The notes beneath the pieces were generated by a model, which saw only the letters and a program-made list of their open reading frames with translations, did not search any database and had not been told where the DNA came from. A stretch of 64,000 bases of DNA from Flavobacterium faecale (GTDB lineage Bacteria > Bacteroidota > Bacteroidia > Flavobacteriales > Flavobacteriaceae), in the NCBI RefSeq assembly GCF_003076455.1, contig NZ_CP020918.1, forward strand, positions 1 to 64,000, given 5' to 3'. Each line of letters starts with the position of its first letter. Position 1 is the stretch's first letter. Shown here in pieces: positions 1 to 64,000 of this stretch. The position numbers and the translations under genes are program-made.

Positions 1-1428
1 ATGACTAAAACTGCTCAATCAGTATGGGAAAATTGTTTGTCCTTTATAAAAGACAACATTCAAGACCAAGCCTATAAAACTTGGTTTGAACCAATCAAGT
101 CCGTTGAGCTAACCGATAATGCGCTTTATATTCAAGTGCCTAGTAAATTCTTTTACGAATGGCTTGAAGAACACTATGTGAAATTATTGAAAGTTGCGTT
201 AACAAAAGAACTTGGGAAAAACGCAAAGTTACTCTATAAAATTAAAATGGAGAACACTTATGGTAACAAACAACCGTTTACTGAACAGTTGCCTAGTGCC
301 AATAGAGTTCAAATGAAACCGCAAGAAGTAGATGCACCTTTAAAAAACCTTAACCCAGAATTAAAAAATCCTTTTGTAATTCCAGGTATTCGTAATTTAA
401 AGATCGAGTCGCAATTAAATGCCAATTATAGTTTTGATAATTTCCTTGAAGGTGATTCAAATAGATTAGCGCGCTCTGCAGGTATGGCTGTTGCAAACAA
501 ACCAGGTGGAACTTCCTTTAATCCTTTGTTGATTTTTGGTGGAGTTGGTTTGGGAAAAACACATTTAGCGCACGCTATTGGAGTTGAAATTAAAGACAAA
601 TACCCTGAAAAAACAGTTTTGTATATCTCAGCTGAAATTTTCACACAACAATATATAGATTCTGTTAAGAAAAACAACCGTAATGATTTTATCCATTTTT
701 ATCAACTGATAGATGTATTGATCATTGATGACGTACAATTCTTAACCGGAAAAACAGGAACTCAGGATGTGTTTTTCCACATCTTCAACTACTTGCACCA
801 AAATGGAAAACAAGTGATCTTGACTTCTGACAAGGCACCTGTAGACATGCAAGATATTGAGCAACGTTTGCTTTCAAGATTCAAATGGGGATTATCTGCA
901 GAGATACACCAACCGGATTACGAAACGAGAATTGCCATCTTAAAAAACATTTTGTACCGTGATGGTGTCGAAATGCCCGATGATATTATCGAATATGTTG
1001 CCCGTAACATCAAATCAAATGTTAGAGAGCTTGAAGGAGCAATAATCTCTTTGATCGCTCAATCTTCTTTCAACAAAAAAGAGGTTACTATTGATTTGGC
1101 CAAAAGCGTGGTAGAAAAGTTCGTGAAAAATGTAAAACGCGAAATCTCAATCGACTACATTCAGAAAACAGTTTCAGAATATTTTCAATTGGATTTAGAA
1201 ACTTTGCAATCAAAAACTAGAAAAAGACATGTGGTACAAGCACGTCAATTGGCTATGTTTTTTGCTAAGAAATTCACCAAAGCGTCATTGGCAAATATTG
1301 GTTCTCAAATTGGAGATCGTGATCACGCAACCGTATTACACGCATGCAAAACCGTTGACAACTTAGTCTCTACAGACAAACAGTTCAAAAAGTACGTTGA
1401 CGACATTCATAAAAAATTAACGCTATAA
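1..1428 (+). CDS. dnaA: Chromosomal replication initiator protein DnaA
   Basis: DnaA binds DnaA boxes at oriC, melts the origin and loads the DnaB helicase. The 475-aa length is normal for the family. The N-terminal oligomerisation domain (about 1-80) leads through a linker into the AAA+ domain with Walker A GGVGLGKT (about 180-187) and Walker B LIIDD (about 240-244). The C-terminal helix-turn-helix carries the DnaA signature GDRDHATVLHACKT (about 439-452). The window starts on its ATG, so the promoter and the usual origin side are not visible here. The phosphatase gene follows after 8 bp, so the two are probably co-transcribed. Identification is secure. Confidence 0.98.
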   Translation: MTKTAQSVWENCLSFIKDNIQDQAYKTWFEPIKSVELTDNALYIQVPSKFFYEWLEEHYVKLLKVALTKELGKNAKLLYKIKMENTYGNKQPFTEQLPSANRVQMKPQEVDAPLKNLNPELKNPFVIPGIRNLKIESQLNANYSFDNFLEGDSNRLARSAGMAVANKPGGTSFNPLLIFGGVGLGKTHLAHAIGVEIKDKYPEKTVLYISAEIFTQQYIDSVKKNNRNDFIHFYQLIDVLIIDDVQFLTGKTGTQDVFFHIFNYLHQNGKQVILTSDKAPVDMQDIEQRLLSRFKWGLSAEIHQPDYETRIAILKNILYRDGVEMPDDIIEYVARNIKSNVRELEGAIISLIAQSSFNKKEVTIDLAKSVVEKFVKNVKREISIDYIQKTVSEYFQLDLETLQSKTRKRHVVQARQLAMFFAKKFTKASLANIGSQIGDRDHATVLHACKTVDNLVSTDKQFKKYVDDIHKKLTL

Positions 1429-1436
1429 AAAGCAAT

Positions 1437-1904
1437 ATGCCGGTTTCAATTTTAATGGTTTGTTTAGGGAACATTTGTCGTTCCCCACTGGCTGAAGGTA
1501 TTTTGGCCTCCAAACTTCCAGCTTCTGATTTTATTGTAGATTCTGCCGGAACAGGTTCATGGCATGTGGGTCACGCACCCGACAAGCGATCTATAGGCGT
1601 AGCCAAAAAGAACAAACTGGATATTTCGAAACAAAAAGGAAGACAGTTTTCTAGTCGTGATTTTGATTCATTCGATTATATCTACGTGATGGACCATTCC
1701 AATTACAAAGATGTACTTGCTATGGCAAAAACACCAGAACAAGAATCGAAAGTAAAAATGATCCTGAACGAACTTTTTCCAGATGAAAATGTAGATGTCC
1801 CAGATCCTTACTACGGGACCGACAATGGTTTTGATATGGTATACAATATGCTTGATGAAGCTTGTGATATTATAAGCAAAAATTTACTCAAAAAGCATAC
1901 ATAA
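1437..1904 (+). CDS. Low molecular weight protein-tyrosine phosphatase
   Basis: This cytoplasmic phosphatase of the LMW-PTP fold hydrolyses phosphotyrosine. The P-loop CLGNICRS lies at residues 9-16 (CX5R, with nucleophile Cys9 and Arg15), and the general-acid loop DPYYG lies near residue 124. The 155-aa length is typical. It starts 8 bp after dnaA and is followed by an intrinsic terminator, so it closes the dnaA transcription unit. Its partner is unknown: in other bacteria such enzymes counteract tyrosine kinases of capsule export, but no such kinase is in this window. Confidence 0.93.
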   Translation: MPVSILMVCLGNICRSPLAEGILASKLPASDFIVDSAGTGSWHVGHAPDKRSIGVAKKNKLDISKQKGRQFSSRDFDSFDYIYVMDHSNYKDVLAMAKTPEQESKVKMILNELFPDENVDVPDPYYGTDNGFDMVYNMLDEACDIISKNLLKKHT

Positions 1905-1942
1905 ATTTCAAAAAACAAACAGTTGCTGTTGCAAAATAAATC

Positions 1943-1975
1943 AAAAATCAAGTTCTAACGGCTTGATTTTTTTTT
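1943..1975 (+). terminator. Intrinsic terminator after the dnaA-phosphatase unit
   Basis: The hairpin AAAATCAAG / CTTGATTTT has a loop of about 9 nt and runs into a T-tract. Confidence 0.8.
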
Positions 1976-2137
1976 ATGCCAATACTTTTTTCGATAATCA
2001 ACATAAACCATCCTTGCCGATGTAAAAACTTTCAAATTCAGCCAATTCCATCACTTGTCTAGTTTATATCTATTTTTATAGCCCCTCAAACAAGTTTTTT
2101 AAACTGAATTGTGACAGACTAATTTACTTTATAAATC

Positions 2138-2145
2138 TAAATTTG
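2138..2145 (+). promoter_or_regulatory. Bacteroidota-type -7 element for the GH16 gene
   Basis: TAAATTTG matches TAnnTTTG exactly and lies about 90 bp before the chosen ATG. No good TTG -33 box is seen at the usual spacing. The gap from 1905 to 2234 otherwise holds only the upstream terminator. Confidence 0.5.
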
Positions 2146-2234
2146 CTTCAACCAATTCGCATTCACAAGCGAACATATAGCGCTGCCTTTTGCTTCACTA
2201 TAATAACCAAAAAATGATTTATAAATTTACTATC

Positions 2235-3305
2235 ATGAAAAACAAAACTTTTCTAGTAGCATTATTAGCAACATCATTTCAGTTGCTGTCGTGTTCAAAA
2301 GATTCTCCAGAGCAACCTCCTGCAGTAGTTGCACCAAGTCCGACACCCACCCCAACACCTACACCTACACCAGAAGTAACAGATTACAAACTAATCGCTG
2401 TACCTGCTGATGCTGGAACAGGAAAAAAATGGGAATTTCAAACTGACTTTTCAGATGATTTTGACTACACCTATACGCCATCTACAACCAAAACAACTTT
2501 TGGTAACGGAAAATGGACCAACTGGTATCATAATGCATGGAACGGACCAGGATTAACCAAATGGACATATGAAAATGTTACTATTGAGAATGGTATCCTA
2601 AAACTAATCACTACGCGTGTAAGCGGTGAAACAAAAAATTATGATTACAGCGGTAACACCATCACAGGCAAAGCAACACGCCTAGGTGCTGTTGTCTCCA
2701 ACAAGCAAGTTGTCTATCCAGTATATATAGAGAGTAGAATTAAAATTGCAAACAGTGTCAATACCTCTGGAGCATGGATGTTGAGTCCAGATGACACACA
2801 AGAAATCGATTTCATGGAAGCTTGGGGTGGTAAACAAGCTAGAAATAACGTAAGTGGCGGAAGGCAATTTTCGAAAACAATTCACTTAAGCCACCACGTA
2901 TTTATTCGTACTCCTTTTCAAGATTACCAACCTGGCGATGTGTCTACTTGGTTTACAGATAGCAAAGTAGGTGATTGGTCAGACGCCTACCATCGTTATG
3001 GAGTATTCTGGAAGAGCCCTACCGAACTAGAATACTATATCGATGGCGTTTTGGTTCGTTCTACAAATAGCTTGGACAATGTAGGAACCAAAGATGGAAT
3101 GGACCCAAAAAACTTCACTTCGCCTACAAAAGAAGCAGCAACTAGAACAGGCTTAAGCAAACCAATGGACATTTTGTTCACCATGGAAGATCAAAACTGG
3201 AGAGCCGGAATTGGTTGCACACCTACTGATGAAGAAATTAAAGATACCGACGGCCATACAATGAAAATTGACTGGATTCGAATATTCAAACCGGTTACCA
3301 AATAA
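2235..3305 (+). CDS. Glycoside hydrolase family 16 lipoprotein (agarase/porphyranase/laminarinase type)
   Basis: This is a probable surface endo-glycosidase acting on a beta-linked galactan or glucan. I chose the ATG at 2235 because it begins a clean lipoprotein signal peptide ending LLSC; an in-frame ATG at 2190 would add 15 residues in front of it. After the lipid-anchored Cys comes a Pro-Thr repeat linker (alternating TP, about residues 33-48), as is common in tethered Bacteroidota glycosidases. The GH16 catalytic signature EIDFME is at about 190-195, supplying nucleophile and acid/base Glu. The surrounding SGAWMLSPDD and EAWGG text resembles agar/porphyran-acting subfamilies, but the substrate cannot be fixed by eye. 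No SusC/SusD pair is nearby, so it is a single-gene locus with its own promoter box and terminator. Confidence 0.88.
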   Translation: MKNKTFLVALLATSFQLLSCSKDSPEQPPAVVAPSPTPTPTPTPTPEVTDYKLIAVPADAGTGKKWEFQTDFSDDFDYTYTPSTTKTTFGNGKWTNWYHNAWNGPGLTKWTYENVTIENGILKLITTRVSGETKNYDYSGNTITGKATRLGAVVSNKQVVYPVYIESRIKIANSVNTSGAWMLSPDDTQEIDFMEAWGGKQARNNVSGGRQFSKTIHLSHHVFIRTPFQDYQPGDVSTWFTDSKVGDWSDAYHRYGVFWKSPTELEYYIDGVLVRSTNSLDNVGTKDGMDPKNFTSPTKEAATRTGLSKPMDILFTMEDQNWRAGIGCTPTDEEIKDTDGHTMKIDWIRIFKPVTK

Positions 3306-3325
3306 TATTTAGGCTACAACTTAAG

Positions 3326-3365
3326 AAATCCTATTTGAGAACGATCTCAAATAGGATTTTTTTTT
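3326..3365 (+). terminator. Strong intrinsic terminator after the GH16 gene
   Basis: A perfect 15-bp stem (AAATCCTATTTGAGA and its complement) with a 4-nt loop is followed by a T-tract. Confidence 0.93.
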
Positions 3366-3437
3366 GATAAAGAGTTGGGGACACTACTAATTAAATTCCG
3401 TTCTTTGTAGTTCATATCGAAATAAAAAAGAAGTACA

Positions 3438-4160
3438 ATGAATACCAACAATACACTAGGAAAACTATATTTAATTCCCACCACTATGGGAGATTGCGAC
3501 CCAATGGATGTTTTACCACAAACCATTAAAAGAGCGATCGACCTACTAGATTATTATATTGTTGAAAACGAAAAAACAGCTAGAAAATCTATAAAACAGG
3601 TATCTGCTGATAAAAAACAATCCGATTTAGTCCTTTTTGCGTTGAACAAACACACTGAAACCAAAGAGCATATGGATTTTATCAAACCATTGTTAGAAGG
3701 GAAAAGCATGGGACTAATGAGCGAAGCAGGCTGCCCTGGTGTTGCAGATCCTGGCGCAGTGATTGTAAAAATTGCACATGAAAAAGGTATTCAAGTAATT
3801 CCGTTAGTAGGACCTTCCTCGATTTTACTGGCGATGATGGCTTCTGGAATGAACGGACAAAGCTTCACCTTTCACGGGTACTTACCCATCGAAAAAGACG
3901 AAAAGAAAGCTAGCTTTAAATTATTAGAGCGTATCTCTTTCGAAAAAAATCAATCTCAAATTTTTATCGAAACACCTTACCGTAACAATAAATTACTTGA
4001 AGATTTGATCCAAACGTTGCATCCAGAAACTCATTTATGCATTGCTACAGACATAACTTTACCAACCGAATATATTAAAACAAAGAAAATTGCTTCTTGG
4101 AAAAAAGAAACAATTGATTTGCACAAACGACCAACCATTTTCATCATTCATAAAATGTAA
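3438..4160 (+). CDS. SAM-dependent methyltransferase, RsmI-like (tetrapyrrole methylase fold)
   Basis: RsmI 2'-O-methylates C1402 of 16S rRNA. This 240-aa protein carries the family signature SEAGCPGVADPG (about 96-107), the SAM-binding GPSSILLAMMASGMNGQSFTFHG block and FIETPYRNN (about 176-184). Its N-terminus reads LYLIPTTMGD rather than the usual LYLVATPIGN of canonical RsmI, and the ends are shorter. Many Bacteroidota encode this divergent paralogue, so the exact target base is uncertain. The aminotransferase follows after 2 bp, suggesting translational coupling. Confidence 0.85.
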   Translation: MNTNNTLGKLYLIPTTMGDCDPMDVLPQTIKRAIDLLDYYIVENEKTARKSIKQVSADKKQSDLVLFALNKHTETKEHMDFIKPLLEGKSMGLMSEAGCPGVADPGAVIVKIAHEKGIQVIPLVGPSSILLAMMASGMNGQSFTFHGYLPIEKDEKKASFKLLERISFEKNQSQIFIETPYRNNKLLEDLIQTLHPETHLCIATDITLPTEYIKTKKIASWKKETIDLHKRPTIFIIHKM

Positions 4161-4162
4161 TT

Positions 4163-5299
4163 TTGGATATCAAGAGCAAACTTCCCAATAGCGGAACGAG
4201 TATTTTCTCGGTAATGTCACAATTGGCAGTCAAACATCAAGCTATAAATTTATCTCAAGGCTTCCCAAACTTCCCAGTTGACGAGCGCCTGACAGCTATT
4301 ACAGCAGCACTTTGTAAAGACAATGTACATCAATACATGCCTATGGCGGGCTATTTGCCTTTGTTGCAAAATATTGCCTCAGTAACGCAAAAGCAATACG
4401 ATCGCCTAGTAGATCCTACCACCATTATACTTGTCACAGCTGGAGCAACCCAAGGTATTTTTGCTACAATACAGGCCTTGGTCCATTTTGATGACGAAGT
4501 GATTGTAATCGATCCGAGTTACGATTGTTATGAACCTGCCATTTTACTCAGCGGAGGACGCCCTATCCGTATCGCTTTGCAAGACGACTATACTGTAAAT
4601 TGGAAAACGGTTGAACAAGCTTGTTCCCCAAAAACCAAGATGTTACTAATTAATAACCCTCATAATCCTTCTGGTAAAATTTTCACTACTCATGATTTAG
4701 AACAATTAGAATTGATTATGGAGCACTATCCAAATATCATACTATTATCTGACGAAGTGTATGAGTACATTACTTTCGAACAAAAACACCTTTCGATTCA
4801 TAGCCGCCCAAAATTACTTGAACGATCTGTGATTGCCTCTTCATTTGGTAAAACCTTTCATATCACAGGATGGAAAGTAGGCTACCTAATCGCCGCCGAA
4901 AAATTAATAAACGAAATTAAAAAAGTACATCAATTCACGGTCTTTAGCGTAAATAGCCTAGCACAAGTAGCCATAAGCAATTATCTTGAACTAGTGGATC
5001 TGAATGAAATAGCATCATTTTATCAAAAAAAACGTGATTTTTTTCGAAAATTAATCAGCAAAAGCCGATTTGAACTATTGCCTTGTGAAGGAACGTATTT
5101 TCAAGTGGTTTCGTACGCAAATATTTCAAATGAAAATGATGTTGCCTTTTGCAAACGTTTGGTTGAAGAACATGGCGTAGCTGCAATCCCAAACTCAGTC
5201 TTTTATGCCGATGGAAAAGATTTAAAACACATTCGATTCTGCTTTGCCAAAACAGATGCTACTCTCGAAGCAGCAGCAGTAAAGCTCAATTTAGTATAG
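4163..5299 (+). CDS. PLP-dependent aminotransferase, class I (methionine/kynurenine aminotransferase type)
   Basis: A fold-type I aminotransferase resembling YbdL (methionine aminotransferase) and kynurenine aminotransferases. It has LSQGFPNFP (about 33-41), NNPHNPSGK (about 163-171), the DEVYEYI block (about 195-201) and the PLP-lysine motif SSFGKTFHITGWKVGYL (Lys about 230). The 378-aa length is typical. The start is a TTG two bases after the methylase stop; no ATG is available before the conserved N-terminus. That TAATTTTG junction favours translational coupling. The amino-acid substrate is inferred from resemblance only. Confidence 0.88.
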   Translation: MDIKSKLPNSGTSIFSVMSQLAVKHQAINLSQGFPNFPVDERLTAITAALCKDNVHQYMPMAGYLPLLQNIASVTQKQYDRLVDPTTIILVTAGATQGIFATIQALVHFDDEVIVIDPSYDCYEPAILLSGGRPIRIALQDDYTVNWKTVEQACSPKTKMLLINNPHNPSGKIFTTHDLEQLELIMEHYPNIILLSDEVYEYITFEQKHLSIHSRPKLLERSVIASSFGKTFHITGWKVGYLIAAEKLINEIKKVHQFTVFSVNSLAQVAISNYLELVDLNEIASFYQKKRDFFRKLISKSRFELLPCEGTYFQVVSYANISNENDVAFCKRLVEEHGVAAIPNSVFYADGKDLKHIRFCFAKTDATLEAAAVKLNLV

Positions 5300-5337
5300 A
5301 AAGAATTACATTCACAAATTCTTTTCTTATTTTTAAC

Positions 5338-5357
5338 TTACTATGCATGCATAGTAA
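5338..5357. promoter_or_regulatory. Perfect 20-bp palindrome, candidate repressor operator
   Basis: TTACTATGCATGCATAGTAA is its own reverse complement. It ends 12 bp before a near-consensus -7 box (TATATTTA, 5370-5377) upstream of the SDR gene, so it covers where a -33 element would sit. Size and symmetry fit a dimeric TetR- or MarR-family site. No regulator gene is adjacent. Confidence 0.6.
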
Positions 5358-5393
5358 TTTAAAAATAACTATATTTACTAAAAAGCTAACCAT

Positions 5394-6275
5394 ATGAATT
5401 TCAAAAATAAAATGTTGCGTGATAACGCACTAGAAGGAAAAGTAATTGTAGTAACTGGAGGAGGAAGCGGATTGGGTAAAGCCATGACGCAATATTTCTT
5501 AGAATTGGGTGCTAAAGTTGCCATAACTTCTCGCGATATAGATAAATTAAAAAATACAGCTTCTGAGCTGGAATCAGCAACCGGAGGAACATGTTTACCT
5601 GTACAATGTGATGTACGTCACTATGATCAAGTCGAAGCGATGCTTCAAGCTGTACTATCCTCTTTTGGCAAAGTAGATGTATTACTAAACAATGCCGCTG
5701 GAAACTTTATCTCTCCAACTGAGCGTTTATCTGCAAATGCTTTTGATACAGTGATTGACATTGTATTAAAAGGAACCAAAAACTGTACACTTGCCTTTGG
5801 AAAACATTGGATAGAAAGCAAACAAGAGCATTCGTCTGTTTTGAATATTGTTACTACCTACGCATGGACAGGATCTGCGTACGTTGTACCTAGTGCAACA
5901 GCCAAAGCAGGTGTACTTGCAATGACTCGCAGTCTAGCGGTAGAGTGGGCAAAATACGGTATACGTACCAATGCGATCGCTCCAGGACCATTCCCTACAA
6001 AAGGTGCATGGGACCGTTTACTACCAGGAGATTTAGCTGAAAAATTTGATATGGCCAAAAAAGTGCCGTTGCAAAGAGTAGGTGATCACCAAGAGTTAGC
6101 CAACTTAGCAGCATATCTTGTATCTGACTTCTCAGCCTATATCAATGGTGAAGTAGTCGTAATTGATGGTGGTGAATGGCTAAAAGGAGCAGGACAATTC
6201 AATCTTCTTGAAGCTATTCCTGAGGAACTATGGGACCAACTTGAAGCCATGATTAAAGCCAAAAAATCAAAATAG
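5394..6275 (+). CDS. SDR-family oxidoreductase, 2,4-dienoyl-CoA reductase-like
   Basis: A short-chain dehydrogenase that probably reduces 2,4-dienoyl-CoA with NADPH during beta-oxidation of unsaturated fatty acids. The cofactor motif TGGGSGLG is at about 21-28 and NNAAGN at about 100-105. At the usual YxxxK site the sequence is PSATAK, with Ser in place of the catalytic Tyr, as in DECR-type reductases; a C-terminal IDGGEWL block also fits. The 293-aa length is normal. A 20-bp palindrome overlaps its promoter, so a fatty-acyl-responsive repressor is plausible but unproven. A generic SDR function cannot be excluded. Confidence 0.85.
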   Translation: MNFKNKMLRDNALEGKVIVVTGGGSGLGKAMTQYFLELGAKVAITSRDIDKLKNTASELESATGGTCLPVQCDVRHYDQVEAMLQAVLSSFGKVDVLLNNAAGNFISPTERLSANAFDTVIDIVLKGTKNCTLAFGKHWIESKQEHSSVLNIVTTYAWTGSAYVVPSATAKAGVLAMTRSLAVEWAKYGIRTNAIAPGPFPTKGAWDRLLPGDLAEKFDMAKKVPLQRVGDHQELANLAAYLVSDFSAYINGEVVVIDGGEWLKGAGQFNLLEAIPEELWDQLEAMIKAKKSK

Positions 6276-6324
6276 CATTCAATTATTAATCGAATTGCTT
6301 TTGAACAATATATTTTAAAAACAC

Positions 6325-6364
6325 AAAACAGCTGCAAAAGAACTTCTTTTGCAGCTGTTTTTTT
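6325..6364 (+). terminator. Terminator after the SDR gene
   Basis: The stem AAAACAGCTGCAAAAG / CTTTTGCAGCTGTTTT has a short loop and a trailing T-tract. The rest of the 6276-6578 gap holds only this and the opposing terminator. Confidence 0.93.
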
Positions 6365-6512
6365 ATGCCCACTTACTACTTACGTAGCATCAATATTTCT
6401 GACTTCCCTATCGAAAATAAATTTATATTAAGATCAGATTGTAAGTTGATTTTGATTTGAAATCAAAAACCAAATACTTATAAGTTCAACCTCATCATTA
6501 TTTTCGAAAAAT

Positions 6513-6551
6513 AAAAAAGCCACCAAACGATTCCATATCGTTGGTGGCTTT
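6513..6551 (-). terminator. Terminator of the OmpA-family gene
   Basis: The stem AAAGCCACCAAACGAT / ATCGTTGGTGGCTTT has a 5-nt loop, with a T6 tract on the minus strand. Confidence 0.92.
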
Positions 6552-6578
6552 AGCATTTTGTTCTATAAGGAAATAAAA

Positions 6579-7790
6579 CTATTTCACTTTGAATGATACC
6601 TTACGTGCCAATTGATGAGCACCTTCATTGAATGAATTGTCTTCACCTTCACTGATAACATTTAATCTTGATGCAGCTATATTTGCTTTGATCAAAGTTT
6701 CTTTTACTGCATTTGCTCTAGCCGTAGCCAAATTATTGTTTGAAGATGTGCTTCCAACTTCATCAGCATGACCAATAATATCGATAGTAGCAGTTGGATT
6801 ATTTCTCAAATAAGTCAAAATAAACGATGTAGCATCAGATGATTCAATGTTTGAAGTTGATTTGTTTGTGTCAAAAAACACAGCTACATAACCACCATTA
6901 ATTAAACTTTTTACAGTATCATCAATAGATCCCGTTCCGCTTCCTGATTTATATTTAGCATCTAGGTACTTTTCAACCTCATCAGCAACGCCATTTTTAT
7001 TTTTATCAATGTTACGACCTTGAGCATCAACCATAGCTCCGGCAACTGAATTTGGTTCTAGATCTAAATAATCTACAACACCATCTTTGTCCGTGTCTAC
7101 ATTCATCGCTTCAAGTTCTGAAACTCTATTTTCCAATTTAACAACTGGATTACTTATGTACCAATCTGCATGTTTTGTGTTTTTACCAACATAATAGGTA
7201 AGTCCCACAGTTCCGTTTAGCATAACACCGTATCCATTATCGGTAATTGCACCATCAAAAGTACGCAACTGTTTAGTGTTTACCATTCCGCTTGCATCTC
7301 CTGTTAAAACAAAATGATTAGAAAGTTTTACCTGAGCTGTAAGACCTAAAATTCCAATACCTACATTATCGATTCCGTTTTCAACAATACCAAGACCAAT
7401 ACCAGCATGTCCCAATAAACCAATACTGTTGGTCCAAGTTTCAAAATTCATTATTCGACCTAAGTTGGCTACACCTTGTATATTAAATCTATAGAATTGA
7501 GAACTAAAATCTGCAGTTCCTTTTTTCTCTTGGAGATGATTAAATCCTAAGTCGGCTTTAAGACCAAACTTACTATTGAACATATACCTAATACCAAAAT
7601 CAACAGTATACGGCGTAATAAATCCAAATGTACCTGATCCAAAGCGGTTTAACGGTTTATTAAATCCACCTGCTACCTCAATAGACCATTTATTAAATTG
7701 GTCGCTATCATTTTCTTTTGGAGCAATGTTTTGAGCAGTTACCGCGGTACATCCCGAAGCAAAAAGCAAAGTAATCATCAATTTTTTCAT
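6579..7790 (-). CDS. OmpA-family outer membrane protein with thrombospondin type 3 repeats
   Basis: An outer-membrane protein that anchors the membrane to peptidoglycan. A Sec signal peptide (about 1-20, ending TAVTAQ) is followed by a predicted beta-barrel with alternating strands (about 25-205). A calcium-binding TSP3-like segment comes next (DTDKDGVVDYLDLEPNS and DKNKNGVADEVE, about 232-275), then a C-terminal OmpA domain with GHADEVGS and an LATARANAV helix (about 340-375). The 403-aa length and order are standard for abundant Bacteroidota OmpA proteins. It is a single-gene unit with its own terminator. Confidence 0.93.
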   Translation of the reverse strand: MKKLMITLLFASGCTAVTAQNIAPKENDSDQFNKWSIEVAGGFNKPLNRFGSGTFGFITPYTVDFGIRYMFNSKFGLKADLGFNHLQEKKGTADFSSQFYRFNIQGVANLGRIMNFETWTNSIGLLGHAGIGLGIVENGIDNVGIGILGLTAQVKLSNHFVLTGDASGMVNTKQLRTFDGAITDNGYGVMLNGTVGLTYYVGKNTKHADWYISNPVVKLENRVSELEAMNVDTDKDGVVDYLDLEPNSVAGAMVDAQGRNIDKNKNGVADEVEKYLDAKYKSGSGTGSIDDTVKSLINGGYVAVFFDTNKSTSNIESSDATSFILTYLRNNPTATIDIIGHADEVGSTSSNNNLATARANAVKETLIKANIAASRLNVISEGEDNSFNEGAHQLARKVSFKVK

Positions 7791-8028
7791 TAGTACAATT
7801 CTTTAGAGTGTGTCTTTTTTTTTGCCATAAAAATATATCTTTTTTCTGAGTTTTAATGCTTTCTTAGTTGAAATACATTCTTGTCCGACCAACAACATCT
7901 TAGCATTAACTTATAATTAAAAAACCACAGTCTAAAACTCGAAAATAACGTCAAAATCACCCTTTAGAGTCGCTACCCTATCATCAAATACTACATAAAT
8001 TGTTTACTGTTTTCTTTAAAAATAGGAA

Positions 8029-8226
8029 CAAAAAAAATCCACCTCAAAGAGATGGATTTCTATAATCAGGAAGAATCGCCGTAAATCTTAATCTGAAACT
8101 TGAACTAAAAACTAAAAACTAAAAATTTAACCGCGGCGATTCTGGCCTGTGACCTAATAATCAATCCTTACAATTGAGAATCATGATTAACTTTTTTTCC
8201 CATTAACAAAGCCTTATTCATTAATT
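8029..8226 (-). ncRNA. Candidate non-coding RNA between ompA and htrA, family unknown
   Basis: On the minus strand a box TACTTTTG (8233-8240, exact TAnnTTTG) is followed by about 200 nt without an ORF. A strong terminator closes it: AAATCCATCTC / GAGGTGGATTT, an 11-bp stem with one G-U pair, a 3-nt loop and a T8 tract at 8029-8058. Within it, CAGG-CC-AGAATCGCCG pairs with CGGCGATTCT-T-CCTG, a 14-bp stem with a small internal loop. This stem encloses about 50 nt with three tandem TTTTTAG units. The upstream htrA gene has its own terminator (8286-8317), so this is not simply an htrA tail. It does not match tmRNA, SRP RNA or RNase P RNA by eye. A 6S-like RNA is possible but not shown, and the 5' end is only inferred from the box. 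Confidence 0.55.
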
Positions 8227-8285
8227 AGTCTGCAAAAGTAATTTATTCAAACGATTTCGTAAAATATATTGACACTTTTTTTCAT

Positions 8286-8317
8286 AAAAAAACCAACTTC
8301 GATTTTGAAGTTGGTTT
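8286..8317 (-). terminator. Terminator of the htrA gene
   Basis: The stem AAACCAACTTC / GAAGTTGGTTT has a 6-nt loop and a T7 tract on the minus strand. Confidence 0.92.
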
Positions 8318-8338
8318 GTATTGATTTTAAGTGGCTTA

Positions 8339-9739
8339 CTAAATTATTATTCGAATAACTTCGCCATTTTTATTAACCATCTCTATTCGGATGCTTTGGC
8401 TTTCATCTTTTTTACTTAACATTTTTGAAACCGTCTCTACATTGGTTGCTTTGACGTTATCGATGCTCAAAATAATATTTCCTTGCAATTCAGAACTGTA
8501 TTGAGCCAAATTTTCATTATTGATGGCTCTAATCTTTACACCGTAATCCAATTTGAATTTCTTTTTATCTGCTGCATCAATATTTTCGAGCTCAATACCT
8601 TTGAATTCGGTTGAGAAAAACTCGTTTTTACTCAAAGTAACAGCGGCTGTTTTTGATTTTCCTTCTCTCAGGTATGTTACCACCACTTTGTCATTAGGAC
8701 GTTTGGTATTGATAAAACCGGACAAATCGGCAAAAGTAGCAATGTTTTGATTATCAAGTTTTACTATAATATCCCCTTTTTGCAAACCAGATTTTTCAGC
8801 TCCAGAATTTTTAGATACTTTATTGATATAAAAACCTTCTGTTTGTGACACACCTAATTCTTTGGATGCCATTGCGTTTAACTCACCACCTTCAACACCT
8901 AGAATTCCACGTTGTACATTACCATATTCCATGATATCCTCAACAATTTTTCGTGTTACATTAGACGGTACCGCAAACGAATAACCAACATACGAACCCG
9001 TCATAGACGAAATCATGGTGTTGATTCCTACTAAGTTTCCTTGCGTATCTACTAGAGCTCCACCACTATTTCCTGGATTTACCGCAGCATCTGTTTGAAT
9101 GAAAGATTGAATACCGTTATCTCCCAAATTTCTAGCTTTGGCTGAAACGATACCTGCCGTTACAGTTGAAGTCAAATTATAAGGATTACCTACTGCCAAA
9201 ACCCACTCCCCTACTTTTACATTATCTGAATCACCGAAGGCAGTGTAGGGTAATTTTTCTTTAGCATCAATTTTAAGCAACGCGATATCCATTTTTGAAT
9301 CGGTTCCTATTAATTTAGCTTTGTATGATTTTTTGTTATTTAGTGTGATCTCAATTTCTGAAGCATCTTTAATCACGTGATTATTGGTCACGATATAACC
9401 ATCCTCAGAGATAATCACACCCGAACCAGTCCCTACTTGCTCCTGTGATTGACCGCCTTGGTACCCATAAAAATACTCCAACATCGGGTTGGAAACCGTT
9501 CTTCGAGAAACATTCTTAACGTGCACCACTGAATGCACTGTTTTCTCTGCCGCTTCAGTAAAATCCAAAACATTAGATGACAAACCTACATTTCGATTAT
9601 AAGAAGTAGATGCCAAAGTTGTAACTGGTTTTTTATCTAAAGAAAAAGGAGCGTCGCTATCAAAAAATAATTTGTAAGCTCCCAATGTAGTAGCTCCACT
9701 CATCAGTGAAACTATAAAAAGCTGTGAAATTTTGTTCAT
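8339..9739 (-). CDS. htrA: HtrA/DegP-type periplasmic serine protease
   Basis: A periplasmic protease/chaperone that removes misfolded envelope proteins. The N-terminal hydrophobic segment (about 5-26) is a signal peptide or anchor. The trypsin-like domain has His121 in TNNHVIKD, Asp151 in KMDIALLKI and Ser225 in NPGNSGGALV. Two PDZ domains follow (about 270-360 and 385-466); the first contains GLQKGDIIVKLDNQNI, while the second is divergent. The 466-aa length is typical. It is transcribed alone, divergently from dapF, and ends in a strong terminator. Confidence 0.95.
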   Translation of the reverse strand: MNKISQLFIVSLMSGATTLGAYKLFFDSDAPFSLDKKPVTTLASTSYNRNVGLSSNVLDFTEAAEKTVHSVVHVKNVSRRTVSNPMLEYFYGYQGGQSQEQVGTGSGVIISEDGYIVTNNHVIKDASEIEITLNNKKSYKAKLIGTDSKMDIALLKIDAKEKLPYTAFGDSDNVKVGEWVLAVGNPYNLTSTVTAGIVSAKARNLGDNGIQSFIQTDAAVNPGNSGGALVDTQGNLVGINTMISSMTGSYVGYSFAVPSNVTRKIVEDIMEYGNVQRGILGVEGGELNAMASKELGVSQTEGFYINKVSKNSGAEKSGLQKGDIIVKLDNQNIATFADLSGFINTKRPNDKVVVTYLREGKSKTAAVTLSKNEFFSTEFKGIELENIDAADKKKFKLDYGVKIRAINNENLAQYSSELQGNIILSIDNVKATNVETVSKMLSKKDESQSIRIEMVNKNGEVIRIII

Positions 9740-9950
9740 ATCTGTTATTATTACATTAATTGTACTGTAAATTTAACACCTTTATCTAATATTAAAAAAT
9801 ACTTTAACGCTCTTTAACTCCCGTTAACTTTTCATTAATAACAGAATTTTTATCAAAATCGCCCCTTATTCATTTCCTTTTTTTTCACAAATCGTGCGTA
9901 AAAAAGCAGAACTCTTTGGTTCAAATTAATGTTTACAGATACATAATGTG

Positions 9951-9958
9951 TATTTTTG
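9951..9958 (+). promoter_or_regulatory. -7 element of the dapF promoter
   Basis: TATTTTTG is an exact TAnnTTTG lying 22 bp before the dapF ATG at 9981. It falls inside the upstream extension of the reading frame and so argues against an earlier start at 9948. Confidence 0.55.
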
Positions 9959-9980
9959 TATTTGTAAAAAGAAATTAAAA

Positions 9981-10763
9981 ATGCAAGTAGAATTTTATAA
10001 ATACCAAGGAACAGGAAATGATTTTGTGATGATTGATAATCGCAATGAAACTTTTCCGAAGAATGACATTAAAACCATAGCACATTTGTGCGACAGACGC
10101 TTCGGAATTGGAGGTGACGGATTAATCTTGCTCGAAAATGATCCTGAAGCTAATTTCAAAATGGTGTACTACAACTCAGACGGAAATCAAAGCACTATGT
10201 GCGGGAATGGTGGTCGTTGCTTGGTTGCCTTCGCTAAAAAAATGAATGTTATAGACAATACGGCAACCTTTAACGCTATTGATGGTTTGCATCATGCGAG
10301 CATAAGCCCAGAAGGAATTGTATCGTTACAAATGATTGATGTTGACCAAATAAACAGTACAGCTGACTACTCCTTCCTGAATACGGGATCACCGCATCAT
10401 GTACAATTGGTAAATGATTTGAAAAATTATAATGTAAAAGATAATGGTGCTGCTTTGCGCTACGGTACATTATATGGTCAAGAAGGTAGTAATATTAACT
10501 TTGTTTCAAAAATAGACAACACTACTTTCTCTTTACGAACATACGAAAGAGGTGTTGAAGATGAAACGTTGGCTTGTGGAACTGGCGCCACAGCGGTTGC
10601 AATCGCTATGAACGCTACAGGTCAAACTACTGCTACAGCAATGACGATTAATGTCGAAGGCGGAAAACTAGCTGTTTCTTTTGACAAACAAGGCAACAAC
10701 TACACAAATGTATTTTTAATTGGCCCAGCTGAATTTGTATTTGGCGGTACTGTGACCATTTAA
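9981..10763 (+). CDS. dapF: Diaminopimelate epimerase
   Basis: Interconverts LL- and meso-diaminopimelate for peptidoglycan and lysine synthesis. I start at ATG 9981 (MQVEFYKYQGTGNDF) because the family begins there and a promoter box overlaps the extra upstream codons. The two catalytic cysteines are visible in NQSTMCGNGGRC and ETLACGTGATAV. The 260-aa product fits the family. The acetyltransferase and mltG follow closely, so the three probably form an operon. Identification is secure. Confidence 0.96.
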   Translation: MQVEFYKYQGTGNDFVMIDNRNETFPKNDIKTIAHLCDRRFGIGGDGLILLENDPEANFKMVYYNSDGNQSTMCGNGGRCLVAFAKKMNVIDNTATFNAIDGLHHASISPEGIVSLQMIDVDQINSTADYSFLNTGSPHHVQLVNDLKNYNVKDNGAALRYGTLYGQEGSNINFVSKIDNTTFSLRTYERGVEDETLACGTGATAVAIAMNATGQTTATAMTINVEGGKLAVSFDKQGNNYTNVFLIGPAEFVFGGTVTI

Positions 10764-10772
10764 TTTTCGGAA

Positions 10773-11318
10773 ATGATCACTCTAAAAGGAAAAAATATCT
10801 ACCTACGCGCACTTGAGCCCAATGATTTGGAATTCATCTATGCCATGGAAAATGATGAAACAATCTGGGAAGTAAGCAATACACAAACGCCCTATAGCAG
10901 ATTTTTGATACGTCAATATCTAGAGAACGCGCAACAAGACATCTATGAAGCCAAACAATTGCGAATGGCTATTTGTAAGGACGAAGACTTTCCTGCTGTT
11001 GGTTTAATAGACTTATTTGATTTTGATCCAAAAAACAATAAAGCAGGCATTGGAATTGTAATTCAAGGACTTAGCAATCGCAATAAAAACATAGGATCTG
11101 AAGCTTTAACACTTTTAATCAACTATTCCTTTCAACACCTCAACTTGCACCAATTGTATGCAAATATTAGTGAAGAAAACGAAGCTAGTAAAGGTCTTTT
11201 TACTAAATTTGGCTTTGAATGTATTGGAGTAAAAAAAGACTGGATCCTTATAAATGGTGTTTATAAAGACGAAGGGATTTACCAATTACTAAATAAAAAC
11301 GTCAACGAACTGACGTAA
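10773..11318 (+). CDS. GNAT-family N-acetyltransferase (RimJ/RimL type)
   Basis: The N-terminus reads LKGKNIYLRALEPNDLEFIY, typical of RimJ/RimL-like acetyltransferases. The acetyl-CoA region (KAGIGIVIQ to NIGSEALTLLINYSF, about 89-130) is followed by the helix LHQLYANISEENEASKGLFTKFGF. At 181 aa it is one GNAT domain. The acceptor could be a ribosomal protein, polyamine or small amine and cannot be told from sequence. It lies 9 bp after dapF and 22 bp before mltG. Confidence 0.88.
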   Translation: MITLKGKNIYLRALEPNDLEFIYAMENDETIWEVSNTQTPYSRFLIRQYLENAQQDIYEAKQLRMAICKDEDFPAVGLIDLFDFDPKNNKAGIGIVIQGLSNRNKNIGSEALTLLINYSFQHLNLHQLYANISEENEASKGLFTKFGFECIGVKKDWILINGVYKDEGIYQLLNKNVNELT

Positions 11319-11340
11319 GTTCATTTAAAAAAATTAGACT

Positions 11341-12381
11341 TTGAATTTAAAGAAAATTATTTCGATCGCAGCCATAGTGGTGATCTCAGCACTACTTATA
11401 TATGGTTTTGTAATAGTACAGCAAGTTTTTGCAAAAAACACTAAGTTCTCAGAAAAAGAAGTATACGTACACATTCCTACCGATGCAAATTATGAAACGG
11501 CAAAAGCCATTATAGCTCCTTATGTAGAAGATATGGACCGTTTTGAAATGGTGGCAAGTAAACGTAATTATCCGCAAAATGTTAAATCAGGTCGCTTTTT
11601 ATTCACAAACGGAATGAATAGTTATGAATTGGTAAAAACATTGCGCAGTAACGTTCCAGTAAAATTGGCGTTCAACAATCAAGAGCGTTTAGAAAATTTT
11701 GCAGGAAGAATTAGTTCTCAAATTGAAGCAGATAGTATTTCATTATTAAAAGTCATCAAGGATTCTGTATTCATGAAAGAAAATGGCTTTAATGAAGAAA
11801 CAGTTTTTGCTATGTTTATTCCAAATACTTATGAAATTTATTGGGACACATCTGCTCTAAAATTTAGAGACAAGATGATCAAAGAATACCGAAAGTTTTG
11901 GACAGATGAACGCATTGCAAAAGCGAAAGAACAAGGATTAACTCCAGTTGAAGCAACAATTTTAGCATCAATTGTTCACAAAGAATCGGTAAAGAAAGAT
12001 GAAAGACCTCGTATTGCAGGTGTATACCTCAACCGATTGCGCATTGGAATGCCACTACAAGCAGATCCAACTGTAATTTATGCGGTAAAAAAGAAGGACA
12101 ATGATTTTGACCAAGTGATCAAAAGAGTACTTTACAAAGATTTGACCATGAGTTCTCCTTATAACACCTATATCAATATTGGATTGCCTCCTGGACCCAT
12201 CGCAATGCCAGACATTACTGCAATGGATGCCGTTTTGAGTCCAGAAAAAAATGACTTCATCTATTTCTGTGCTAGTACAGAACGATTTGGTTACCATGAA
12301 TTTGCTGCCACTTATGAAGAACACACCAAAAACGCCAAAAAATATGCAGATTGGATCAATAAGCAAGGTGTAAAAAGATAA
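11341..12381 (+). CDS. mltG: Endolytic transglycosylase MltG (YceG family)
   Basis: Cleaves nascent glycan strands in the inner membrane to terminate peptidoglycan polymerisation. There is one N-terminal membrane segment (about 6-28), a LysM-like region, then the YceG catalytic domain with Glu215 in ASIVHKESVKKDE. GVYLNRLRIGMPLQADPTV and PYNTYINIGLPPGPI are both diagnostic. The 346-aa length is normal. It starts with TTG; no ATG lies before the membrane segment. The DUF2279 gene begins 2 bp downstream, also with TTG. Confidence 0.94.
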   Translation: MNLKKIISIAAIVVISALLIYGFVIVQQVFAKNTKFSEKEVYVHIPTDANYETAKAIIAPYVEDMDRFEMVASKRNYPQNVKSGRFLFTNGMNSYELVKTLRSNVPVKLAFNNQERLENFAGRISSQIEADSISLLKVIKDSVFMKENGFNEETVFAMFIPNTYEIYWDTSALKFRDKMIKEYRKFWTDERIAKAKEQGLTPVEATILASIVHKESVKKDERPRIAGVYLNRLRIGMPLQADPTVIYAVKKKDNDFDQVIKRVLYKDLTMSSPYNTYINIGLPPGPIAMPDITAMDAVLSPEKNDFIYFCASTERFGYHEFAATYEEHTKNAKKYADWINKQGVKR

Positions 12382-12383
12382 TT

Positions 12384-13304
12384 TTGAATAGCATAAAAAT
12401 ATATTTCTGTTTTGTTTGTATGGGATTAGCAATGGCTTCTTCCTACTCACAAAACAGAATTTCTAGTTTTCTAACACCAGCAGACACACTTAACAGCAAA
12501 AGAAAGAACACTGTAATACTAACAGAAGCCATCGTTATGTCCACTGCTTTGGTCGGTTTAAACCAATTGTGGTATGCCGACTATCCTCGATCTAAGTTTC
12601 ATTTTATAAATGACAATCAAGAATGGTTGCAAATGGACAAATTAGGTCACAGCTTTACATCGTATCAAATGGGTCGCCTAGGAGCCGAATTATTACACTG
12701 GAGTGGCGCAAGTAAAAAACAACAACTACTATACGGTTCTGGATTAGGATTTACTTTTTTGACCGCTGTAGAGGTACTTGACGGTTTCTCTAGCGAATGG
12801 GGTGCCTCGATGGGTGATGTAATTGCAAATGCTTCAGGAACGGCATTATACGTTTCCCAAGAGTTATTATGGAACGAACAACGTATTATTCCGAAATTTT
12901 CTTTTCAAAAATCACCTTATGCAGCCCAACGACCAACTATTTTAGGAAGTACTTTTAGTGAGCAATTATTGAAAGATTATAACGGACAAACCTATTGGCT
13001 TTCGGTTAATATCCATTCGTTTGCAAAAACTACCAAAATACCCAAATGGATTAATCTCGCTTTTGGACTTGGGGCCGATGGAATGATTAGTGGAAAAACA
13101 GAAATTCCCTACGGTTATCAAGGCGAAATTTATGATCGAAAAAGACAATTTTATCTCAGTCTTGACGTTGACCTAACGAAAATCGAGACAAAATCCCACT
13201 TTTTAAAAACTTTTTTCTCCGTTTTTAATTCGATAAAAATCCCCGCACCTACTGTAGAATTAACAGCTAACGAGTCAGTTAGGTTCCATCTAATCCACTT
13301 TTAA
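12384..13304 (+). CDS. DUF2279 family protein, probable envelope protein
   Basis: 306 aa with an N-terminal signal-like hydrophobic segment (about 1-20, ending SSYSQ). The conserved DUF2279 block has DKLGHSFTSYQMGRLGAELLHW (from about 85), several hydrophobic segments, and VEVLDGFSSEWGASMGDVIANASG (from about 131). Its biochemical function is unknown. The start is a TTG in a TAATTTTG junction 2 bp after mltG, suggesting coupling to peptidoglycan-related genes. The C-terminal third is less conserved in appearance. Confidence 0.82.
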   Translation: MNSIKIYFCFVCMGLAMASSYSQNRISSFLTPADTLNSKRKNTVILTEAIVMSTALVGLNQLWYADYPRSKFHFINDNQEWLQMDKLGHSFTSYQMGRLGAELLHWSGASKKQQLLYGSGLGFTFLTAVEVLDGFSSEWGASMGDVIANASGTALYVSQELLWNEQRIIPKFSFQKSPYAAQRPTILGSTFSEQLLKDYNGQTYWLSVNIHSFAKTTKIPKWINLAFGLGADGMISGKTEIPYGYQGEIYDRKRQFYLSLDVDLTKIETKSHFLKTFFSVFNSIKIPAPTVELTANESVRFHLIHF

Positions 13305-13346
13305 CTAAGTTTAACAACCTGATTTACAGTTTTATAAAAATTGTTG

Positions 13347-13354
13347 TATATTTG
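13347..13354 (+). promoter_or_regulatory. -7 element upstream of the lysozyme-like gene
   Basis: TATATTTG is an exact TAnnTTTG lying 47 bp before the ATG at 13402. The -33 region (TTTACAG) is weak. Confidence 0.5.
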
Positions 13355-13401
13355 CATGCAGAAATTTCAGATGGTGACAGTCTTCTGAAGAAAAACAATT
13401 T

Positions 13402-14043
13402 ATGATAAAGAAATGGTATTTTTATACGACATTGGCGATTATAATTGCCTTTTTGAGCTCAGGTTTTAAACCTCTTAAAATGGACTCTAATCATTGGTTT
13501 TTAATAAAAAACCCAGATGGATCTCAGTACTTATATCCATCACAACAACAAGAAGATTACACCAATTTAAATATCCCTTTTACCGGAAATTTATTTATTG
13601 GTTTCAAAGAAGCAATCGGCTTCAAAGAATCGCAAGGAAAATACAAAAAAATTAATTCCTTGGGTTATTTAGGTAAATACCAATTTGGTGTTGAAACCTT
13701 AAAAACAATCGGAATCAAAAACAGCCCTAAATTTTTAAGCAGTCCAAAAATGCAAGAAAAAGCATTTATTGCTCTATTGGCAAAAAACAAATGGATATTG
13801 CGTGATGTAATTGAAAAATACGAAGGCAAAGTCGTTGGTGGTATTCAAGTTACAGAATCTGGAATTCTTGCAGCAGCTCACCTTGGTGGTGCTGGATCTG
13901 TAAAAAAGTTTTTTAGGTATAAAGGGTCTCGTTACTTGAAAGATGCTTACGGTACTTCGATAAGAAGCTACATGAAAGCTTTTGGAGGGTATGACACTTC
14001 TTTTATCATCCCGGACAATAATGCAGTAGTTAGTGCAAATTAA
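13402..14043 (+). CDS. Secreted lysozyme-like protein (SLT-type fold, putative)
   Basis: 213 aa with an N-terminal hydrophobic signal or anchor (about 5-23). The block GFKEAIGFKESQGKYKKIN then SLGYLGKYQFG (about 69-100) resembles the Glu-containing and G-YQF motifs of lytic transglycosylase/lysozyme-like domains. The later AAHLGGAGSVKKFF (about 156-169) also fits that fold. It may cleave or bind peptidoglycan, consistent with nearby mltG, but the catalytic residue is inferred. It has its own promoter box and a shared bidirectional terminator. Confidence 0.7.
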   Translation: MIKKWYFYTTLAIIIAFLSSGFKPLKMDSNHWFLIKNPDGSQYLYPSQQQEDYTNLNIPFTGNLFIGFKEAIGFKESQGKYKKINSLGYLGKYQFGVETLKTIGIKNSPKFLSSPKMQEKAFIALLAKNKWILRDVIEKYEGKVVGGIQVTESGILAAAHLGGAGSVKKFFRYKGSRYLKDAYGTSIRSYMKAFGGYDTSFIIPDNNAVVSAN

Positions 14044-14063
14044 CTAACACAAATTTCAAAATC

Positions 14064-14100
14064 AAAAAATCCGATGCAATTCAATTGCATCGGATTTTTT
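14064..14100. terminator. Bidirectional terminator between convergent genes
   Basis: The stem AAAAAATCCGATGCAA / TTGCATCGGATTTTTT has T-tracts on both strands. It serves the lysozyme-like gene (+) and mutB (-). Confidence 0.95.
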
Positions 14101-14119
14101 GATTTATAGCCTATATTCT

Positions 14120-16249
14120 TTATTTCGATAATAATGATTCGATAATCTTTATTGCAGTTTCACCAATTGGAGTACCCGGTCCAAAAATGGCAAAAACACC
14201 TTTATCAATCAAGAAATCATAATCTTGTGCCGGTATTACTCCTCCAACTACAATTTGTATGCTTGTGCAGTTTCTACCTTTTAATTCCTTAATTACTTGT
14301 GGTACTAATGTTTTATGTCCAGCAGTCATTGAAGACATCCCTAAAACATGTACATCATGTGCTATTGCTTGCTCTGCTACCTCAACAGGAGTTTGAAAAA
14401 GTGGACTAATATACACCTCAAATCCCAAATCGGCATAAGCTGTAGCCACGACCTTTGCACCTCTATCGTGACCGTCTTGACCCATTTTTGCAATCATGAT
14501 TCTTGGAGACACGCCTTTGACCGCTATAAATTTTTCGACCAAAGCCTTTGCTTGATCAAAAACAGGGTTTGCTTCTATGTGTGCGGCATACACACCCGTA
14601 ATCGATTTGACTTTGGCAACATAACGGCCAAATACTTTTTCGAGAGCCATGCTTATTTCGCCCAAAGTAGCTCTGTTTCTTGCCGCTTCAACACTTAATG
14701 CTAATAAATTTCCTGCTTCACCTTGCGCGCAAGACGTCAGTTTTGACAATGCTTCTTGTACCAAGTCTTCGTTTCGAACTGCTTTTAAATCTGCTAAGCG
14801 ATCCACTTGCTGACGCAGTACTTCTTTGTTATCGATATCTCGAATTTGAAGTTTATCTTCTTGTTCCAAACGGAATTTATTAACTCCTATAATGGTTTCC
14901 TTCTTGTCATCTATTCGTGCTTGTTTTTTTGCTGATGCTTCTTCAATACGCAATTTAGGAATTCCTTGCTCGATGGCTTTGGTCATTCCGCCTAAGGCTT
15001 CCACCTCTTCAATTAATTTCCATGCCTTTTGAACAAGCTCATCTGTCAAACTTTCTACATAATAACTTCCACCCCAAGGATCAACCGATTTGGTTACTTT
15101 GGTTTCTTCCCTCAAAAACAATTGTGTATTACGAGCTATTCGAGCAGAAAAATTGGTCGGTAGCGCAATTGCTTCATCAAGAGCATTGGTGTGCAACGAT
15201 TGTGTCCCACCAAATACTGCTGCAGCTGCCTCAACACAAGTTCGAGTAACATTGTTAAAAGGATCTTGTTCCGTTAAACTCCAACCACTCGTTTGGCAAT
15301 GCGTGCGCAAGACCATCGACTTCGGATTTTTTGGGTCAAATTGTTTCACCAGTTTTGCCCACAATAAACGCGCAGCTCGCAATTTGGCCACCTCCATAAA
15401 ATGATTCATTCCAATTGCCCAAAAGAAAGACAGATTGGGTGCAAAATCGTCAATTTTCATTCCCGTTGCTAATCCTGTTCGAATATATTCCAAACCATCA
15501 GCCAAGGTATATGCTAGCTCAATATCTGCAGTTGCTCCCGCCTCTTGCATATGATAACCTGAAATTGAAATAGAATGGAATTTCGGCATCTTATCGTTTG
15601 TATATTCAAAAATATCCGACACTATTCTCATAGAAGCTTCTGGTGGATATATATAGGTATTGCGCACCATAAACTCCTTCAAAATATCATTTTGAATGGT
15701 ACCCAAGAGTTTTTCAGGAGATACACCTTGCTCTTCTGCCGCTACAATGTAAAAAGCCATGATAGGCAAAACAGCGCCATTCATGGTCATGGATACCGAA
15801 ATTTGATCTAACGGAATTCCGTCAAACAATCGTTTCATGTCCTCAACAGAATCAATCGCGACACCTGCTTTACCCACGTCACCTGTTACACGCTCATGAT
15901 CTGAATCATAACCTCTGTGCGTAGGCAAGTCAAACGCTATGGAAAGACCTTTTTGTCCAGCTGCTAGATTTTTTTTATAGAAGTCATTACTTTCTTCTGC
16001 AGTAGAAAATCCTGCGTATTGCCGAATAGTCCACGGCTTAGAAACATACATGGTTGCATAAGGACCGCGCAAATAAGGTGGAAACCCTGCCGCAAAATCC
16101 AAATGTTCCAATGCAAGAACATCGTCTTTTGTATACTTTGATTGTAAAGAAATTCCTTCCGAAGTTACAAAAGTATCTTCGGCGGAATTTGATACTAAAT
16201 TAGAATTTGAAGTATCTAGGACTATATGTTGAATGTCTTTTCTTTTCAT
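14120..16249 (-). CDS. mutB: Methylmalonyl-CoA mutase, large (catalytic) subunit
   Basis: An adenosylcobalamin-dependent mutase converting methylmalonyl-CoA to succinyl-CoA in propionate and odd-chain catabolism (or the reverse). The 709-aa chain has the TIM-barrel substrate domain ([17 protein letters not shown] and [18 protein letters not shown] near the N-terminus). The C-terminal B12-binding domain has [20 protein letters not shown] (His ligand about residue 594). The small subunit lies upstream on the same strand but is separated by a 1.05-kb gap holding two opposite-strand ORFs. It has its own well-formed promoter (16278-16308). Confidence 0.97.
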
Positions 16250-16277
16250 AATAGGTACAAGCTAACACTGCTATATC

Positions 16278-16308
16278 CAAAGGTATTCCTTTTAAAGTGG
16301 AAATCAAA
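16278..16308 (-). promoter_or_regulatory. Consensus Bacteroidota promoter for mutB
   Basis: On the minus strand TTTG (16305-16308), 19 bp, then TACCTTTG (16278-16285). This matches the TTTG-N19-TAnnTTTG consensus exactly. The predicted leader is about 25 nt. Confidence 0.8.
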
Positions 16309-16440
16309 TTATGATATTCAAAATTCAAACTTCAATTGTATGATATTTCAATTGGTACATTTATTATTTCAACACATTCCATAGAACCTGAGAATATTTT
16401 CAGAAATAGAAAAAATACACCTTTTTCTGAAATAAAAATA

Positions 16441-16448
16441 TAACTTTG
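16441..16448 (+). promoter_or_regulatory. -7 element for the 16508 gene
   Basis: TAACTTTG is an exact TAnnTTTG, about 60 bp before the TTG start, divergent from the mutB promoter. Confidence 0.45.
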
Positions 16449-16507
16449 TACTTTCAATAATAAATTAAAAAGGACTGTAGATAACCTATCAACCTCAAAA
16501 AAGTAAA

Positions 16508-16873
16508 TTGCAGAGAATATTTAAATATCTTTTACCACTCCTTCTAACTTTTAGTTTGATAGTGGTCGACTATGCTGAAAATTCTAGGGCAAATACAACA
16601 GCATATTGTCAGGTTTACAAGATTAATTCTAGGCTTACAACTAAAGACCGCGGTGAAGAATACTACTATCAGCTGCATTCGACTACTTACAATGACTATT
16701 CAACCATTGTCAACCAGCCTTTCTATAATGATAGGTATTGCCAACAGTCGGCCTTTATTGTTCGAAAAAGAACTTTGCTTTTTCAAACCTTCAGCGCGTT
16801 TTTGGCTGAACATACTTTTTTAAATACTTTTCATTCTTCAGGCATCATCAGGTCAATAGTGTACATAGCTTAA
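16508..16873 (+). CDS. Hypothetical small membrane or secreted protein
   Basis: I do not recognise this 121-aa product. It begins with TTG, then a basic/hydrophobic stretch (about 1-20, FKYLLPLLLTFSLIVVDYAE) like a signal peptide or anchor. A polar, tyrosine-rich middle (GEEYYYQLHSTTYNDYST, about 49-66) and a C-terminal hydrophobic patch follow. Two cysteines are present (about 34 and 78). It has a promoter box upstream and runs opposite to the flanking mutase genes. No overlapping alternative frame looks better, but coding status is moderate. Confidence 0.5.
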   Translation: MQRIFKYLLPLLLTFSLIVVDYAENSRANTTAYCQVYKINSRLTTKDRGEEYYYQLHSTTYNDYSTIVNQPFYNDRYCQQSAFIVRKRTLLFQTFSAFLAEHTFLNTFHSSGIIRSIVYIA

Positions 16874-16952
16874 TATCTCTTAAAAATTTAGAAAACTATG
16901 CTCTTAGACATAGTAACTAAACTAATTACGTACACTAATTTTACACCTGCGC

Positions 16953-17135
16953 ATGCGTACAACTGAAAAAAAACAACCTTTGGAGCAATCCAAACAACCC
17001 TTTCATTGGCTAAAAAGAAAAGCAATGATCATGATAACTGCACTAATGATTGGAATGGCAAACGGTATGAATATGGGAGAAGATATCACTCTTAAAAAAC
17101 AAAACCAAACAGAATTGCAAGATAAAAAAGACTAG
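16953..17135 (+). CDS. Hypothetical 60-aa protein
   Basis: A small basic protein with a methionine-rich hydrophobic core (about 24-40, KAMIMITALMIGMANGMNMG) and charged ends. It could be a single-pass membrane peptide. It lies 79 bp after the 121-aa ORF on the same strand and before a weak hairpin terminator. No family is recognised; its reality rests on position and composition only. Confidence 0.4.
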   Translation: MRTTEKKQPLEQSKQPFHWLKRKAMIMITALMIGMANGMNMGEDITLKKQNQTELQDKKD

Positions 17136-17172
17136 TACTATCTAATAAAAAACATCCTATTTTATCATTTTT

Positions 17173-17198
17173 AAGCACAGCGAAAGTTGTGCTTTTCT
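17173..17198 (+). terminator. Weak terminator after the small + strand genes
   Basis: AAGCACA / TGTGCTT with an 8-nt loop, followed by TTCTATTT. Confidence 0.45.
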
Positions 17199-17296
17199 AT
17201 TTAATGCTACTATTACTCACAGAGGAAAAATCGCAAAGAAACAGTAAACAATCTAGCGATAAGAAAAAAATAACACTAACTATATTTGAAAATTAA

Positions 17297-18661
17297 TTAT
17301 TCCGTAGCCAAACGATCTTGATCAAGTTGATCAGACAAACGCTTTTCAATTAAGGGCGTTATCAACGTTTTGCGCGGATTTATTTTTACAAAGGGGAACA
17401 ATTCAAGTTCGTTTTTCATAAGATCTTCACGACTGGCATGTTTGGTAGTTCCAATCAATGGTTCCACTTTGGTATCAAACAACTGCTGTTCTTTGTCAGC
17501 ACTAATTTGGATTTTATTCTTAATTACACCTTCATTTAATAATTTCAGAAAGCCACCTTTGGTTTCCATTTCCTTAAAAAGTACGAGCGCTTTATCTGCC
17601 AATTGTTGGGTCAAACTTTCAATATAATAACTGCCATCAGCAGGATTATTTACTTTATCTAAGAAACTTTCTTCTTTTAAAATCAATAACTGATTGCGAG
17701 CAATTCGATCACCAAATTCATTGTCCTTATGGTAAACCGAATCATATGAAAGATTTGCGATACTATCTGCTCCGCCCAAAATTGCCGACATACACTCTAT
17801 CGTTGTACGCAACATATTTACATTGTAACCGTAAATAGTTTTATTTCGTTTGGATGGCGTAACAACTAAGTGACAATCCTGCTTATGGTCATATTCCTTA
17901 GCAAGAGTTTGGAATAAAATTCGAAAGGCACGTAATTTTGCAATCTCAAAAAAGTAATTGGAACCAACTGCAATTTCGAAAACAATCTTCGACTCGATTA
18001 CAGGAAATCTATTAAAATATTCATTAACATGACCAAGTCCGTATGCTAATTGTTGCACCATATTGGCACCTGCATTCTGGTACAAACTCATGTTTACACT
18101 CAAAAAAGAACTATTAGTCAAAAGACCAGAAAGTTTTTCTAAACTATCAAAATTAGTTTTATCGGGAGTTGAAAACCAATTACCCTCTTTTGCCAAATGC
18201 CCTATTGGATCAATACAATAATATAATGATGCATTTTTATTTCGAACACAATCTTCAATATTTCTAATAATTTCGATAGAAAAAAAACTAAAATTAAAGT
18301 AAATCGTTAATCCATCTAGCGGCAAACTTTGTAGCAATTGAGCAAGATTCAATGCCTCATTTTGAACTGTAAAACGTAAACTTTCGGCACCACGCGCTAA
18401 AGAATCTAAGGCACGCTCTATAGATTTATCAATGTCAAAAACAAAAATATTTTGACAGATCAAGAAACCATTACTCTGGCGGTTACAACTGTATTTTTTA
18501 ACTTGATCGTCACTGTGATAAAAAGGTTTTACCTTAATATCCTCCGGTGAGTTCCAAATCATGCTATCATTATAACTAGCTCCATCAAGTTCAAACTGAA
18601 TTTGTTGCTTCCAAAGTTTGGAAGAAACAGCATCAAATTGGTCAAATAAAGGAGTCGCCAT
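17297..18661 (-). CDS. mutA: Methylmalonyl-CoA mutase, small subunit
   Basis: The non-catalytic partner of MutB. The 454-aa protein resembles the mutase barrel (SLDGLTIYFNF-like strand segments, NMLRTTIECMSAILGGADSI about 279-298, and DRIARNQLLILKEESFLD to NPADGSYYIESLTQQLAD about 315-350). It lacks a B12-binding domain with DxHxxG, as expected for the small subunit but shorter than in actinobacteria. Here it is upstream of mutB with about 1.05 kb between them instead of being adjacent. Confidence 0.93.
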   Translation of the reverse strand: MATPLFDQFDAVSSKLWKQQIQFELDGASYNDSMIWNSPEDIKVKPFYHSDDQVKKYSCNRQSNGFLICQNIFVFDIDKSIERALDSLARGAESLRFTVQNEALNLAQLLQSLPLDGLTIYFNFSFFSIEIIRNIEDCVRNKNASLYYCIDPIGHLAKEGNWFSTPDKTNFDSLEKLSGLLTNSSFLSVNMSLYQNAGANMVQQLAYGLGHVNEYFNRFPVIESKIVFEIAVGSNYFFEIAKLRAFRILFQTLAKEYDHKQDCHLVVTPSKRNKTIYGYNVNMLRTTIECMSAILGGADSIANLSYDSVYHKDNEFGDRIARNQLLILKEESFLDKVNNPADGSYYIESLTQQLADKALVLFKEMETKGGFLKLLNEGVIKNKIQISADKEQQLFDTKVEPLIGTTKHASREDLMKNELELFPFVKINPRKTLITPLIEKRLSDQLDQDRLATE

Positions 18662-18717
18662 GGTATTTTAATTTTTTAGTAAAAAACTAATTTAAAAATA
18701 TAGAAAGCATTGATTTG

Positions 18718-19041
18718 TTAATTTTCAGGAATTGTATCTCCTTCAAATTCGATGATGTAGATGTCTTCACTATCTTTTTTCATGAAGTACTTTTCGCGTG
18801 CATATTTTTCAATTTGCTCGGGATTTTTCAATTGCTTAATTTGATTTTCATCCTTTTCAATCTCCTCTTGGTAATAAGCTTTATTCTCTTCTAATTCGCT
18901 AATTTGGTTATCGAGAATACGATGATCAAAATAAGAGTAATTGTCTAGAAAAATCATCCACGCCCCAAAGAATAACAAAACCCACATGTATTTGTTACTG
19001 ATAAACTTAAACCAAGATTTGTCTTTATAGGGATTGGCCAT
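18718..19041 (-). CDS. FtsB/DivIC-family septum formation initiator
   Basis: 107 aa with one membrane helix (about 16-34, NKYMWVLLFFGAWMIFLDN). A periplasmic coiled coil follows (about 40-75, QISELEENKAYYQEEIEKDE), then the family tail NPEQIEKYAREKYFMKKDSEDIYIIE. FtsB/DivIC proteins join FtsL and FtsQ/DivIB in the divisome. The gene sits 81 bp downstream of udk with a hairpin between them, and 56 bp upstream of mutA. Confidence 0.88.
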   Translation of the reverse strand: MANPYKDKSWFKFISNKYMWVLLFFGAWMIFLDNYSYFDHRILDNQISELEENKAYYQEEIEKDENQIKQLKNPEQIEKYAREKYFMKKDSEDIYIIEFEGDTIPEN

Positions 19042-19062
19042 TGTAGGGATTTTAAAATCAAG

Positions 19063-19096
19063 AATAAAGTAAGAGGCATTAGCTTCTTACTTTATT
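19063..19096 (-). terminator. Hairpin between udk and the divisome gene
   Basis: The stem AATAAAGTAAGA / TCTTACTTTATT has a 10-nt apical part. The minus-strand tail is only moderately T-rich, so it may be an attenuator or processing site. Confidence 0.5.
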
Positions 19097-19122
19097 TGAA
19101 TTGGATATAAAATTACAATAAA

Positions 19123-19731
19123 TTATAGTAATTTTTGATTTATAAGTGCGCGAACTACATCAATTGCTACACGATTGTGTCTATCATTCGGGATAATGAT
19201 ATCTGCAAATGCTTTTGTAGGCTCGATAAACTGCTGGTGCATAGGCTTTAAAGTTGTTTGGTAACGGCTCAAAACTTCATCCATATCTCTACCTCTTTCA
19301 GAAATATCACGTTTTAGTCGACGAATAAGGCGCTCATCAGAATCGGCATGCACAAAGATTTTTACATCAAACAAGTCACGTAATTCAGGACTGGTAAAAA
19401 TTAAAATTCCTTCTACAATTAAAACTTTTCGAGGGTGTGTACTAATAAAATCTTCTGTTCTATTGTGTGTTACAAAAGAATAAATAGGCTGATTGATGGT
19501 TTCACCGGCTTTCAATGCTTTTAAATGACTAACCAAAAGCTCGAAATCAATAGCACGAGGATGATCAAAATTGATAGAAGCACGCTCCTCAAAACTAAGA
19601 TGGTGCGTTTCATTGTAATAATGGTCTTGAGAAAGAATCCCAACCTCTTTTTCTGGAAATTGATTTAAAATCTGATTTACAACCGTAGTTTTTCCACTTC
19701 CTGTTCCACCTGCAATACCTATAATTAGCAT
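19123..19731 (-). CDS. udk: Uridine kinase
   Basis: Phosphorylates uridine and cytidine with ATP or GTP in pyrimidine salvage. The P-loop GIAGGTGSGKTT is at residues 5-16. SQDHYYNETHHLSFEERASI (about 35-54), NFDHPRAID, VEGILIF and RLIRRLKRDISERGR are characteristic. The 202-aa length is standard. A promoter box TATTTTTG (19763-19770, minus strand) lies about 30 bp upstream. Confidence 0.96.
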   Translation of the reverse strand: MLIIGIAGGTGSGKTTVVNQILNQFPEKEVGILSQDHYYNETHHLSFEERASINFDHPRAIDFELLVSHLKALKAGETINQPIYSFVTHNRTEDFISTHPRKVLIVEGILIFTSPELRDLFDVKIFVHADSDERLIRRLKRDISERGRDMDEVLSRYQTTLKPMHQQFIEPTKAFADIIIPNDRHNRVAIDVVRALINQKLL

Positions 19732-19762
19732 ATTTATTTTTTTTTCTGGTAATAATAAAGTG

Positions 19763-19770
19763 CAAAAATA
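19763..19770 (-). promoter_or_regulatory. -7 element for udk
   Basis: The minus strand reads TATTTTTG, an exact TAnnTTTG, 31 bp before the ATG. No clear -33 TTG is seen. Confidence 0.5.
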
Positions 19771-19871
19771 GGAATTTAAACTAATGGGATTTTAGTTTTA
19801 TGGCAAACATTTGAACTTATTTTTTTATAACTTTTAATATAAAGCAAAAAACAGCAAACTAATTGCTAATC

Positions 19872-21710
19872 CTACAATACTCGGTTGCACTGTACAACAC
19901 GTTTAGCATAATAGCTTTCTTTGATTGATGAGATAATTACCCCCGAATTTGACGCATGTATAAACTTCACATCGCCATCAATAGATTCCACTACCATTCC
20001 TACGTGGTTAATTCTACTACCACCTCTAGTTTTAAAGAAAATAAGATCTCCTTTTCTAGCTTGATCAACATCAACTACCGTTCCATATCGTGATTGTTCC
20101 AAGGATGTACGTGGTAACTGAATATCGTGCGCTCCATAGGTAACACACATTAAACCCGAACAGTCAAATCCAGATTTTGTAGTTCCTCCCATTTGGTATC
20201 GGATACCGATGTTATCAGAAGCCGTTTCTACCAATTGATCTGCAAATTCTACACTATATTTAAAACTATCTTTCTTTTCATCTGCCAAAGCATCATCAGC
20301 GCTTTTTTGTTTTTCTTCGAATGGAATATTGACCTTCACAGCATTTTGAATGGTCAAAACAGAACCTACAACAAGCTTTTTACGCATCTTCGGATTCATT
20401 TTTTCCAATTCTTTCACTGTAATTCCGTAATCGCTAGCAATACCGTATTTGGTTTCTTTAGGCAAGACAACGTGTGTAATAACTGCTTCTGATTTTGCGG
20501 CAACTGGAGTTTCCACCATCTTTTCAGGAGTTGTACTAGTTTGCGTTACAACTGCATTGGTTGTGCCATTTTTCGCAGGAATAATTATTTTTTGACCAAT
20601 TCTCAAGCCTTGTTCATCAAAAAACGAATTCGCTTTGTCCAACTCAGCAACCGTAATTCCGTATTCTCTGGCAATTCCGTATTTTGTTTGTTTGGCCAAT
20701 ACCTCGTGCTCCACACTTTTATCTTCATTAACCGCAGGAGTCACTACTTTGTCTGTAACCGTTTTTACATTTTGTAATTCTGGTACGACTTGTTTTGTTT
20801 CAACAATTTCTGCTGTTTTTTGAGTTACAGCAACTGGTAATGCGTTTGTAGGAAGAAAAATCTTCTGCCCTATTTTCAATTCTTCCGTTTGCAAAATCGG
20901 ATTAACAGCTTCGAGCAACGCTACCGTAACACCGTGCTCTTTAGCAATACTATATTTTGTTTGTTTAGCGGCTACTTCATACTCTTGTCCTTTTTGAATA
21001 TCTTGACCCTTATCTGCCAATTTAGGTTCTGTTTTTTTAATTGGAGTGATTTCTTCTTTAATAGATGAAACCTCCTTTTTATCTACTGCTGTAGTAGGAA
21101 CATATTTTTTTACAGGAATAAGTAGTTTTTGCCCGACTTTAAGTTCTTCCGTCTGCAAAATTGGATTTGCTTTTTCAAGATACGCTACAGTAATACCGTA
21201 ATCTTTTGCAATACTGTATTTTGTTTGTTTTGGTAACACCTCGTAATCAATTCCTTCAAAAGTACTTACAACTACCTCCGTATTAATTGGTTTTAGTGCA
21301 GGAACTTCAGTTTTAACTTCCTTACCACCTGAAATGATTATTTTCTGTCCAATTTGTAGGCCTGTATCTTTGATTGAAGGATTTGATTTGTATAAATCAT
21401 CAACCGTCAAACCATATTTTCGAGAAATACTATATGGAGATTCTTTCGCCTCCACTTCATGAATGATTTCTTTCGAAACGACTTCTTTCGAACCACCTAA
21501 AACAGGAATAAGTAAGGATGATTTATATTTTATACCACTCTTTGCTGTTGGATTAAGTTCGTAAATCTCTTTTATTGATACATTATACTGTTGCGCAATT
21601 TTTGAAATTGTTTCGCCCTTGGCAACAACATGTTCTGTCGTTTTTTGTTGCGAAAAACCAGAAAAACCTACTAACGATACTGATACTAAAATCCAATTGA
21701 AACACTTCAT
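19872..21710 (-). CDS. Six-LysM NlpC/P60 (C40) peptidoglycan hydrolase
   Basis: A secreted endopeptidase that probably cuts peptide stems or cross-links. A signal peptide (about 1-20) is followed by six LysM repeats (about 27-70, 82-128, 150-195, 244-290, 335-380 and 410-455). Repeats 3-6 share a KxTKYxIA-x-GxTVxxLE core and likely arose by duplication. The C-terminal NlpC/P60 domain has the Cys in FDCSGLMCVTYG (about 516) and His residues in INHVGM and FIHASNSG. The LysM array is longer than in most relatives, and Lys/Glu/Thr-rich linkers separate the repeats. Confidence 0.93.
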   Translation of the reverse strand: MKCFNWILVSVSLVGFSGFSQQKTTEHVVAKGETISKIAQQYNVSIKEIYELNPTAKSGIKYKSSLLIPVLGGSKEVVSKEIIHEVEAKESPYSISRKYGLTVDDLYKSNPSIKDTGLQIGQKIIISGGKEVKTEVPALKPINTEVVVSTFEGIDYEVLPKQTKYSIAKDYGITVAYLEKANPILQTEELKVGQKLLIPVKKYVPTTAVDKKEVSSIKEEITPIKKTEPKLADKGQDIQKGQEYEVAAKQTKYSIAKEHGVTVALLEAVNPILQTEELKIGQKIFLPTNALPVAVTQKTAEIVETKQVVPELQNVKTVTDKVVTPAVNEDKSVEHEVLAKQTKYGIAREYGITVAELDKANSFFDEQGLRIGQKIIIPAKNGTTNAVVTQTSTTPEKMVETPVAAKSEAVITHVVLPKETKYGIASDYGITVKELEKMNPKMRKKLVVGSVLTIQNAVKVNIPFEEKQKSADDALADEKKDSFKYSVEFADQLVETASDNIGIRYQMGGTTKSGFDCSGLMCVTYGAHDIQLPRTSLEQSRYGTVVDVDQARKGDLIFFKTRGGSRINHVGMVVESIDGDVKFIHASNSGVIISSIKESYYAKRVVQCNRVL

Positions 21711-21900
21711 ACAATCTAAACCTAATTTTTACAAAAGAAAGAGCTAAAACTTACCATTTGTGTCATAATATTAACTAAATGTTTGAAGTTACTTCAAAAA
21801 GATACTATAACACTATTATACAAACGTAAACTTAACCCATTTATGCAAATATCGCACTTTTTTTAACAAACTGCAGTACCGTATTTAACAAATATGAAAT

Positions 21901-21931
21901 AAAAAAGCACGTTACTTTCATAACGTGCTTT
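21901..21931 (-). terminator. Terminator of acnA
   Basis: The stem AAAGCACGTTA / TAACGTGCTTT has a 6-nt loop and a T6 tract on the minus strand. Confidence 0.93.
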
Positions 21932-21951
21932 AGTTTCTATATAATTGCTTT

Positions 21952-24213
21952 TTATGCTTCGGCAGCAATCAAATTAAGTGCAGACCCAGCAACATACCAA
22001 CCAATTTGACCGGCATTGTAAGTGTGATTTGCCAAAATTATATCTTTAGAACCATCCGCATGTACAAATTCAATTGACAATGGTTTTCCAGGTGCAAAAT
22101 CTACCAAATCCAAGAAATTAATTGTATCGTCTTCTTGTATTTTATCGTAATCTGCTTCATTAGCAAAAGTCAATCCTAACAAACCTTGTTTTTTTAGATT
22201 TGTCTCGTGTATACGTGCAAACGATTTTACCAATACCGCTTTTACACCTAAAAATCTAGGCTCCATAGCAGCATGCTCACGTGAAGAACCTTCACCATAA
22301 TTATGATCACCCACAACTACACTTGGAACTCCTGCCGCTTTGTATGCACGTGCGACCGCTGGAACAGCGTCGTACTCACCAGTTAACTGATTTTTTACAG
22401 CGTTTGTTTTTTGATTGTATGCATTAACTGCTCCAATCAACATATTATTCGAAATATTATCTAAATGTCCACGGAAACGCAACCAAGGACCTGCCATAGA
22501 AATATGATCGGTAGTACATTTACCATAGGCTTTGATCAGCAACTTAGCACCTATAATATTTTTACCATCCCAAGCTTCAAAAGGAGCTAATAATTGCAAA
22601 CGATCAGAAGATGAATCAACTTCAATCTTTATAGCAGAACCGTCTTGTGCCGGAGCTTGAAAACCATTATCATCTACCTCAAATCCTTTTTTAGGCAATT
22701 CGTCACCATAAGGTGCCGTTAACTTCACTTCTTCTCCTTTGTCATTCAACAATGTATCTGTTAAAGGATTAAAATCCAAACGACCGGCTATAGCAAGAGC
22801 CGCAACCATTTCTGGCGACGTTACAAAGGCATGCGTATTTGGGTTACCATCTGCTCGTTTTGAGAAGTTACGATTGAACGAATGCACGATAGTATTTTTT
22901 TCTTGTTTATCAGCTCCTGCTCTATCCCACTGACCAATACATGGCCCACAAGCATTAGTAAACACTTTAGTTCCCATTTTTTCAAAAGCGGCAATCATAC
23001 CATCTCTTTCGATAGTATATCTAATTTGCTCTGAACCTGGGTTTATACCAAATTCAGCTTTAGGCGTGATTCCGTGTTCGACAGCTTGATTTACTATGGA
23101 AACCGCTCTCGCCATATCCTCATAAGAAGAGTTCGTACAAGAACCAATCAATCCCCATTCCACTTTTATCGGCCATCCGTTTGCTTTAGCTTCTGCTTTC
23201 ATTTCAGAAACTGGCGTACCTCTATCTGGCGTGAAAGGTCCATTGATATGTGGCTCCAATTCAGATAAGTTGATTTCGATTACCTGATCAAAATATCGCT
23301 CAGGGTTAGCATACACCTCAACATCACCAGTAAGATAAGACGCAACAGTATCAGCAGCATCTACAACATCTTGACGACCGGTTGCAGACAAATACCTTCT
23401 CATTGAATCATCATAACCAAATGTAGAAGTTGTTGCACCAATTTCGGCACCCATATTACAAATGGTACCTTTACCTGTACATGACATATTTGTGGCACCT
23501 TCACCAAAATATTCAACAATAGCTCCTGTTCCTCCTTTTACAGTTAGAATATCAGCGACTTTTAAGATCACATCTTTTGGAGCTGTCCAACCAGATAATT
23601 TACCCGTTAACTTCACTCCTATTAATTTAGGAAACTTCAATTCCCATCCCATACCAGACATTACATCAACAGCATCAGCTCCACCAACACCAATTGCCAG
23701 CATCCCTAATCCACCTGCGTTAACAGTATGCGAATCAGTTCCAATCATCATTCCTCCAGGGAAAGCATAATTTTCTAACACAATTTGATGAATAATTCCT
23801 GATCCTGGTTTCCAGAATCCAATTCCATATTTATTCGAAACAGAAGAAAGGAAATCAAATACTTCGCTAGATTGTTTTTTAGCGTAAGCTAAATCTTTTT
23901 CGGCTCCTACTTTTGCCAAAATTAAGTGATCGCAATGTACAGTTGTAGGCACAGCAACCGTCTTTTTACCGGCATGCATAAATTGCAACAACGCCATTTG
24001 CGCCGTTGCATCTTGGCAAGCAACTCTATCGGGTGCGAAATCTACATAATCAACCCCTCTTTTGTATCCTTGTTTTGCAGCACCTTCCCAAAGGTGGCTA
24101 TATAAAATCTTCTCTGTCAATGTAAGTGGACGTCCAACAATTTCACGTGCAGCGTCAACACGACTAGTCATGTTGCTATACACCTTTTTAATCATTTCAA
24201 TATCAAATGCCAT
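21952..24213 (-). CDS. acnA: Aconitate hydratase, mitochondrial-type AcnA
   Basis: A 4Fe-4S enzyme interconverting citrate and isocitrate in the TCA cycle. I start at ATG 24213 ([15 protein letters not shown]), three codons after another possible start, to match the family. Cluster cysteines are in [13 protein letters not shown] (about 360) and [14 protein letters not shown] (about 422-426). The swivel domain [22 protein letters not shown] is near the C-terminus. The approximately 753-aa length matches mitochondrial aconitase rather than the longer IRP/AcnA form. It lies downstream of acnB, separated by a terminator. Confidence 0.96.
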
Positions 24214-24267
24214 GTGTATCAATGTTTAAGTTAGTTTATTTTCAATACACAAGTTACGAAAAATAAA

Positions 24268-24296
24268 AAAAGCCTGAATCAAAGATTCAGGCTTTT
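24268..24296 (-). terminator. Terminator between acnB and acnA
   Basis: The stem AAAAGCCTGAATC / GATTCAGGCTTTT has a 3-nt loop. The T-tract lies on the minus strand. Confidence 0.92.
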
Positions 24297-24321
24297 ATAA
24301 TATAATTAACTTCTCGTAGGA

Positions 24322-27093
24322 TTATTGAACCAATAATTTATGAGATGGAGCAAATTGCGTTAGGTTAATTCCTTTTACAGCTGCTTTATATTCTTCCATA
24401 GTTGGTGTTCTACCTAATATAGTAGACAATACTACTACTGGAGTAGAAGACAATAAAGATTCTCCTTTTTTACCTTCAGAATCTTCCACTACACGCCCTT
24501 GAAAAAGACGAGTTGAAGTTGCCATTACAGTATCTCCTTTTGCTGCTTTTTCTTGGTTACCCATACATAAGTTACAACCAGGACGCTCTAAGTAAAGAAT
24601 ATTTTCATAGCCAGTACGTGCAACCCCTTTTGGAGCATTATCATCAAATTCGAAACCAGAATATTTTTGCAACACTTCCCAGTCACCTTCTGCTTTCAAC
24701 TCATCAACAATATTGTACGTTGGTGGAGCAACAACTAATGGTGCTTTAAATTCTACTTTACCAAATTGTGCATCAATATTTTTAAGCATTTGCGAAAGGA
24801 TTTTCAAATCTCCTTTGTGAACCATACATGATCCAACAAAACCTAAATCAACTTTTTTAGTTCCACCATAAAATGATAATGGTCTAATAGTATCGTGTGT
24901 ATATCTCTTAGAAACATCTGCATTATTAACGTCTGGATCTGCAATCATTGGTTCTTCTACAATGTCAAGATCAATAACTACTTCTGCATAATATTTTGCA
25001 TTAGCATCTGGAGTTAAAGCTGGTTTAGCACCAGATCTAATATCAGCGATTCTTTGATCAGCGATAGCGATCAAACCTTTAAGCACTTGTTTTGCATTAT
25101 CCATCCCTTTATCAATCATGATCTGGATTCTTTTCTTAGCAATCAACAATGATTCAATCAATGTTTCATCCTCAGAAATACAGATAGAAGCTTTTGCCTT
25201 CATCTCTGCAGTCCAGTCTGTAAAAGTAAAGGCCTGATCTGCAGTAAGTGTACCTAAGTGTACTTCGATAATTCTACCTTGGAATACATTTTCCCCACCA
25301 AATTGTTTCAACATTTGAGATTGAGTAGCGTGAACCACATCACGGAAATCCATATAGGTTTTCATATCCCCTTTGAAAGTTACTTTTACTGATTCTGGAA
25401 TTGGCATTGAAGCTTCACCCGTAGCCAATGCAAGTGCAACTGTACCTGAATCGGCACCAAAAGCAACACCTTTTGACATTCTTGTATGAGAGTCACCACC
25501 GATAATGATAGCCCACTCATCAACAGTAATATCATTCAATACTTTATGAATAACATCTGTCATTGCAAGGTATTCTCCTTTAGGGTCACGTGCAGTAATC
25601 AAACCAAAGTCATTCATAAATTTCATCAATCTAGGAATATTTGCTTTCGACTTATTATCCCATACCGATGCAGTATGACAACCTGATTGGTAAGCACCAT
25701 CAACAATAGGAGAAATAACTGTAGCAGCCATAGACTCTAACTCTTGAGAGGTCATCAACCCTGTAGTATCTTGAGACCCTACAATGTTTACCTCTACACG
25801 TACATCTGATCCTGCGTGTAACACTTTACCAGGCGTAGTTCCAACTGCATTTTTATTGAAGATTTTCTCTACAGCAGTAAGTCCTTGTCCTTCAACAGAA
25901 ACTTCTTTTGATGCAGCAAAAACCGGAACGATATCAATACCTAAAGTTTTTGAAGCAAAAGTTTGTAACTTTTTACCAAAAACAATAGCATAAGAACCAC
26001 CCGCTTTTATAAATTCCATTTTTTGAGGTGTAAAAGCTTTAGAAATATCTTTTAGCTCTTTGTCCCCATTGTATAATTTTTTTGTTTTAGTATTGATCGT
26101 AAGCACAGTACCTGTAGCAACAGAATATGCCTCTTCTAGAACAACATCACCGTTTTCATTACGTACAGCATTCCCTTTCTCATCAACTACTTTTACCCAG
26201 TTTTGAAGGTCTAACCCAATTCCACCGGTTACATCAACCGTAGTCAAGAAAATTGGTGAAATTCCGTTTGTACCCGCTACAATTGGAGCGATATTAATAA
26301 AAGGAACATAAGGACTTGCTTTTCTACCTGTCCATAATGCTACGTTATTCACACCTGACATTCTTGATGATCCAACACCCATTGTCCCTTTTTCAGCAAT
26401 CAACATCACACTTTTATCCGGATGTTGCGCTTGCAATGCTTGAATTTCAATCTGAGCTTCAGGAGAAATCAGGCATTTTCCATGTAATTCACGGTCAGAA
26501 CGAGAGTGAGCTTGGTTTCCTGGAGACAATAAATCTGTAGAAATATCTCCTTCACCCGCAACATAAGTTACTACTTTAATTTCTTCAACAACTTCTGGAA
26601 GTTTTGTAAAGAATTCTGCTTTCGCATAACTTTCCAAAATTTCTTTTGCAACAACGTTTCCAGCCTTAAATGCAGCTTCTAAACGATCTGTATCTGCTTC
26701 GTAAAGGAAAAATTGCGTCTTAAGTACTTTCGCAGCTTCTGTAGCAATTGCAACATCATTACCTAGAGCCAAATCAAGTAAAACTCCCATTGAAGGTCCA
26801 CCTTTCATATGTGATAATAATTCAAAAGCAAAAGCAGGAGCAATTTCAGCAACCACTGATTCACCCAAGATAATTGATTTCAAGAAGGTAGCTTTCACAG
26901 CTGCAGCAGGTGTAGTACCTGGCACAGTATTGAAGGTGAAGAAATTAAGAGATTCTTCACGATGAGGATTATTTGAATCCTTAATTTGAGCAATAATTTC
27001 GCTAAGTAATTCAGCTCCATCAATAGGCTTCGGATGAAGTCCTTGTGCTTTTCTTTCTTCGATTTCTTGTAGATAATCGTTGTAAATATTCAT
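24322..27093 (-). CDS. acnB: Bifunctional aconitate hydratase 2 / 2-methylisocitrate dehydratase
   Basis: A 923-aa AcnB-type aconitase that also hydrates 2-methyl-cis-aconitate in the methylcitrate cycle. The N-terminal HEAT-like domain (MNIYNDYLQEIEERKAQGLHPKPI) precedes the swivel domain, where AEKGTMGVGSSRMSGVNN is typical. The catalytic domain has GGDSHTRMSKGVAFGADSG, FVGSCMVHKGDLKI and RPGCNLCMGNQEKAAKGD, supplying the 4Fe-4S cysteines. A promoter box TAAATTTG (27182-27189, minus strand) lies about 90 bp upstream. Confidence 0.96.
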   Translation of the reverse strand: MNIYNDYLQEIEERKAQGLHPKPIDGAELLSEIIAQIKDSNNPHREESLNFFTFNTVPGTTPAAAVKATFLKSIILGESVVAEIAPAFAFELLSHMKGGPSMGVLLDLALGNDVAIATEAAKVLKTQFFLYEADTDRLEAAFKAGNVVAKEILESYAKAEFFTKLPEVVEEIKVVTYVAGEGDISTDLLSPGNQAHSRSDRELHGKCLISPEAQIEIQALQAQHPDKSVMLIAEKGTMGVGSSRMSGVNNVALWTGRKASPYVPFINIAPIVAGTNGISPIFLTTVDVTGGIGLDLQNWVKVVDEKGNAVRNENGDVVLEEAYSVATGTVLTINTKTKKLYNGDKELKDISKAFTPQKMEFIKAGGSYAIVFGKKLQTFASKTLGIDIVPVFAASKEVSVEGQGLTAVEKIFNKNAVGTTPGKVLHAGSDVRVEVNIVGSQDTTGLMTSQELESMAATVISPIVDGAYQSGCHTASVWDNKSKANIPRLMKFMNDFGLITARDPKGEYLAMTDVIHKVLNDITVDEWAIIIGGDSHTRMSKGVAFGADSGTVALALATGEASMPIPESVKVTFKGDMKTYMDFRDVVHATQSQMLKQFGGENVFQGRIIEVHLGTLTADQAFTFTDWTAEMKAKASICISEDETLIESLLIAKKRIQIMIDKGMDNAKQVLKGLIAIADQRIADIRSGAKPALTPDANAKYYAEVVIDLDIVEEPMIADPDVNNADVSKRYTHDTIRPLSFYGGTKKVDLGFVGSCMVHKGDLKILSQMLKNIDAQFGKVEFKAPLVVAPPTYNIVDELKAEGDWEVLQKYSGFEFDDNAPKGVARTGYENILYLERPGCNLCMGNQEKAAKGDTVMATSTRLFQGRVVEDSEGKKGESLLSSTPVVVLSTILGRTPTMEEYKAAVKGINLTQFAPSHKLLVQ

Positions 27094-27638
27094 AGTAGCA
27101 GTCTTTATAAGTTAAAAGCTTTCCTTCGATTATCTCAAAGAATAAAAGCCAAAACATCTAGGTGTTAATTTATTTGTGTCGCAAATTTAGTTATTTAAGC
27201 TGAGATTTAAAAAAAATTAATAGTGGAGCAATCTTTAAAAAAAATATTTATCAAAATTGAATTTTAGACCTTAAAAATAGCAATATGAGAATATTTTAAC
27301 TTAAAAATAAAAAATCAGCAATTATCACCTTAATAATCGTCGATTTAAAAAAATTGAATTTAATAGGTAGAAAGAAAACGTTGTAGTTATTTTTTAAATC
27401 TAATATAAAATCACAAAAAACTTTTCTTTACAACAATATTCATAACACTAACCTTAACTTTTTCTTACCCATTTTATCGTCAGACAGTAATCACAAAGAA
27501 TTAAAACTTAAATTCTAAGTATAAATTCACCGATGTCTCTATTTATATAAAAAAAACCAGTCAAAAATTTTGACTGGTTTAAAGATATTCGAATAATGTT
27601 CATATTACAGCCTCAATATTAGTTAGATAAAACATCCA
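27094..27638. other. AT-rich intergenic gap upstream of acnB
   Basis: Besides the acnB promoter box (27182-27189) and the alginate lyase terminator (27549-27580), I see only AT-rich sequence with no ORF or structured RNA. Confidence 0.6.
27549..27580 (-). terminator. Terminator of the alginate lyase gene
   Basis: The stem AAACCAGTCAAAA / TTTTGACTGGTTT has almost no loop. The minus-strand T-tract follows. Confidence 0.9.
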
Positions 27639-29063
27639 CTAATTATGAGTAACACTAAGATTCTTGATTTTAACAATTGCACCTGTTCCGTCATATACAT
27701 ATTTCCCTACACCACTTTTACCATTGGTTGCTTGCAAATAACAACCTGCTTTAAAGTAGTTCGAATCAGTAGCGGTATCCATTTGTTGAGAGAATAACAA
27801 GGTAGTACCATTATACAAATATACTTTTCCCCCCGTGTACTTAAGGGTAAAGGTGTAATCTGTATCTAATTTAAATGTAAAGTTAGGCACTGTATAATCT
27901 TTTCCGTTCCCTAAAAAGTTTTCAGCTATATAACCACCTATCACCAAATAAGCATTCCCAGAAGTTGCATTAGCAGCTCCTACCATTTGTACTCTAATAA
28001 TGTCATCAACTGCAACACCTGCACTATTAGTACTTGGACCGTGAATTTGACCTACAGCAACTTTACCAAAGGCACTACCTTTATACAGTACATTATCAGA
28101 ACTTGTTGTATGGTAATCATCGCATTTATTTAACTGATCTACATTTACTGTCCAAGTCATCGTATGAGTCCCTGAAGATCCATCCCATGATGCTGACTTA
28201 GCACCAGTTGTCATTTCTCTCAATTCTACTCTTGAATTATGAGAATTAGTAGAAGTAGACATTCCGCTGTACGCATGAAATACTGCGTAACTTCCTGAAG
28301 CATAAAAATAATTACTATCAAAGTATTTTGAAATATCAGATACCTTAGATGACATATCATCTACATAGACCGCTGATGTTCCAGGGGCACCTGTAAAACT
28401 ATTCACTTTCCATGTACTAGTATTAATCCCTAACAAAACTCCAGGATAGGTAGATGTAGTTGTAGGAGTTGTAGGCGTGGTTGTAATTGAACTTGCATCG
28501 TTAACCTTAACATCAATTATACTATTCCAAGTACTTGATGAATTCCCGTTACAATAAATACGTACATACCTAGCTGAAACTTTGGTAAAACTATAGGTCT
28601 CTGAAGTCGACGTTCCATTTGAACCCGTTGAAGTAGCATCATAAACCGTAGCCAAGTTTGATGTAGTTGAGCCTGCCATAATTTTGAAATAAGCTTTTCT
28701 AGCAGTACCTTGATACCACATGATAGCAACATTATCAATTGAATAAGTAGCACCTAAATCCAAGGTAATATACTTTCCTGTTCCCTGTGAAGCCCATCTA
28801 GAAGTCGCATAGTCAGAATCTGTATCAATTGCATTTGCAGCAACGTTACCATCGTTCCCGTTATCGGTTACAGTAATACCAGACGAAATGACCTTAGCAG
28901 TCAAGTTGGTACTTGTTGCCTCTGATACTGACGCAGTAGTAGCCTCCACCACATCCTGATTTTCACATGAAAATAGGCTTAGAAATGCAACTCCTAAAAA
29001 AAGAGCTGTAGTCTTTTTGAAATTTAATTCAATTGAATTTGTTTTAACTCCGGTTGTTCTCAT
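27639..29063 (-). CDS. Alginate lyase lipoprotein: discoidin-type domain plus polysaccharide lyase family 7
   Basis: Depolymerises alginate by beta-elimination. A lipoprotein signal ends FSC at Cys33. An F5/8-type-C (CBM32-like) domain spans about 60-188 and a Thr/Pro linker about 192-205. The PL7 domain (about 207-474) shows all three family blocks: RVELRE (278-283), QIH (339-341) and YFKAGCYLQ (436-444), with His341 and Tyr442 as likely catalytic residues. In PL7, QIH rather than QVH is associated with activity toward guluronate-containing alginate. It is a stand-alone gene with its own promoter and terminator, without SusC/D or other alginate genes nearby. Confidence 0.95.
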   Translation of the reverse strand: MRTTGVKTNSIELNFKKTTALFLGVAFLSLFSCENQDVVEATTASVSEATSTNLTAKVISSGITVTDNGNDGNVAANAIDTDSDYATSRWASQGTGKYITLDLGATYSIDNVAIMWYQGTARKAYFKIMAGSTTSNLATVYDATSTGSNGTSTSETYSFTKVSARYVRIYCNGNSSSTWNSIIDVKVNDASSITTTPTTPTTTSTYPGVLLGINTSTWKVNSFTGAPGTSAVYVDDMSSKVSDISKYFDSNYFYASGSYAVFHAYSGMSTSTNSHNSRVELREMTTGAKSASWDGSSGTHTMTWTVNVDQLNKCDDYHTTSSDNVLYKGSAFGKVAVGQIHGPSTNSAGVAVDDIIRVQMVGAANATSGNAYLVIGGYIAENFLGNGKDYTVPNFTFKLDTDYTFTLKYTGGKVYLYNGTTLLFSQQMDTATDSNYFKAGCYLQATNGKSGVGKYVYDGTGAIVKIKNLSVTHN

Positions 29064-29097
29064 TGGTAATTTATTTTGTTAGTTAGTTGTTAGTTAT

Positions 29098-29126
29098 AAT
29101 TGGAAACCCAGTTTGGTTTTCCAATT
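29098..29126. promoter_or_regulatory. Inverted repeat in the alginate lyase leader
   Basis: AATTGGAAACC and GGTTTTCCAATT form an 11-bp inverted repeat with one bulge around a 6-nt centre. It lies between the promoter box and the start codon, so it could be an operator or an mRNA hairpin. Confidence 0.5.
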
Positions 29127-29134
29127 AATATTGT

Positions 29135-29142
29135 CAAATATA
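29135..29142 (-). promoter_or_regulatory. -7 element for alginate lyase
   Basis: The minus strand reads TATATTTG, an exact match, about 70 bp before the start. The -33 region is weak. The rest of the gap to 29417 holds only the neighbouring terminator. Confidence 0.5.
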
Positions 29143-29354
29143 TACTTTAAATCAAAATAAAAAACATATTATATATTTATTTTAGAAAAAAAATAAATTA
29201 TCAACAGCGACCGCTGTTGCCCTTTTATTATCAATCAATTACATTAATTAAATCCGTACAAGCTCAGTAAATCGCAAGTTGAATTTACTTTCAAATTTTA
29301 ATATCAACTACTACTACAAAGTTATAAAGTGAAAAATGACGTTGTGAAAAGATC

Positions 29355-29389
29355 AAAAAAAAATGCTTTAGCATTTAGCTAAAGCATTT
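29355..29389 (-). terminator. Terminator of the MoxR gene
   Basis: The stem AAATGCTTTAGC / GCTAAAGCATTT has a 5-nt loop and a minus-strand T8 tract. Confidence 0.92.
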
Positions 29390-29417
29390 ATGTATGTATA
29401 AATAAGTATAAGTGAAA

Positions 29418-30371
29418 TTACAATAATTTAGCAATAATCATTTCTTCGGTGATACCTTCCGCATCAGCTTTGTAATTCTTGATAATTCTATGTCGCAAAA
29501 TACCAACGGCAACCGCTTGAACATCTTCAATATCTGGAGAAAACTTTCCTTGAAAAGCTGCATGCGTCTTAGCTGCCAAAATTAAATTTTGTGATGCTCT
29601 AGGTCCTGCTCCCCAATCCAAATACGAATTTACATAATCAGTTGCTAACGCACTTTTAGGTCTTGTTTTCCCAACCAATTTCACAGCATATTCAATTACA
29701 TTATCTGCAACAGGAATACGACGAATCAATTGTTGGAAATCAATAATCTCTTGAGCCGAAAACAAGGCTTCTACTTGCGCATTTGCATTTGATGTAGTTC
29801 GTTTCACCACCTCTACTTCTTCTTCAAAAGATGGATATTCTAATTTTACAGCAAACATAAAACGGTCTAATTGCGCTTCTGGCAAAGGATATGTACCCTC
29901 TTGCTCAATAGGATTTTGAGTTGCTAGCACAAAATACGGCAAATCCAGTTTATAATTGTGTCCTGCAATCGTCACAGAACGTTCTTGCATCGCTTCAAGT
30001 AAGGCCGCCTGCGTTTTTGGTGGCGTTCTATTAATTTCATCAGCTAAAATAATATTCGAAAAAACTGGTCCTTTACTAAATCTAAACTGCCTGTTCTCAT
30101 CTAAAATCTCACTTCCCAAAATATCGGAAGGCATTAAATCTGGCGTAAACTGAATGCGTTTAAAATCCAACCCAAGTGCCCGTGAAAGTGTATTAACCAA
30201 CAACGTTTTTGCCAATCCAGGAACACCCACCAAAAGCACGTGACCTGCTGAGAATATACAGATCAATATTTGATCCACTACTTCATCTTGACCTACAATA
30301 ATTTTGGCAATTTCGTTTTTAAGTTCATTACGTTTTTGAACCAAATTATGAATAGCGTTTACGTCAGACAT
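29418..30371 (-). CDS. MoxR-family AAA+ ATPase
   Basis: 317 aa with Walker A GVPGLAKTLL (about 48-57), Walker B ILADEINRTPPKTQAALLEAMQE (about 108-130), sensor segment LATQNPIEQEGTYPLPEAQLDRF, and the C-terminal lid GASPRAS-like GAGPRASQNLILAAK. MoxR proteins act as chaperones for maturation of enzymes or complexes, often with DUF58/VWA partners. Here no such partner follows: the next gene downstream is the alginate lyase after a terminator. It lies downstream of the SurA-like gene with a hairpin between. Confidence 0.94.
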   Translation of the reverse strand: MSDVNAIHNLVQKRNELKNEIAKIIVGQDEVVDQILICIFSAGHVLLVGVPGLAKTLLVNTLSRALGLDFKRIQFTPDLMPSDILGSEILDENRQFRFSKGPVFSNIILADEINRTPPKTQAALLEAMQERSVTIAGHNYKLDLPYFVLATQNPIEQEGTYPLPEAQLDRFMFAVKLEYPSFEEEVEVVKRTTSNANAQVEALFSAQEIIDFQQLIRRIPVADNVIEYAVKLVGKTRPKSALATDYVNSYLDWGAGPRASQNLILAAKTHAAFQGKFSPDIEDVQAVAVGILRHRIIKNYKADAEGITEEMIIAKLL

Positions 30372-30390
30372 TTTAAAAGTATTTTAATTA

Positions 30391-30432
30391 AAAAAGAGTT
30401 AGCATTATGAAAACATAAAACTAACTCTTTTT
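30391..30432 (-). terminator. Hairpin between the surA-like and MoxR genes
   Basis: The stem AAAAAGAGTTAG / CTAACTCTTTTT encloses 18 nt, with T-rich flank on the minus strand. Confidence 0.7.
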
Positions 30433-30448
30433 ATTTATTCAATAAAAA

Positions 30449-31861
30449 TTATTTCTTCAACCAATTGTTTGTAAAATCACAATCTCTGTATTCTCCCAAA
30501 ACCTTCACATAGGTTTCGCCGATTTTTTCATCAAACCATTTACCGATTGCCTTGATTTGTTTTTCTTTCAAAGCCAAATCTTTAATTTTGATATAGTCTT
30601 TTCCGTAATCAGCAACGTGCTCATTGATACGATTGGTTACCGTAATCAATTTGTATTTTTTCTTACCTTGTTTTTCCTCATCCATTATTGGTTGTGAAAT
30701 CTCATTGTCTTGCAAGCTAGAAACCTGACCATACAAAACTGGGTCCATCTTGGTCAATTCGAAACGAGTATCTTGTGTTTTAGGATTAATTAAGACCCCT
30801 CCATTTGCTCTAGTTTCTTTCTCATCTGATAATGTTCTGGCAGCATCAGCAAACGTTATCTCTTTGTCTAAAATTCTTTTTCTAATCAATTCAATTTTCT
30901 CTTTCGCTTCATCCAAAGACGTTCTCGTTACCGAAGGAGCTAATAGTATGTGACGTAATTCTAAATCTTGACCTTTAACTTTTTCGACTAAAATAATATG
31001 AAACCCAAATTCGGTTTCAAATGGTGCCGATATTTCTCCTTCTTGCAAGGCAAAAGCAACATCTTTAAATTCTTTTACAAAAGGTGTTTTTCTATTCATT
31101 TTATAAAAACCACCACTAGATCGTGACCCAGGATCTTCAGAATATAAAACTGCTTTTGTAGCAAAACTAGATGACCCAGATTTAATTTCGTCTCTAAAAC
31201 CGTTTAGCTTATCAATTACTTTCTTTTTATCTGCTTCTGAAACCTTTGGAGTCACTACAATCTGCGCAACCTCCATCTCGGCACCAAACATTGGTAACTC
31301 ATCCTTCGGTATACTTTTAAAGAAATTTCTAACTTCTTCTGGAGTAATTTCAACAGCATCAACAATCTTCTTTTGCATTTCTGAAGTCAATTTATTTTCC
31401 TTCAAAATATCAAAAAAGTAGGTTTTAAAATCTTCTTCAGAATCCTTTTTGTAGTACTGAACCACTTTTTCTATAGAACCAATTTGTTCTACCATATAGT
31501 TCAAACGCTCCTCCATCATCCCTTTCACTTCAGCATCAGTTACTTTGATACTATCCTGCACAGCTTGATGAGCATATAACTTATCTTCCATTAGCTTACC
31601 CAACATTTGACATCTTGTAATATCTTTTGTTGAATTCCCTTGACTTGAAAGTTCCAAGAAAGACTTGTCAATATCTGAATCTAATATTATGTAATCACCA
31701 ACAGTAGCGATAATACCATCAATTTTTTGTCTACCAGTTTGCACCGGTGCCTTTACTTCAACAGTTTCTACATCTTTAATTATTTCTTGCGCGCTAGCTC
31801 CAAAACTTGCAAACAACAGAACAAAAAACAACATGAGCGTGTTACTATTTATCAACTTCAT
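30449..31861 (-). CDS. SurA-like periplasmic peptidyl-prolyl isomerase/chaperone
   Basis: A periplasmic chaperone for outer-membrane protein assembly. The signal peptide (about 1-25, ending GASAQ) is followed by an N-terminal SurA domain (IDGIIATVGDYIILDSDID onward). Two parvulin domains follow (about 195-300, with YSEDPGSRSSGGFYKM and FETEFGFHIILVEKV; and about 305-410, with LRHILLAPSV and GGVLINPKTQDTRFE). The 470-aa length is normal. A box TATATTTG at 31966-31973 (minus strand) could be its promoter. Confidence 0.9.
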   Translation of the reverse strand: MKLINSNTLMLFFVLLFASFGASAQEIIKDVETVEVKAPVQTGRQKIDGIIATVGDYIILDSDIDKSFLELSSQGNSTKDITRCQMLGKLMEDKLYAHQAVQDSIKVTDAEVKGMMEERLNYMVEQIGSIEKVVQYYKKDSEEDFKTYFFDILKENKLTSEMQKKIVDAVEITPEEVRNFFKSIPKDELPMFGAEMEVAQIVVTPKVSEADKKKVIDKLNGFRDEIKSGSSSFATKAVLYSEDPGSRSSGGFYKMNRKTPFVKEFKDVAFALQEGEISAPFETEFGFHIILVEKVKGQDLELRHILLAPSVTRTSLDEAKEKIELIRKRILDKEITFADAARTLSDEKETRANGGVLINPKTQDTRFELTKMDPVLYGQVSSLQDNEISQPIMDEEKQGKKKYKLITVTNRINEHVADYGKDYIKIKDLALKEKQIKAIGKWFDEKIGETYVKVLGEYRDCDFTNNWLKK

Positions 31862-32340
31862 TCGAATGATTTTAATTGGTATAAATTTATTTTATTAAAA
31901 AAAAGATTCAATATTCCGTACCACCCGTATATAGGTATACTCTTCAATACTAAATATTATGCGGTCAAATATACGTGTTATGAGTCGGTAAATAAAATTT
32001 AGGCGATTTCATTTTGGGCATAAAAACGAACAAAAATAACAATTCGAACTTATATAGCAAGTTTCACAAGTACTATTAACAAAATATTATCGGGGGTTTT
32101 TGGTTCAATAGAAATAAAACATTTACGTAATCTGATGCTAAAGTGAAGTATTAAAATTAGTGCAAGATAACAATATGTAAATTACTTACAATAAAAGACT
32201 GTGATAAACTATCTAAAAGAGTAAAGACCATATAAAGTATGGACGGAAATTTTCATCCCAAAAGTGAATTTGTAAAAGAACCTGCTTTTTTTTTAAATCG
32301 CATTTATAAATAGTACTTTTGCAATCCATTTATATGAAAT
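31862..32340. other. Divergent promoter gap between surA-like and prfC
   Basis: Contains TATATTTG for the minus-strand gene (31966-31973) and TACTTTTG for prfC (32314-32321), both exact TAnnTTTG. No further gene or stable structure was seen. Confidence 0.55.
32314..32321 (+). promoter_or_regulatory. -7 element of prfC
   Basis: TACTTTTG is an exact match with a T-rich -33 region about 20 bp upstream, 19 bp before the ATG. Confidence 0.6.
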
Positions 32341-33930
32341 ATGAGCTTTTTAGAAGAAATACAAAAACGAAGAACTTTTGGAATTATCTCGCATCCTGAT
32401 GCTGGTAAAACAACCTTAACCGAGAAGCTGTTGCTTTTTGGAGGTGCAATCCAAGAGGCAGGTGCAGTAAAAAACAATAAAATTAAAAAAGGTGCGACGA
32501 GTGACTTTATGGAAATCGAACGTCAGAGAGGTATCTCGGTATCGACATCTGTGTTAGCCTTTATATACAAAGATAAAAAAATCAACATCCTAGATACGCC
32601 TGGACATAAGGATTTTGCCGAAGATACTTTTCGAACGCTTACAGCTGTAGACAGTGTGATTGTGGTAATTGACGTTGCCAAAGGAGTCGAGGAGCAAACA
32701 GAAAAATTAGTTTCTGTTTGTAGAATGCGAAATATTCCAATCATCGTTTTCATTAATAAAATGGACCGTGAAGGTAAAGATGCTTTTGACTTAATGGATG
32801 AAGTGGAGCAAAAATTAGGCTTGACCGTTACTCCACTGAGTTTTCCTATTGGAATGGGATACGATTTTCAAGGGATTTATAATATCTGGGAGAAGAACAT
32901 CAATATCTTTAGTGGTGATAATCGAAAGAATATTGAAGAAACAATTGCTTTTTCAGATGTTCAAAATCCTGAATTAGAGAAAATTATTGGAGTAAAACCA
33001 GCTGCTACTTTGCGTGAAGAACTTGAACTTATAGACGAAGTATACCCCAAATTTGATCGTGATGATTACTTAAAAGGAAAACTGCAACCTGTGTTTTTTG
33101 GTTCTGCCTTGAATAACTTTGGTGTTCGTGAGTTACTAGATTGTTTTGTTGACATCGCTCCATCTCCAAGACCAAAAGAATCCGAAACTCGTTTAGTAGA
33201 TCCAAAAGAGGAGAAATTAACTGGTTTTGTTTTTAAAATTCACGCCAACATGGATCCAAAACATCGCGACCGTTTGGCATTTATTAAAATCGTATCGGGT
33301 ACTTTTGAAAGAAACAAACCGTACTATCACGTACGACAAAAAAAGAATTTAAAATTTTCTAGTCCGAATGCATTTTTTGCCGAGAAAAAAGAAATTGTAG
33401 ACATATCCTACCCAGGAGACATTGTTGGTCTTCACGATACAGGGAATTTTAAAATTGGAGATACTTTAACTGAAGGCGAAATCATGAGCTTTAAAGGGAT
33501 TCCGAGTTTCTCTCCAGAACATTTTAGATATATCAACAATGCCGACCCAATGAAAGCCAAACAGCTAGACAAAGGAGTGGACCAATTGATGGACGAAGGA
33601 GTTGCACAGTTGTTTACACTCGAAATGAACAATCGTAAAATTATTGGTACAGTTGGAGCACTTCAGTACGAAGTTATTCAATACCGTCTGGAACATGAAT
33701 ATGGTGCAAAATGTACTTATGAAAACTTTCCTGTACACAAAGCATGTTGGGTAAAACCAGATGATGCAAAAAATGATGAATTCAAAGAATTCAAGCGTAT
33801 CAAGCAAAAGTTTTTGGCAAAGGATAAATATGGACAATTAGTCTTCTTGGCTGATTCTGATTTTACCATCCAAATGACACAAAATAAATACCCATCAGTA
33901 AAATTATTCTTCACTTCGGAATTTGATTAA
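32341..33930 (+). CDS. prfC: Peptide chain release factor 3
   Basis: A GTPase that removes RF1/RF2 from the ribosome after termination. The 529-aa protein has the G1 motif SHPDAGKTT (about 17-25), switch RQRGISVSTSV, G3 DTPGHKDF (about 85-92), G4 NKMDR (about 140-144), and the RF3-specific C-terminal region ending with LADSDFTIQMTQNKYPSV. It is monocistronic with its own promoter and a strong bidirectional terminator. Confidence 0.97.
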   Translation: MSFLEEIQKRRTFGIISHPDAGKTTLTEKLLLFGGAIQEAGAVKNNKIKKGATSDFMEIERQRGISVSTSVLAFIYKDKKINILDTPGHKDFAEDTFRTLTAVDSVIVVIDVAKGVEEQTEKLVSVCRMRNIPIIVFINKMDREGKDAFDLMDEVEQKLGLTVTPLSFPIGMGYDFQGIYNIWEKNINIFSGDNRKNIEETIAFSDVQNPELEKIIGVKPAATLREELELIDEVYPKFDRDDYLKGKLQPVFFGSALNNFGVRELLDCFVDIAPSPRPKESETRLVDPKEEKLTGFVFKIHANMDPKHRDRLAFIKIVSGTFERNKPYYHVRQKKNLKFSSPNAFFAEKKEIVDISYPGDIVGLHDTGNFKIGDTLTEGEIMSFKGIPSFSPEHFRYINNADPMKAKQLDKGVDQLMDEGVAQLFTLEMNNRKIIGTVGALQYEVIQYRLEHEYGAKCTYENFPVHKACWVKPDDAKNDEFKEFKRIKQKFLAKDKYGQLVFLADSDFTIQMTQNKYPSVKLFFTSEFD

Positions 33931-33942
33931 TTCTAACTGATA

Positions 33943-33987
33943 AAAACAACAAAGCCGTCTCACCAAATGAGACGGCTTTGTTGTTTT
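33943..33987. terminator. Bidirectional terminator between prfC and the acyltransferase gene
   Basis: A perfect 20-bp stem (AAAACAACAAAGCCGTCTCA and its complement) has a 5-nt loop and A/T-rich flanks on both sides. Confidence 0.93.
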
Positions 33988-34007
33988 ATACCTAAAACCT
34001 AAATACT

Positions 34008-34562
34008 TTAATCTACAATAAAACTATTTTCAGCCACTTTCCCTACAACACCAACAAAATGCTTTTTCAACAAAGGCATGTCTGCATCAATATCTCCTGT
34101 AGGTAAGAACGGCTCTCCTATATTCACTTCTTTTTTACCAAAATCAAATGCAATGGGTACAATAGGTACACCGGCTTTTAATGCGATATAATAAAATCCA
34201 GTCTTTAGCTCTGTTACCCTTTTCCTGGTACCTTCCGGTGCTATAGCAAGTCTAAACTCCTTTTTCTTTTTAAATATCGCTGCAATAGCATCTACTTTAT
34301 TCAATCCTCCTGCCCTATCTAATGGTTCACCACCCATGTACTTGAAATAATATCCCAATGGAAAACGAAACAGTTCCTTTTTGGCCATAAAATGCATATC
34401 TAGTCCTGTAATTCCTCTTGTAAATATTCCTAAGTAAAAATCATGAGCGCTTGTGTGCGGGATCACCATCAAAATGCACTTTTGCACTTTTGCATGATCA
34501 CCTCCCACAATTTTCCAACCCATTATTCGAAAGAAAATGAATTTGTAAATTAACTTTTTCAT
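34008..34562 (-). CDS. PlsC-like acyltransferase (lysophospholipid acyltransferase family)
   Basis: Probably esterifies a lysophospholipid or other polar acceptor at the inner membrane. The HX4D motif is HTSAHD (36-41), and the phosphate-binding APEGTRKR is at about 110-117. The 184-aa length fits the short Bacteroidota form, without an obvious membrane anchor beyond the hydrophobic N-terminus. The promoter -7 element ends only 4 bp before the ATG, so the mRNA may be leaderless. Confidence 0.9.
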   Translation of the reverse strand: MKKLIYKFIFFRIMGWKIVGGDHAKVQKCILMVIPHTSAHDFYLGIFTRGITGLDMHFMAKKELFRFPLGYYFKYMGGEPLDRAGGLNKVDAIAAIFKKKKEFRLAIAPEGTRKRVTELKTGFYYIALKAGVPIVPIAFDFGKKEVNIGEPFLPTGDIDADMPLLKKHFVGVVGKVAENSFIVD

Positions 34563-34566
34563 CTTG

Positions 34567-34599
34567 CAAATTTATAACAAAAAGACAGCATAAACCAAA
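34567..34599 (-). promoter_or_regulatory. Promoter of the acyltransferase gene, abutting its ATG
   Basis: On the minus strand TTTG (34596-34599), 21 bp, then TAAATTTG (34567-34574). Only CAAG separates the box from the ATG at 34562. Confidence 0.65.
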
Positions 34600-34650
34600 T
34601 CAATAATTTAGCTAGGATTATACTTAAAAAAATAAGCAAATGTGATATAC

Positions 34651-34686
34651 AAAAAAAAACCGCCTACAAGCTAATTGAGGCGGTTT
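34651..34686 (-). terminator. Terminator of the 117-aa protein gene
   Basis: The stem AAACCGCCT / AGGCGGTTT has a 12-nt loop and a minus-strand T9 tract. Confidence 0.9.
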
Positions 34687-34711
34687 GGATATATGTTAAT
34701 TTCGGTTTGAA

Positions 34712-35065
34712 TTATGCCATTGAACTTTCAAAGTTTACAGCCTTTTTCAAAAATGCTTTAATCAATAAACGATTTGGAGCTAAACCAGAAGTCATAATTT
34801 GATGTCTTGTACTTGCATTATCTTCTGTAGAAATTGTTGGGTTTGGATTTTGTTTAGAACCCATGAACCATAAAACAAATTCCATGTTAGAAGAAGATTT
34901 TGCTGCACCAACTTGAGTTGAAGTTGTCATTGGTGTACTTTCTTCTGAAATTGAATTAGTAACATCAACTTGACTAAAAGCTGAGAATGAAAACATGAAA
35001 ACAATTGCTAATATAACATTTGTAAAAATTTGTTTTGATTTTGTTGCCCTATCTAATTCAGTCAT
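34712..35065 (-). CDS. Hypothetical secreted protein with conserved C-terminal motif
   Basis: 117 aa. An N-terminal signal or anchor (about 13-32, FTNVILAIVFMFSFSAFSQ) follows a charged start. The middle is Ser/Thr-rich and low-complexity. The C-terminal half reads NMEFVLWFMGSKQNPN (about 60-75) and then APNRLLIKAFLKKAVNFE, with a strongly patterned helix. I recall similar sequences in other Flavobacterium genomes but know no function. It has a well-formed promoter (35114-35142) and a terminator, and a leader hairpin at 35086-35101. Confidence 0.75.
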   Translation of the reverse strand: MTELDRATKSKQIFTNVILAIVFMFSFSAFSQVDVTNSISEESTPMTTSTQVGAAKSSSNMEFVLWFMGSKQNPNPTISTEDNASTRHQIMTSGLAPNRLLIKAFLKKAVNFESSMA

Positions 35066-35113
35066 TTTCTTTGTTTTATCTTAATCGAAACGTATGTTTC
35101 GCTTATCTGAGTA

Positions 35114-35142
35114 CAAAGCTACGACAACAATTCGCCTACAAA
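35114..35142 (-). promoter_or_regulatory. Promoter of the 117-aa protein gene
   Basis: The minus strand has TTTG, 17 bp, then TAGCTTTG (35114-35121). The leader contains the short hairpin CGAAAC / GTTTCG (35086-35101). Confidence 0.6.
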
Positions 35143-35224
35143 AAATAAATTCGACCAAACAACTATTATACTCGATAACCCACGAATTTAACTGTTGAAT
35201 GACAAAGATTTAAACTTAAATAGC

Positions 35225-35252
35225 AAAAAAAAGACCCCAAGTTGGAGTCTTT
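35225..35252 (-). terminator. Terminator of the DUF3467 gene
   Basis: On the minus strand AAAGACTCC / GGGGTCTTT, a 9-bp stem with one G-U pair and a 5-nt loop, runs into a T7 tract. Confidence 0.88.
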
Positions 35253-35260
35253 ATCAAATA

Positions 35261-35560
35261 TTACGCTTGGCCAGCTGGTCCAAAATTTAATGGAATAGGC
35301 ACTTGCTCCGTATCTTTTATTTCACCATGAGCAGCTTCAAAACGATGGATGTTTTCACCAATCGCTTTAAGCAAACGTTTTGCATGTTGTGGTGTCAATA
35401 CAATTCTTGACTTCACTTTTGCCTTTGGAACACCAGGCATGATGCTCACAAAATCCAAAACAAACTCAGATGAAGAATGATTGATAATAGCTAGATTAGA
35501 ATACGTCCCTTCGGCAGTTTTCTCATCTAATTCAATGTTAATTTGATCTTGTTCATTCAT
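35261..35560 (-). CDS. DUF3467 family protein
   Basis: 99 aa with the family pattern: acidic start INIELDEKTAEGTYSNLAII, FVLDFVSIMPGVPKAKVKSRIVLTP (about 33-57), then HAKRLLKAIGENI. Its function is unknown. It follows rpoC by about 95 bp on the same strand, a linkage seen in many Bacteroidota, so a role near transcription has been suspected from context only. A hairpin lies between the two genes. Confidence 0.9.
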   Translation of the reverse strand: MNEQDQINIELDEKTAEGTYSNLAIINHSSSEFVLDFVSIMPGVPKAKVKSRIVLTPQHAKRLLKAIGENIHRFEAAHGEIKDTEQVPIPLNFGPAGQA

Positions 35561-35595
35561 AATTATTAGTTGTTAGACGAACCTATTTTAAACTA

Positions 35596-35630
35596 AAATA
35601 GAAAGACTACACAAGGTAATCTTTCTATTT
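35596..35630 (-). terminator. Hairpin between rpoC and the DUF3467 gene
   Basis: The stem AAATAGAAAGA / TCTTTCTATTT encloses 13 nt and has a T-rich minus-strand tail. It may be a partial terminator that reduces DUF3467 expression relative to rpoC. Confidence 0.6.
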
Positions 35631-35655
35631 ATTTTAGTTCAAAACATATTCTTTA

Positions 35656-38600
35656 TTAATAAATATATTCTTCTTTGTTAGCCATCATGTCGTTGTAATC
35701 TTCTTTAGATCCAACAATAGCGTTATCATATTCTCTCATACCTGTTCCTGCCGGAATTCTATGTCCAACAATAACATTTTCTTTCAAGCCTTCTAAGTAA
35801 TCAATTTTACCTGCTACTGCAGCTTCATTTAATACTTTAGTAGTCTCTTGGAACGATGCCGCAGAGATAAATGATTTTGTTTGAAGAGAAGCTCTTGTGA
35901 TACCTTGTAAAACCGGAGTAGCAGTAGCTGTGATAACATCACGAGCAACTACAATATTCTGATCATTACGTTTCAACAATGAATTCTCATCTCTCAACTG
36001 ACGTGGAGTAACGATTTGACCTTCTTTCAAGTTAGAAGAATCTCCTGCATCCTCAACCACTTTCATACCGTACAATTTATCGTTTTCAACAATAAAATCT
36101 TTAGTATGGATCAATTGGTCTTCTAAGAATAAAGTATCACCTGGATCTTGTACTCTTACTTTACGCATCATTTGACGAATAACAACCTCAAAGTGTTTGT
36201 CATTAATTTTTACACCTTGCAAACGGTATACCTCTTGAATCTCATTTACCAAGTACTGTTGAACAGCAGCTGGTCCTTGAATTCTTAAAATATCGTCTGG
36301 TGTAATAGCTCCGTCAGATAAAGAAACTCCAGCTCTTACGAAGTCATTTTCTTGAACAAGAATTTGACTAGATAATTTAACTAGGTACTTTCTAACATCA
36401 CCAAATTTAGATTCAATGATAATCTCACGGTTACCTCTTTTGATTTTTCCAAAAGAAACAACACCATCGATTTCAGAAACTACAGCTGGGTTAGATGGAT
36501 TACGAGCTTCTAACAACTCTGTAATTCTTGGTAAACCTCCTGTAATATCTCCTGATTTAGAAGAACGACGAGGGATTTTCACCAATACTTTACCTGCTTT
36601 AATTTTCTCACCGTTGTCTACCATCAAGTGGGCTCCAACTGGTAAGTTGTAAGAACGAATCAATTCACCATCATTACCGTAAACCAATAATGTTGGAATT
36701 AATTTCTTAGCTCTTGATTCAGAAATTACTTTTTCTTGGAAACCAGTTTGCTCATCGACTTCAACCATGAACGATTGTCCTTGCTCTAAATCTTCGTATG
36801 CAATTTTACCAGTAAATTCAGAAACGATAACTCCATTATATGGATCCCATTTACAGATAATATCACCTTTATTAATAGACTGACCGTCTTTCACAAAAAT
36901 ACTAGAACCGTAAGGAATGTTATGTGTATTTAAAACAATACCTGTTTTTTCGTCAATCAATTTCAACTCTGTAGAACGAGACACAACGATATCCACTTGG
37001 TTACCTTCATTATCTTCCCCTTTTACAGTTTTCAAATCTTCAACTTCAAGTCTACCTGGGAACTTAGCAACAATGCTAGACTCTTCAGATATACCTCCGG
37101 CAACCCCTCCAACGTGGAAAGTACGTAGCGTTAACTGTGTACCTGGCTCTCCAATTGACTGTGCAGCAATTACACCAACAGCTTCACCTCTTTGAGTCAT
37201 TTTTCCAGTTGCCAAGTTACGACCGTAACATTTAGCACAAATACCTTTTGGCGCCTCACATACAAGAGGAGAACGAACTTCAACTCTCTCCAATGGAGAA
37301 GCCTCAATTACCTTCATAATAACCTCTGTAATTTGCTCACCAGATTTAACTAATACTTCATTAGTCAAAGGATTAATAACATCTTGCAATGCAACACGTC
37401 CTAAAATTCTTTCTCCTAATGATTCAACAATTTCTTCATTCTTTTTCAATGCTGAAACTTCAACACCTCTTAATGTTCCACAGTCTTCGATGTTAACAAT
37501 AACATCTTGAGAAACATCATGCAATCTACGAGTTAAGTAACCAGCATCCGCCGTTTTCAAAGCCGTATCCGCAAGACCCTTACGAGCACCGTGAGTAGAA
37601 ATGAAATACTCTAAGATCGAAAGTCCTTCCTTAAAGTTAGAAAGAATTGGATTCTCAATAATCTCTCCACCACCAGCAGTCGATTTTTTAGGCTTAGCCA
37701 TCAATCCACGCATACCAGTTAACTGACGAATTTGTTCCTTAGAACCCCTCGCCCCGGAGTCAAGCATCATATATACCGAGTTGAATCCTTGTTGATCCTC
37801 TCTAATATTTTTCATTGCCAATTCTGTCAATTGTGCATTTGCAGAAGTCCATACATCAATAACTTGGTTGTAACGTTCGTTATTTGTAATAAGACCCATG
37901 TTGTAGTTAGCAGAAATTCCTTCTACTTGCTCTCTTGCATCAGCGATCAATTTTGGTTTTTGTTCTGGAATTCTAATATCCCCTAATGAGAATGACAATC
38001 CACCTCTGAAGGCAAATTTGTACCCCATATCTTTCATGTTATCCAAAAAGGCAGCCGTTTCAGGTACACTAGTTGAATTTAATACGTGACCGATAATATC
38101 TCTAAGGTTCTTCTTAGTCAATACTTCATTGATATATCCAGCTGCAGGTGGTACTACTTCATTAAATAATACACGTCCAGCAGTAGTTTCAATAATTTTG
38201 AACACTAATTCTCCAGCGTCATTGAAATCTTTTGCTCTAATTTTCACACGAGCATTCAATTCTAATCTTCCTTCGTTCAATGCAATATTTGTTTCTTCTG
38301 CAGAGTAGAAAACTAGATCTTGACCTAAAATTTTCTTTTCTGGAGTAGACAATCTTTCTTTGGTCATATAATAAAGACCCAAGACCATATCCTGAGATGG
38401 TACCGTAATTGGAGCACCATTTGCAGGGTTCAAAATATTGTGAGAAGCCAACATTAACAATTGTGCTTCAAGGATTGCTTCTGGTCCTAATGGCAAGTGA
38501 ACTGCCATTTGATCCCCATCAAAATCGGCATTAAAGGCCGTACATACTAATGGGTGTAATTGGATTGCTTTTCCTTCAATTAATTTTGGTTGAAAAGCTT

Positions 38601-39972
38601 GAATACCTAGTCTGTGCAAAGTAGGGGCACGGTTCAATAATACTGGGTGACCTTTTATTACATTTTCTAGAATATCCCAAACTACAGGCTCCTTTTTATC
38701 TATGATTTTCTTTGCAGACTTAACTGTTTTTACAATTCCTCTTTCGATTAATTTTCGAATAACAAAAGGTTTAAACAACTCAGCAGCCATATCTTTTGGC
38801 AATCCGCACTCGAACAATTTTAATTCAGGTCCAACAACAATTACCGAACGAGCAGAATAATCCACACGTTTTCCAAGTAAGTTTTGACGGAAACGTCCTT
38901 GCTTACCTTTAAGGGAATCAGATAATGATTTTAATGGTCTGTTTGATTCTGTTTTAACAGCAGATGCTTTTCTTGTATTATCAAACAATGAATCTACCGA
39001 TTCTTGCAACATACGTTTCTCGTTTCTCAAGATAACTTCTGGAGCTTTGATCTCCATTAATCTTTTCAAACGGTTGTTACGGATGATTACACGACGATAT
39101 AAGTCATTTAAATCTGAAGTTGCAAAACGACCTCCATCAAGTGGCACAAGCGGACGTAATTCTGGTGGAATAACAGGAACAACCTTCATAATCATCCATT
39201 CTGGACGGTTCTCACGGTTTAAGTTAGACTCACGGAAAGACTCTACAACTTGTAATCTTTTTAACGCTTCAGTTTTACGTTGTTTAGACGTTTCGTTATT
39301 AGCTGAGTGACGTAATTGGTAAGACAATTGGTCTAAGTCAATACGTGCTAATAAGTCCATAATACACTCTGCTCCCATTTTGGCAACAAATTTATTAGGA
39401 TCAAAATCATCTAAATATTGGTTATCTGCAGGAAGAGTGTCTAATATGTTCAAGTATTCTTCTTCCGTTAAGAAGTCTAATCTTTGAACTGATTCACCTT
39501 CAGCATTTTTAGCAATACCTGCTTGAATAACTACGTATCTCTCGTAGTAAATGATCATATCTAGTTTCTTAGATGGAAGACCTAAGATATAACCAATTTT
39601 GTTAGGAAGAGAACGGAAATACCAGATATGAGCAATTGGCACAACAAGGTTGATGTGACCTACTCTATCTCTACGTACTTTTTTCTCTGTAACTTCAACA
39701 CCACAACGGTCACAAATGATCCCTTTGTAGCGAATTCTTTTGTATTTTCCACAAGCACATTCGAAATCCTTTACAGGTCCAAATATTCTTTCACAAAAAA
39801 GACCGTCACGCTCAGGTTTGTGCGTACGGTAGTTAATTGTTTCTGGTTTTAAAACTTCACCTCTTGATTCTTTCAAGATAGATTCTGGAGAAGCCAATCC
39901 GATAGAGATTTTACTAAATCTTTTTATTGGATTTTTATCTTTATTATTGTTATTATTTCTATTATTCATCAT
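35656..39972 (-). CDS. rpoC: DNA-directed RNA polymerase subunit beta'
   Basis: The 1438-aa beta' subunit. The N-terminal zinc motif has paired cysteines ([10 protein letters not shown] and CDRCGVEV, about 69-92). The Mg-binding loop [14 protein letters not shown] is at about 475-488. The second zinc site is in [15 protein letters not shown] (about 910-925), followed by the trigger-loop region [21 protein letters not shown]. An Asn-rich N-terminal tail ([12 protein letters not shown]) precedes the conserved start. Two consecutive ATGs make the exact start uncertain by one codon. It lies 239 bp after rpoB. Confidence 0.98.
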
Positions 39973-40017
39973 AGTTTTTACTACTGATTTAATTGCAATT
40001 GAAAAATTGATTTGTAC

Positions 40018-40038
40018 AGATATTGCAGTGCAACATCT
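40018..40038. repeat. Degenerate palindrome at the rpoC side of the rpoB-rpoC gap
   Basis: AGATATTGC-AGT-GCAACATCT is a 9-bp inverted repeat with one mismatch, similar in core to the better copy at 40166-40195. Confidence 0.5.
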
Positions 40039-40165
40039 CTATCCCTCGGATTACTTCTCTAAACTTTAATTGTTATTAAAGTGCTAATTATAAAAAGGTA
40101 ATCTTTCTATAAAAAATCGGAACGGTTTACGGGTCTAAATCTTAAAAACTCTTATAAATATCAAA

Positions 40166-40195
40166 GTAGAGAACGTTGCAATGCAACGTCTCTAC
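40166..40195. repeat. Palindromic repeat at the rpoB side of the rpoB-rpoC gap
   Basis: GTAGAGAACGTTGC-AAT-GCAACGTCTCTAC is a 13-bp inverted repeat with one bulged A and no T-tract. It looks like a dispersed palindromic element rather than a terminator. Confidence 0.65.
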
Positions 40196-40211
40196 AGTGA
40201 TTGATTATTCT

Positions 40212-43200
40212 TTATTCTTCTAAACGAATATCAAGACCAAGACCTTTCAATTCATGCATCAATACATTGAATGATTCAGGTAATCCTGGCTCTGGCATAG
40301 ACTCTCCTTTTACGATAGCTTCATACGTTTTAGCTCTACCAATAACATCATCAGATTTTACGGTTAAGATTTCACGTAATGTACTAGAAGCTCCATAAGC
40401 CTCAAGTGCCCAAACCTCCATCTCTCCAAAACGCTGACCTCCAAATTGAGCTTTACCACCCAATGGTTGTTGCGTAATCAATGAGTATGGTCCGATAGAA
40501 CGTGCGTGCATCTTATCATCAACCATGTGTCCTAATTTTAACATATAGATCACACCTACGGTTGCTGCTTGATGGAAACGCTCTCCAGTACCACCATCAT
40601 AAAGATGTGTATGTCCAAAACGAGGTACACCAGCTTCATCAGTGATTGCATTAATTTGGTCTAATGATGCACCATCAAAAATTGGTGTTGCATATTTTTT
40701 ACCTAAATTCATACCAGCCCATCCAAGAACTGTTTCATAAATTTGACCAATGTTCATACGAGAAGGTACTCCAAGTGGATTCAATACAATATCAACTGGC
40801 GTTCCGTCTTCCAAGAAAGGCATGTCTTCATGACGAACGATACGAGCAACAATACCTTTGTTACCGTGACGTCCTGCCATTTTATCCCCAACTTTCAACT
40901 TACGTTTCTTAGCGATATATACTTTAGCCAATTTCAAAATTCCAGCTGGCAATTCATCTCCAACAGTAATAGTGAACTTCTCTCTTCTCAAACCACCTTG
41001 TAAATCGTTCAACTTAATTTTATAGTTATGAATTAAATCATTAACCATTTTATTAGTTGCATCATCAGCTACCCATTGACCTTTGCTTAAGTGAGCAAAA
41101 TCTTCAACAGCGTAAAGCATTTTTTGAGTATATTTTTTACCTTTTGGTAAAACTTCTTCACCCAAATCATTCATTACACCTTGTGATGTTTTTCCGTTTA
41201 CAATCAAGAAAAGTTTTTCGATCAACTTATCTTTCAAGTCTGAAAATTTAACTTCGAAATCCATTTCAAGAGATCCCAAAGCATCTTTATCTTGCGTACG
41301 TTTTCTTTTGTCTTTTACTGCTCTTGCAAACAATTTTTTATCAAGAACAACACCATGAAGTGATGGAGAAGCTTTCAATGAAGCATCTTTTACATCACCT
41401 GCTTTATCTCCGAAGATTGCACGAAGCAATTTCTCTTCTGGAGTTGGATCAGATTCTCCTTTTGGTGTAATTTTTCCAATAAGAATATCACCAGGTTTAA
41501 CCTCGGCACCAATTCTAATCATACCGTTTTCATCTAAGTCTTTAGTAGCCTCTTCAGAAACGTTAGGAATATCATTCGTTAATTCTTCGTTACCTAATTT
41601 TGTATCTCTTACTTCTAATGAGTAATCATCTACATGGATTGAAGTAAAGATATCATCACGAACAACTTTTTCAGAAATTACGATTGCATCCTCAAAATTG
41701 TACCCTTTCCATGGCATAAACGCCACTTTCAAGTTACGACCTAAAGCAAGCTCACCATTTTGAGTAGCATACCCCTCAGATAAAACTTGACCAGGAATAA
41801 CTCTGTCCCCTTTTCTTACGATTGGTTTCAAGTTAATACTTGTTCCTTGGTTGGTTTTTCTAAATTTAATTAGATTGTATGTTTTATCATCCGATTCAAA
41901 ACTAACCATTCTTTCTTCCTCAGAACGATCGTATTTAATTGTAATGATATTAGCATCAACATATTCTACAGTACCATGCCCTTCAGCATTGATTAATACT
42001 CTAGAGTCAGAAGCTACTTGACGCTCAAGACCAGTACCTACAATTGGAGCTTCAGGACGTATTAATGGAACGGCCTGACGCATCATGTTAGATCCCATCA
42101 AGGCTCTATTCGCATCATCATGCTCCAAGAAAGGAATCAAAGATGCAGATATAGAAGCAATCTGGTTTGGTGCAACGTCTGTATAATGTACCTCAGATGG
42201 CGTAATAACAGGGAAATCACCTTCTTGACGTGCAATTACAAAGTCAGAAGTCATTTTTCCTGTATCATCCATAGCAATGTTCGCTTGTGCGATTAACATT
42301 CCTTCTTCTTCTTCAGCGCTTAAGTAAATTGGAGTAGATACTAAATCAACTACACCATCAGTTACCTTACGGTAAGGTGTTTCGATGAATCCCATTCCGT
42401 TTACTTTCGCATAAACACCAAGAGATGAAATCAAACCAATGTTTGGTCCCTCTGGAGTTTCAATAGGACATAAACGTCCGTAGTGCGTATAGTGAACATC
42501 TCGAACCTCAAAACCAGCTCTTTCTCTCGAAAGTCCACCAGGTCCTAGGGCAGATAATCTTCTCTTGTGCGTAATCTCAGCTAATGGATTCGTTTGATCC
42601 ATAAATTGAGACAACTGGTTCGTACCAAAGAAAGAGTTGATAACTGATGATAATGTTTTAGCATTAATCAAATCAATTGGTGTAAACACCTCGTTATCTC
42701 TAACGTTCATTCTCTCACGAATAGTTCTAGCCATACGTGCTAAACCAACACCAAATTGTTGTGACAATTGTTCTCCAACTGTTCTAACACGACGGTTTGA
42801 TAAGTGGTCAATATCATCAATATCTGCTTTCGCATTAATCAACTCAATTAAATACTTCACGATAGTTATGATATCTTCTTTGGTAAGCACTTGCTTTTCC
42901 ATTGGGATATCCAACTGTAATTTTTTGTTCATTCTATAACGACCTACTTCACCTAAGTTGTAACGTTGGTCAGAAAAGAACAATTTATCAATAATACCAC
43001 GAGCAGTTTCTTCATCAGGCGGTTCTGCGTTACGCAATTGTCTGTAGATATGCTCAACAGCTTCTTTTTCAGAGTTTGTTGGATCTTTTTGTAACGTATT
43101 GTGGATGATAGCATAATCAGCTTGATTAGCATCTTCTTTATGTAACAAAATAGATTTAACGTTAGAATCAATGATTTCTTCCACATTATCTTTATCGATA

Positions 43201-44027
43201 ATTGTATCTCTATCAAGGATTATTTCGTTACGTTCGATAGAAACTACTTCACCAGTATCTTCATCTACGAAATCTTCATGCCATGTGTTTAATACACGAG
43301 CAGCTAATTTTCTACCGATATATTTTTTAAGACCTGTTTTAGAAACTTTAATTTCCTCCGCAAGGTCAAAGATTTCAAGGATATCCTTGTCTCTTTCAAA
43401 ACCGATTGCACGGAATAAAGTAGTAACAGGTAATTTTTTCTTTCTGTCAATGTAAGCGTACATTACGCTGTTGATATCTGTAGAAAATTCAATCCAAGAT
43501 CCCTTGAACGGAATTACTCTAGCAGAGTATAATTTTGTACCATTAGCATGAAAAGATTGACCAAAGAAAACCCCTGGTGATCTATGCAATTGAGAAACAA
43601 CAACACGTTCAGCTCCATTAATTACAAATGTTCCGCTTGGTGTCATGTAAGGAATTGTACCAAGATATACATCTTGAACAATTGTTTCAAAGTCTTCGTG
43701 TTCTGGATCTGTACAGTACAGTTTCAACCTTGCTTTTAAAGGTACACTGTGTGTCAAACCTCTTTCGATACACTCTTGGATTGTGTAACGTGGTGGATCT
43801 ACAAAGTAGTCTAGGAATTCCAATACAAAGTTATTTCTTGTATCTGTAATTGGAAAATTTTCCATGAAGGTATTATAAAGTCCTTCATTGCCTCTTTCAT
43901 CTGATTTAGTTTCTAATTGAAAAAAATCTTGAAAAGATTTAACCTGAACATCTAGAAAATCTGGATATGCAGGAATGTTTTTTGTAGAGGCAAAATTCAA
44001 TCTTTCAGTCTGATTTGTTATCATCAA
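40212..44027 (-). CDS. rpoB: DNA-directed RNA polymerase subunit beta
   Basis: The 1271-aa beta subunit. The rifampicin-pocket region (about 460-505) reads [20 protein letters not shown] followed by [13 protein letters not shown]. It keeps the Asp, His and Ser positions whose changes most often give resistance; the TNPLAEI variation appears natural for the phylum. [13 protein letters not shown] and the C-terminal clamp block ending [16 protein letters not shown] are standard. Two adjacent ATGs make the start uncertain by one codon. It is in the rplKAJL-rpoBC order, separated from rplL by a hairpin. Confidence 0.98.
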
Positions 44028-44231
44028 TGGACAAAATTTTGATTATAAAAGTAATTTTTTTGTATCAGGCAAATGCCTAAATACTGAATTCTACAACCAT
44101 TACATCTTTAAAAATCAATTTAGGATAACTACTTTCTTATTATCTGTTAACTTTTTTTCCTCGTAATGGAGTAAAACATAAAATACAAAAGCTAAAAATG
44201 ACGAATCAAATTCTAGACTTTTGTTATACGA

Positions 44232-44275
44232 AAAATGGTTTAGGCCATTGGGTTACTAAACCCAAGACCTAAACC
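44232..44275 (-). terminator. Candidate attenuator between rplL and rpoB
   Basis: A two-part stem (GGTTTAGG with CCTAAACC, and TTGGGTT with AACCCAA), with internal loop and 4-nt apex, precedes ATTTTT on the minus strand. Its position matches the partial terminator that lowers rpoBC relative to L7/L12 in other bacteria. Confidence 0.7.
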
Positions 44276-44297
44276 TTATTCTTTAAACTAAGTTTAA

Positions 44298-44669
44298 CTA
44301 TTTAAGCTCAACTACAGCTCCAGCTTCTTCTAGAGATTTTTTAAGACCTTCAGCCTCTTCTTTAGAAACACCTTCTTTAACATTAGATGGTGCGCTATCA
44401 ACTACATCTTTAGCTTCTTTCAAACCTAAACCTGTAAGTTCTTTTACCATTTTCACAACTGCTAATTTAGAAGCACCAGCTTCTTTCAATACAACTGTAA
44501 ATTCAGTTTGAGCTTCTTCAGCAGCAGCTTCTCCACCACCTGCACCTGCAACTACTACAGCAGCAGCTGGTTCGATTCCGTACTCATCTTTTAATATTGT
44601 TGCTAATTCGTTAACTTCTTTAACTGTTAGGTTAACCAATTGTTCTGCGAATTGTTTCAAATCTGCCAT
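44298..44669 (-). CDS. rplL: Ribosomal protein bL12 (L7/L12)
   Basis: A stalk protein that recruits translational GTPases. The 123-aa protein has the N-terminal dimerisation domain, an Ala/Gly-rich hinge ([18 protein letters not shown], about 36-53), and the C-terminal domain with [18 protein letters not shown] and [15 protein letters not shown]. It is part of the L10-L12 unit. Normally several copies are made per ribosome, consistent with a hairpin after it. Confidence 0.98.
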
Positions 44670-44760
44670 TTTTTCTATCGTTTTAAAATGATTTGTAAAA
44701 TTATATTTTGTTTATTGTGCGCTTTTTTAATAATATAAACAGAGAGTTTCTCTATAAATA

Positions 44761-45279
44761 TTAAGCTTCCTCAGCTTGAACTTCTTCAGCTTGCTCTTCT
44801 CCAGCAAATTTGTTTTGAAGTGCAGCGATAACTCTTTGAGCTGGTGATTGAAGTAATCCAATAAGTTCTCCAAGTAATTCTTCTTTTGATTTAATTGTAG
44901 CCAACATATCAAGTTGGTCATCTCCAATATAAACCTCAGCGTTCACGTAAGCACCCTTTAAAACTGGCTTAGATGATTTTTTACGGAAATCCTTAATGAT
45001 TTTACCTGGAGCATTAGCTACATCTGAAATAAAGATAGCTGAATTCCCAACCAATACAGAAGGTAATTCACCATAACTATTTTCAGAAGTTTCCATTGCT
45101 TTTGCAAGTAATGTATTCTTTACAACTTCTAATTTAATACCTGCTTTATAACAAGCTCTTCTCAAGTTTGAAGTAGTTTCTGCATTTAATCCAGAAATAT
45201 CTGCTACATAAACAATATTTGTACCAGCTAACTGTGCAGTTAATTCTTCAATCGCGATTGATTTTTCTTCTCTAGTCAT
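44761..45279 (-). CDS. rplJ: Ribosomal protein uL10
   Basis: 172 aa; the base of the L12 stalk. MTREEKSIAIEELTAQL, YKAGIKLEVVKNTLLAKA and LLGELIGLLQSPAQRVIAAL are typical, and a Glu/Ala-rich tail ends the protein. It follows rplA by 22 bp and precedes rplL. In other bacteria L10-L12 represses its own mRNA; no clear leader fold was identified here. Confidence 0.97.
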   Translation of the reverse strand: MTREEKSIAIEELTAQLAGTNIVYVADISGLNAETTSNLRRACYKAGIKLEVVKNTLLAKAMETSENSYGELPSVLVGNSAIFISDVANAPGKIIKDFRKKSSKPVLKGAYVNAEVYIGDDQLDMLATIKSKEELLGELIGLLQSPAQRVIAALQNKFAGEEQAEEVQAEEA

Positions 45280-45301
45280 ACTAAAAATTATTAACTACCA
45301 A

Positions 45302-45991
45302 TTATACTGCTTTAGGGTCCAATGCAATTGCAGGACTCATAGTGCTTGTAAGGTGAATACCTTTAATGTAGGTACCTTTAGCAGCAGTTGGTTTAAGTTT
45401 GATTAATGTTTGAATAATTTCGTGTGCATTGTCATAAATTTGCTCAGCTCCAAAAGAAACTTTACCAATTCCTGCATGTACGATTCCAGTTTTATCAACT
45501 TTAAAGTCGATTTTACCAGCTTTTACCTCTGCAACAGCTTTAGCAACATCCATAGTTACTGTACCTGTTTTAGGGTTAGGCATTAAACCTCTAGGTCCTA
45601 ATATACGACCTAATGGACCTAATTTACCCATAACAGCTGGCATAGTGATGATCACATCAACATCTGTCCAACCATCTTTAATTTTTTGTAAGTACTCATC
45701 TAAACCTACGAAATCTGCTCCAGCTTCTTTAGCTTCAGCTTCCTTATCTGGAGTAACTAATGCTAATACTTTTACATCTTTTCCAGTTCCGTGAGGTAAT
45801 GTAACTACACCTCTTACCATTTGATTCGCTTTTCTTGGATCTACACCCAATCTTACCGCGATATCAACAGACTCATCAAATTTTGCAGAAGCAATTGCTT
45901 TAATCAATGCAGAAGCATCTTTTAAAGAATACAATTTGTTCTTTTCAATTTTTGAAGCAGCCTCTTTTTGCTTTTTTGTCAATTTTGCCAT
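45302..45991 (-). CDS. rplA: Ribosomal protein uL1
   Basis: 229 aa; binds 23S rRNA at the L1 stalk and usually autoregulates the L11-L1 operon. The signature block [19 protein letters not shown] (about 128-146) and [20 protein letters not shown] (about 34-53) are clear. It starts 13 bp after rplK. Confidence 0.98.
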
Positions 45992-46004
45992 GTCTTTCTC
46001 TTAA

Positions 46005-46442
46005 TTAAAAAGGAGAGTCTCCTGATACAGTTATACCCATAGATCTAGCTGTTCCAGCAATCATACTCATTGCAGCTTCTGCAGTAAAAGCATTCAAGTC
46101 TTGCATTTTGTCTTCAGCAATAGCTCTAATTTGTTCCCAAGTAACACTAGCTACCTTTTTACGATTTGGTTCACCTGATCCAGACTTTAGCTTTGCAGCT
46201 TCCAACAATTGGACAGCAGCTGGAGGAGTTTTTACAACAAAATCAAATGATTTGTCTTTATACACAGTAATTTGTACTGGGCATATTTTGCCGGGTTTAT
46301 CTTGTGTTCTAGCATTAAATTGCTTACAGAACTCCATGATGTTTACCCCAGCAGCTCCTAAAGCAGGTCCAACCGGTGGCGATGGATTCGCAGCACCTCC
46401 CTTAACTTGTAGTTTAACTACCTTACTAATTTCTTTAGCCAT
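46005..46442 (-). CDS. rplK: Ribosomal protein uL11
   Basis: 145 aa; forms the GTPase-associated centre with 23S rRNA. The N-terminal domain has [20 protein letters not shown], and the C-terminal RNA-binding domain reads [20 protein letters not shown] then [10 protein letters not shown]. It follows nusG by 67 bp. Confidence 0.98.
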
Positions 46443-46509
46443 TTTTTAAAAAATTTAACACAACAATTAATTGAAGCAATTGTTATGATTTATTATAGTG
46501 TAACAAAAA

Positions 46510-47061
46510 TTATACTTTTTCAACTTGCATAAAACTTAATTCTAATGGTGTTTTTCTTCCGAAAATTTTAACCATAACTTCAAGTTTACGCTTTTCGTCA
46601 TTAATTTTTTCAACTGTACCGTTGAAACCATTAAAAGGACCATCAATAACTTTGATTGTCTCTCCAAGACTAAATGGTATTGCATGGTTGTCAGTATTAA
46701 CTGCTAACTCATCTACTTTACCTAACATTCTATTTACTTCGGAAATACGTAATGGAACTGGTTCCCCTCCTTTAGTTTCACCTAAAAAACCAATAACTGA
46801 CGTAATTGATTTAATAATGTGAGGAACTTCACCAACTAGATTCGCCTCCATCATTACATAACCAGGAAAATAAACTTTTTCTTTAACTAGTTTTTTTCCG
46901 TCTTTTACTGTAACAACTTTTTCAGTAGGTACTAGCACTTGAGAAACATAATCTTCCATCCCTAGTCTAGAGATTTCAGTTTCAATATAAGCTTTCACTT
47001 TATTTTCTTGTCCACTTACTGCTCTAACGACATACCATTTTTTTAAATTATTCTCTGCCAT
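46510..47061 (-). CDS. nusG: Transcription elongation/antitermination factor NusG
   Basis: 183 aa with the NGN domain (KKWYVVRAVSGQENKVKAYI near the N-terminus; VYFPGYVMMEANL about 63-75) and a C-terminal KOW domain (GETIKVIDGPFNGFNGTVEKI, about 128-148). It binds RNA polymerase and couples it to Rho or ribosomes. It lies 8 bp after secE. Confidence 0.97.
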   Translation of the reverse strand: MAENNLKKWYVVRAVSGQENKVKAYIETEISRLGMEDYVSQVLVPTEKVVTVKDGKKLVKEKVYFPGYVMMEANLVGEVPHIIKSITSVIGFLGETKGGEPVPLRISEVNRMLGKVDELAVNTDNHAIPFSLGETIKVIDGPFNGFNGTVEKINDEKRKLEVMVKIFGRKTPLELSFMQVEKV

Positions 47062-47069
47062 GTCAATTA

Positions 47070-47267
47070 TTACCCTTTAATCCAGTTAAAAAATCCTGCT
47101 AATGCTTTTGCAAAAACTTCATCTACTCCCCATGTTGCCAAAGCAAACAATACTGAAAAAACAGCCACAACAATTGTTAGTCGCTGCACCTCAGCCCATT
47201 CTGGCCAAGTTACATTTGATTTTAATTCTTCAAATGCCTCTGAAATGTAATTACCAATTTTTGCCAT
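47070..47267 (-). CDS. secE: Preprotein translocase subunit SecE
   Basis: 65 aa with an amphipathic N-terminal helix (ISEAFEELKSNVTWPEWAEVQ, the conserved VTWP motif) and one membrane helix (about 29-52). It is the short single-span form and stabilises SecY. It lies between tRNA-Trp and nusG. Confidence 0.96.
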   Translation of the reverse strand: MAKIGNYISEAFEELKSNVTWPEWAEVQRLTIVVAVFSVLFALATWGVDEVFAKALAGFFNWIKG

Positions 47268-47287
47268 TAGATTTAATTTTTTTATAG

Positions 47288-47358
47288 CACGGGCGGAGGG
47301 ATTCGAACCCCCATCAACGGTTTTGGAGACCGCTATTCTACCCTTGAACTACGCCCGT
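47288..47358 (-). tRNA. tRNA-Trp (CCA)
   Basis: 71 nt. Acceptor ACGGGCG / CGCCCGT with discriminator G. The anticodon loop CTCCAAA gives CCA. The T-arm has TTCGAAT. It lies between tuf and secE on the same strand. Confidence 0.95.
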
Positions 47359-47364
47359 AGAATA

Positions 47365-47391
47365 AACCAGCAACTAAAAAAGTTGCTGGTT
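47365..47391 (-). terminator. Hairpin between tuf and tRNA-Trp
   Basis: The stem AACCAGCAACT / AGTTGCTGGTT has a 5-nt loop. The minus-strand tail is only briefly T-rich, so it may be a partial terminator or a processing hairpin. Confidence 0.65.
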
Positions 47392-47408
47392 ATATAATTT
47401 AATTTGAA

Positions 47409-48596
47409 TTATGCTACAATCTCAGTTACCTGACCTGCACCTACAGTTCTACCACCTTCACGGATAGCGAAACGTAATCCAACATTCATTGCGATTGGGC
47501 TTAACAAAGCAACATTGATTGTTAAGTTATCTCCTGGCATTACCATCTCTACACCTTCTGGTAAAGTAATAACTCCTGTTACGTCAGTTGTACGTACGTA
47601 GAACTGTGGACGGTAGTTGTTATGGAATGGAGTATGACGTCCACCTTCTTCTTTTTTCAAGATATAAACCTCAGCTTTGAAAGTGTTGTGTGGTTTTACT
47701 GAACCTGGCTTAATAATAACCATACCTCTTTTGATATCAGCTTTATCAATACCTCTTAACAATAAACCTACGTTATCTCCAGCTTCTCCTCTATCAAGGA
47801 TTTTACGGAACATCTCAACTCCTGTAATAGTAGAAGTCAATTTTTCAGCTCCCATACCGATGATTTCAACTGGATCTCCAGTGTTTGCAATACCAGTTTC
47901 GATACGACCTGTAGCAACAGTTCCACGACCAGTAATTGTAAATGAATCCTCAACTGGCATCAAGAAAGGTTTTTCAGTATCACGTACTGGCTCTTCGATC
48001 CATGCATCAACTGCAGCCATCAATTCAATGATTTTTGGTACCCAAGCTGGATCGTTATTCAATCCACCTAAAGCAGATCCTTGAACAACTGGACAGTTAT
48101 CACCATCATATTCGTAGAAAGACAATAAGTCTCTGATCTCCATTTCAACAAGTTCCAATAATTCCTCATCATCAACCATATCCACTTTGTTCATGAATAC
48201 AACCATTCTAGGAATACCTACCTGACGACCTAAAAGGATATGCTCACGAGTTTGTGGCATTGGTCCATCAGTTGCAGCAACTACAAGGATAGCACCATCC
48301 ATTTGAGCAGCACCAGTAACCATGTTTTTTACGTAATCCGCGTGACCTGGACAGTCAACGTGAGCGTAATGACGATTAGCTGTTTCATACTCTACGTGAG
48401 ATGTATTAATTGTAATACCTCTTTCTTTTTCTTCAGGAGCATTATCAATTTGATCAAAAGATTTCGCTTGACAGTAACCAGCATCAGATAACACTTTAGT
48501 TATTGCAGCAGTTAATGTAGTTTTTCCGTGATCTACGTGTCCGATTGTACCAATATTTAAGTGTGGTTTCGAACGGTTAAAGGTTTCTTTTGCCAT
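47409..48596 (-). CDS. tuf: Elongation factor Tu
   Basis: 395 aa. It delivers aminoacyl-tRNA to the ribosome. G1 GHVDHGKTT (about 18-26), effector [33 protein letters not shown] and the C-terminal [13 protein letters not shown] are all clear. It is the only tuf gene in this window and sits in a tRNA cluster. Confidence 0.99.
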
Positions 48597-48649
48597 TTTA
48601 CTTAGATTTTAATCTTTATTAATTTATTAGTGTTCAAAATTTTTTATTG

Positions 48650-48721
48650 AGCCAACTACGGGAATTGAACCCGTGACCTCTTCCTTACCAAGGAAGCACT
48701 CTACCTCTGAGCTAAGTCGGC
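48650..48721 (-). tRNA. tRNA-Thr (GGT)
   Basis: 72 nt. Acceptor GCCGACT / AGTTGGC. Anticodon stem CTTCC / GGAAG with loop TTGGTAA gives GGT. T stem ACGGG / CCCGT. It lies 53 bp upstream of tuf. Confidence 0.95.
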
Positions 48722-48784
48722 AGAGAAATCTCAAATTCGAGTGCAAAGCTAATCAAATAACTTTAAACTCAAAACTTTCATTCG

Positions 48785-48865
48785 TGGGGAGAGCAGGATT
48801 CGAACCTGCGAAGTTCACACAGCAGATTTACAGTCTGCCCTCGTTGGCCGCTTGAGTATCTCCCC
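48785..48865 (-). tRNA. tRNA-Tyr (GTA)
   Basis: 81 nt with a long variable arm. Acceptor GGGGAGA / TCTCCCC. Anticodon stem GCAGA / TCTGC with loop CTGTAAA gives GTA. Confidence 0.95.
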
Positions 48866-48911
48866 TCTTTTTTATCTTATTACAATCTTTCAAAAACCTC
48901 AGTTTCATTAG

Positions 48912-48985
48912 AGCCGGCGGAGGGACTCGAACCCACGACCTGCTGATTACAAATCAGCTGCTCTAGCCAACTGAGCTACGCTGGC
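48912..48985 (-). tRNA. tRNA-Thr (TGT)
   Basis: 74 nt. The anticodon stem GCTGA / TCAGC with loop TTTGTAA gives TGT. The acceptor GCCAGCG / CGCCGGC has one A-C mismatch and the T stem GTGGG / CCCTC has one T-T mismatch, so folding is slightly imperfect. It is probably still functional as the first gene of the tuf unit. Confidence 0.88.
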
Positions 48986-48990
48986 AATTC

Positions 48991-49020
48991 AATAAAAAAG
49001 TCCGCTATTTCTAACGGACT
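48991..49020 (-). terminator. Terminator of hpf
   Basis: The minus strand AGTCCGTTA / TAGCGGACT, a 9-bp stem with one G-U pair and a GAAA loop, runs into a T6 tract just before tRNA-Thr. Confidence 0.9.
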
Positions 49021-49021
49021 G

Positions 49022-49029
49022 CAAATGTA
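49022..49029 (-). promoter_or_regulatory. -7 element for the tRNA-tuf unit
   Basis: The minus strand TACATTTG is an exact TAnnTTTG. A start a few bases downstream would fall inside the hpf terminator hairpin. The -33 region is weak. Confidence 0.5.
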
Positions 49030-49075
49030 TAGATTTTATCTCTGAATTAAAACATTTTTTGAATAAATTTTTAAA

Positions 49076-49378
49076 TTATGTTTGAGTTCGTGTTTTTTCT
49101 TTCGTTTTAACTAACAATCGTTCTAGAGAACCGGATGAAAGCTCCATTGCCTCCTCAAAAGATTTGCACTGTTTCTTCACCAAAAATTCGTTTCCAGGTA
49201 CATTTATTTTCACCTCGACAATTTTATTTTGCTTATCACTTGTATTGAGAACCTTCAAATAAACATCTGAAGACACTACCTTTCCATAGTATTTCTCCAA
49301 TTTATCCATTCGCTCTTGAACAAAATTAACTAATTTTCCGTCAACATTAAAGTTGACTGCATGAATACTTACCTTCAT
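49076..49378 (-). CDS. hpf: Ribosome hibernation promoting factor (short HPF/RaiA family)
   Basis: About 100 aa; binds the 30S decoding region and inactivates ribosomes in stationary phase. Start chosen at the second ATG (49378, MKVSIHAVNFNVDGKL). The single domain has the patterns DKLEKYYGKVVSSDVYLKVL and VEVKINVPGNEFLVKK and a basic C-terminus (KTKEKTRTQT). No C-terminal dimerisation domain is present, so it is the short form. It lies downstream of xerC and is followed by its own terminator. Confidence 0.93.
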   Translation of the reverse strand: MKVSIHAVNFNVDGKLVNFVQERMDKLEKYYGKVVSSDVYLKVLNTSDKQNKIVEVKINVPGNEFLVKKQCKSFEEAMELSSGSLERLLVKTKEKTRTQT

Positions 49379-49413
49379 AATCAAAACTTATTTAATGGTT
49401 AAACATTGAATTA

Positions 49414-50307
49414 TTATTTATTCCTAGGATGGGCCTTTTGATACACCTTTTGAAGTTCTACCAAACTACTATGCGTGTATACTTGAGTTGACGCCAAACT
49501 AGCATGTCCTAATAATTCTTTTACTGAATTCAAATCTGCTCCATTGTTTAATAAATGAGTGGCAAAAGTATGTCGCAAAACGTGTGGACTCTTTTTTACC
49601 TTTTCTGAAGCTTGACTAAAGTAAGCATTTATGACTCGATAGACAAGTGAATTATTTAATTTTTGTCCTTTTTTTGTTAGAAAAAAATACTCAGAATCCT
49701 CAATCGCCTCTAATTGAGATCTAAGCCGCAAATATTCTTGCAGCGACTTTTTTACAACGGTTAAAACCGGAATGATACGTTCTTTATTACGCTTACCAAT
49801 TACTTTCACACGCCCTTCAACCAAATCAAGGTCTACTGTTTTCAACTCAATTAATTCTGCTCTACGCATACCAGTGGTATAAAACAACTCTACTATCGCA
49901 TGGTTTCGCACAGATTCAAAACCCACACCAACATGAAACTCCTCTAAAACGAGATTCATCTCTTTCTCTGAAAACGGAATTTGCAGCGACTTAAACCCCT
50001 TTAAAGCTTTGTGCTTTAACATAGGACTCACCTCTATCTGCTTTGATTTTAATAGAAATTTATAAAAAGCTTTTAAGGAAGCCATTTTTCTATTTACCGT
50101 TACAACAGACAACTCTTTGTCTACTAAAAACACAATCCAGGATCTAATTTGACTGTAACCTACCTTATCGATTGTATCCTCGTCAAAGGACGACTTATTA
50201 AAATCTTTAAATTCAATCAAATCCTTTTCATACGCAGTCAATGTATGCACAGAATAATTCTTTTCTTTTTGCAAATAATCTATAAAAGCTGTAATTGTTC
50301 CGTTCAT
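49414..50307 (-). CDS. xerC: Tyrosine recombinase XerC
   Basis: A tyrosine recombinase that resolves chromosome dimers at dif with a partner. Start chosen at ATG 50307 (MNGTITAFIDYLQKEKNYS); an upstream TTG at 50337 would encode a terminator hairpin. The N-terminal SAM-like domain is followed by the catalytic set: Arg in TTGMRRAELIEL, Lys in KVIGKRNKERIIPV, HVLRHTFATHLL, then LGHASLASTQVYTH with the nucleophilic Tyr. The 297-aa length fits XerC/D. The T-tract of the preceding terminator touches the ATG. Confidence 0.93.
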   Translation of the reverse strand: MNGTITAFIDYLQKEKNYSVHTLTAYEKDLIEFKDFNKSSFDEDTIDKVGYSQIRSWIVFLVDKELSVVTVNRKMASLKAFYKFLLKSKQIEVSPMLKHKALKGFKSLQIPFSEKEMNLVLEEFHVGVGFESVRNHAIVELFYTTGMRRAELIELKTVDLDLVEGRVKVIGKRNKERIIPVLTVVKKSLQEYLRLRSQLEAIEDSEYFFLTKKGQKLNNSLVYRVINAYFSQASEKVKKSPHVLRHTFATHLLNNGADLNSVKELLGHASLASTQVYTHSSLVELQKVYQKAHPRNK

Positions 50308-50355
50308 AAAAAAACCGTTAATACTCAAAGTTAACAAACTTTGAATACTAACGGT
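50308..50355 (-). terminator. Terminator of the 217-aa protein gene, abutting the xerC start
   Basis: The minus strand ACCGTTAGTATTCAAAGTT pairs with AACTTTGAGTATTAACGGT (19 bp, two G-U pairs) around TGTT. It is followed by T7, which runs directly into the xerC ATG. Confidence 0.92.
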
Positions 50356-50375
50356 AATTACTTGTGTAATTCGTT

Positions 50376-51029
50376 CTATTTTTTCTTTCTAAAACTAAAG
50401 TAATACGTTACTTCAAAACCTAAATTGTATTTGGTATCGACATCTATCTCTTTTGTTTTTTTAACAACCTTATTAAAATTAATATTATCCATAAAAACAG
50501 ACAATAAAATTGAATCAAACGATTCTGACCATAATTTTCCAATAACCCCCAAATTCAAACCAAAAGAACGACTAACTCCTTTACGAATTTCTTCTGAGCG
50601 AATAATCTTTGAACCTTGATACAGTATAACCCTATCGGTTGCCTTTATTTCGGCATAATTATATTTTGGTTTTACCGCCAAATACCAATAATCATCTTCA
50701 TCAATAGAAACAGAAAAATTGGGTGTAATACTCCAATTAAATGCTTGCAAGTTTGTAAAAACATCTTTTGAACGTAAAGAAGGATCTATAATATCATAAG
50801 TAGTATTATTCTGTAAAGACCCAAAAAAGAATCTCATTTCTATCTCTGGCTTGATAAAACCCTCCAAATTATATTGAACACCTGTAGAAAGATTTAAATA
50901 ACCATTATTATCAAAAGACGTATTAATGTTTTGTCCCGCTCCTAAAAAAGCCAATACTTTTTGTGCGTTCACACAAAAAGTATTGACAATAACTATAAAT
51001 AATACTTTACTTATTTTAAAATAACCCAT
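50376..51029 (-). CDS. Hypothetical outer-membrane-type protein
   Basis: 217 aa with a signal peptide (about 1-22, ending CVNAQ) and alternating polar/aromatic strands to the C-terminus, such as YLNLSTGVQYNLEGF, YWYLAVKPKYNY and NLGFEVTYYFSF. This suggests a small outer-membrane beta-barrel or lipocalin-like protein. No family is recognised. It overlaps the end of the upstream gene by 19 bp, so the two are co-translated. A strong terminator follows. Confidence 0.7.
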   Translation of the reverse strand: MGYFKISKVLFIVIVNTFCVNAQKVLAFLGAGQNINTSFDNNGYLNLSTGVQYNLEGFIKPEIEMRFFFGSLQNNTTYDIIDPSLRSKDVFTNLQAFNWSITPNFSVSIDEDDYWYLAVKPKYNYAEIKATDRVILYQGSKIIRSEEIRKGVSRSFGLNLGVIGKLWSESFDSILLSVFMDNINFNKVVKKTKEIDVDTKYNLGFEVTYYFSFRKKK

Positions 51030-51553
51030 GCAACTGTAAAATTCAATATTGGAACAATACTATTATTTTGGTTTTTACTAATATTATAACCAAGCCCAGC
51101 GTTAGCCCCTAGATTCACACCTGATTTATATGTTTTTTGAAAACCCCAAACAGCTCCAGCCGTAAACCCGTCTAAAGTACTAATATGAAAATCATCATTA
51201 ATCGGTTTTCCATAATAACTAATAGACGGCGCTACAAAACCGCCAGAATTTCCAGTTATGGATTTACCTTTATCCAAACGTTTATCCAAATTATAATAAA
51301 AACGATATTGTCCTCTAACAAAAGGAACTGCCAAAACCTTCAACTGGCCATTGTTATCATTAACCCCTCCTAAAGATAAATTCATATCAACATTAAAGGT
51401 CGAATTGCTACCAACACCCCATTCATAGCCTAAACCCGGGGATAATATGTTAACTTTAAATAAACGTTCACTAACCTTTACCGTTTGCGCTATTCCAAGC
51501 TTTGCAAACAAAAAAACAATTGTATAAATTACTAACTTCTTCATTATTTTCAT
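51011..51553 (-). CDS. Hypothetical outer-membrane beta-barrel-like protein
   Basis: 180 aa with a signal peptide (about 1-22, ending LGIAQ) and amphipathic strands: LSPGLGYEWGVGSNSTFNVDM, VRGQYRFYYNLDKR and VNLGANAGLGYNISKN. It resembles small Bacteroidota outer-membrane barrel proteins. Its function is unknown. The start may be the ATG at 51553 or MKK three codons later. It overlaps the next gene by 19 bp. Confidence 0.7.
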   Translation of the reverse strand: MKIMKKLVIYTIVFLFAKLGIAQTVKVSERLFKVNILSPGLGYEWGVGSNSTFNVDMNLSLGGVNDNNGQLKVLAVPFVRGQYRFYYNLDKRLDKGKSITGNSGGFVAPSISYYGKPINDDFHISTLDGFTAGAVWGFQKTYKSGVNLGANAGLGYNISKNQNNSIVPILNFTVAWVILK

Positions 51554-51700
51554 TTTATTTTATCCGTTTAAATCAACACAATTTCCACTTACTTCAAATA
51601 CATTTAGCGCCAGAGGGTTACAATCTCGCATCAGTTTCTTCCCTAGCTACTTAGCATCAAAATAAACCAAGCCATATTTAATACTTAAATCATCAATTGA

Positions 51701-51817
51701 TTAAACAACCACAATTTGAGGCGGAGCCTCGTAAAAATCGTTTTTCTTAGATTGACTAAAAACAAGAATTAAACAGCAAAGCAAAGCCTCAAACACTATT
51801 AGCTTCTTTGTTTCCAT
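51701..51817 (-). CDS. 38-aa signal-peptide-bearing small ORF
   Basis: ATG at 51817 opens METKKLIVFEALLCCLILVF, then SQSKKNDFYEAPPQIVVV and a stop. A basic start, hydrophobic core and FSQ look like a signal peptide, leaving a mature peptide of about 17 residues rich in Pro and Val. A promoter box TATATTTG (51847-51854, minus strand) lies about 30 bp upstream. It could be a leader or exported peptide for the downstream barrel genes, or a chance ORF. No family is known. Confidence 0.45.
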   Translation of the reverse strand: METKKLIVFEALLCCLILVFSQSKKNDFYEAPPQIVVV

Positions 51818-51846
51818 AAATTACTTATTTTTTTAAATTAAAAAAA

Positions 51847-51854
51847 CAAATATA
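51847..51854 (-). promoter_or_regulatory. -7 element for the 38-aa ORF and downstream barrel genes
   Basis: The minus strand TATATTTG is an exact match, with TTTTTG about 15 bp further upstream. Confidence 0.5.
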
Positions 51855-51902
51855 AATTATTTTCTTACACAAAAAGAAATACCCAAAGTTTTTTTTTAAC
51901 AC

Positions 51903-51941
51903 AAAAAAAATAGCATTGAAGTATTAAACTTCAATGCTATT
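51903..51941 (-). terminator. Terminator of rpsU
   Basis: The stem AATAGCATTGAAGT / ACTTCAATGCTATT has a short loop and a minus-strand T8 tract. Confidence 0.92.
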
Positions 51942-51966
51942 CTTATTTATTTCTATCAAGAAACTA

Positions 51967-52161
51967 CTAACTCTCTAAACCATCTTTCATGTTTTGGATG
52001 TAAGCTGCTTTTTGAATTTTGATTCTATTTTTCACAGAAGGCTTGATAAAAGCTTGACGAGCTCTTAATTGACGCACTGTTCCAGTTTTATCAAATTTTC
52101 TTTTATAGCGCTTTAGTGCTCTATCGATATTTTCTCCGTCTTTAATTGGTATAATTAACAT
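51967..52161 (-). CDS. rpsU: Ribosomal protein bS21
   Basis: 64 aa, very basic; a small-subunit protein next to the 16S 3' end. It reads MLIIPIKDGENIDRALKRYK then RQLRARQAFIKPSVKNR, typical of Bacteroidota bS21. In Flavobacterium johnsoniae bS21 helps hide the anti-Shine-Dalgarno sequence, and the rpsU mRNA uses a strong Shine-Dalgarno so that ribosomes lacking bS21 make more of it. The same arrangement is visible here: a 10-base SD, a consensus promoter and a short leader. It is monocistronic with its own terminator. Confidence 0.97.
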   Translation of the reverse strand: MLIIPIKDGENIDRALKRYKRKFDKTGTVRQLRARQAFIKPSVKNRIKIQKAAYIQNMKDGLES

Positions 52162-52169
52162 AATTTTGA

Positions 52170-52179
52170 CACCCCCTTT
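52170..52179 (-). promoter_or_regulatory. Strong Shine-Dalgarno sequence of rpsU
   Basis: The minus strand AAAGGGGGTG lies 8 nt before the ATG and pairs over 10 bases with CACCTCCTTT of the 16S 3' end (one G-U). No comparable SD was noticed before the other genes in this window. Confidence 0.85.
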
Positions 52180-52190
52180 CGTTAAGTGTG

Positions 52191-52220
52191 CAAAGGTAGT
52201 CTTTATTTTGAATTGACCAA
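52191..52220 (-). promoter_or_regulatory. Consensus promoter of rpsU
   Basis: On the minus strand TTG (52218-52220), 19 bp, then TACCTTTG (52191-52198). The predicted leader is about 25 nt. Confidence 0.8.
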
Positions 52221-52425
52221 CTCCAAGTTTAAAAATTTTTTAATCTAGTTCAAAACCGGTAAACACCTCCATCATCAAAAGCCTCCAACGTATTCAAAGA
52301 CAATTATTTTTAGAACTACAAAAAAACATTATTGATTAAAATACCATTCTCCAATAACAAATAAATTCCGGCCATCATTCACATGTAGTTAAACGGGATC
52401 AACCTATGTTTACTGGTTTGCGTGA

Positions 52426-52521
52426 GGGATCGCAGCGTTATCCTTTTGTGTGGTCCCATTTTTTTTTGGGACGACACAAAAGATATAGCGTAGAGCCCGA
52501 CCCGTGTTTTTCTCACGGGTC
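52426..52521. repeat. Long palindromic repeat, copy A
   Basis: GATCGCAGCGTTATCCTTTTGTG is mirrored by CACAAAAGATATAGCG around a GGTCCCA / TGGGAC hairpin. A second hairpin GACCCGTG / CACGGGTC (52499-52521) follows. The core is shared with copy B at 60822-60896. The rest of the 52221-52602 gap holds nothing else I can name. Confidence 0.75.
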
Positions 52522-52602
52522 ACGCCCACATAAAAGGAGCTTAAACAAGAAAAGGAGCTAAATCCAATGATTTAACTCCTTTTACTTGATATCTTTTGTG
52601 GA

Positions 52603-53742
52603 CTATTTTAAAATATTTCTTGCGATTACTACTTTTTGGATTTCGGTAGTTCCTTCACCAATGGTACACAATTTGGCATCACGATAGAATTTTTCTACTG
52701 GGAAATCTTTTGTATATCCGTATCCTCCATGGATTTGGATGGCCTCGTTTGCTACTTTGCAACATACCTCTGACGCATACATTTTGGCCATGGCCCCCAT
52801 AGTCGTTACAGGTTTGTGTTGCTGTTTTAAGAAAGCAGCTTTATGCAAAAGCAATTCTGAGGCTTCAATCTCAGTAACCATATCAGCAAGCTTGAACGAA
52901 ATTCCTTGAAAAGCACTAATAGGTTTCCCGAATTGATGTCTTTCTTTTGAATATTTAAGCGCTGCTTCATAAGCACCTTTGGCGATCCCGAGCGAAAGTG
53001 CACCGATTGATATTCTACCACCATCAAGAATTTTCATGGCTTGAACAAAACCATCCCCTACTTCACCTAAACGGTTAGCATCTGGTATGCGGCAGTTATC
53101 AAAAACCAACTCGGCTGTTTCACTGGCACGCATTCCTAATTTATTTTCTTTTTTACCTGAGGTAAAACCTTCCATCCCTTTTTCGAATACAAAAGCGGTC
53201 ATTCCATGAGAATCACCTTTCTCACCTGTACGAACAATCACAACTGCGATATCACCAGAAATGGCATGGGTAATGAAATTTTTTGCTCCATTAACGATCC
53301 AATGATCACCATCTTTTTTGGCAGTTGTATTCATTCCACCCGCATCAGAACCTGTATTGTGCTCTGTTAAACCCCACGCACCAATGTGCTCTGCAGTAGC
53401 TAATTTTGGAATCCATTTTTTCTTTTGTTCTTCATTTCCAAAAGTCAAAATATGATTGGTACAAAGTGAATTGTGTGCCGCCACAGACAAACCAATTGAA
53501 GGATCTACTTTTGAAATTTCTTCGATTATCGTGATGTATTCATGATACCCTAAGCCCGAACCACCAAGCTCCTCGGGAACTAAAACACCCATAAAACCCA
53601 TTTCGCCTAATTTCTTGAATAAAGGCACAGGGAAAATTTGAGCTTCATCCCATTCCATTATAAACGGGCGAATATTAATTTCTGCAAAATCTTTTATGGA
53701 TTGCGCAATCATAGACTGCGTCTCGTTATAGTCAAAGTTCAT
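52603..53742 (-). CDS. Acyl-CoA dehydrogenase
   Basis: A FAD enzyme making trans-2-enoyl-CoA in fatty-acid or branched-chain catabolism. The 379-aa protein has the FAD/substrate patterns GAWGLTEHNTGSDAGGMNT (about 126-144) and WIVNGAKNFITHA, then ERHQFGKPISAFQGISF (about 268-284). The C-terminal IGEGTTEIQKVVIARNIL supplies catalytic Glu363. It looks like the short-chain/butyryl-CoA type, but chain length is not fixed by eye. A promoter (53769-53800) lies within the end of the upstream gene. Confidence 0.94.
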   Translation of the reverse strand: MNFDYNETQSMIAQSIKDFAEINIRPFIMEWDEAQIFPVPLFKKLGEMGFMGVLVPEELGGSGLGYHEYITIIEEISKVDPSIGLSVAAHNSLCTNHILTFGNEEQKKKWIPKLATAEHIGAWGLTEHNTGSDAGGMNTTAKKDGDHWIVNGAKNFITHAISGDIAVVIVRTGEKGDSHGMTAFVFEKGMEGFTSGKKENKLGMRASETAELVFDNCRIPDANRLGEVGDGFVQAMKILDGGRISIGALSLGIAKGAYEAALKYSKERHQFGKPISAFQGISFKLADMVTEIEASELLLHKAAFLKQQHKPVTTMGAMAKMYASEVCCKVANEAIQIHGGYGYTKDFPVEKFYRDAKLCTIGEGTTEIQKVVIARNILK

Positions 53743-53759
53743 CGTATGGTTTTTGTATT

Positions 53760-54647
53760 TTAGAAGGTCAAATATAAGGCTATAATATTGGCTTTTTCAA
53801 TAGACAAGCCTTTAATTTTTGTTAAATCAGTTGCATTTTTAAAATCTCCATTCATGCTTCTGCACATTACAATCTCTTTGGCCATTGCATACCTGAAATA
53901 AGGAAAAGCAGAAATCTCTTTTACGGAGGCATTATTAATGTCTATTTTTTTTAGTACCGGTTGCTTTTCTACTCGAAAACTAGCTTCTAATTTGGTAAGT
54001 ACTTCTGGAGGCAAACCCCACACATCTTCCATTTGCTGCATGGACACAAAACCGCCTACACCCTCTCTAAACTTGATAATTCGATCTGAATATCCAGCTC
54101 CTATCCCGTTTATTTTCATGAAATCTTCGGCGGTTGCTGCATTGACATCTAGAATCGGAATCTTATCTGCCTTAGCAAAAGTTTGTTTTTCGTATTTCAC
54201 ATAACCATTATTCTCTTTTTTATGGGTCACCCAGTCTGGAAATTTAAATAATGGAGCCATTACAGCAAGTAATGAATCTGATACTTTGGTTACCTTTTGA
54301 AAATCGGCTGCTGAATTTACATATTGATTTGTTTTTCTAAAAGCCAGTAGGCGATCGATCTCTTGAACAGACATTCCTAATTTGTAACCTTTATAGTCCG
54401 TAATAAAATTGGGATTATAAGGTCTAAGTTCAAATTTACCATCAGGAGCTTCCAATTTGAGTCTATCGATTTCTTTTTGAGTGGCCATCCATGCCGTTTC
54501 TTCAGCCGAAAGAGTGTCTGAGGAGGTATTGTATTGCAGGTATACCGTTAGTCCAAACAATAATAAAATTAAAAACACAAAAGCAAAAATGCCATTTCGT
54601 TGCTCTCTAGAGTATTCAAAGTACTTTTTTATTGTCATTTTGCCCAC
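53760..54647 (-). CDS. Membrane-anchored helix-hairpin-helix (ComEA-like) protein
   Basis: 295 aa. A membrane helix (about 20-38, GIFAFVFLILLLFGLTVYL) is followed by a region with LDVNAATAEDFMKINGIGAGY (about 165-185) and IDINNASVKEISAFPYFRY (about 236-254). Both are helix-hairpin-helix units like those of ComEA, which binds DNA during uptake. Many Bacteroidota carry such proteins; here no other competence genes are adjacent, so the role is uncertain. Start could also be MTIKK three codons on. Confidence 0.82.
   Translation of the reverse strand: MGKMTIKKYFEYSREQRNGIFAFVFLILLLFGLTVYLQYNTSSDTLSAEETAWMATQKEIDRLKLEAPDGKFELRPYNPNFITDYKGYKLGMSVQEIDRLLAFRKTNQYVNSAADFQKVTKVSDSLLAVMAPLFKFPDWVTHKKENNGYVKYEKQTFAKADKIPILDVNAATAEDFMKINGIGAGYSDRIIKFREGVGGFVSMQQMEDVWGLPPEVLTKLEASFRVEKQPVLKKIDINNASVKEISAFPYFRYAMAKEIVMCRSMNGDFKNATDLTKIKGLSIEKANIIALYLTF
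53769..53800 (-). promoter_or_regulatory. Promoter of the acyl-CoA dehydrogenase gene
   Basis: On the minus strand TTG (53798-53800), 21 bp, then TATATTTG (53769-53776). It lies in the last codons of the helix-hairpin-helix gene. Confidence 0.6.
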
Positions 54648-54946
54648 GTTATTTATAGAATGAATTATTGAAAAAAAATACTAGCATCCGCACAAATAAA
54701 ATTATTGTTTTTTCTCGAAAATACAATACATTTGGCACCTAAAAATAACAATACTATCTAGTAAGTGAACTAAATTAACAATTTAACCATCAATTATCTC
54801 AACGGAACAAATTGCATCACTTTTTTAAGGAGTTCCACCAGAAGATCACCCCTTAAGAATGTTTTGTAAAAAATGCTAAGAAATAAATGTAAAACCAAAA
54901 ATTGTTAGTCTAAACACTCTGAAAGATAGTCACAAAAGAATATTAT
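54648..54946. other. Divergent gap without recognised elements
   Basis: AT-rich sequence between divergent genes. No exact TAnnTTTG was found on either strand and no stable structure is evident. Confidence 0.4.
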
Positions 54947-56425
54947 ATGTCAATTTGGAAGAAAAAACCTTTAGAGAAATTGTTGGCAGAAGCAGCAGAC
55001 TCGGAGAAAGGACTTAAGAGAACGCTAACAGCCTGGAGTCTTGTTGCACTAGGTGTAGGAGCAATTATTGGTGCTGGTTTGTTTGTAAGAACTGCAACGG
55101 CAGCTGCTCAAAGTGCAGGACCATCAGTTACAATTGCCTTTATGGTTGCAGCGGTAGGTTGTGCCCTTGCAGGATTGTGTTATGCTGAGCTCTCCTCTTC
55201 GATTCCGATTGCAGGGAGTGCTTACACGTATACATATGCGACTATGGGTGAGTTTTTGGCATGGATTATTGGTTGGGATTTAATTTTGGAGTATGCCGTA
55301 GGTGCCGCTACTGTTGGTATTGCTTGGAGTGAATACCTCAATGATCTTTTGATCAACGTCGTCCATACCGACCCTATTCCGTATGCTTGGTCGCACTCCC
55401 CTTTTCAAACATCAGCAGAGGGCGTACATGGTATTCTTAATGCACCGGCGTTATTTATAGTGAGTATCATTAGTTTACTTTTGATCAAAGGGATTCAGGA
55501 GTCGGCATTCATTAATGGTCTAATCGTAATCTTAAAAGTAGCAATTGTAATTTTGATAATTGTTATTGGATGGAACTTTATCAACCCTGTAAATCACACC
55601 CCTTATATTCCGCAGCCTTCTGTCTTTATTGATGAACATGGAATTCACCATGCGTACGGAGGAATAATGGGGATTCTAGGTGCAGCTGGTACTGTCTTTT
55701 TCGCCTTTATCGGTTTTGATGCTGTGAGTACCGCAGCACAGGAAACTATTAATCCTAAAAAAGCTATGCCAATTGGAATCTTAGGCTCCTTGGTAGTTTG
55801 TACTTTTTTATACATTTTATTTGCTCATGTACTTACAGGAGTTGCAACAGTTGAAGACTTTAGAACCGGTGGTAAAGAAGCTTCTATTGCTTTTGCAATA
55901 AACAAATATATGATTGGTTACCAATGGCTAGGGCAATTTGTAACGATCGCTATCTTGGCAGGATTTTCATCTGTAATCCTAGTGCTTTTGTTAGGACAAT
56001 CTCGCGTATTTTATGCCATGGGAAATGATGGCTTACTACCTAAAATGTTTAGTGATTTACACCCAAAATATAAAACACCATACAAAGCAAATATAGCTAT
56101 CTTAATCATTGTTGGTTTATTTGCTGCTTTTGTTCCCGGAGATATTGTTGGAGATATGACAAGTATCGGAACCTTATTTGCTTTTACACTTGTATGTGCT
56201 GCCGTGATTATTTTGCGTAAAACAGAGCCGAATATGGTACGTGAATTCCGTACTCCATTTGTACCTGTAGTTCCAGCATTAGGAATTATTGTTTGTCTAG
56301 CAATGATGTATGGTTTGGGATGGACTAACTGGACTCGTCTCTTTATATGGATGGCAATTGGAATCATTATTTACTATTTCTACGGCCGTAAAAACAGTAC
56401 TCTTAATAATCCAGATAAAGAATAA
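54947..56425 (+). CDS. APC-family amino acid permease (cationic amino acid transporter type)
   Basis: 492 aa with about 12 membrane helices. TM1 has the unwound GAIIGAGLFV motif (about 38-47), and TM3-TM6 contain WIIGWDLILEYAVGAATVG and FFAFIGFDAVSTAAQETINPKK, typical of CAT/YfnA-like transporters. It imports amino acids with protons or exchange; the substrate is not determined. It is monocistronic and ends in a strong hairpin at 56572. Confidence 0.93.
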   Translation: MSIWKKKPLEKLLAEAADSEKGLKRTLTAWSLVALGVGAIIGAGLFVRTATAAAQSAGPSVTIAFMVAAVGCALAGLCYAELSSSIPIAGSAYTYTYATMGEFLAWIIGWDLILEYAVGAATVGIAWSEYLNDLLINVVHTDPIPYAWSHSPFQTSAEGVHGILNAPALFIVSIISLLLIKGIQESAFINGLIVILKVAIVILIIVIGWNFINPVNHTPYIPQPSVFIDEHGIHHAYGGIMGILGAAGTVFFAFIGFDAVSTAAQETINPKKAMPIGILGSLVVCTFLYILFAHVLTGVATVEDFRTGGKEASIAFAINKYMIGYQWLGQFVTIAILAGFSSVILVLLLGQSRVFYAMGNDGLLPKMFSDLHPKYKTPYKANIAILIIVGLFAAFVPGDIVGDMTSIGTLFAFTLVCAAVIILRKTEPNMVREFRTPFVPVVPALGIIVCLAMMYGLGWTNWTRLFIWMAIGIIIYYFYGRKNSTLNNPDKE

Positions 56426-56483
56426 CATACTAAGTAGGCTTAGTTTGAATTACAAACAATCATTAAATTGTTTTATTATCAGT

Positions 56484-56528
56484 TTGAGCACAGTCGAGAA
56501 TCACAACTTACTTTTTGACTGCGCTCAA
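56484..56528. repeat. Inverted repeat downstream of the permease
   Basis: TTGAGC-AC-AGTC and GACT-GC-GCTCAA form a 10-bp imperfect inverted repeat around a 21-nt centre. It looks like a decayed dispersed element. Confidence 0.5.
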
Positions 56529-56571
56529 TTTTATAAATCATATTAGTTTGTATTGGTTACTATTTAGACAT

Positions 56572-56616
56572 AAAAAAACATACAACAGAACGCTTTGTTC
56601 CGTTGTATGTTTTTTT
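56572..56616. terminator. Bidirectional terminator between the permease and MetS-like genes
   Basis: A nearly perfect 19-bp stem (core ACATACAAC / GTTGTATGT, one mismatch) has A/T tracts on both sides. Confidence 0.92.
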
Positions 56617-56646
56617 ATGCTTATAAATTAAGGATAAACCTTTTTG

Positions 56647-56799
56647 TTATTCTTGTCTTTCTTTTACTTCGTCATTTTCTGAAAACGAATCTGGCTCTTG
56701 TTTTGGTTTGATTGTCAAAACTTTGTAAAAGAAATAAACTGCAAAAGAGACCACAATTCCTTGCGTAAGCAACATCGTTATTAAAGCTTCTGTATTCAT
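56647..56799 (-). CDS. 50-aa membrane protein, candidate MetS-like small subunit of the NSS transporter
   Basis: Reads MNTEALITMLLTQGIVVSFA then VYFFYKVLTIK and a charged tail (KPKQEPDSFSENDEVKERQE). One membrane helix (about 10-28) with an acidic/basic cytosolic tail fits the small subunits that pair with NSS transporters such as MetPS. It lies 78 bp after the NSS gene on the same strand and before a strong terminator, as expected for the second gene of the operon. Coding potential is good; the subunit role is inferred from context and topology. Confidence 0.72.
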   Translation of the reverse strand: MNTEALITMLLTQGIVVSFAVYFFYKVLTIKPKQEPDSFSENDEVKERQE

Positions 56800-56877
56800 A
56801 CTTTTGTCTTTTATTTTTTATCGAAAGTGCCAATGATTATCAAAGGACTTGCTGTTGTATTTATATATTATTAAACA

Positions 56878-58548
56878 TTAAGCTGTGGCTCTACCTTCTC
56901 TTGTTCTTTTAAGGAAAGCAACGTATACCAATCCACAGATAAATAGAAACAATGCCACCAATAGCATTCTAGCACCGTTTAAGTAAAATATTTTATCTTC
57001 TAATTGTGCAATCACTGAAGGATCTGTAGCTAAAGCTATTTGCTCTCTAATCCCTGCATGGGTTATTGTCTTTATAATAGAACCATTATCTAATACCCAA
57101 GAATTGCCCGAAAACAAATTTGATAAGTTACCAGACCAATCGTTGTCTTTTGGTTTAAAAAGTGACCCTACAAATATAACGATCAACATTACAGGCGTAA
57201 CAAACTTAATGATATACTTATAAATAATTGGCACTTTGATATCTGCACCATTCGTAATAGCTGGCCAACCTTTTTCCATACCAAAAACCCAAGAAAACAA
57301 TATTGTTTCAAGCATTGCAAACACAACCAAACTTACGGTTCCTGCCCAATAATCATATTCATCAAAAACGCCTTCTTGAAAAAAGATTACAGTTGGCAAC
57401 CCTAAAATCAAGGCAATAAAACCGAAAGACCAAGCTCCTTTATTTTGATTCCAACCAAATTCGTCACGCATGAAACCAATCCAAGGCGTACCCATAGCAA
57501 GTGAAGATGTTATACCTGCGAAGAACAATAACCCGAACCAAAGCACTCCAGCGATCATAGCCAAAGCTGGCCCCCACTGTTGAAACAAGTACGGCATGGT
57601 TTGAAATGCCATTCCGAAACCTGCGTTTTGAATCACCCAGTCCAAACCTAAATAACCTGCTGCAATTGGCACTACAATTAAACTACCTAATACAACCTCT
57701 ACAAATTCATTCATGAATCCAGCAGAAACAGCATTCAGAGCTACATCATCTTTCTCCTCCAAATAAGCAGCATAACAATGAACTGTACCCATACCCACTG
57801 ATAACGTAAAGAATATTTGCCCAGCGGCAGCCATCCAAACTTTTAAATCTAAAAGTGAACTGTATTGCGGTGTCCATAGAAAATTAAGTCCATCCCAAGC
57901 ATTGGCGTCTGGAAAAATCTCTGAAGCTCCAGAATCTCCCAATGTCAATCCTTTTATTGCCAAAACAGCACCAAAAAGTATCAAAAGAGGCATTCCAATT
58001 TTAGCTACTTTTTCGATTCCTTTCAACCCTTTAGAAAGAATATAAGTGTTAATCACCAAACAAATAACATAAAAGACAACAGCCTCATATGGAATTCCAG
58101 TCGTGGAATGTGATATATCAACATAGTTACCAAAGAAAGCTGCAACATCAGCTTGACTCATGCCTACAAAAGTACCTCCAATGGAATGAAACACATACGA
58201 CATGGTCCAGGATTCAATGTAGCAGTAATAGGCGGCGACGGCCAAATTGGTAAAAATACCAAAAACGCCAATATACTTAAGCACCCTTCCTTTTACCATA
58301 GAATCTAAGATATAAGGTGTGCTATGATTACCAAACTTACCACCAAAACGACCCGAAGACCATTCGATAAAAAGCAACGGGATACCCATTACTAAAAAAC
58401 AAATCAGATAGGGAATAATAAATGCTCCTCCTCCATTTTGTACTGCTTGTACCGGAAATCTTAAAAAATTACCCAATCCAACAGCGTTCCCTGCCATTGC
58501 TAAAATTAAACCTACACGTGAGCCCCAAGCATCTGATTTTTCAGCCAA
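56878..58548 (-). CDS. Neurotransmitter:sodium symporter family transporter
   Basis: 556 aa with about 12 membrane helices. TM1 has the Na-binding signature AVGLGNFLRFP (about 22-32), followed by GGGAFIIPYLICFLVMGIPL. Later segments GQIFFTLSVGMGTVHCYAAYL (TM6) and GITSSLAMGTPWIGFM also fit NSS/LeuT proteins. It probably imports amino acids with sodium. A 50-aa membrane protein follows, as with MetP/MetS. The PspC-domain gene precedes it by 42 bp. Confidence 0.94.
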   Translation of the reverse strand: MAEKSDAWGSRVGLILAMAGNAVGLGNFLRFPVQAVQNGGGAFIIPYLICFLVMGIPLLFIEWSSGRFGGKFGNHSTPYILDSMVKGRVLKYIGVFGIFTNLAVAAYYCYIESWTMSYVFHSIGGTFVGMSQADVAAFFGNYVDISHSTTGIPYEAVVFYVICLVINTYILSKGLKGIEKVAKIGMPLLILFGAVLAIKGLTLGDSGASEIFPDANAWDGLNFLWTPQYSSLLDLKVWMAAAGQIFFTLSVGMGTVHCYAAYLEEKDDVALNAVSAGFMNEFVEVVLGSLIVVPIAAGYLGLDWVIQNAGFGMAFQTMPYLFQQWGPALAMIAGVLWFGLLFFAGITSSLAMGTPWIGFMRDEFGWNQNKGAWSFGFIALILGLPTVIFFQEGVFDEYDYWAGTVSLVVFAMLETILFSWVFGMEKGWPAITNGADIKVPIIYKYIIKFVTPVMLIVIFVGSLFKPKDNDWSGNLSNLFSGNSWVLDNGSIIKTITHAGIREQIALATDPSVIAQLEDKIFYLNGARMLLVALFLFICGLVYVAFLKRTREGRATA

Positions 58549-58590
58549 AATAGTATTATTATAATTAGTATTATTTAAAAAAAGCCTGTT

Positions 58591-58821
58591 TTACAAGTCG
58601 AAAACAGAGGTGCGTTTTGCACGAATTAAATCTTTCAATCGAAGCCAAAACGCCAAAATAAGATAAACACCAAAACCCAAACCAACAGTAACAAAAGAAA
58701 TATAGATGAAAAATAGTCGCACACTATTGGCACGCATTCCTAACTTATCTGCTAGACGAGAGGATACATGAAAACCATGTTTTTCGAGAAAAAATTTAAG
58801 GTGGAGAATGGACGACATCAT
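58591..58821 (-). CDS. PspC-domain membrane protein
   Basis: 76 aa. A short N-terminal helix is followed by the PspC core SRLADKLGMRANSVRLFFIYI (about 21-41) and a hydrophobic segment VTVGLGFGVYLILAFWLRLKDL. PspC proteins respond to membrane stress in phage-shock systems, but this short form has no PspA/B partner here. It lies just upstream of the NSS gene and may be co-transcribed. A box TAGTTTTG (58891-58898, minus strand) is a possible promoter. Confidence 0.85.
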   Translation of the reverse strand: MMSSILHLKFFLEKHGFHVSSRLADKLGMRANSVRLFFIYISFVTVGLGFGVYLILAFWLRLKDLIRAKRTSVFDL

Positions 58822-58920
58822 TTTTACTACTTAAAATTCTATTTCAGTACACATACTGAATGAATTTAACGCTTTACGTACTCTTTTTTACAAAACTACG
58901 AAAAAAATGAATACTCCCTC

Positions 58921-60198
58921 CTAGACTGAGGTAGATTTCAGCAACTCGACCCCTATTGCGCAATGTAAACATTTACTTTTCGTACAATATTCATTTTTCA
59001 ACTGCAGCAACGATTGTGATTCAAAAGCAGATTTTGATTTGATTCCGAATGATTTGAATTTATCTATAACACTATTTTTTTCTGAGACCACTTCAGTAAG
59101 TAATGCAATTAAATCTTCTGCAATTTCAGATCCTTGACTCTTTGCGTAGGCAAAACGCAACGGCACAATGGTATTGATCAATAATAAATCAATAAAGGAA
59201 TGTGACAAACGCTTCTTTTTCTTCGGACTTACTTTGTCAAATTGATAGTGGTCTTGCCAATATGGAGCGGTCTCGATTTGAAACAAATCATACAACTCAG
59301 GAACTGTTTTGGCAGCGACAATTTTAGAAAACAAATTTTGATGCAAATGGTACAAATTGGCCAATTGTGACAAACGGATAGTTGGAAAATTATCTGGTCG
59401 GTGTTTAAAAAACTCAACAGGAACAGCATAGCCTTTATCAAGTTGATATTTGTGTAGTAAATAAAAAAATCGGAACTTCAAATCTTTGTAATAGTTGTCT
59501 TCTTTCTCTGAATCTAGTAAGCCAGAAGTACCAAAGAGTAAACTTTCGAGATTTTCGACCTCGAAGCTTTCTTTTCGAATGACTGAAAATGGTAGCGATT
59601 GCGCGATTTGTAAAAAAGCTTGTCCGTTGGTATTGAGACCAAAATTTTTGGCTAACAAACAAAATAAAACGGCTTCCCAATCATTGTTGGTTTGTTGCAG
59701 TAGGTCATAAATAAATTTGGACTTGCGTTCTAAGCGCTCAAAGAAAAGTCGCTCTTGCCAATTTTTGAATAAAAAAGAGTCAATTGTAGCTAGTTCTTTT
59801 TCACAATAAATCCAGGATTTAGGCGCAACTAAGGATTGATAATTTACAAAAACATTTTTATCGACGTAGTTTTTGAGTTCCAATACAGGAATTTCTGAAT
59901 TATCAGGTCTTAGAATTTCTGCGTCGTGTTCCCATACTACGTGAAGGATCACGTTGTCATAAGCCGAATCGCGCTCGTGATGGTGCACGTACCAGTCTGA
60001 AGATTTGATATGAATCTCTACATTACCCGCCCATTTTTGACTCCCAATTGAAATTTGTGCATTAAAAAAATCAGGACCAGCCAACTCTAGATATTGGCCA
60101 ACGGAATGAATAGTGACTTGCTCTTGATTGGTAGTTTGCAAATTCAAGACATCAAACTTCTTGAACTTCCAGAGGTAATGTAAAAAATCTTCTTTCAT
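58921..60198 (-). CDS. DUF2851 family protein
   Basis: 425 aa. The N-terminal block is diagnostic: FLHYLWKFKKF, then GPDFFNAQISIGSQKWAGNVEIHIKSSDW (about 41-69) and HVVWEHDAEI. The C-terminus contains a Cys cluster (EYCTKSKCLHCAIG, about 405-418) that could bind a metal. The function is unknown; the family is common in Bacteroidota. It follows the exonuclease gene by about 65 bp on the same strand. Confidence 0.9.
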   Translation of the reverse strand: MKEDFLHYLWKFKKFDVLNLQTTNQEQVTIHSVGQYLELAGPDFFNAQISIGSQKWAGNVEIHIKSSDWYVHHHERDSAYDNVILHVVWEHDAEILRPDNSEIPVLELKNYVDKNVFVNYQSLVAPKSWIYCEKELATIDSFLFKNWQERLFFERLERKSKFIYDLLQQTNNDWEAVLFCLLAKNFGLNTNGQAFLQIAQSLPFSVIRKESFEVENLESLLFGTSGLLDSEKEDNYYKDLKFRFFYLLHKYQLDKGYAVPVEFFKHRPDNFPTIRLSQLANLYHLHQNLFSKIVAAKTVPELYDLFQIETAPYWQDHYQFDKVSPKKKKRLSHSFIDLLLINTIVPLRFAYAKSQGSEIAEDLIALLTEVVSEKNSVIDKFKSFGIKSKSAFESQSLLQLKNEYCTKSKCLHCAIGVELLKSTSV

Positions 60199-60262
60199 GG
60201 TAAGGGCCTTTTAGACTATAACTAAAAGACTAAAGTAAGGAAATTTACAAAACGAAATACAA

Positions 60263-60745
60263 CTATTTCAGCAGGAATAATTTAGCACAAGCACGTGCAT
60301 CAGACAAAGCCTCGTGGTGATTAAGCTGGATATTCATAGCTTGACAACAATCACTTAATTTTGTTGGCTTTAAACCTTTGGCCTTGTAGATTTTTACCGT
60401 GCACTCCCAGCGATCACCAATGTTTAAAGTTTCATAATCAAGCCCGTGTAATGCCATTGATTTTGCTAGAACGCCTCGATCAAAACTCTCATTGTGCGCT
60501 ACTACTACCCTATTTTGGAGTCTTTTTTGGATTTCTGGAAATACTTGTGCAAATGATTTTGCGTTTGCAGTATGATGCGGATAAATGCCATGTACTCGAA
60601 TTGTAAACGGATTGTACTCATTGTTTGGTGGCTTGATGAGTGTTACATATTCATCGACAATCACGCCGTTTTCTACAGTTACGATTCCGACTGAACACGG
60701 ATGAAAAGAAGTAGCGGTTTCAAAATCTATGGCGGTAAATGTCAA
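60263..60745 (-). CDS. DEDDh-family 3'-5' exonuclease (DnaQ/Exo-domain)
   Basis: 160 aa, a single exonuclease domain. ExoI has FTAIDFETA (Asp7 and Glu9), ExoII VVVAHNESFDRGVL (about 80-93), and ExoIII LNHHEALSDARA (His and Asp, about 141-152). It could process DNA or RNA ends or be a proofreading-like enzyme; no polymerase domain is attached. The length is typical for stand-alone copies. Confidence 0.9.
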   Translation of the reverse strand: MTFTAIDFETATSFHPCSVGIVTVENGVIVDEYVTLIKPPNNEYNPFTIRVHGIYPHHTANAKSFAQVFPEIQKRLQNRVVVAHNESFDRGVLAKSMALHGLDYETLNIGDRWECTVKIYKAKGLKPTKLSDCCQAMNIQLNHHEALSDARACAKLFLLK

Positions 60746-60821
60746 GGTAAAAAATATTTATGATTTGAAAATTTGTTTTGTTACGAACTATATTATGGGA
60801 AACAGTCGTACTTAGTAGCCC

Positions 60822-60896
60822 CGATCGCAGCAAAGTATCCTTTTGTGAGGTGATGCGTAGCAAATCACCTCACAAAAGATACTGCTAAGAGCGGGA
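60822..60896. repeat. Long palindromic repeat, copy B
   Basis: GATCGCAGCAAAGTATCCTT extends into GTATCCTTTTGTGAGGTGAT, which pairs with ATCACCTCACAAAAGATAC (one bulge) around a 9-nt loop. GCTAAGAGCGGGAC follows. The core matches copy A at 52426. Confidence 0.75.
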
Positions 60897-60939
60897 CATA
60901 CGTTATTGTGAACGAAAATAGGCTTGCTCCTTACTCTCT

Positions 60940-62877
60940 TTAATTAAAGAAATTCCAGATTAAACCAAAGCGAATGGCCATGTCGCGGAATGGCGTGCTC
61001 GGTGACGAATAGTAATTATTGCCCGAGAATGACGAGTTGAAATGTTCGGCTTTGATAAAGATTCGGGTACGTTGAATTTTTGCATTAACAAAAATATCTA
61101 GGTTAGGATAGTTACCAATTTGTTTTTGATTCTGCACAAAAAATTCCCCTACGACTCCGTTGTAATCGTTGGCATAGTATTTTGTAAAATAGTTTAAGCT
61201 AATTCCGGTTTGTAAAAAAAGTGCCTTTTTGAAAAAATAATTGGTGTAGTACAATGTATTTCTAGTGACCAATTCGGGAACGTTTAAAACTAAATCCTCT
61301 TGGTTAACCTTTTGGTACAAAACAGTGTTGTCAAAACCGAATTTCCCAAATTTAAATTCTTTATTCAGCTTAAGGGATACATAACTAATGGTTTTACCAT
61401 ATTGCTCAGGTGCAATAATTTGCTGTGAGGCAGTGGTTGCAACGTCTTTAAAATACAGATGATCGTCAAGTGTAAGTACAGTCAATGTTCCATTAACCCA
61501 TGGCGTAACTGCCGTGGCAGCTAAACGATTGATTTTTTCGTTTTTAAAACTATTGCTCCAATTGTAATTTACAAAACTACTTTGAAATAAATTGTAGTTG
61601 TCGGCTGCTAGTTTGTTAGTGTTTTGGTATTGAAAATCGAATTGAAAATCGTCGTTGAGATCCAATTTCATTTTAGCTTCTAGATTTGATAACGATTGAT
61701 TCGTGATTGATCTGGTATAAAGAAACTTACCTGTCCATTTGTTTTTTTGGTAATCATACTGCCCACCTGCAGAGTTGATACTGCGAGTAAGCGATGCTGG
61801 TATGACATTACCGTTTTCTTGGACATAAATTTTATAATAATAAAAATTAGATCTGAAATCGTCTACAAAAAACTGAAATTTACCCAAGGTTGTATTCTCA
61901 TAAGTAGCACCAACTTTGTTGTACATTTTATTATATCGAAGTTGATCTTTTAGGTCTGACGTTACAAACGCATCACCGAAGCGATATACTGTAGTTGTTC
62001 CAACAGTTGAAGCAACGGTAGGTTGTTTGTATTCGAAAAATTTGTTTTCGTAATTGAATTGGTGATTGATATAGAGGTTATTGGCTCCTTTTTTGGGATT
62101 TACCTGAAAACTATGATCAACGAAAAGGCGTTTTCCTTTCAGAAAAGTTTCGGCATCAGTCAAATACACTTCTAAACTTTGCTTGACACTAAAATTAGGG
62201 TCATTACTCTCAAAATCAGAAATGGTTGTGATTCCGCCATTTTCTTCATTCAAAATATCTTGGGATACGAAATGTCCGTTGGCAATATAACGTCCATTTT
62301 TACTGCTGTAACTACCTGTAAATCTAAAGTGACCAGAATTGGCAAATTGATTGATGTATTTACCCTCGGAGCGAATACCCTTGTACGCCAACGAAAAGTT
62401 GAGTCTTGGATGAATATTTAAACTAAAATAAGAATCGACCAATTGACCTTTACCAATAATCGATTTAAAAAACAACTCGGTCACAGGTGTAGCTACAGAG
62501 GCGTAGCGAACCTGCCCTGCCTCAATAAAACTAAAATGTTTCCCCTTTAAACCCATTGAAGGATAGGGCGAAAAGTCATTTAAACTATATTGCAGCGTAT
62601 TGTACGGCTGACCCTCATTTGAAAACGCCAAAAGACCAAAGGTATCTCTGCGCAAATAATTGTGGCTGTACTCTTTTTGAATCGTTAGTGAGGTATCGAT
62701 ATAAGTGGTATCTCTATCTATAGAAATAAAGCGATACATATCTACAGTAGCTATTTTGGTACTATCTTTTGGGTCTGCCTCTTCTGTTCTTAGGCTCTTT
62801 CTGGGAGCTTCTTCTTTTGGTTTTTGTTGAGCGAACAACAAACTAGGTAATAAGCATAAAAAAAAGAGTATTCTCAT
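60940..62877 (-). CDS. Putative porin (Bacteroidota outer-membrane protein)
   Basis: 645 aa with a signal peptide (about 1-16, MRILFFLCLLPSLLFAQ). A Lys/Glu-rich segment and a long beta-barrel follow, with many alternating strands, such as SFSLNIHPRLNFSLAYKGI-like text, and a C-terminal aromatic residue (IRFGLIWNFFN) typical of outer-membrane insertion. It resembles the putative-porin family common in Flavobacteriia; the cargo is unknown. A promoter box TACCTTTG (62923-62930, minus strand) lies about 45 bp upstream. Confidence 0.85.
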   Translation of the reverse strand: MRILFFLCLLPSLLFAQQKPKEEAPRKSLRTEEADPKDSTKIATVDMYRFISIDRDTTYIDTSLTIQKEYSHNYLRRDTFGLLAFSNEGQPYNTLQYSLNDFSPYPSMGLKGKHFSFIEAGQVRYASVATPVTELFFKSIIGKGQLVDSYFSLNIHPRLNFSLAYKGIRSEGKYINQFANSGHFRFTGSYSSKNGRYIANGHFVSQDILNEENGGITTISDFESNDPNFSVKQSLEVYLTDAETFLKGKRLFVDHSFQVNPKKGANNLYINHQFNYENKFFEYKQPTVASTVGTTTVYRFGDAFVTSDLKDQLRYNKMYNKVGATYENTTLGKFQFFVDDFRSNFYYYKIYVQENGNVIPASLTRSINSAGGQYDYQKNKWTGKFLYTRSITNQSLSNLEAKMKLDLNDDFQFDFQYQNTNKLAADNYNLFQSSFVNYNWSNSFKNEKINRLAATAVTPWVNGTLTVLTLDDHLYFKDVATTASQQIIAPEQYGKTISYVSLKLNKEFKFGKFGFDNTVLYQKVNQEDLVLNVPELVTRNTLYYTNYFFKKALFLQTGISLNYFTKYYANDYNGVVGEFFVQNQKQIGNYPNLDIFVNAKIQRTRIFIKAEHFNSSFSGNNYYSSPSTPFRDMAIRFGLIWNFFN

Positions 62878-62922
62878 TGGGACAACTGATTAGGCAATTT
62901 TTGAACTAACGTTTAATTGAGG

Positions 62923-62930
62923 CAAAGGTA
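62923..62930 (-). promoter_or_regulatory. -7 element of the porin gene
   Basis: The minus strand TACCTTTG is an exact match. No clear -33 was found at standard spacing. Confidence 0.5.
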
Positions 62931-63179
62931 ATCGATAAAAAGCTATAAAAAAATAGCAAGTATTACTTAGTTATTATCCATCAAAAGGAATGGCTACAGA
63001 TAGCATTAGTAATCTTTCAAACCTTTTTTTGAAACGGAATATAGCACATGCACAGTTTAGCAAATCTCCACAAACAGACCGAATAGATGGTAACGCAGTT
63101 CAAACTACTATTATTGTTCGGCATCAAATTGCAGATTATCCAAAAAAATTACAATCTTTGTTTTCTAAAAATATTTTTC

Positions 63180-63839
63180 ATGCTCGAAAGACAATTCTCT
63201 ACCTTTATATTGGAAGCTGGAACCGATGAAGCTGGTCGTGGTTGCTTGGCTGGACCTGTTACGGCCGCTGCAGTAATATTATCGACTGATTTTGACAATG
63301 ACCTACTTAACGACAGTAAACAGTTATCTGAAAAAGTTCGAGAAATATTAAAACCCATAATCGAAAGTCAAGCCGTGGCATATGCCGTTACGCACTTGTA
63401 CCCAAAAGAGATTGACGAAATAAACATTTTGAATAGTTCCATGAAAGCGATGCAAGAGTGTGTTTTAAAACTCAACACTGTTCCTGAATACATCATCGTT
63501 GATGGTAACAGGGCCTTAAATGCTAAGCTTGGTTTGAAAAGCAAGTCAGGCAAAAAATTTACTAAAGCTGAAATTGTAGTGTTACAATCGATTCCGAATC
63601 AAAGCATCGTAAAAGGAGACTCTAAATATTTGAGTATTGCTGCGGCTTCTGTTTTGGCAAAGACGGAACGCGATGCGTACATGAACAAAATTCATGAGGA
63701 ATTCCCGATGTACAATTGGAAGAAAAACAAGGGCTATCCTACCAAAGAGCATCGAGCTGCCATAAAAAAATATGGCCCTACAAAATACCATCGAATGAGT
63801 TTCAAACTACTGCCGGATCAATTGGTGCTCGAACTGTAA
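63180..63839 (+). CDS. rnhB: Ribonuclease HII
   Basis: Removes ribonucleotides from DNA and RNA primers. I start at ATG 63180 ([21 protein letters not shown]) because the family begins there; the frame opens 31 codons earlier without a plausible start. Catalytic acids are in TDEAGRG (Asp16, Glu17) and YIIVDGN (about 105), with a later Asp near [17 protein letters not shown]. The 219-aa length is normal. A hairpin lies after the stop but without a T-tract. Confidence 0.95.
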
Positions 63840-63851
63840 TCCTCTCCCCAG

Positions 63852-63870
63852 CCCTTTCCGAAGGAAAGGG
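63852..63870. repeat. Short hairpin downstream of rnhB
   Basis: CCCTTTCC-GAA-GGAAAGGG is a perfect 8-bp stem without a T-tract, in a C-rich context (CCTCTCCCCAG). It looks like a dispersed repeat element rather than a terminator. The remaining bases to 64000 show no gene. Confidence 0.5.
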
Positions 63871-64000
63871 AGCCAAAGCATTGTGGTTAAAATTGAACTT
63901 ATTTAATTGCTAAGCACGTAAAGGAAGCGCAAAAGACACAAGGCGTTATAAACATTTTTAATTGAAGATTATTGAATATCGATTTTTGAAATACCTTACA

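Follow-up and report, generated by a model that had tools for sequence, protein, structure and literature searches.

The closest described system is the bS21 autoregulation of Flavobacterium johnsoniae, in which ribosomes lacking bS21 expose the anti-Shine-Dalgarno (anti-SD) sequence and favor rpsU mRNA by way of its extended Shine-Dalgarno (SD) (McNutt et al., 2023, PMC9976891). As reported in the main text of that paper, the 16S tail is hidden by bS21, bS18 and bS6, and the circuit was demonstrated with reporters and purified ribosomes and by mutating and depleting bS21; approximately 80% of Flavobacteriales qualify for rpsU autoregulation under the authors' criteria. In Chryseobacterium relatives, an alternative anti-SD, UCUCA, is described as covarying with the rpsU SD (Jha et al., 2021, as quoted in PMC9976891 and PMC8710568). 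bS21 is also encoded by phages, for which Chen et al. inferred Bacteroidetes hosts (Chen et al., 2022, PMC9723584).

Here, we describe the rpsU locus of Flavobacterium faecale, located in a window of 64,000 nucleotides. The locus matches the circuit of McNutt et al., so that our core finding adds one more example of an already known circuit, as the initial annotation correctly stated of the mechanism. The features on which the comparison is built are as follows.

51906..51944, minus strand: terminator-like hairpin 3' of rpsU, 17 pairs followed by a T-run (consensus match only)
51967..52161, minus strand: rpsU, ribosomal protein bS21, 64 aa (open reading frame with ATG at 52161-52159; Tyr54 present)
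52162..52186, minus strand: predicted 25-nt leader, CTTAAC-SD-CAAAATT, from an inferred transcription start
52169..52180, minus strand: extended SD GAAAGGGGGTGT, 7-nt spacer to ATG, complementary to the 16S 3' tail over 12 contiguous bases, one of them in a G.U
52191..52198, minus strand: -7 promoter element of Bacteroidota type, TACCTTTG, with TANNTTTG in 80/80 relatives
52218..52220, minus strand: possible -33 element TTG, 19 nt ahead of TACCTTTG, poorly conserved
52550..52583, minus strand: terminator-like hairpin upstream of rpsU, between it and a putative acyl-CoA dehydrogenase gene (consensus match only)

The product belongs to the Pfam family Ribosomal_S21 (PF01165; E 3.1e-18, 65.7 bits against a cut-off of 27), its residue 54 is the tail-stacking tyrosine, and rpsU is the single bS21 match in the 4.62-Mb genome in a search at E up to 10. 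Its nearest counterpart among the matches listed is the bS21 of Flavobacterium algicola, at 100% identity. Because terminator-like hairpins flank rpsU on its own strand, the gene is probably transcribed alone, as a monocistronic unit; four terminator-like sites were found on both strands of the 1-kb region, compared with 0.6 expected from shuffles. The gene upstream is one that we take, from its sequence, to encode an acyl-CoA dehydrogenase. Directly upstream of rpsU (52395-52560, minus strand) lies a dispersed repeat with 24 genome matches listed, namely the window copy and 23 others that share 69-88% identity with parts of it. Downstream, two extra open reading frames (50376-51553, minus strand) separate rpsU from xerC in this genome; in 79 of 80 relatives xerC is found in the fetched downstream flank, with the match mostly starting approximately 40-190 bases past rpsU.

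Read along the minus strand from 52220 to 52159, the start region consists of TTG, N19, TACCTTTG, CACACTTAAC, GAAAGGGGGTGT, CAAAATT and ATG. The initial annotation had delineated AAAGGGGGTG with an 8-nt spacer ahead of the ATG and a leader of approximately 25 nt, both of which are as described, and it had proposed pairing with 10 bases of the 16S 3' end. The helix in fact spans 12 contiguous bases, with a duplex energy of -20.5 kcal/mol, 11 of the bases being in Watson-Crick pairs and one in a G.U pair that the annotation did not mention, opposite the U of CCUCC. All five 16S copies found in the genome end in GGAACACCTCCTTTCT and thus carry an intact CCUCC. An altered anti-SD matching GGGGG was considered and rejected: a first tail pattern, GGATCACC, was unmatched and the actual tails read GGAACACCTCC, so that GGGGG makes one G.U rather than compensating for an altered 16S. 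The observation as a whole is confirmed, in a form slightly stronger than first described. The annotated consensus promoter fared less evenly: TANNTTTG occurs within 50 nt upstream of the rpsU start in 80/80 relatives, whereas support for a -33 TTG is weak, with TTG-N17-22-TANNTTTG matched in just 24/80. A small 5' hairpin hiding the SD was also considered, but the leader is predicted to fold weakly at best and these folds do not decide the matter.

How isolated is this SD? When 46 open reading frames of at least 100 aa in the window were scored at their first ATG (or at the frame start if there was no ATG in the first 30 codons), none reached -6 kcal/mol, compared with -20.5 for rpsU and with 1/46 mock regions at -6, in keeping with the earlier statement that neighboring genes lack SDs. 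When each frame is scored at its best candidate start within the first 40 codons, 11/46 reach -6 and 2/46 reach -12, the best at -14.5, and the window contrast therefore depends on the choice of start. Near 34487 (minus strand) there is a possible alternative start with GGAGGTGATC upstream, at -14.5; the first ATG of that open reading frame, at 34562, scores -1.5.

Genome-wide, GAAAGGAGGTGT with at most one mismatch has 20 sites, five of which are 16S tails. Of the other 15, rpsU alone is followed at 2-12 nt by a start that opens a frame of more than 23 codons. The looser pattern AAAGGRGGT-N3-10-ATG gives 11 matches, compared with 16 for the reversed control pattern. Five of the 11 open frames of more than 60 codons, namely rpsU (64 codons) and four others that are probably internal to genes, since their frame is open for 163-457 codons upstream. 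Neither the 12-mer nor the AAAGGRGGT search revealed an equal SD at a convincing gene start. The other gene often credited with an SD in Bacteroidota, that for bS18, lacks one here (-0.7 kcal/mol); it is the sole other ribosomal protein gene scored. The -20.5 kcal/mol of rpsU, computed with software unlike that of the paper, compares with a published criterion of < -13 kcal/mol for the rpsU SD, which by that definition is also to be the strongest of any ribosomal protein gene.

Taken together, the parts that were examined are present: a single bS21, Tyr54, CCUCC tails, an isolated extended SD, a bS18 gene without an SD and a probably monocistronic unit with a promoter element. They support the feedback switch that the initial annotation read from this region, and we propose that the translation of rpsU is very probably controlled by feedback from the composition of the ribosome. 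At low bS21 levels, 30S subunits that lack the protein would have a free 16S 3' tail, which would pair over 12 bases with the rpsU leader and drive bS21 synthesis. When bS21 is plentiful, it would fill the bS21/bS18/bS6 pocket, where Tyr54 would help to hold the tail, and with the anti-SD hidden, rpsU would be translated at a lower rate. Because other genes would be read independently of an SD, the switch would act mainly on rpsU. That the switch operates in this strain is a reading of its sequence, modeled on what others have shown in F. johnsoniae.

The likeness to F. johnsoniae, as that system is presented by McNutt et al. (PMC9976891), extends to the extended SD (9-13 pairs there), the 25-nt leader, the gene standing alone, Tyr54, the intact CCUCC anti-SD and the lack of SDs on the other genes examined. 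The two differ in that the F. johnsoniae system has been demonstrated functionally, whereas the F. faecale circuit is predicted from sequence. In the present genome, the G.U falls on the U of CCUCC, which gives the GGGGG form. As in the Chryseobacterium type described in PMC9976891, the rpsU leader is complementary to the genome's own 16S tail, but the core of that tail is here the canonical CCUCC.

Extended SDs of this kind are common in Flavobacterium. The comparison across relatives suggested by the initial annotation shows it in 81/81 leaders (the window and the 80 relatives best by protein identity of at least 563 confirmed), pairing with this genome's tail at -19.2 to -22.0 kcal/mol. At eleven core helix positions, all variation keeps the pairing in 80 of the 81, and the remaining leader has the same core shifted by one base; the helix end base at -8 is looser, being missing in 6/80 leaders in register. 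In a survey of the genus, the leader pattern was matched in 331 of 398 genomes and went without a match in 67; the rows used below are those with 0 mismatches among the matches listed and so are filtered for an intact SD. In the family, 111 of 219 genomes matched a pattern that fixes the spacer, so that misses do not mean absence. The precise architecture, presented in the initial annotation as the observation, is therefore not new: the extended SD is common in the genus and a predicted 25-nt native leader was already used in the F. johnsoniae work (PMC9976891).

Within this conserved helix, one feature moves. Exactly one G.U is present in 78 of the 81 leaders and none in 3, the usual forms being GAGAGGAGGTG and GAAAGGGGGTG. 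We added 62 genomes of the genus to the sample, all taken from 0-mismatch rows and 60 of them fetched, and built a tree from the downstream xerC gene (143 sequences, giving 139 XerC rows, 132 of them distinct); this is a quick tree with long branches and not a species tree. Among the 132 distinct rows, 120 have one G.U (85 GAGAGGAGGTG, 34 GAAAGGGGGTG and 1 GAAGGGAGGTG), 11 have none and 1 has two. Among these Flavobacterium leaders, which are filtered for an intact SD, the G.U moves between -17 and -13, and changes at the two sites are correlated; the XerC tree requires a minimum of 21 state changes (19 at -17, 12 at -13). In matched independent pairs on supported branches, a mean of 5.8 of 11 differ oppositely, 0 the same way and 5.2 are unchanged (median p 0.031, range 0.016-0.125); starting from the other site, the pairs give a mean of 6.5 opposite differences among 8 and none in the same sense (median p 0.016, range 0.016-0.125). 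The 80-row tree agrees in direction (median p 0.031). A dependent two-site model, with the GAAGGG row counted as A at both sites, is preferred over an independent one (LRT 56.7, df 4, p 1.4e-11; 54.7 on the FastTree topology), and the largest value in 60 simulations under independence was 13.0, such that 0/60 were as large as 56.7. In the fitted model, the state with two G.U pairs is left very quickly, and the state with no G.U at -17/-13 is tolerated, with a stationary share of 0.11.

Thermodynamic tuning was rejected as a full account of the single wobble. Nearest-neighbor energies are nearly equal for the one-wobble helices (-21.5/-20.5) and the perfect and two-wobble helices (-21.4/-20.6), with the favored helices not ranked above the others, and so they do not explain the keeping of one G.U. 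For the family, counts were made on the 30 of the 111 matches that came as loci: one G.U is present in 24 (GAGAGGAGGT in 22), none in 5 and two in 1; the GGGGG form is absent from these 30 and the -17/-13 switch is seen in the genus sample only. It seems that pairing, and not sequence, is conserved in the rpsU leader, and the way in which in-helix changes compensate each other supports selection on pairing. The one-G.U pattern was not met in the literature searched (titles and starts of abstracts), and the main text of PMC9976891 makes no mention of wobble, G-U or GU pairs.

These results bear on two other ways of reading the leader. The strong SD, the 7-nt spacer and the conserved promoter element would also suit a mere constitutive enhancer that gives rpsU high initiation with no feedback. 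We consider this very unlikely in view of the F. johnsoniae results in PMC9976891, where wild-type ribosomes are reported not to recognize SDs, where an rpsU'-gfp reporter rises by approximately 3-fold to more than 4-fold on bS21 mutation or depletion while SD-less reporters are nearly unchanged, and where an SD is absent from tuf, whose upstream adenines are typical of efficiently translated genes in that organism. It is extremely improbable, in our estimation, that the purine run arose by chance or serves at the DNA level, as part of the promoter or initially transcribed sequence, with 16S pairing incidental. Such a reading draws on the looseness of the last helix base and on bases outside the helix that are also near-invariant (CTTAAC ahead of it, and A-5, A-3 and TT ahead of the ATG), but it does not account for pairing kept at eleven core positions in 80/81 leaders, for the compensation between -17 and -13 on the tree, or for the covariation with a changed anti-SD that has been published for Chryseobacterium relatives (as quoted in PMC9976891). 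Feedback through the rRNA-mRNA helix is the reading that we retain.

Phage-encoded bS21 offers a second comparison. As described by Chen et al. (PMC9723584), the phage proteins share the family and a tail-contacting aromatic residue, and their genes lie beside head genes. A second scan of viral contigs retained 80 of 84 loci, 34 of them distinct by leader and protein (L118-L120 of the first scan are not bS21 by translation and were dropped). The tail-blocking tyrosine, in a KAxY-like motif, is kept in 34/34, and portal and head-maturation-protease genes adjoin bS21 in all three loci tested (L177, L185 and L207). In contrast to the rpsU described here, the 34 distinct viral loci examined are without an SD: with the canonical tail none of their leaders is stronger than -3.1 kcal/mol, and with an approximate tail of the Chryseobacterium type none is stronger than -2.7. 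Other genes on 16 phage bS21 loci also lack SDs (0/85 at -6, compared with 6/85 mock regions), so the absence is the phage default and not a special loss. In five phage records inspected (of 12), the bS21 leaders score -0.5, -5.1, -2.4, -0.1 and -12.1; the last is the exception, LR756501 (L312, LR756501.1), a 735-kb huge phage with a AAAGGAGG SD ahead of bS21 and a neighboring gene at -9.8.

One contig filed as viral, L097, carries a host-like rpsU (2941-3000) whose leader fits the alternative anti-SD type and which stands outside the 34. The idea that it is a phage bS21 gene whose SD has eroded was rejected, as its leader AAAATGAGATGT pairs with the approximate Chryseobacterium-type tail at -14.4; L097 is probably host or provirus DNA. 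The motif TATTTAT occurs within 40 nt upstream of 33 of the 34 distinct phage bS21 genes (L174-L244 loci), upstream of 43/78 other open reading frames of at least 140 aa in 16 loci, compared with 2% of sampled 40-mers; it is perhaps a phage late promoter.

From these leaders, we suggest that phages may make bS21 outside the host feedback, and that filling of the pocket by the phage protein would lower host rpsU. A full takeover, in which SD-less phage bS21 is translated by ribosomes with their full protein complement, blocks the anti-SD, evades the loop, switches host rpsU off and progressively replaces host bS21, is a more speculative and rather unlikely extension. McNutt et al. speculate on phage bS21 and counter-defense; the passage concerned does not take up the SD of the phage gene (PMC9976891), and escape of phage bS21 from host feedback was not met by title or abstract start in the literature searched.

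Importantly, these data document the sequence signature of a specialized bacterial ribosome in another Flavobacterium genome. The correlated one-G.U switch and the SD-less phage bS21 genes may be new additions to what is known of this circuit. The coordinated shifting of the G.U between two sites suggests selection on the rRNA-mRNA helix itself, independent of the known anti-SD covariation, and the contrast with SD-less phage bS21 leads to a concrete prediction on phage takeover of ribosomes in Bacteroidota. If that prediction is true, it is through the single-gene SD circuit of the host that such phages would convert the ribosome pool.
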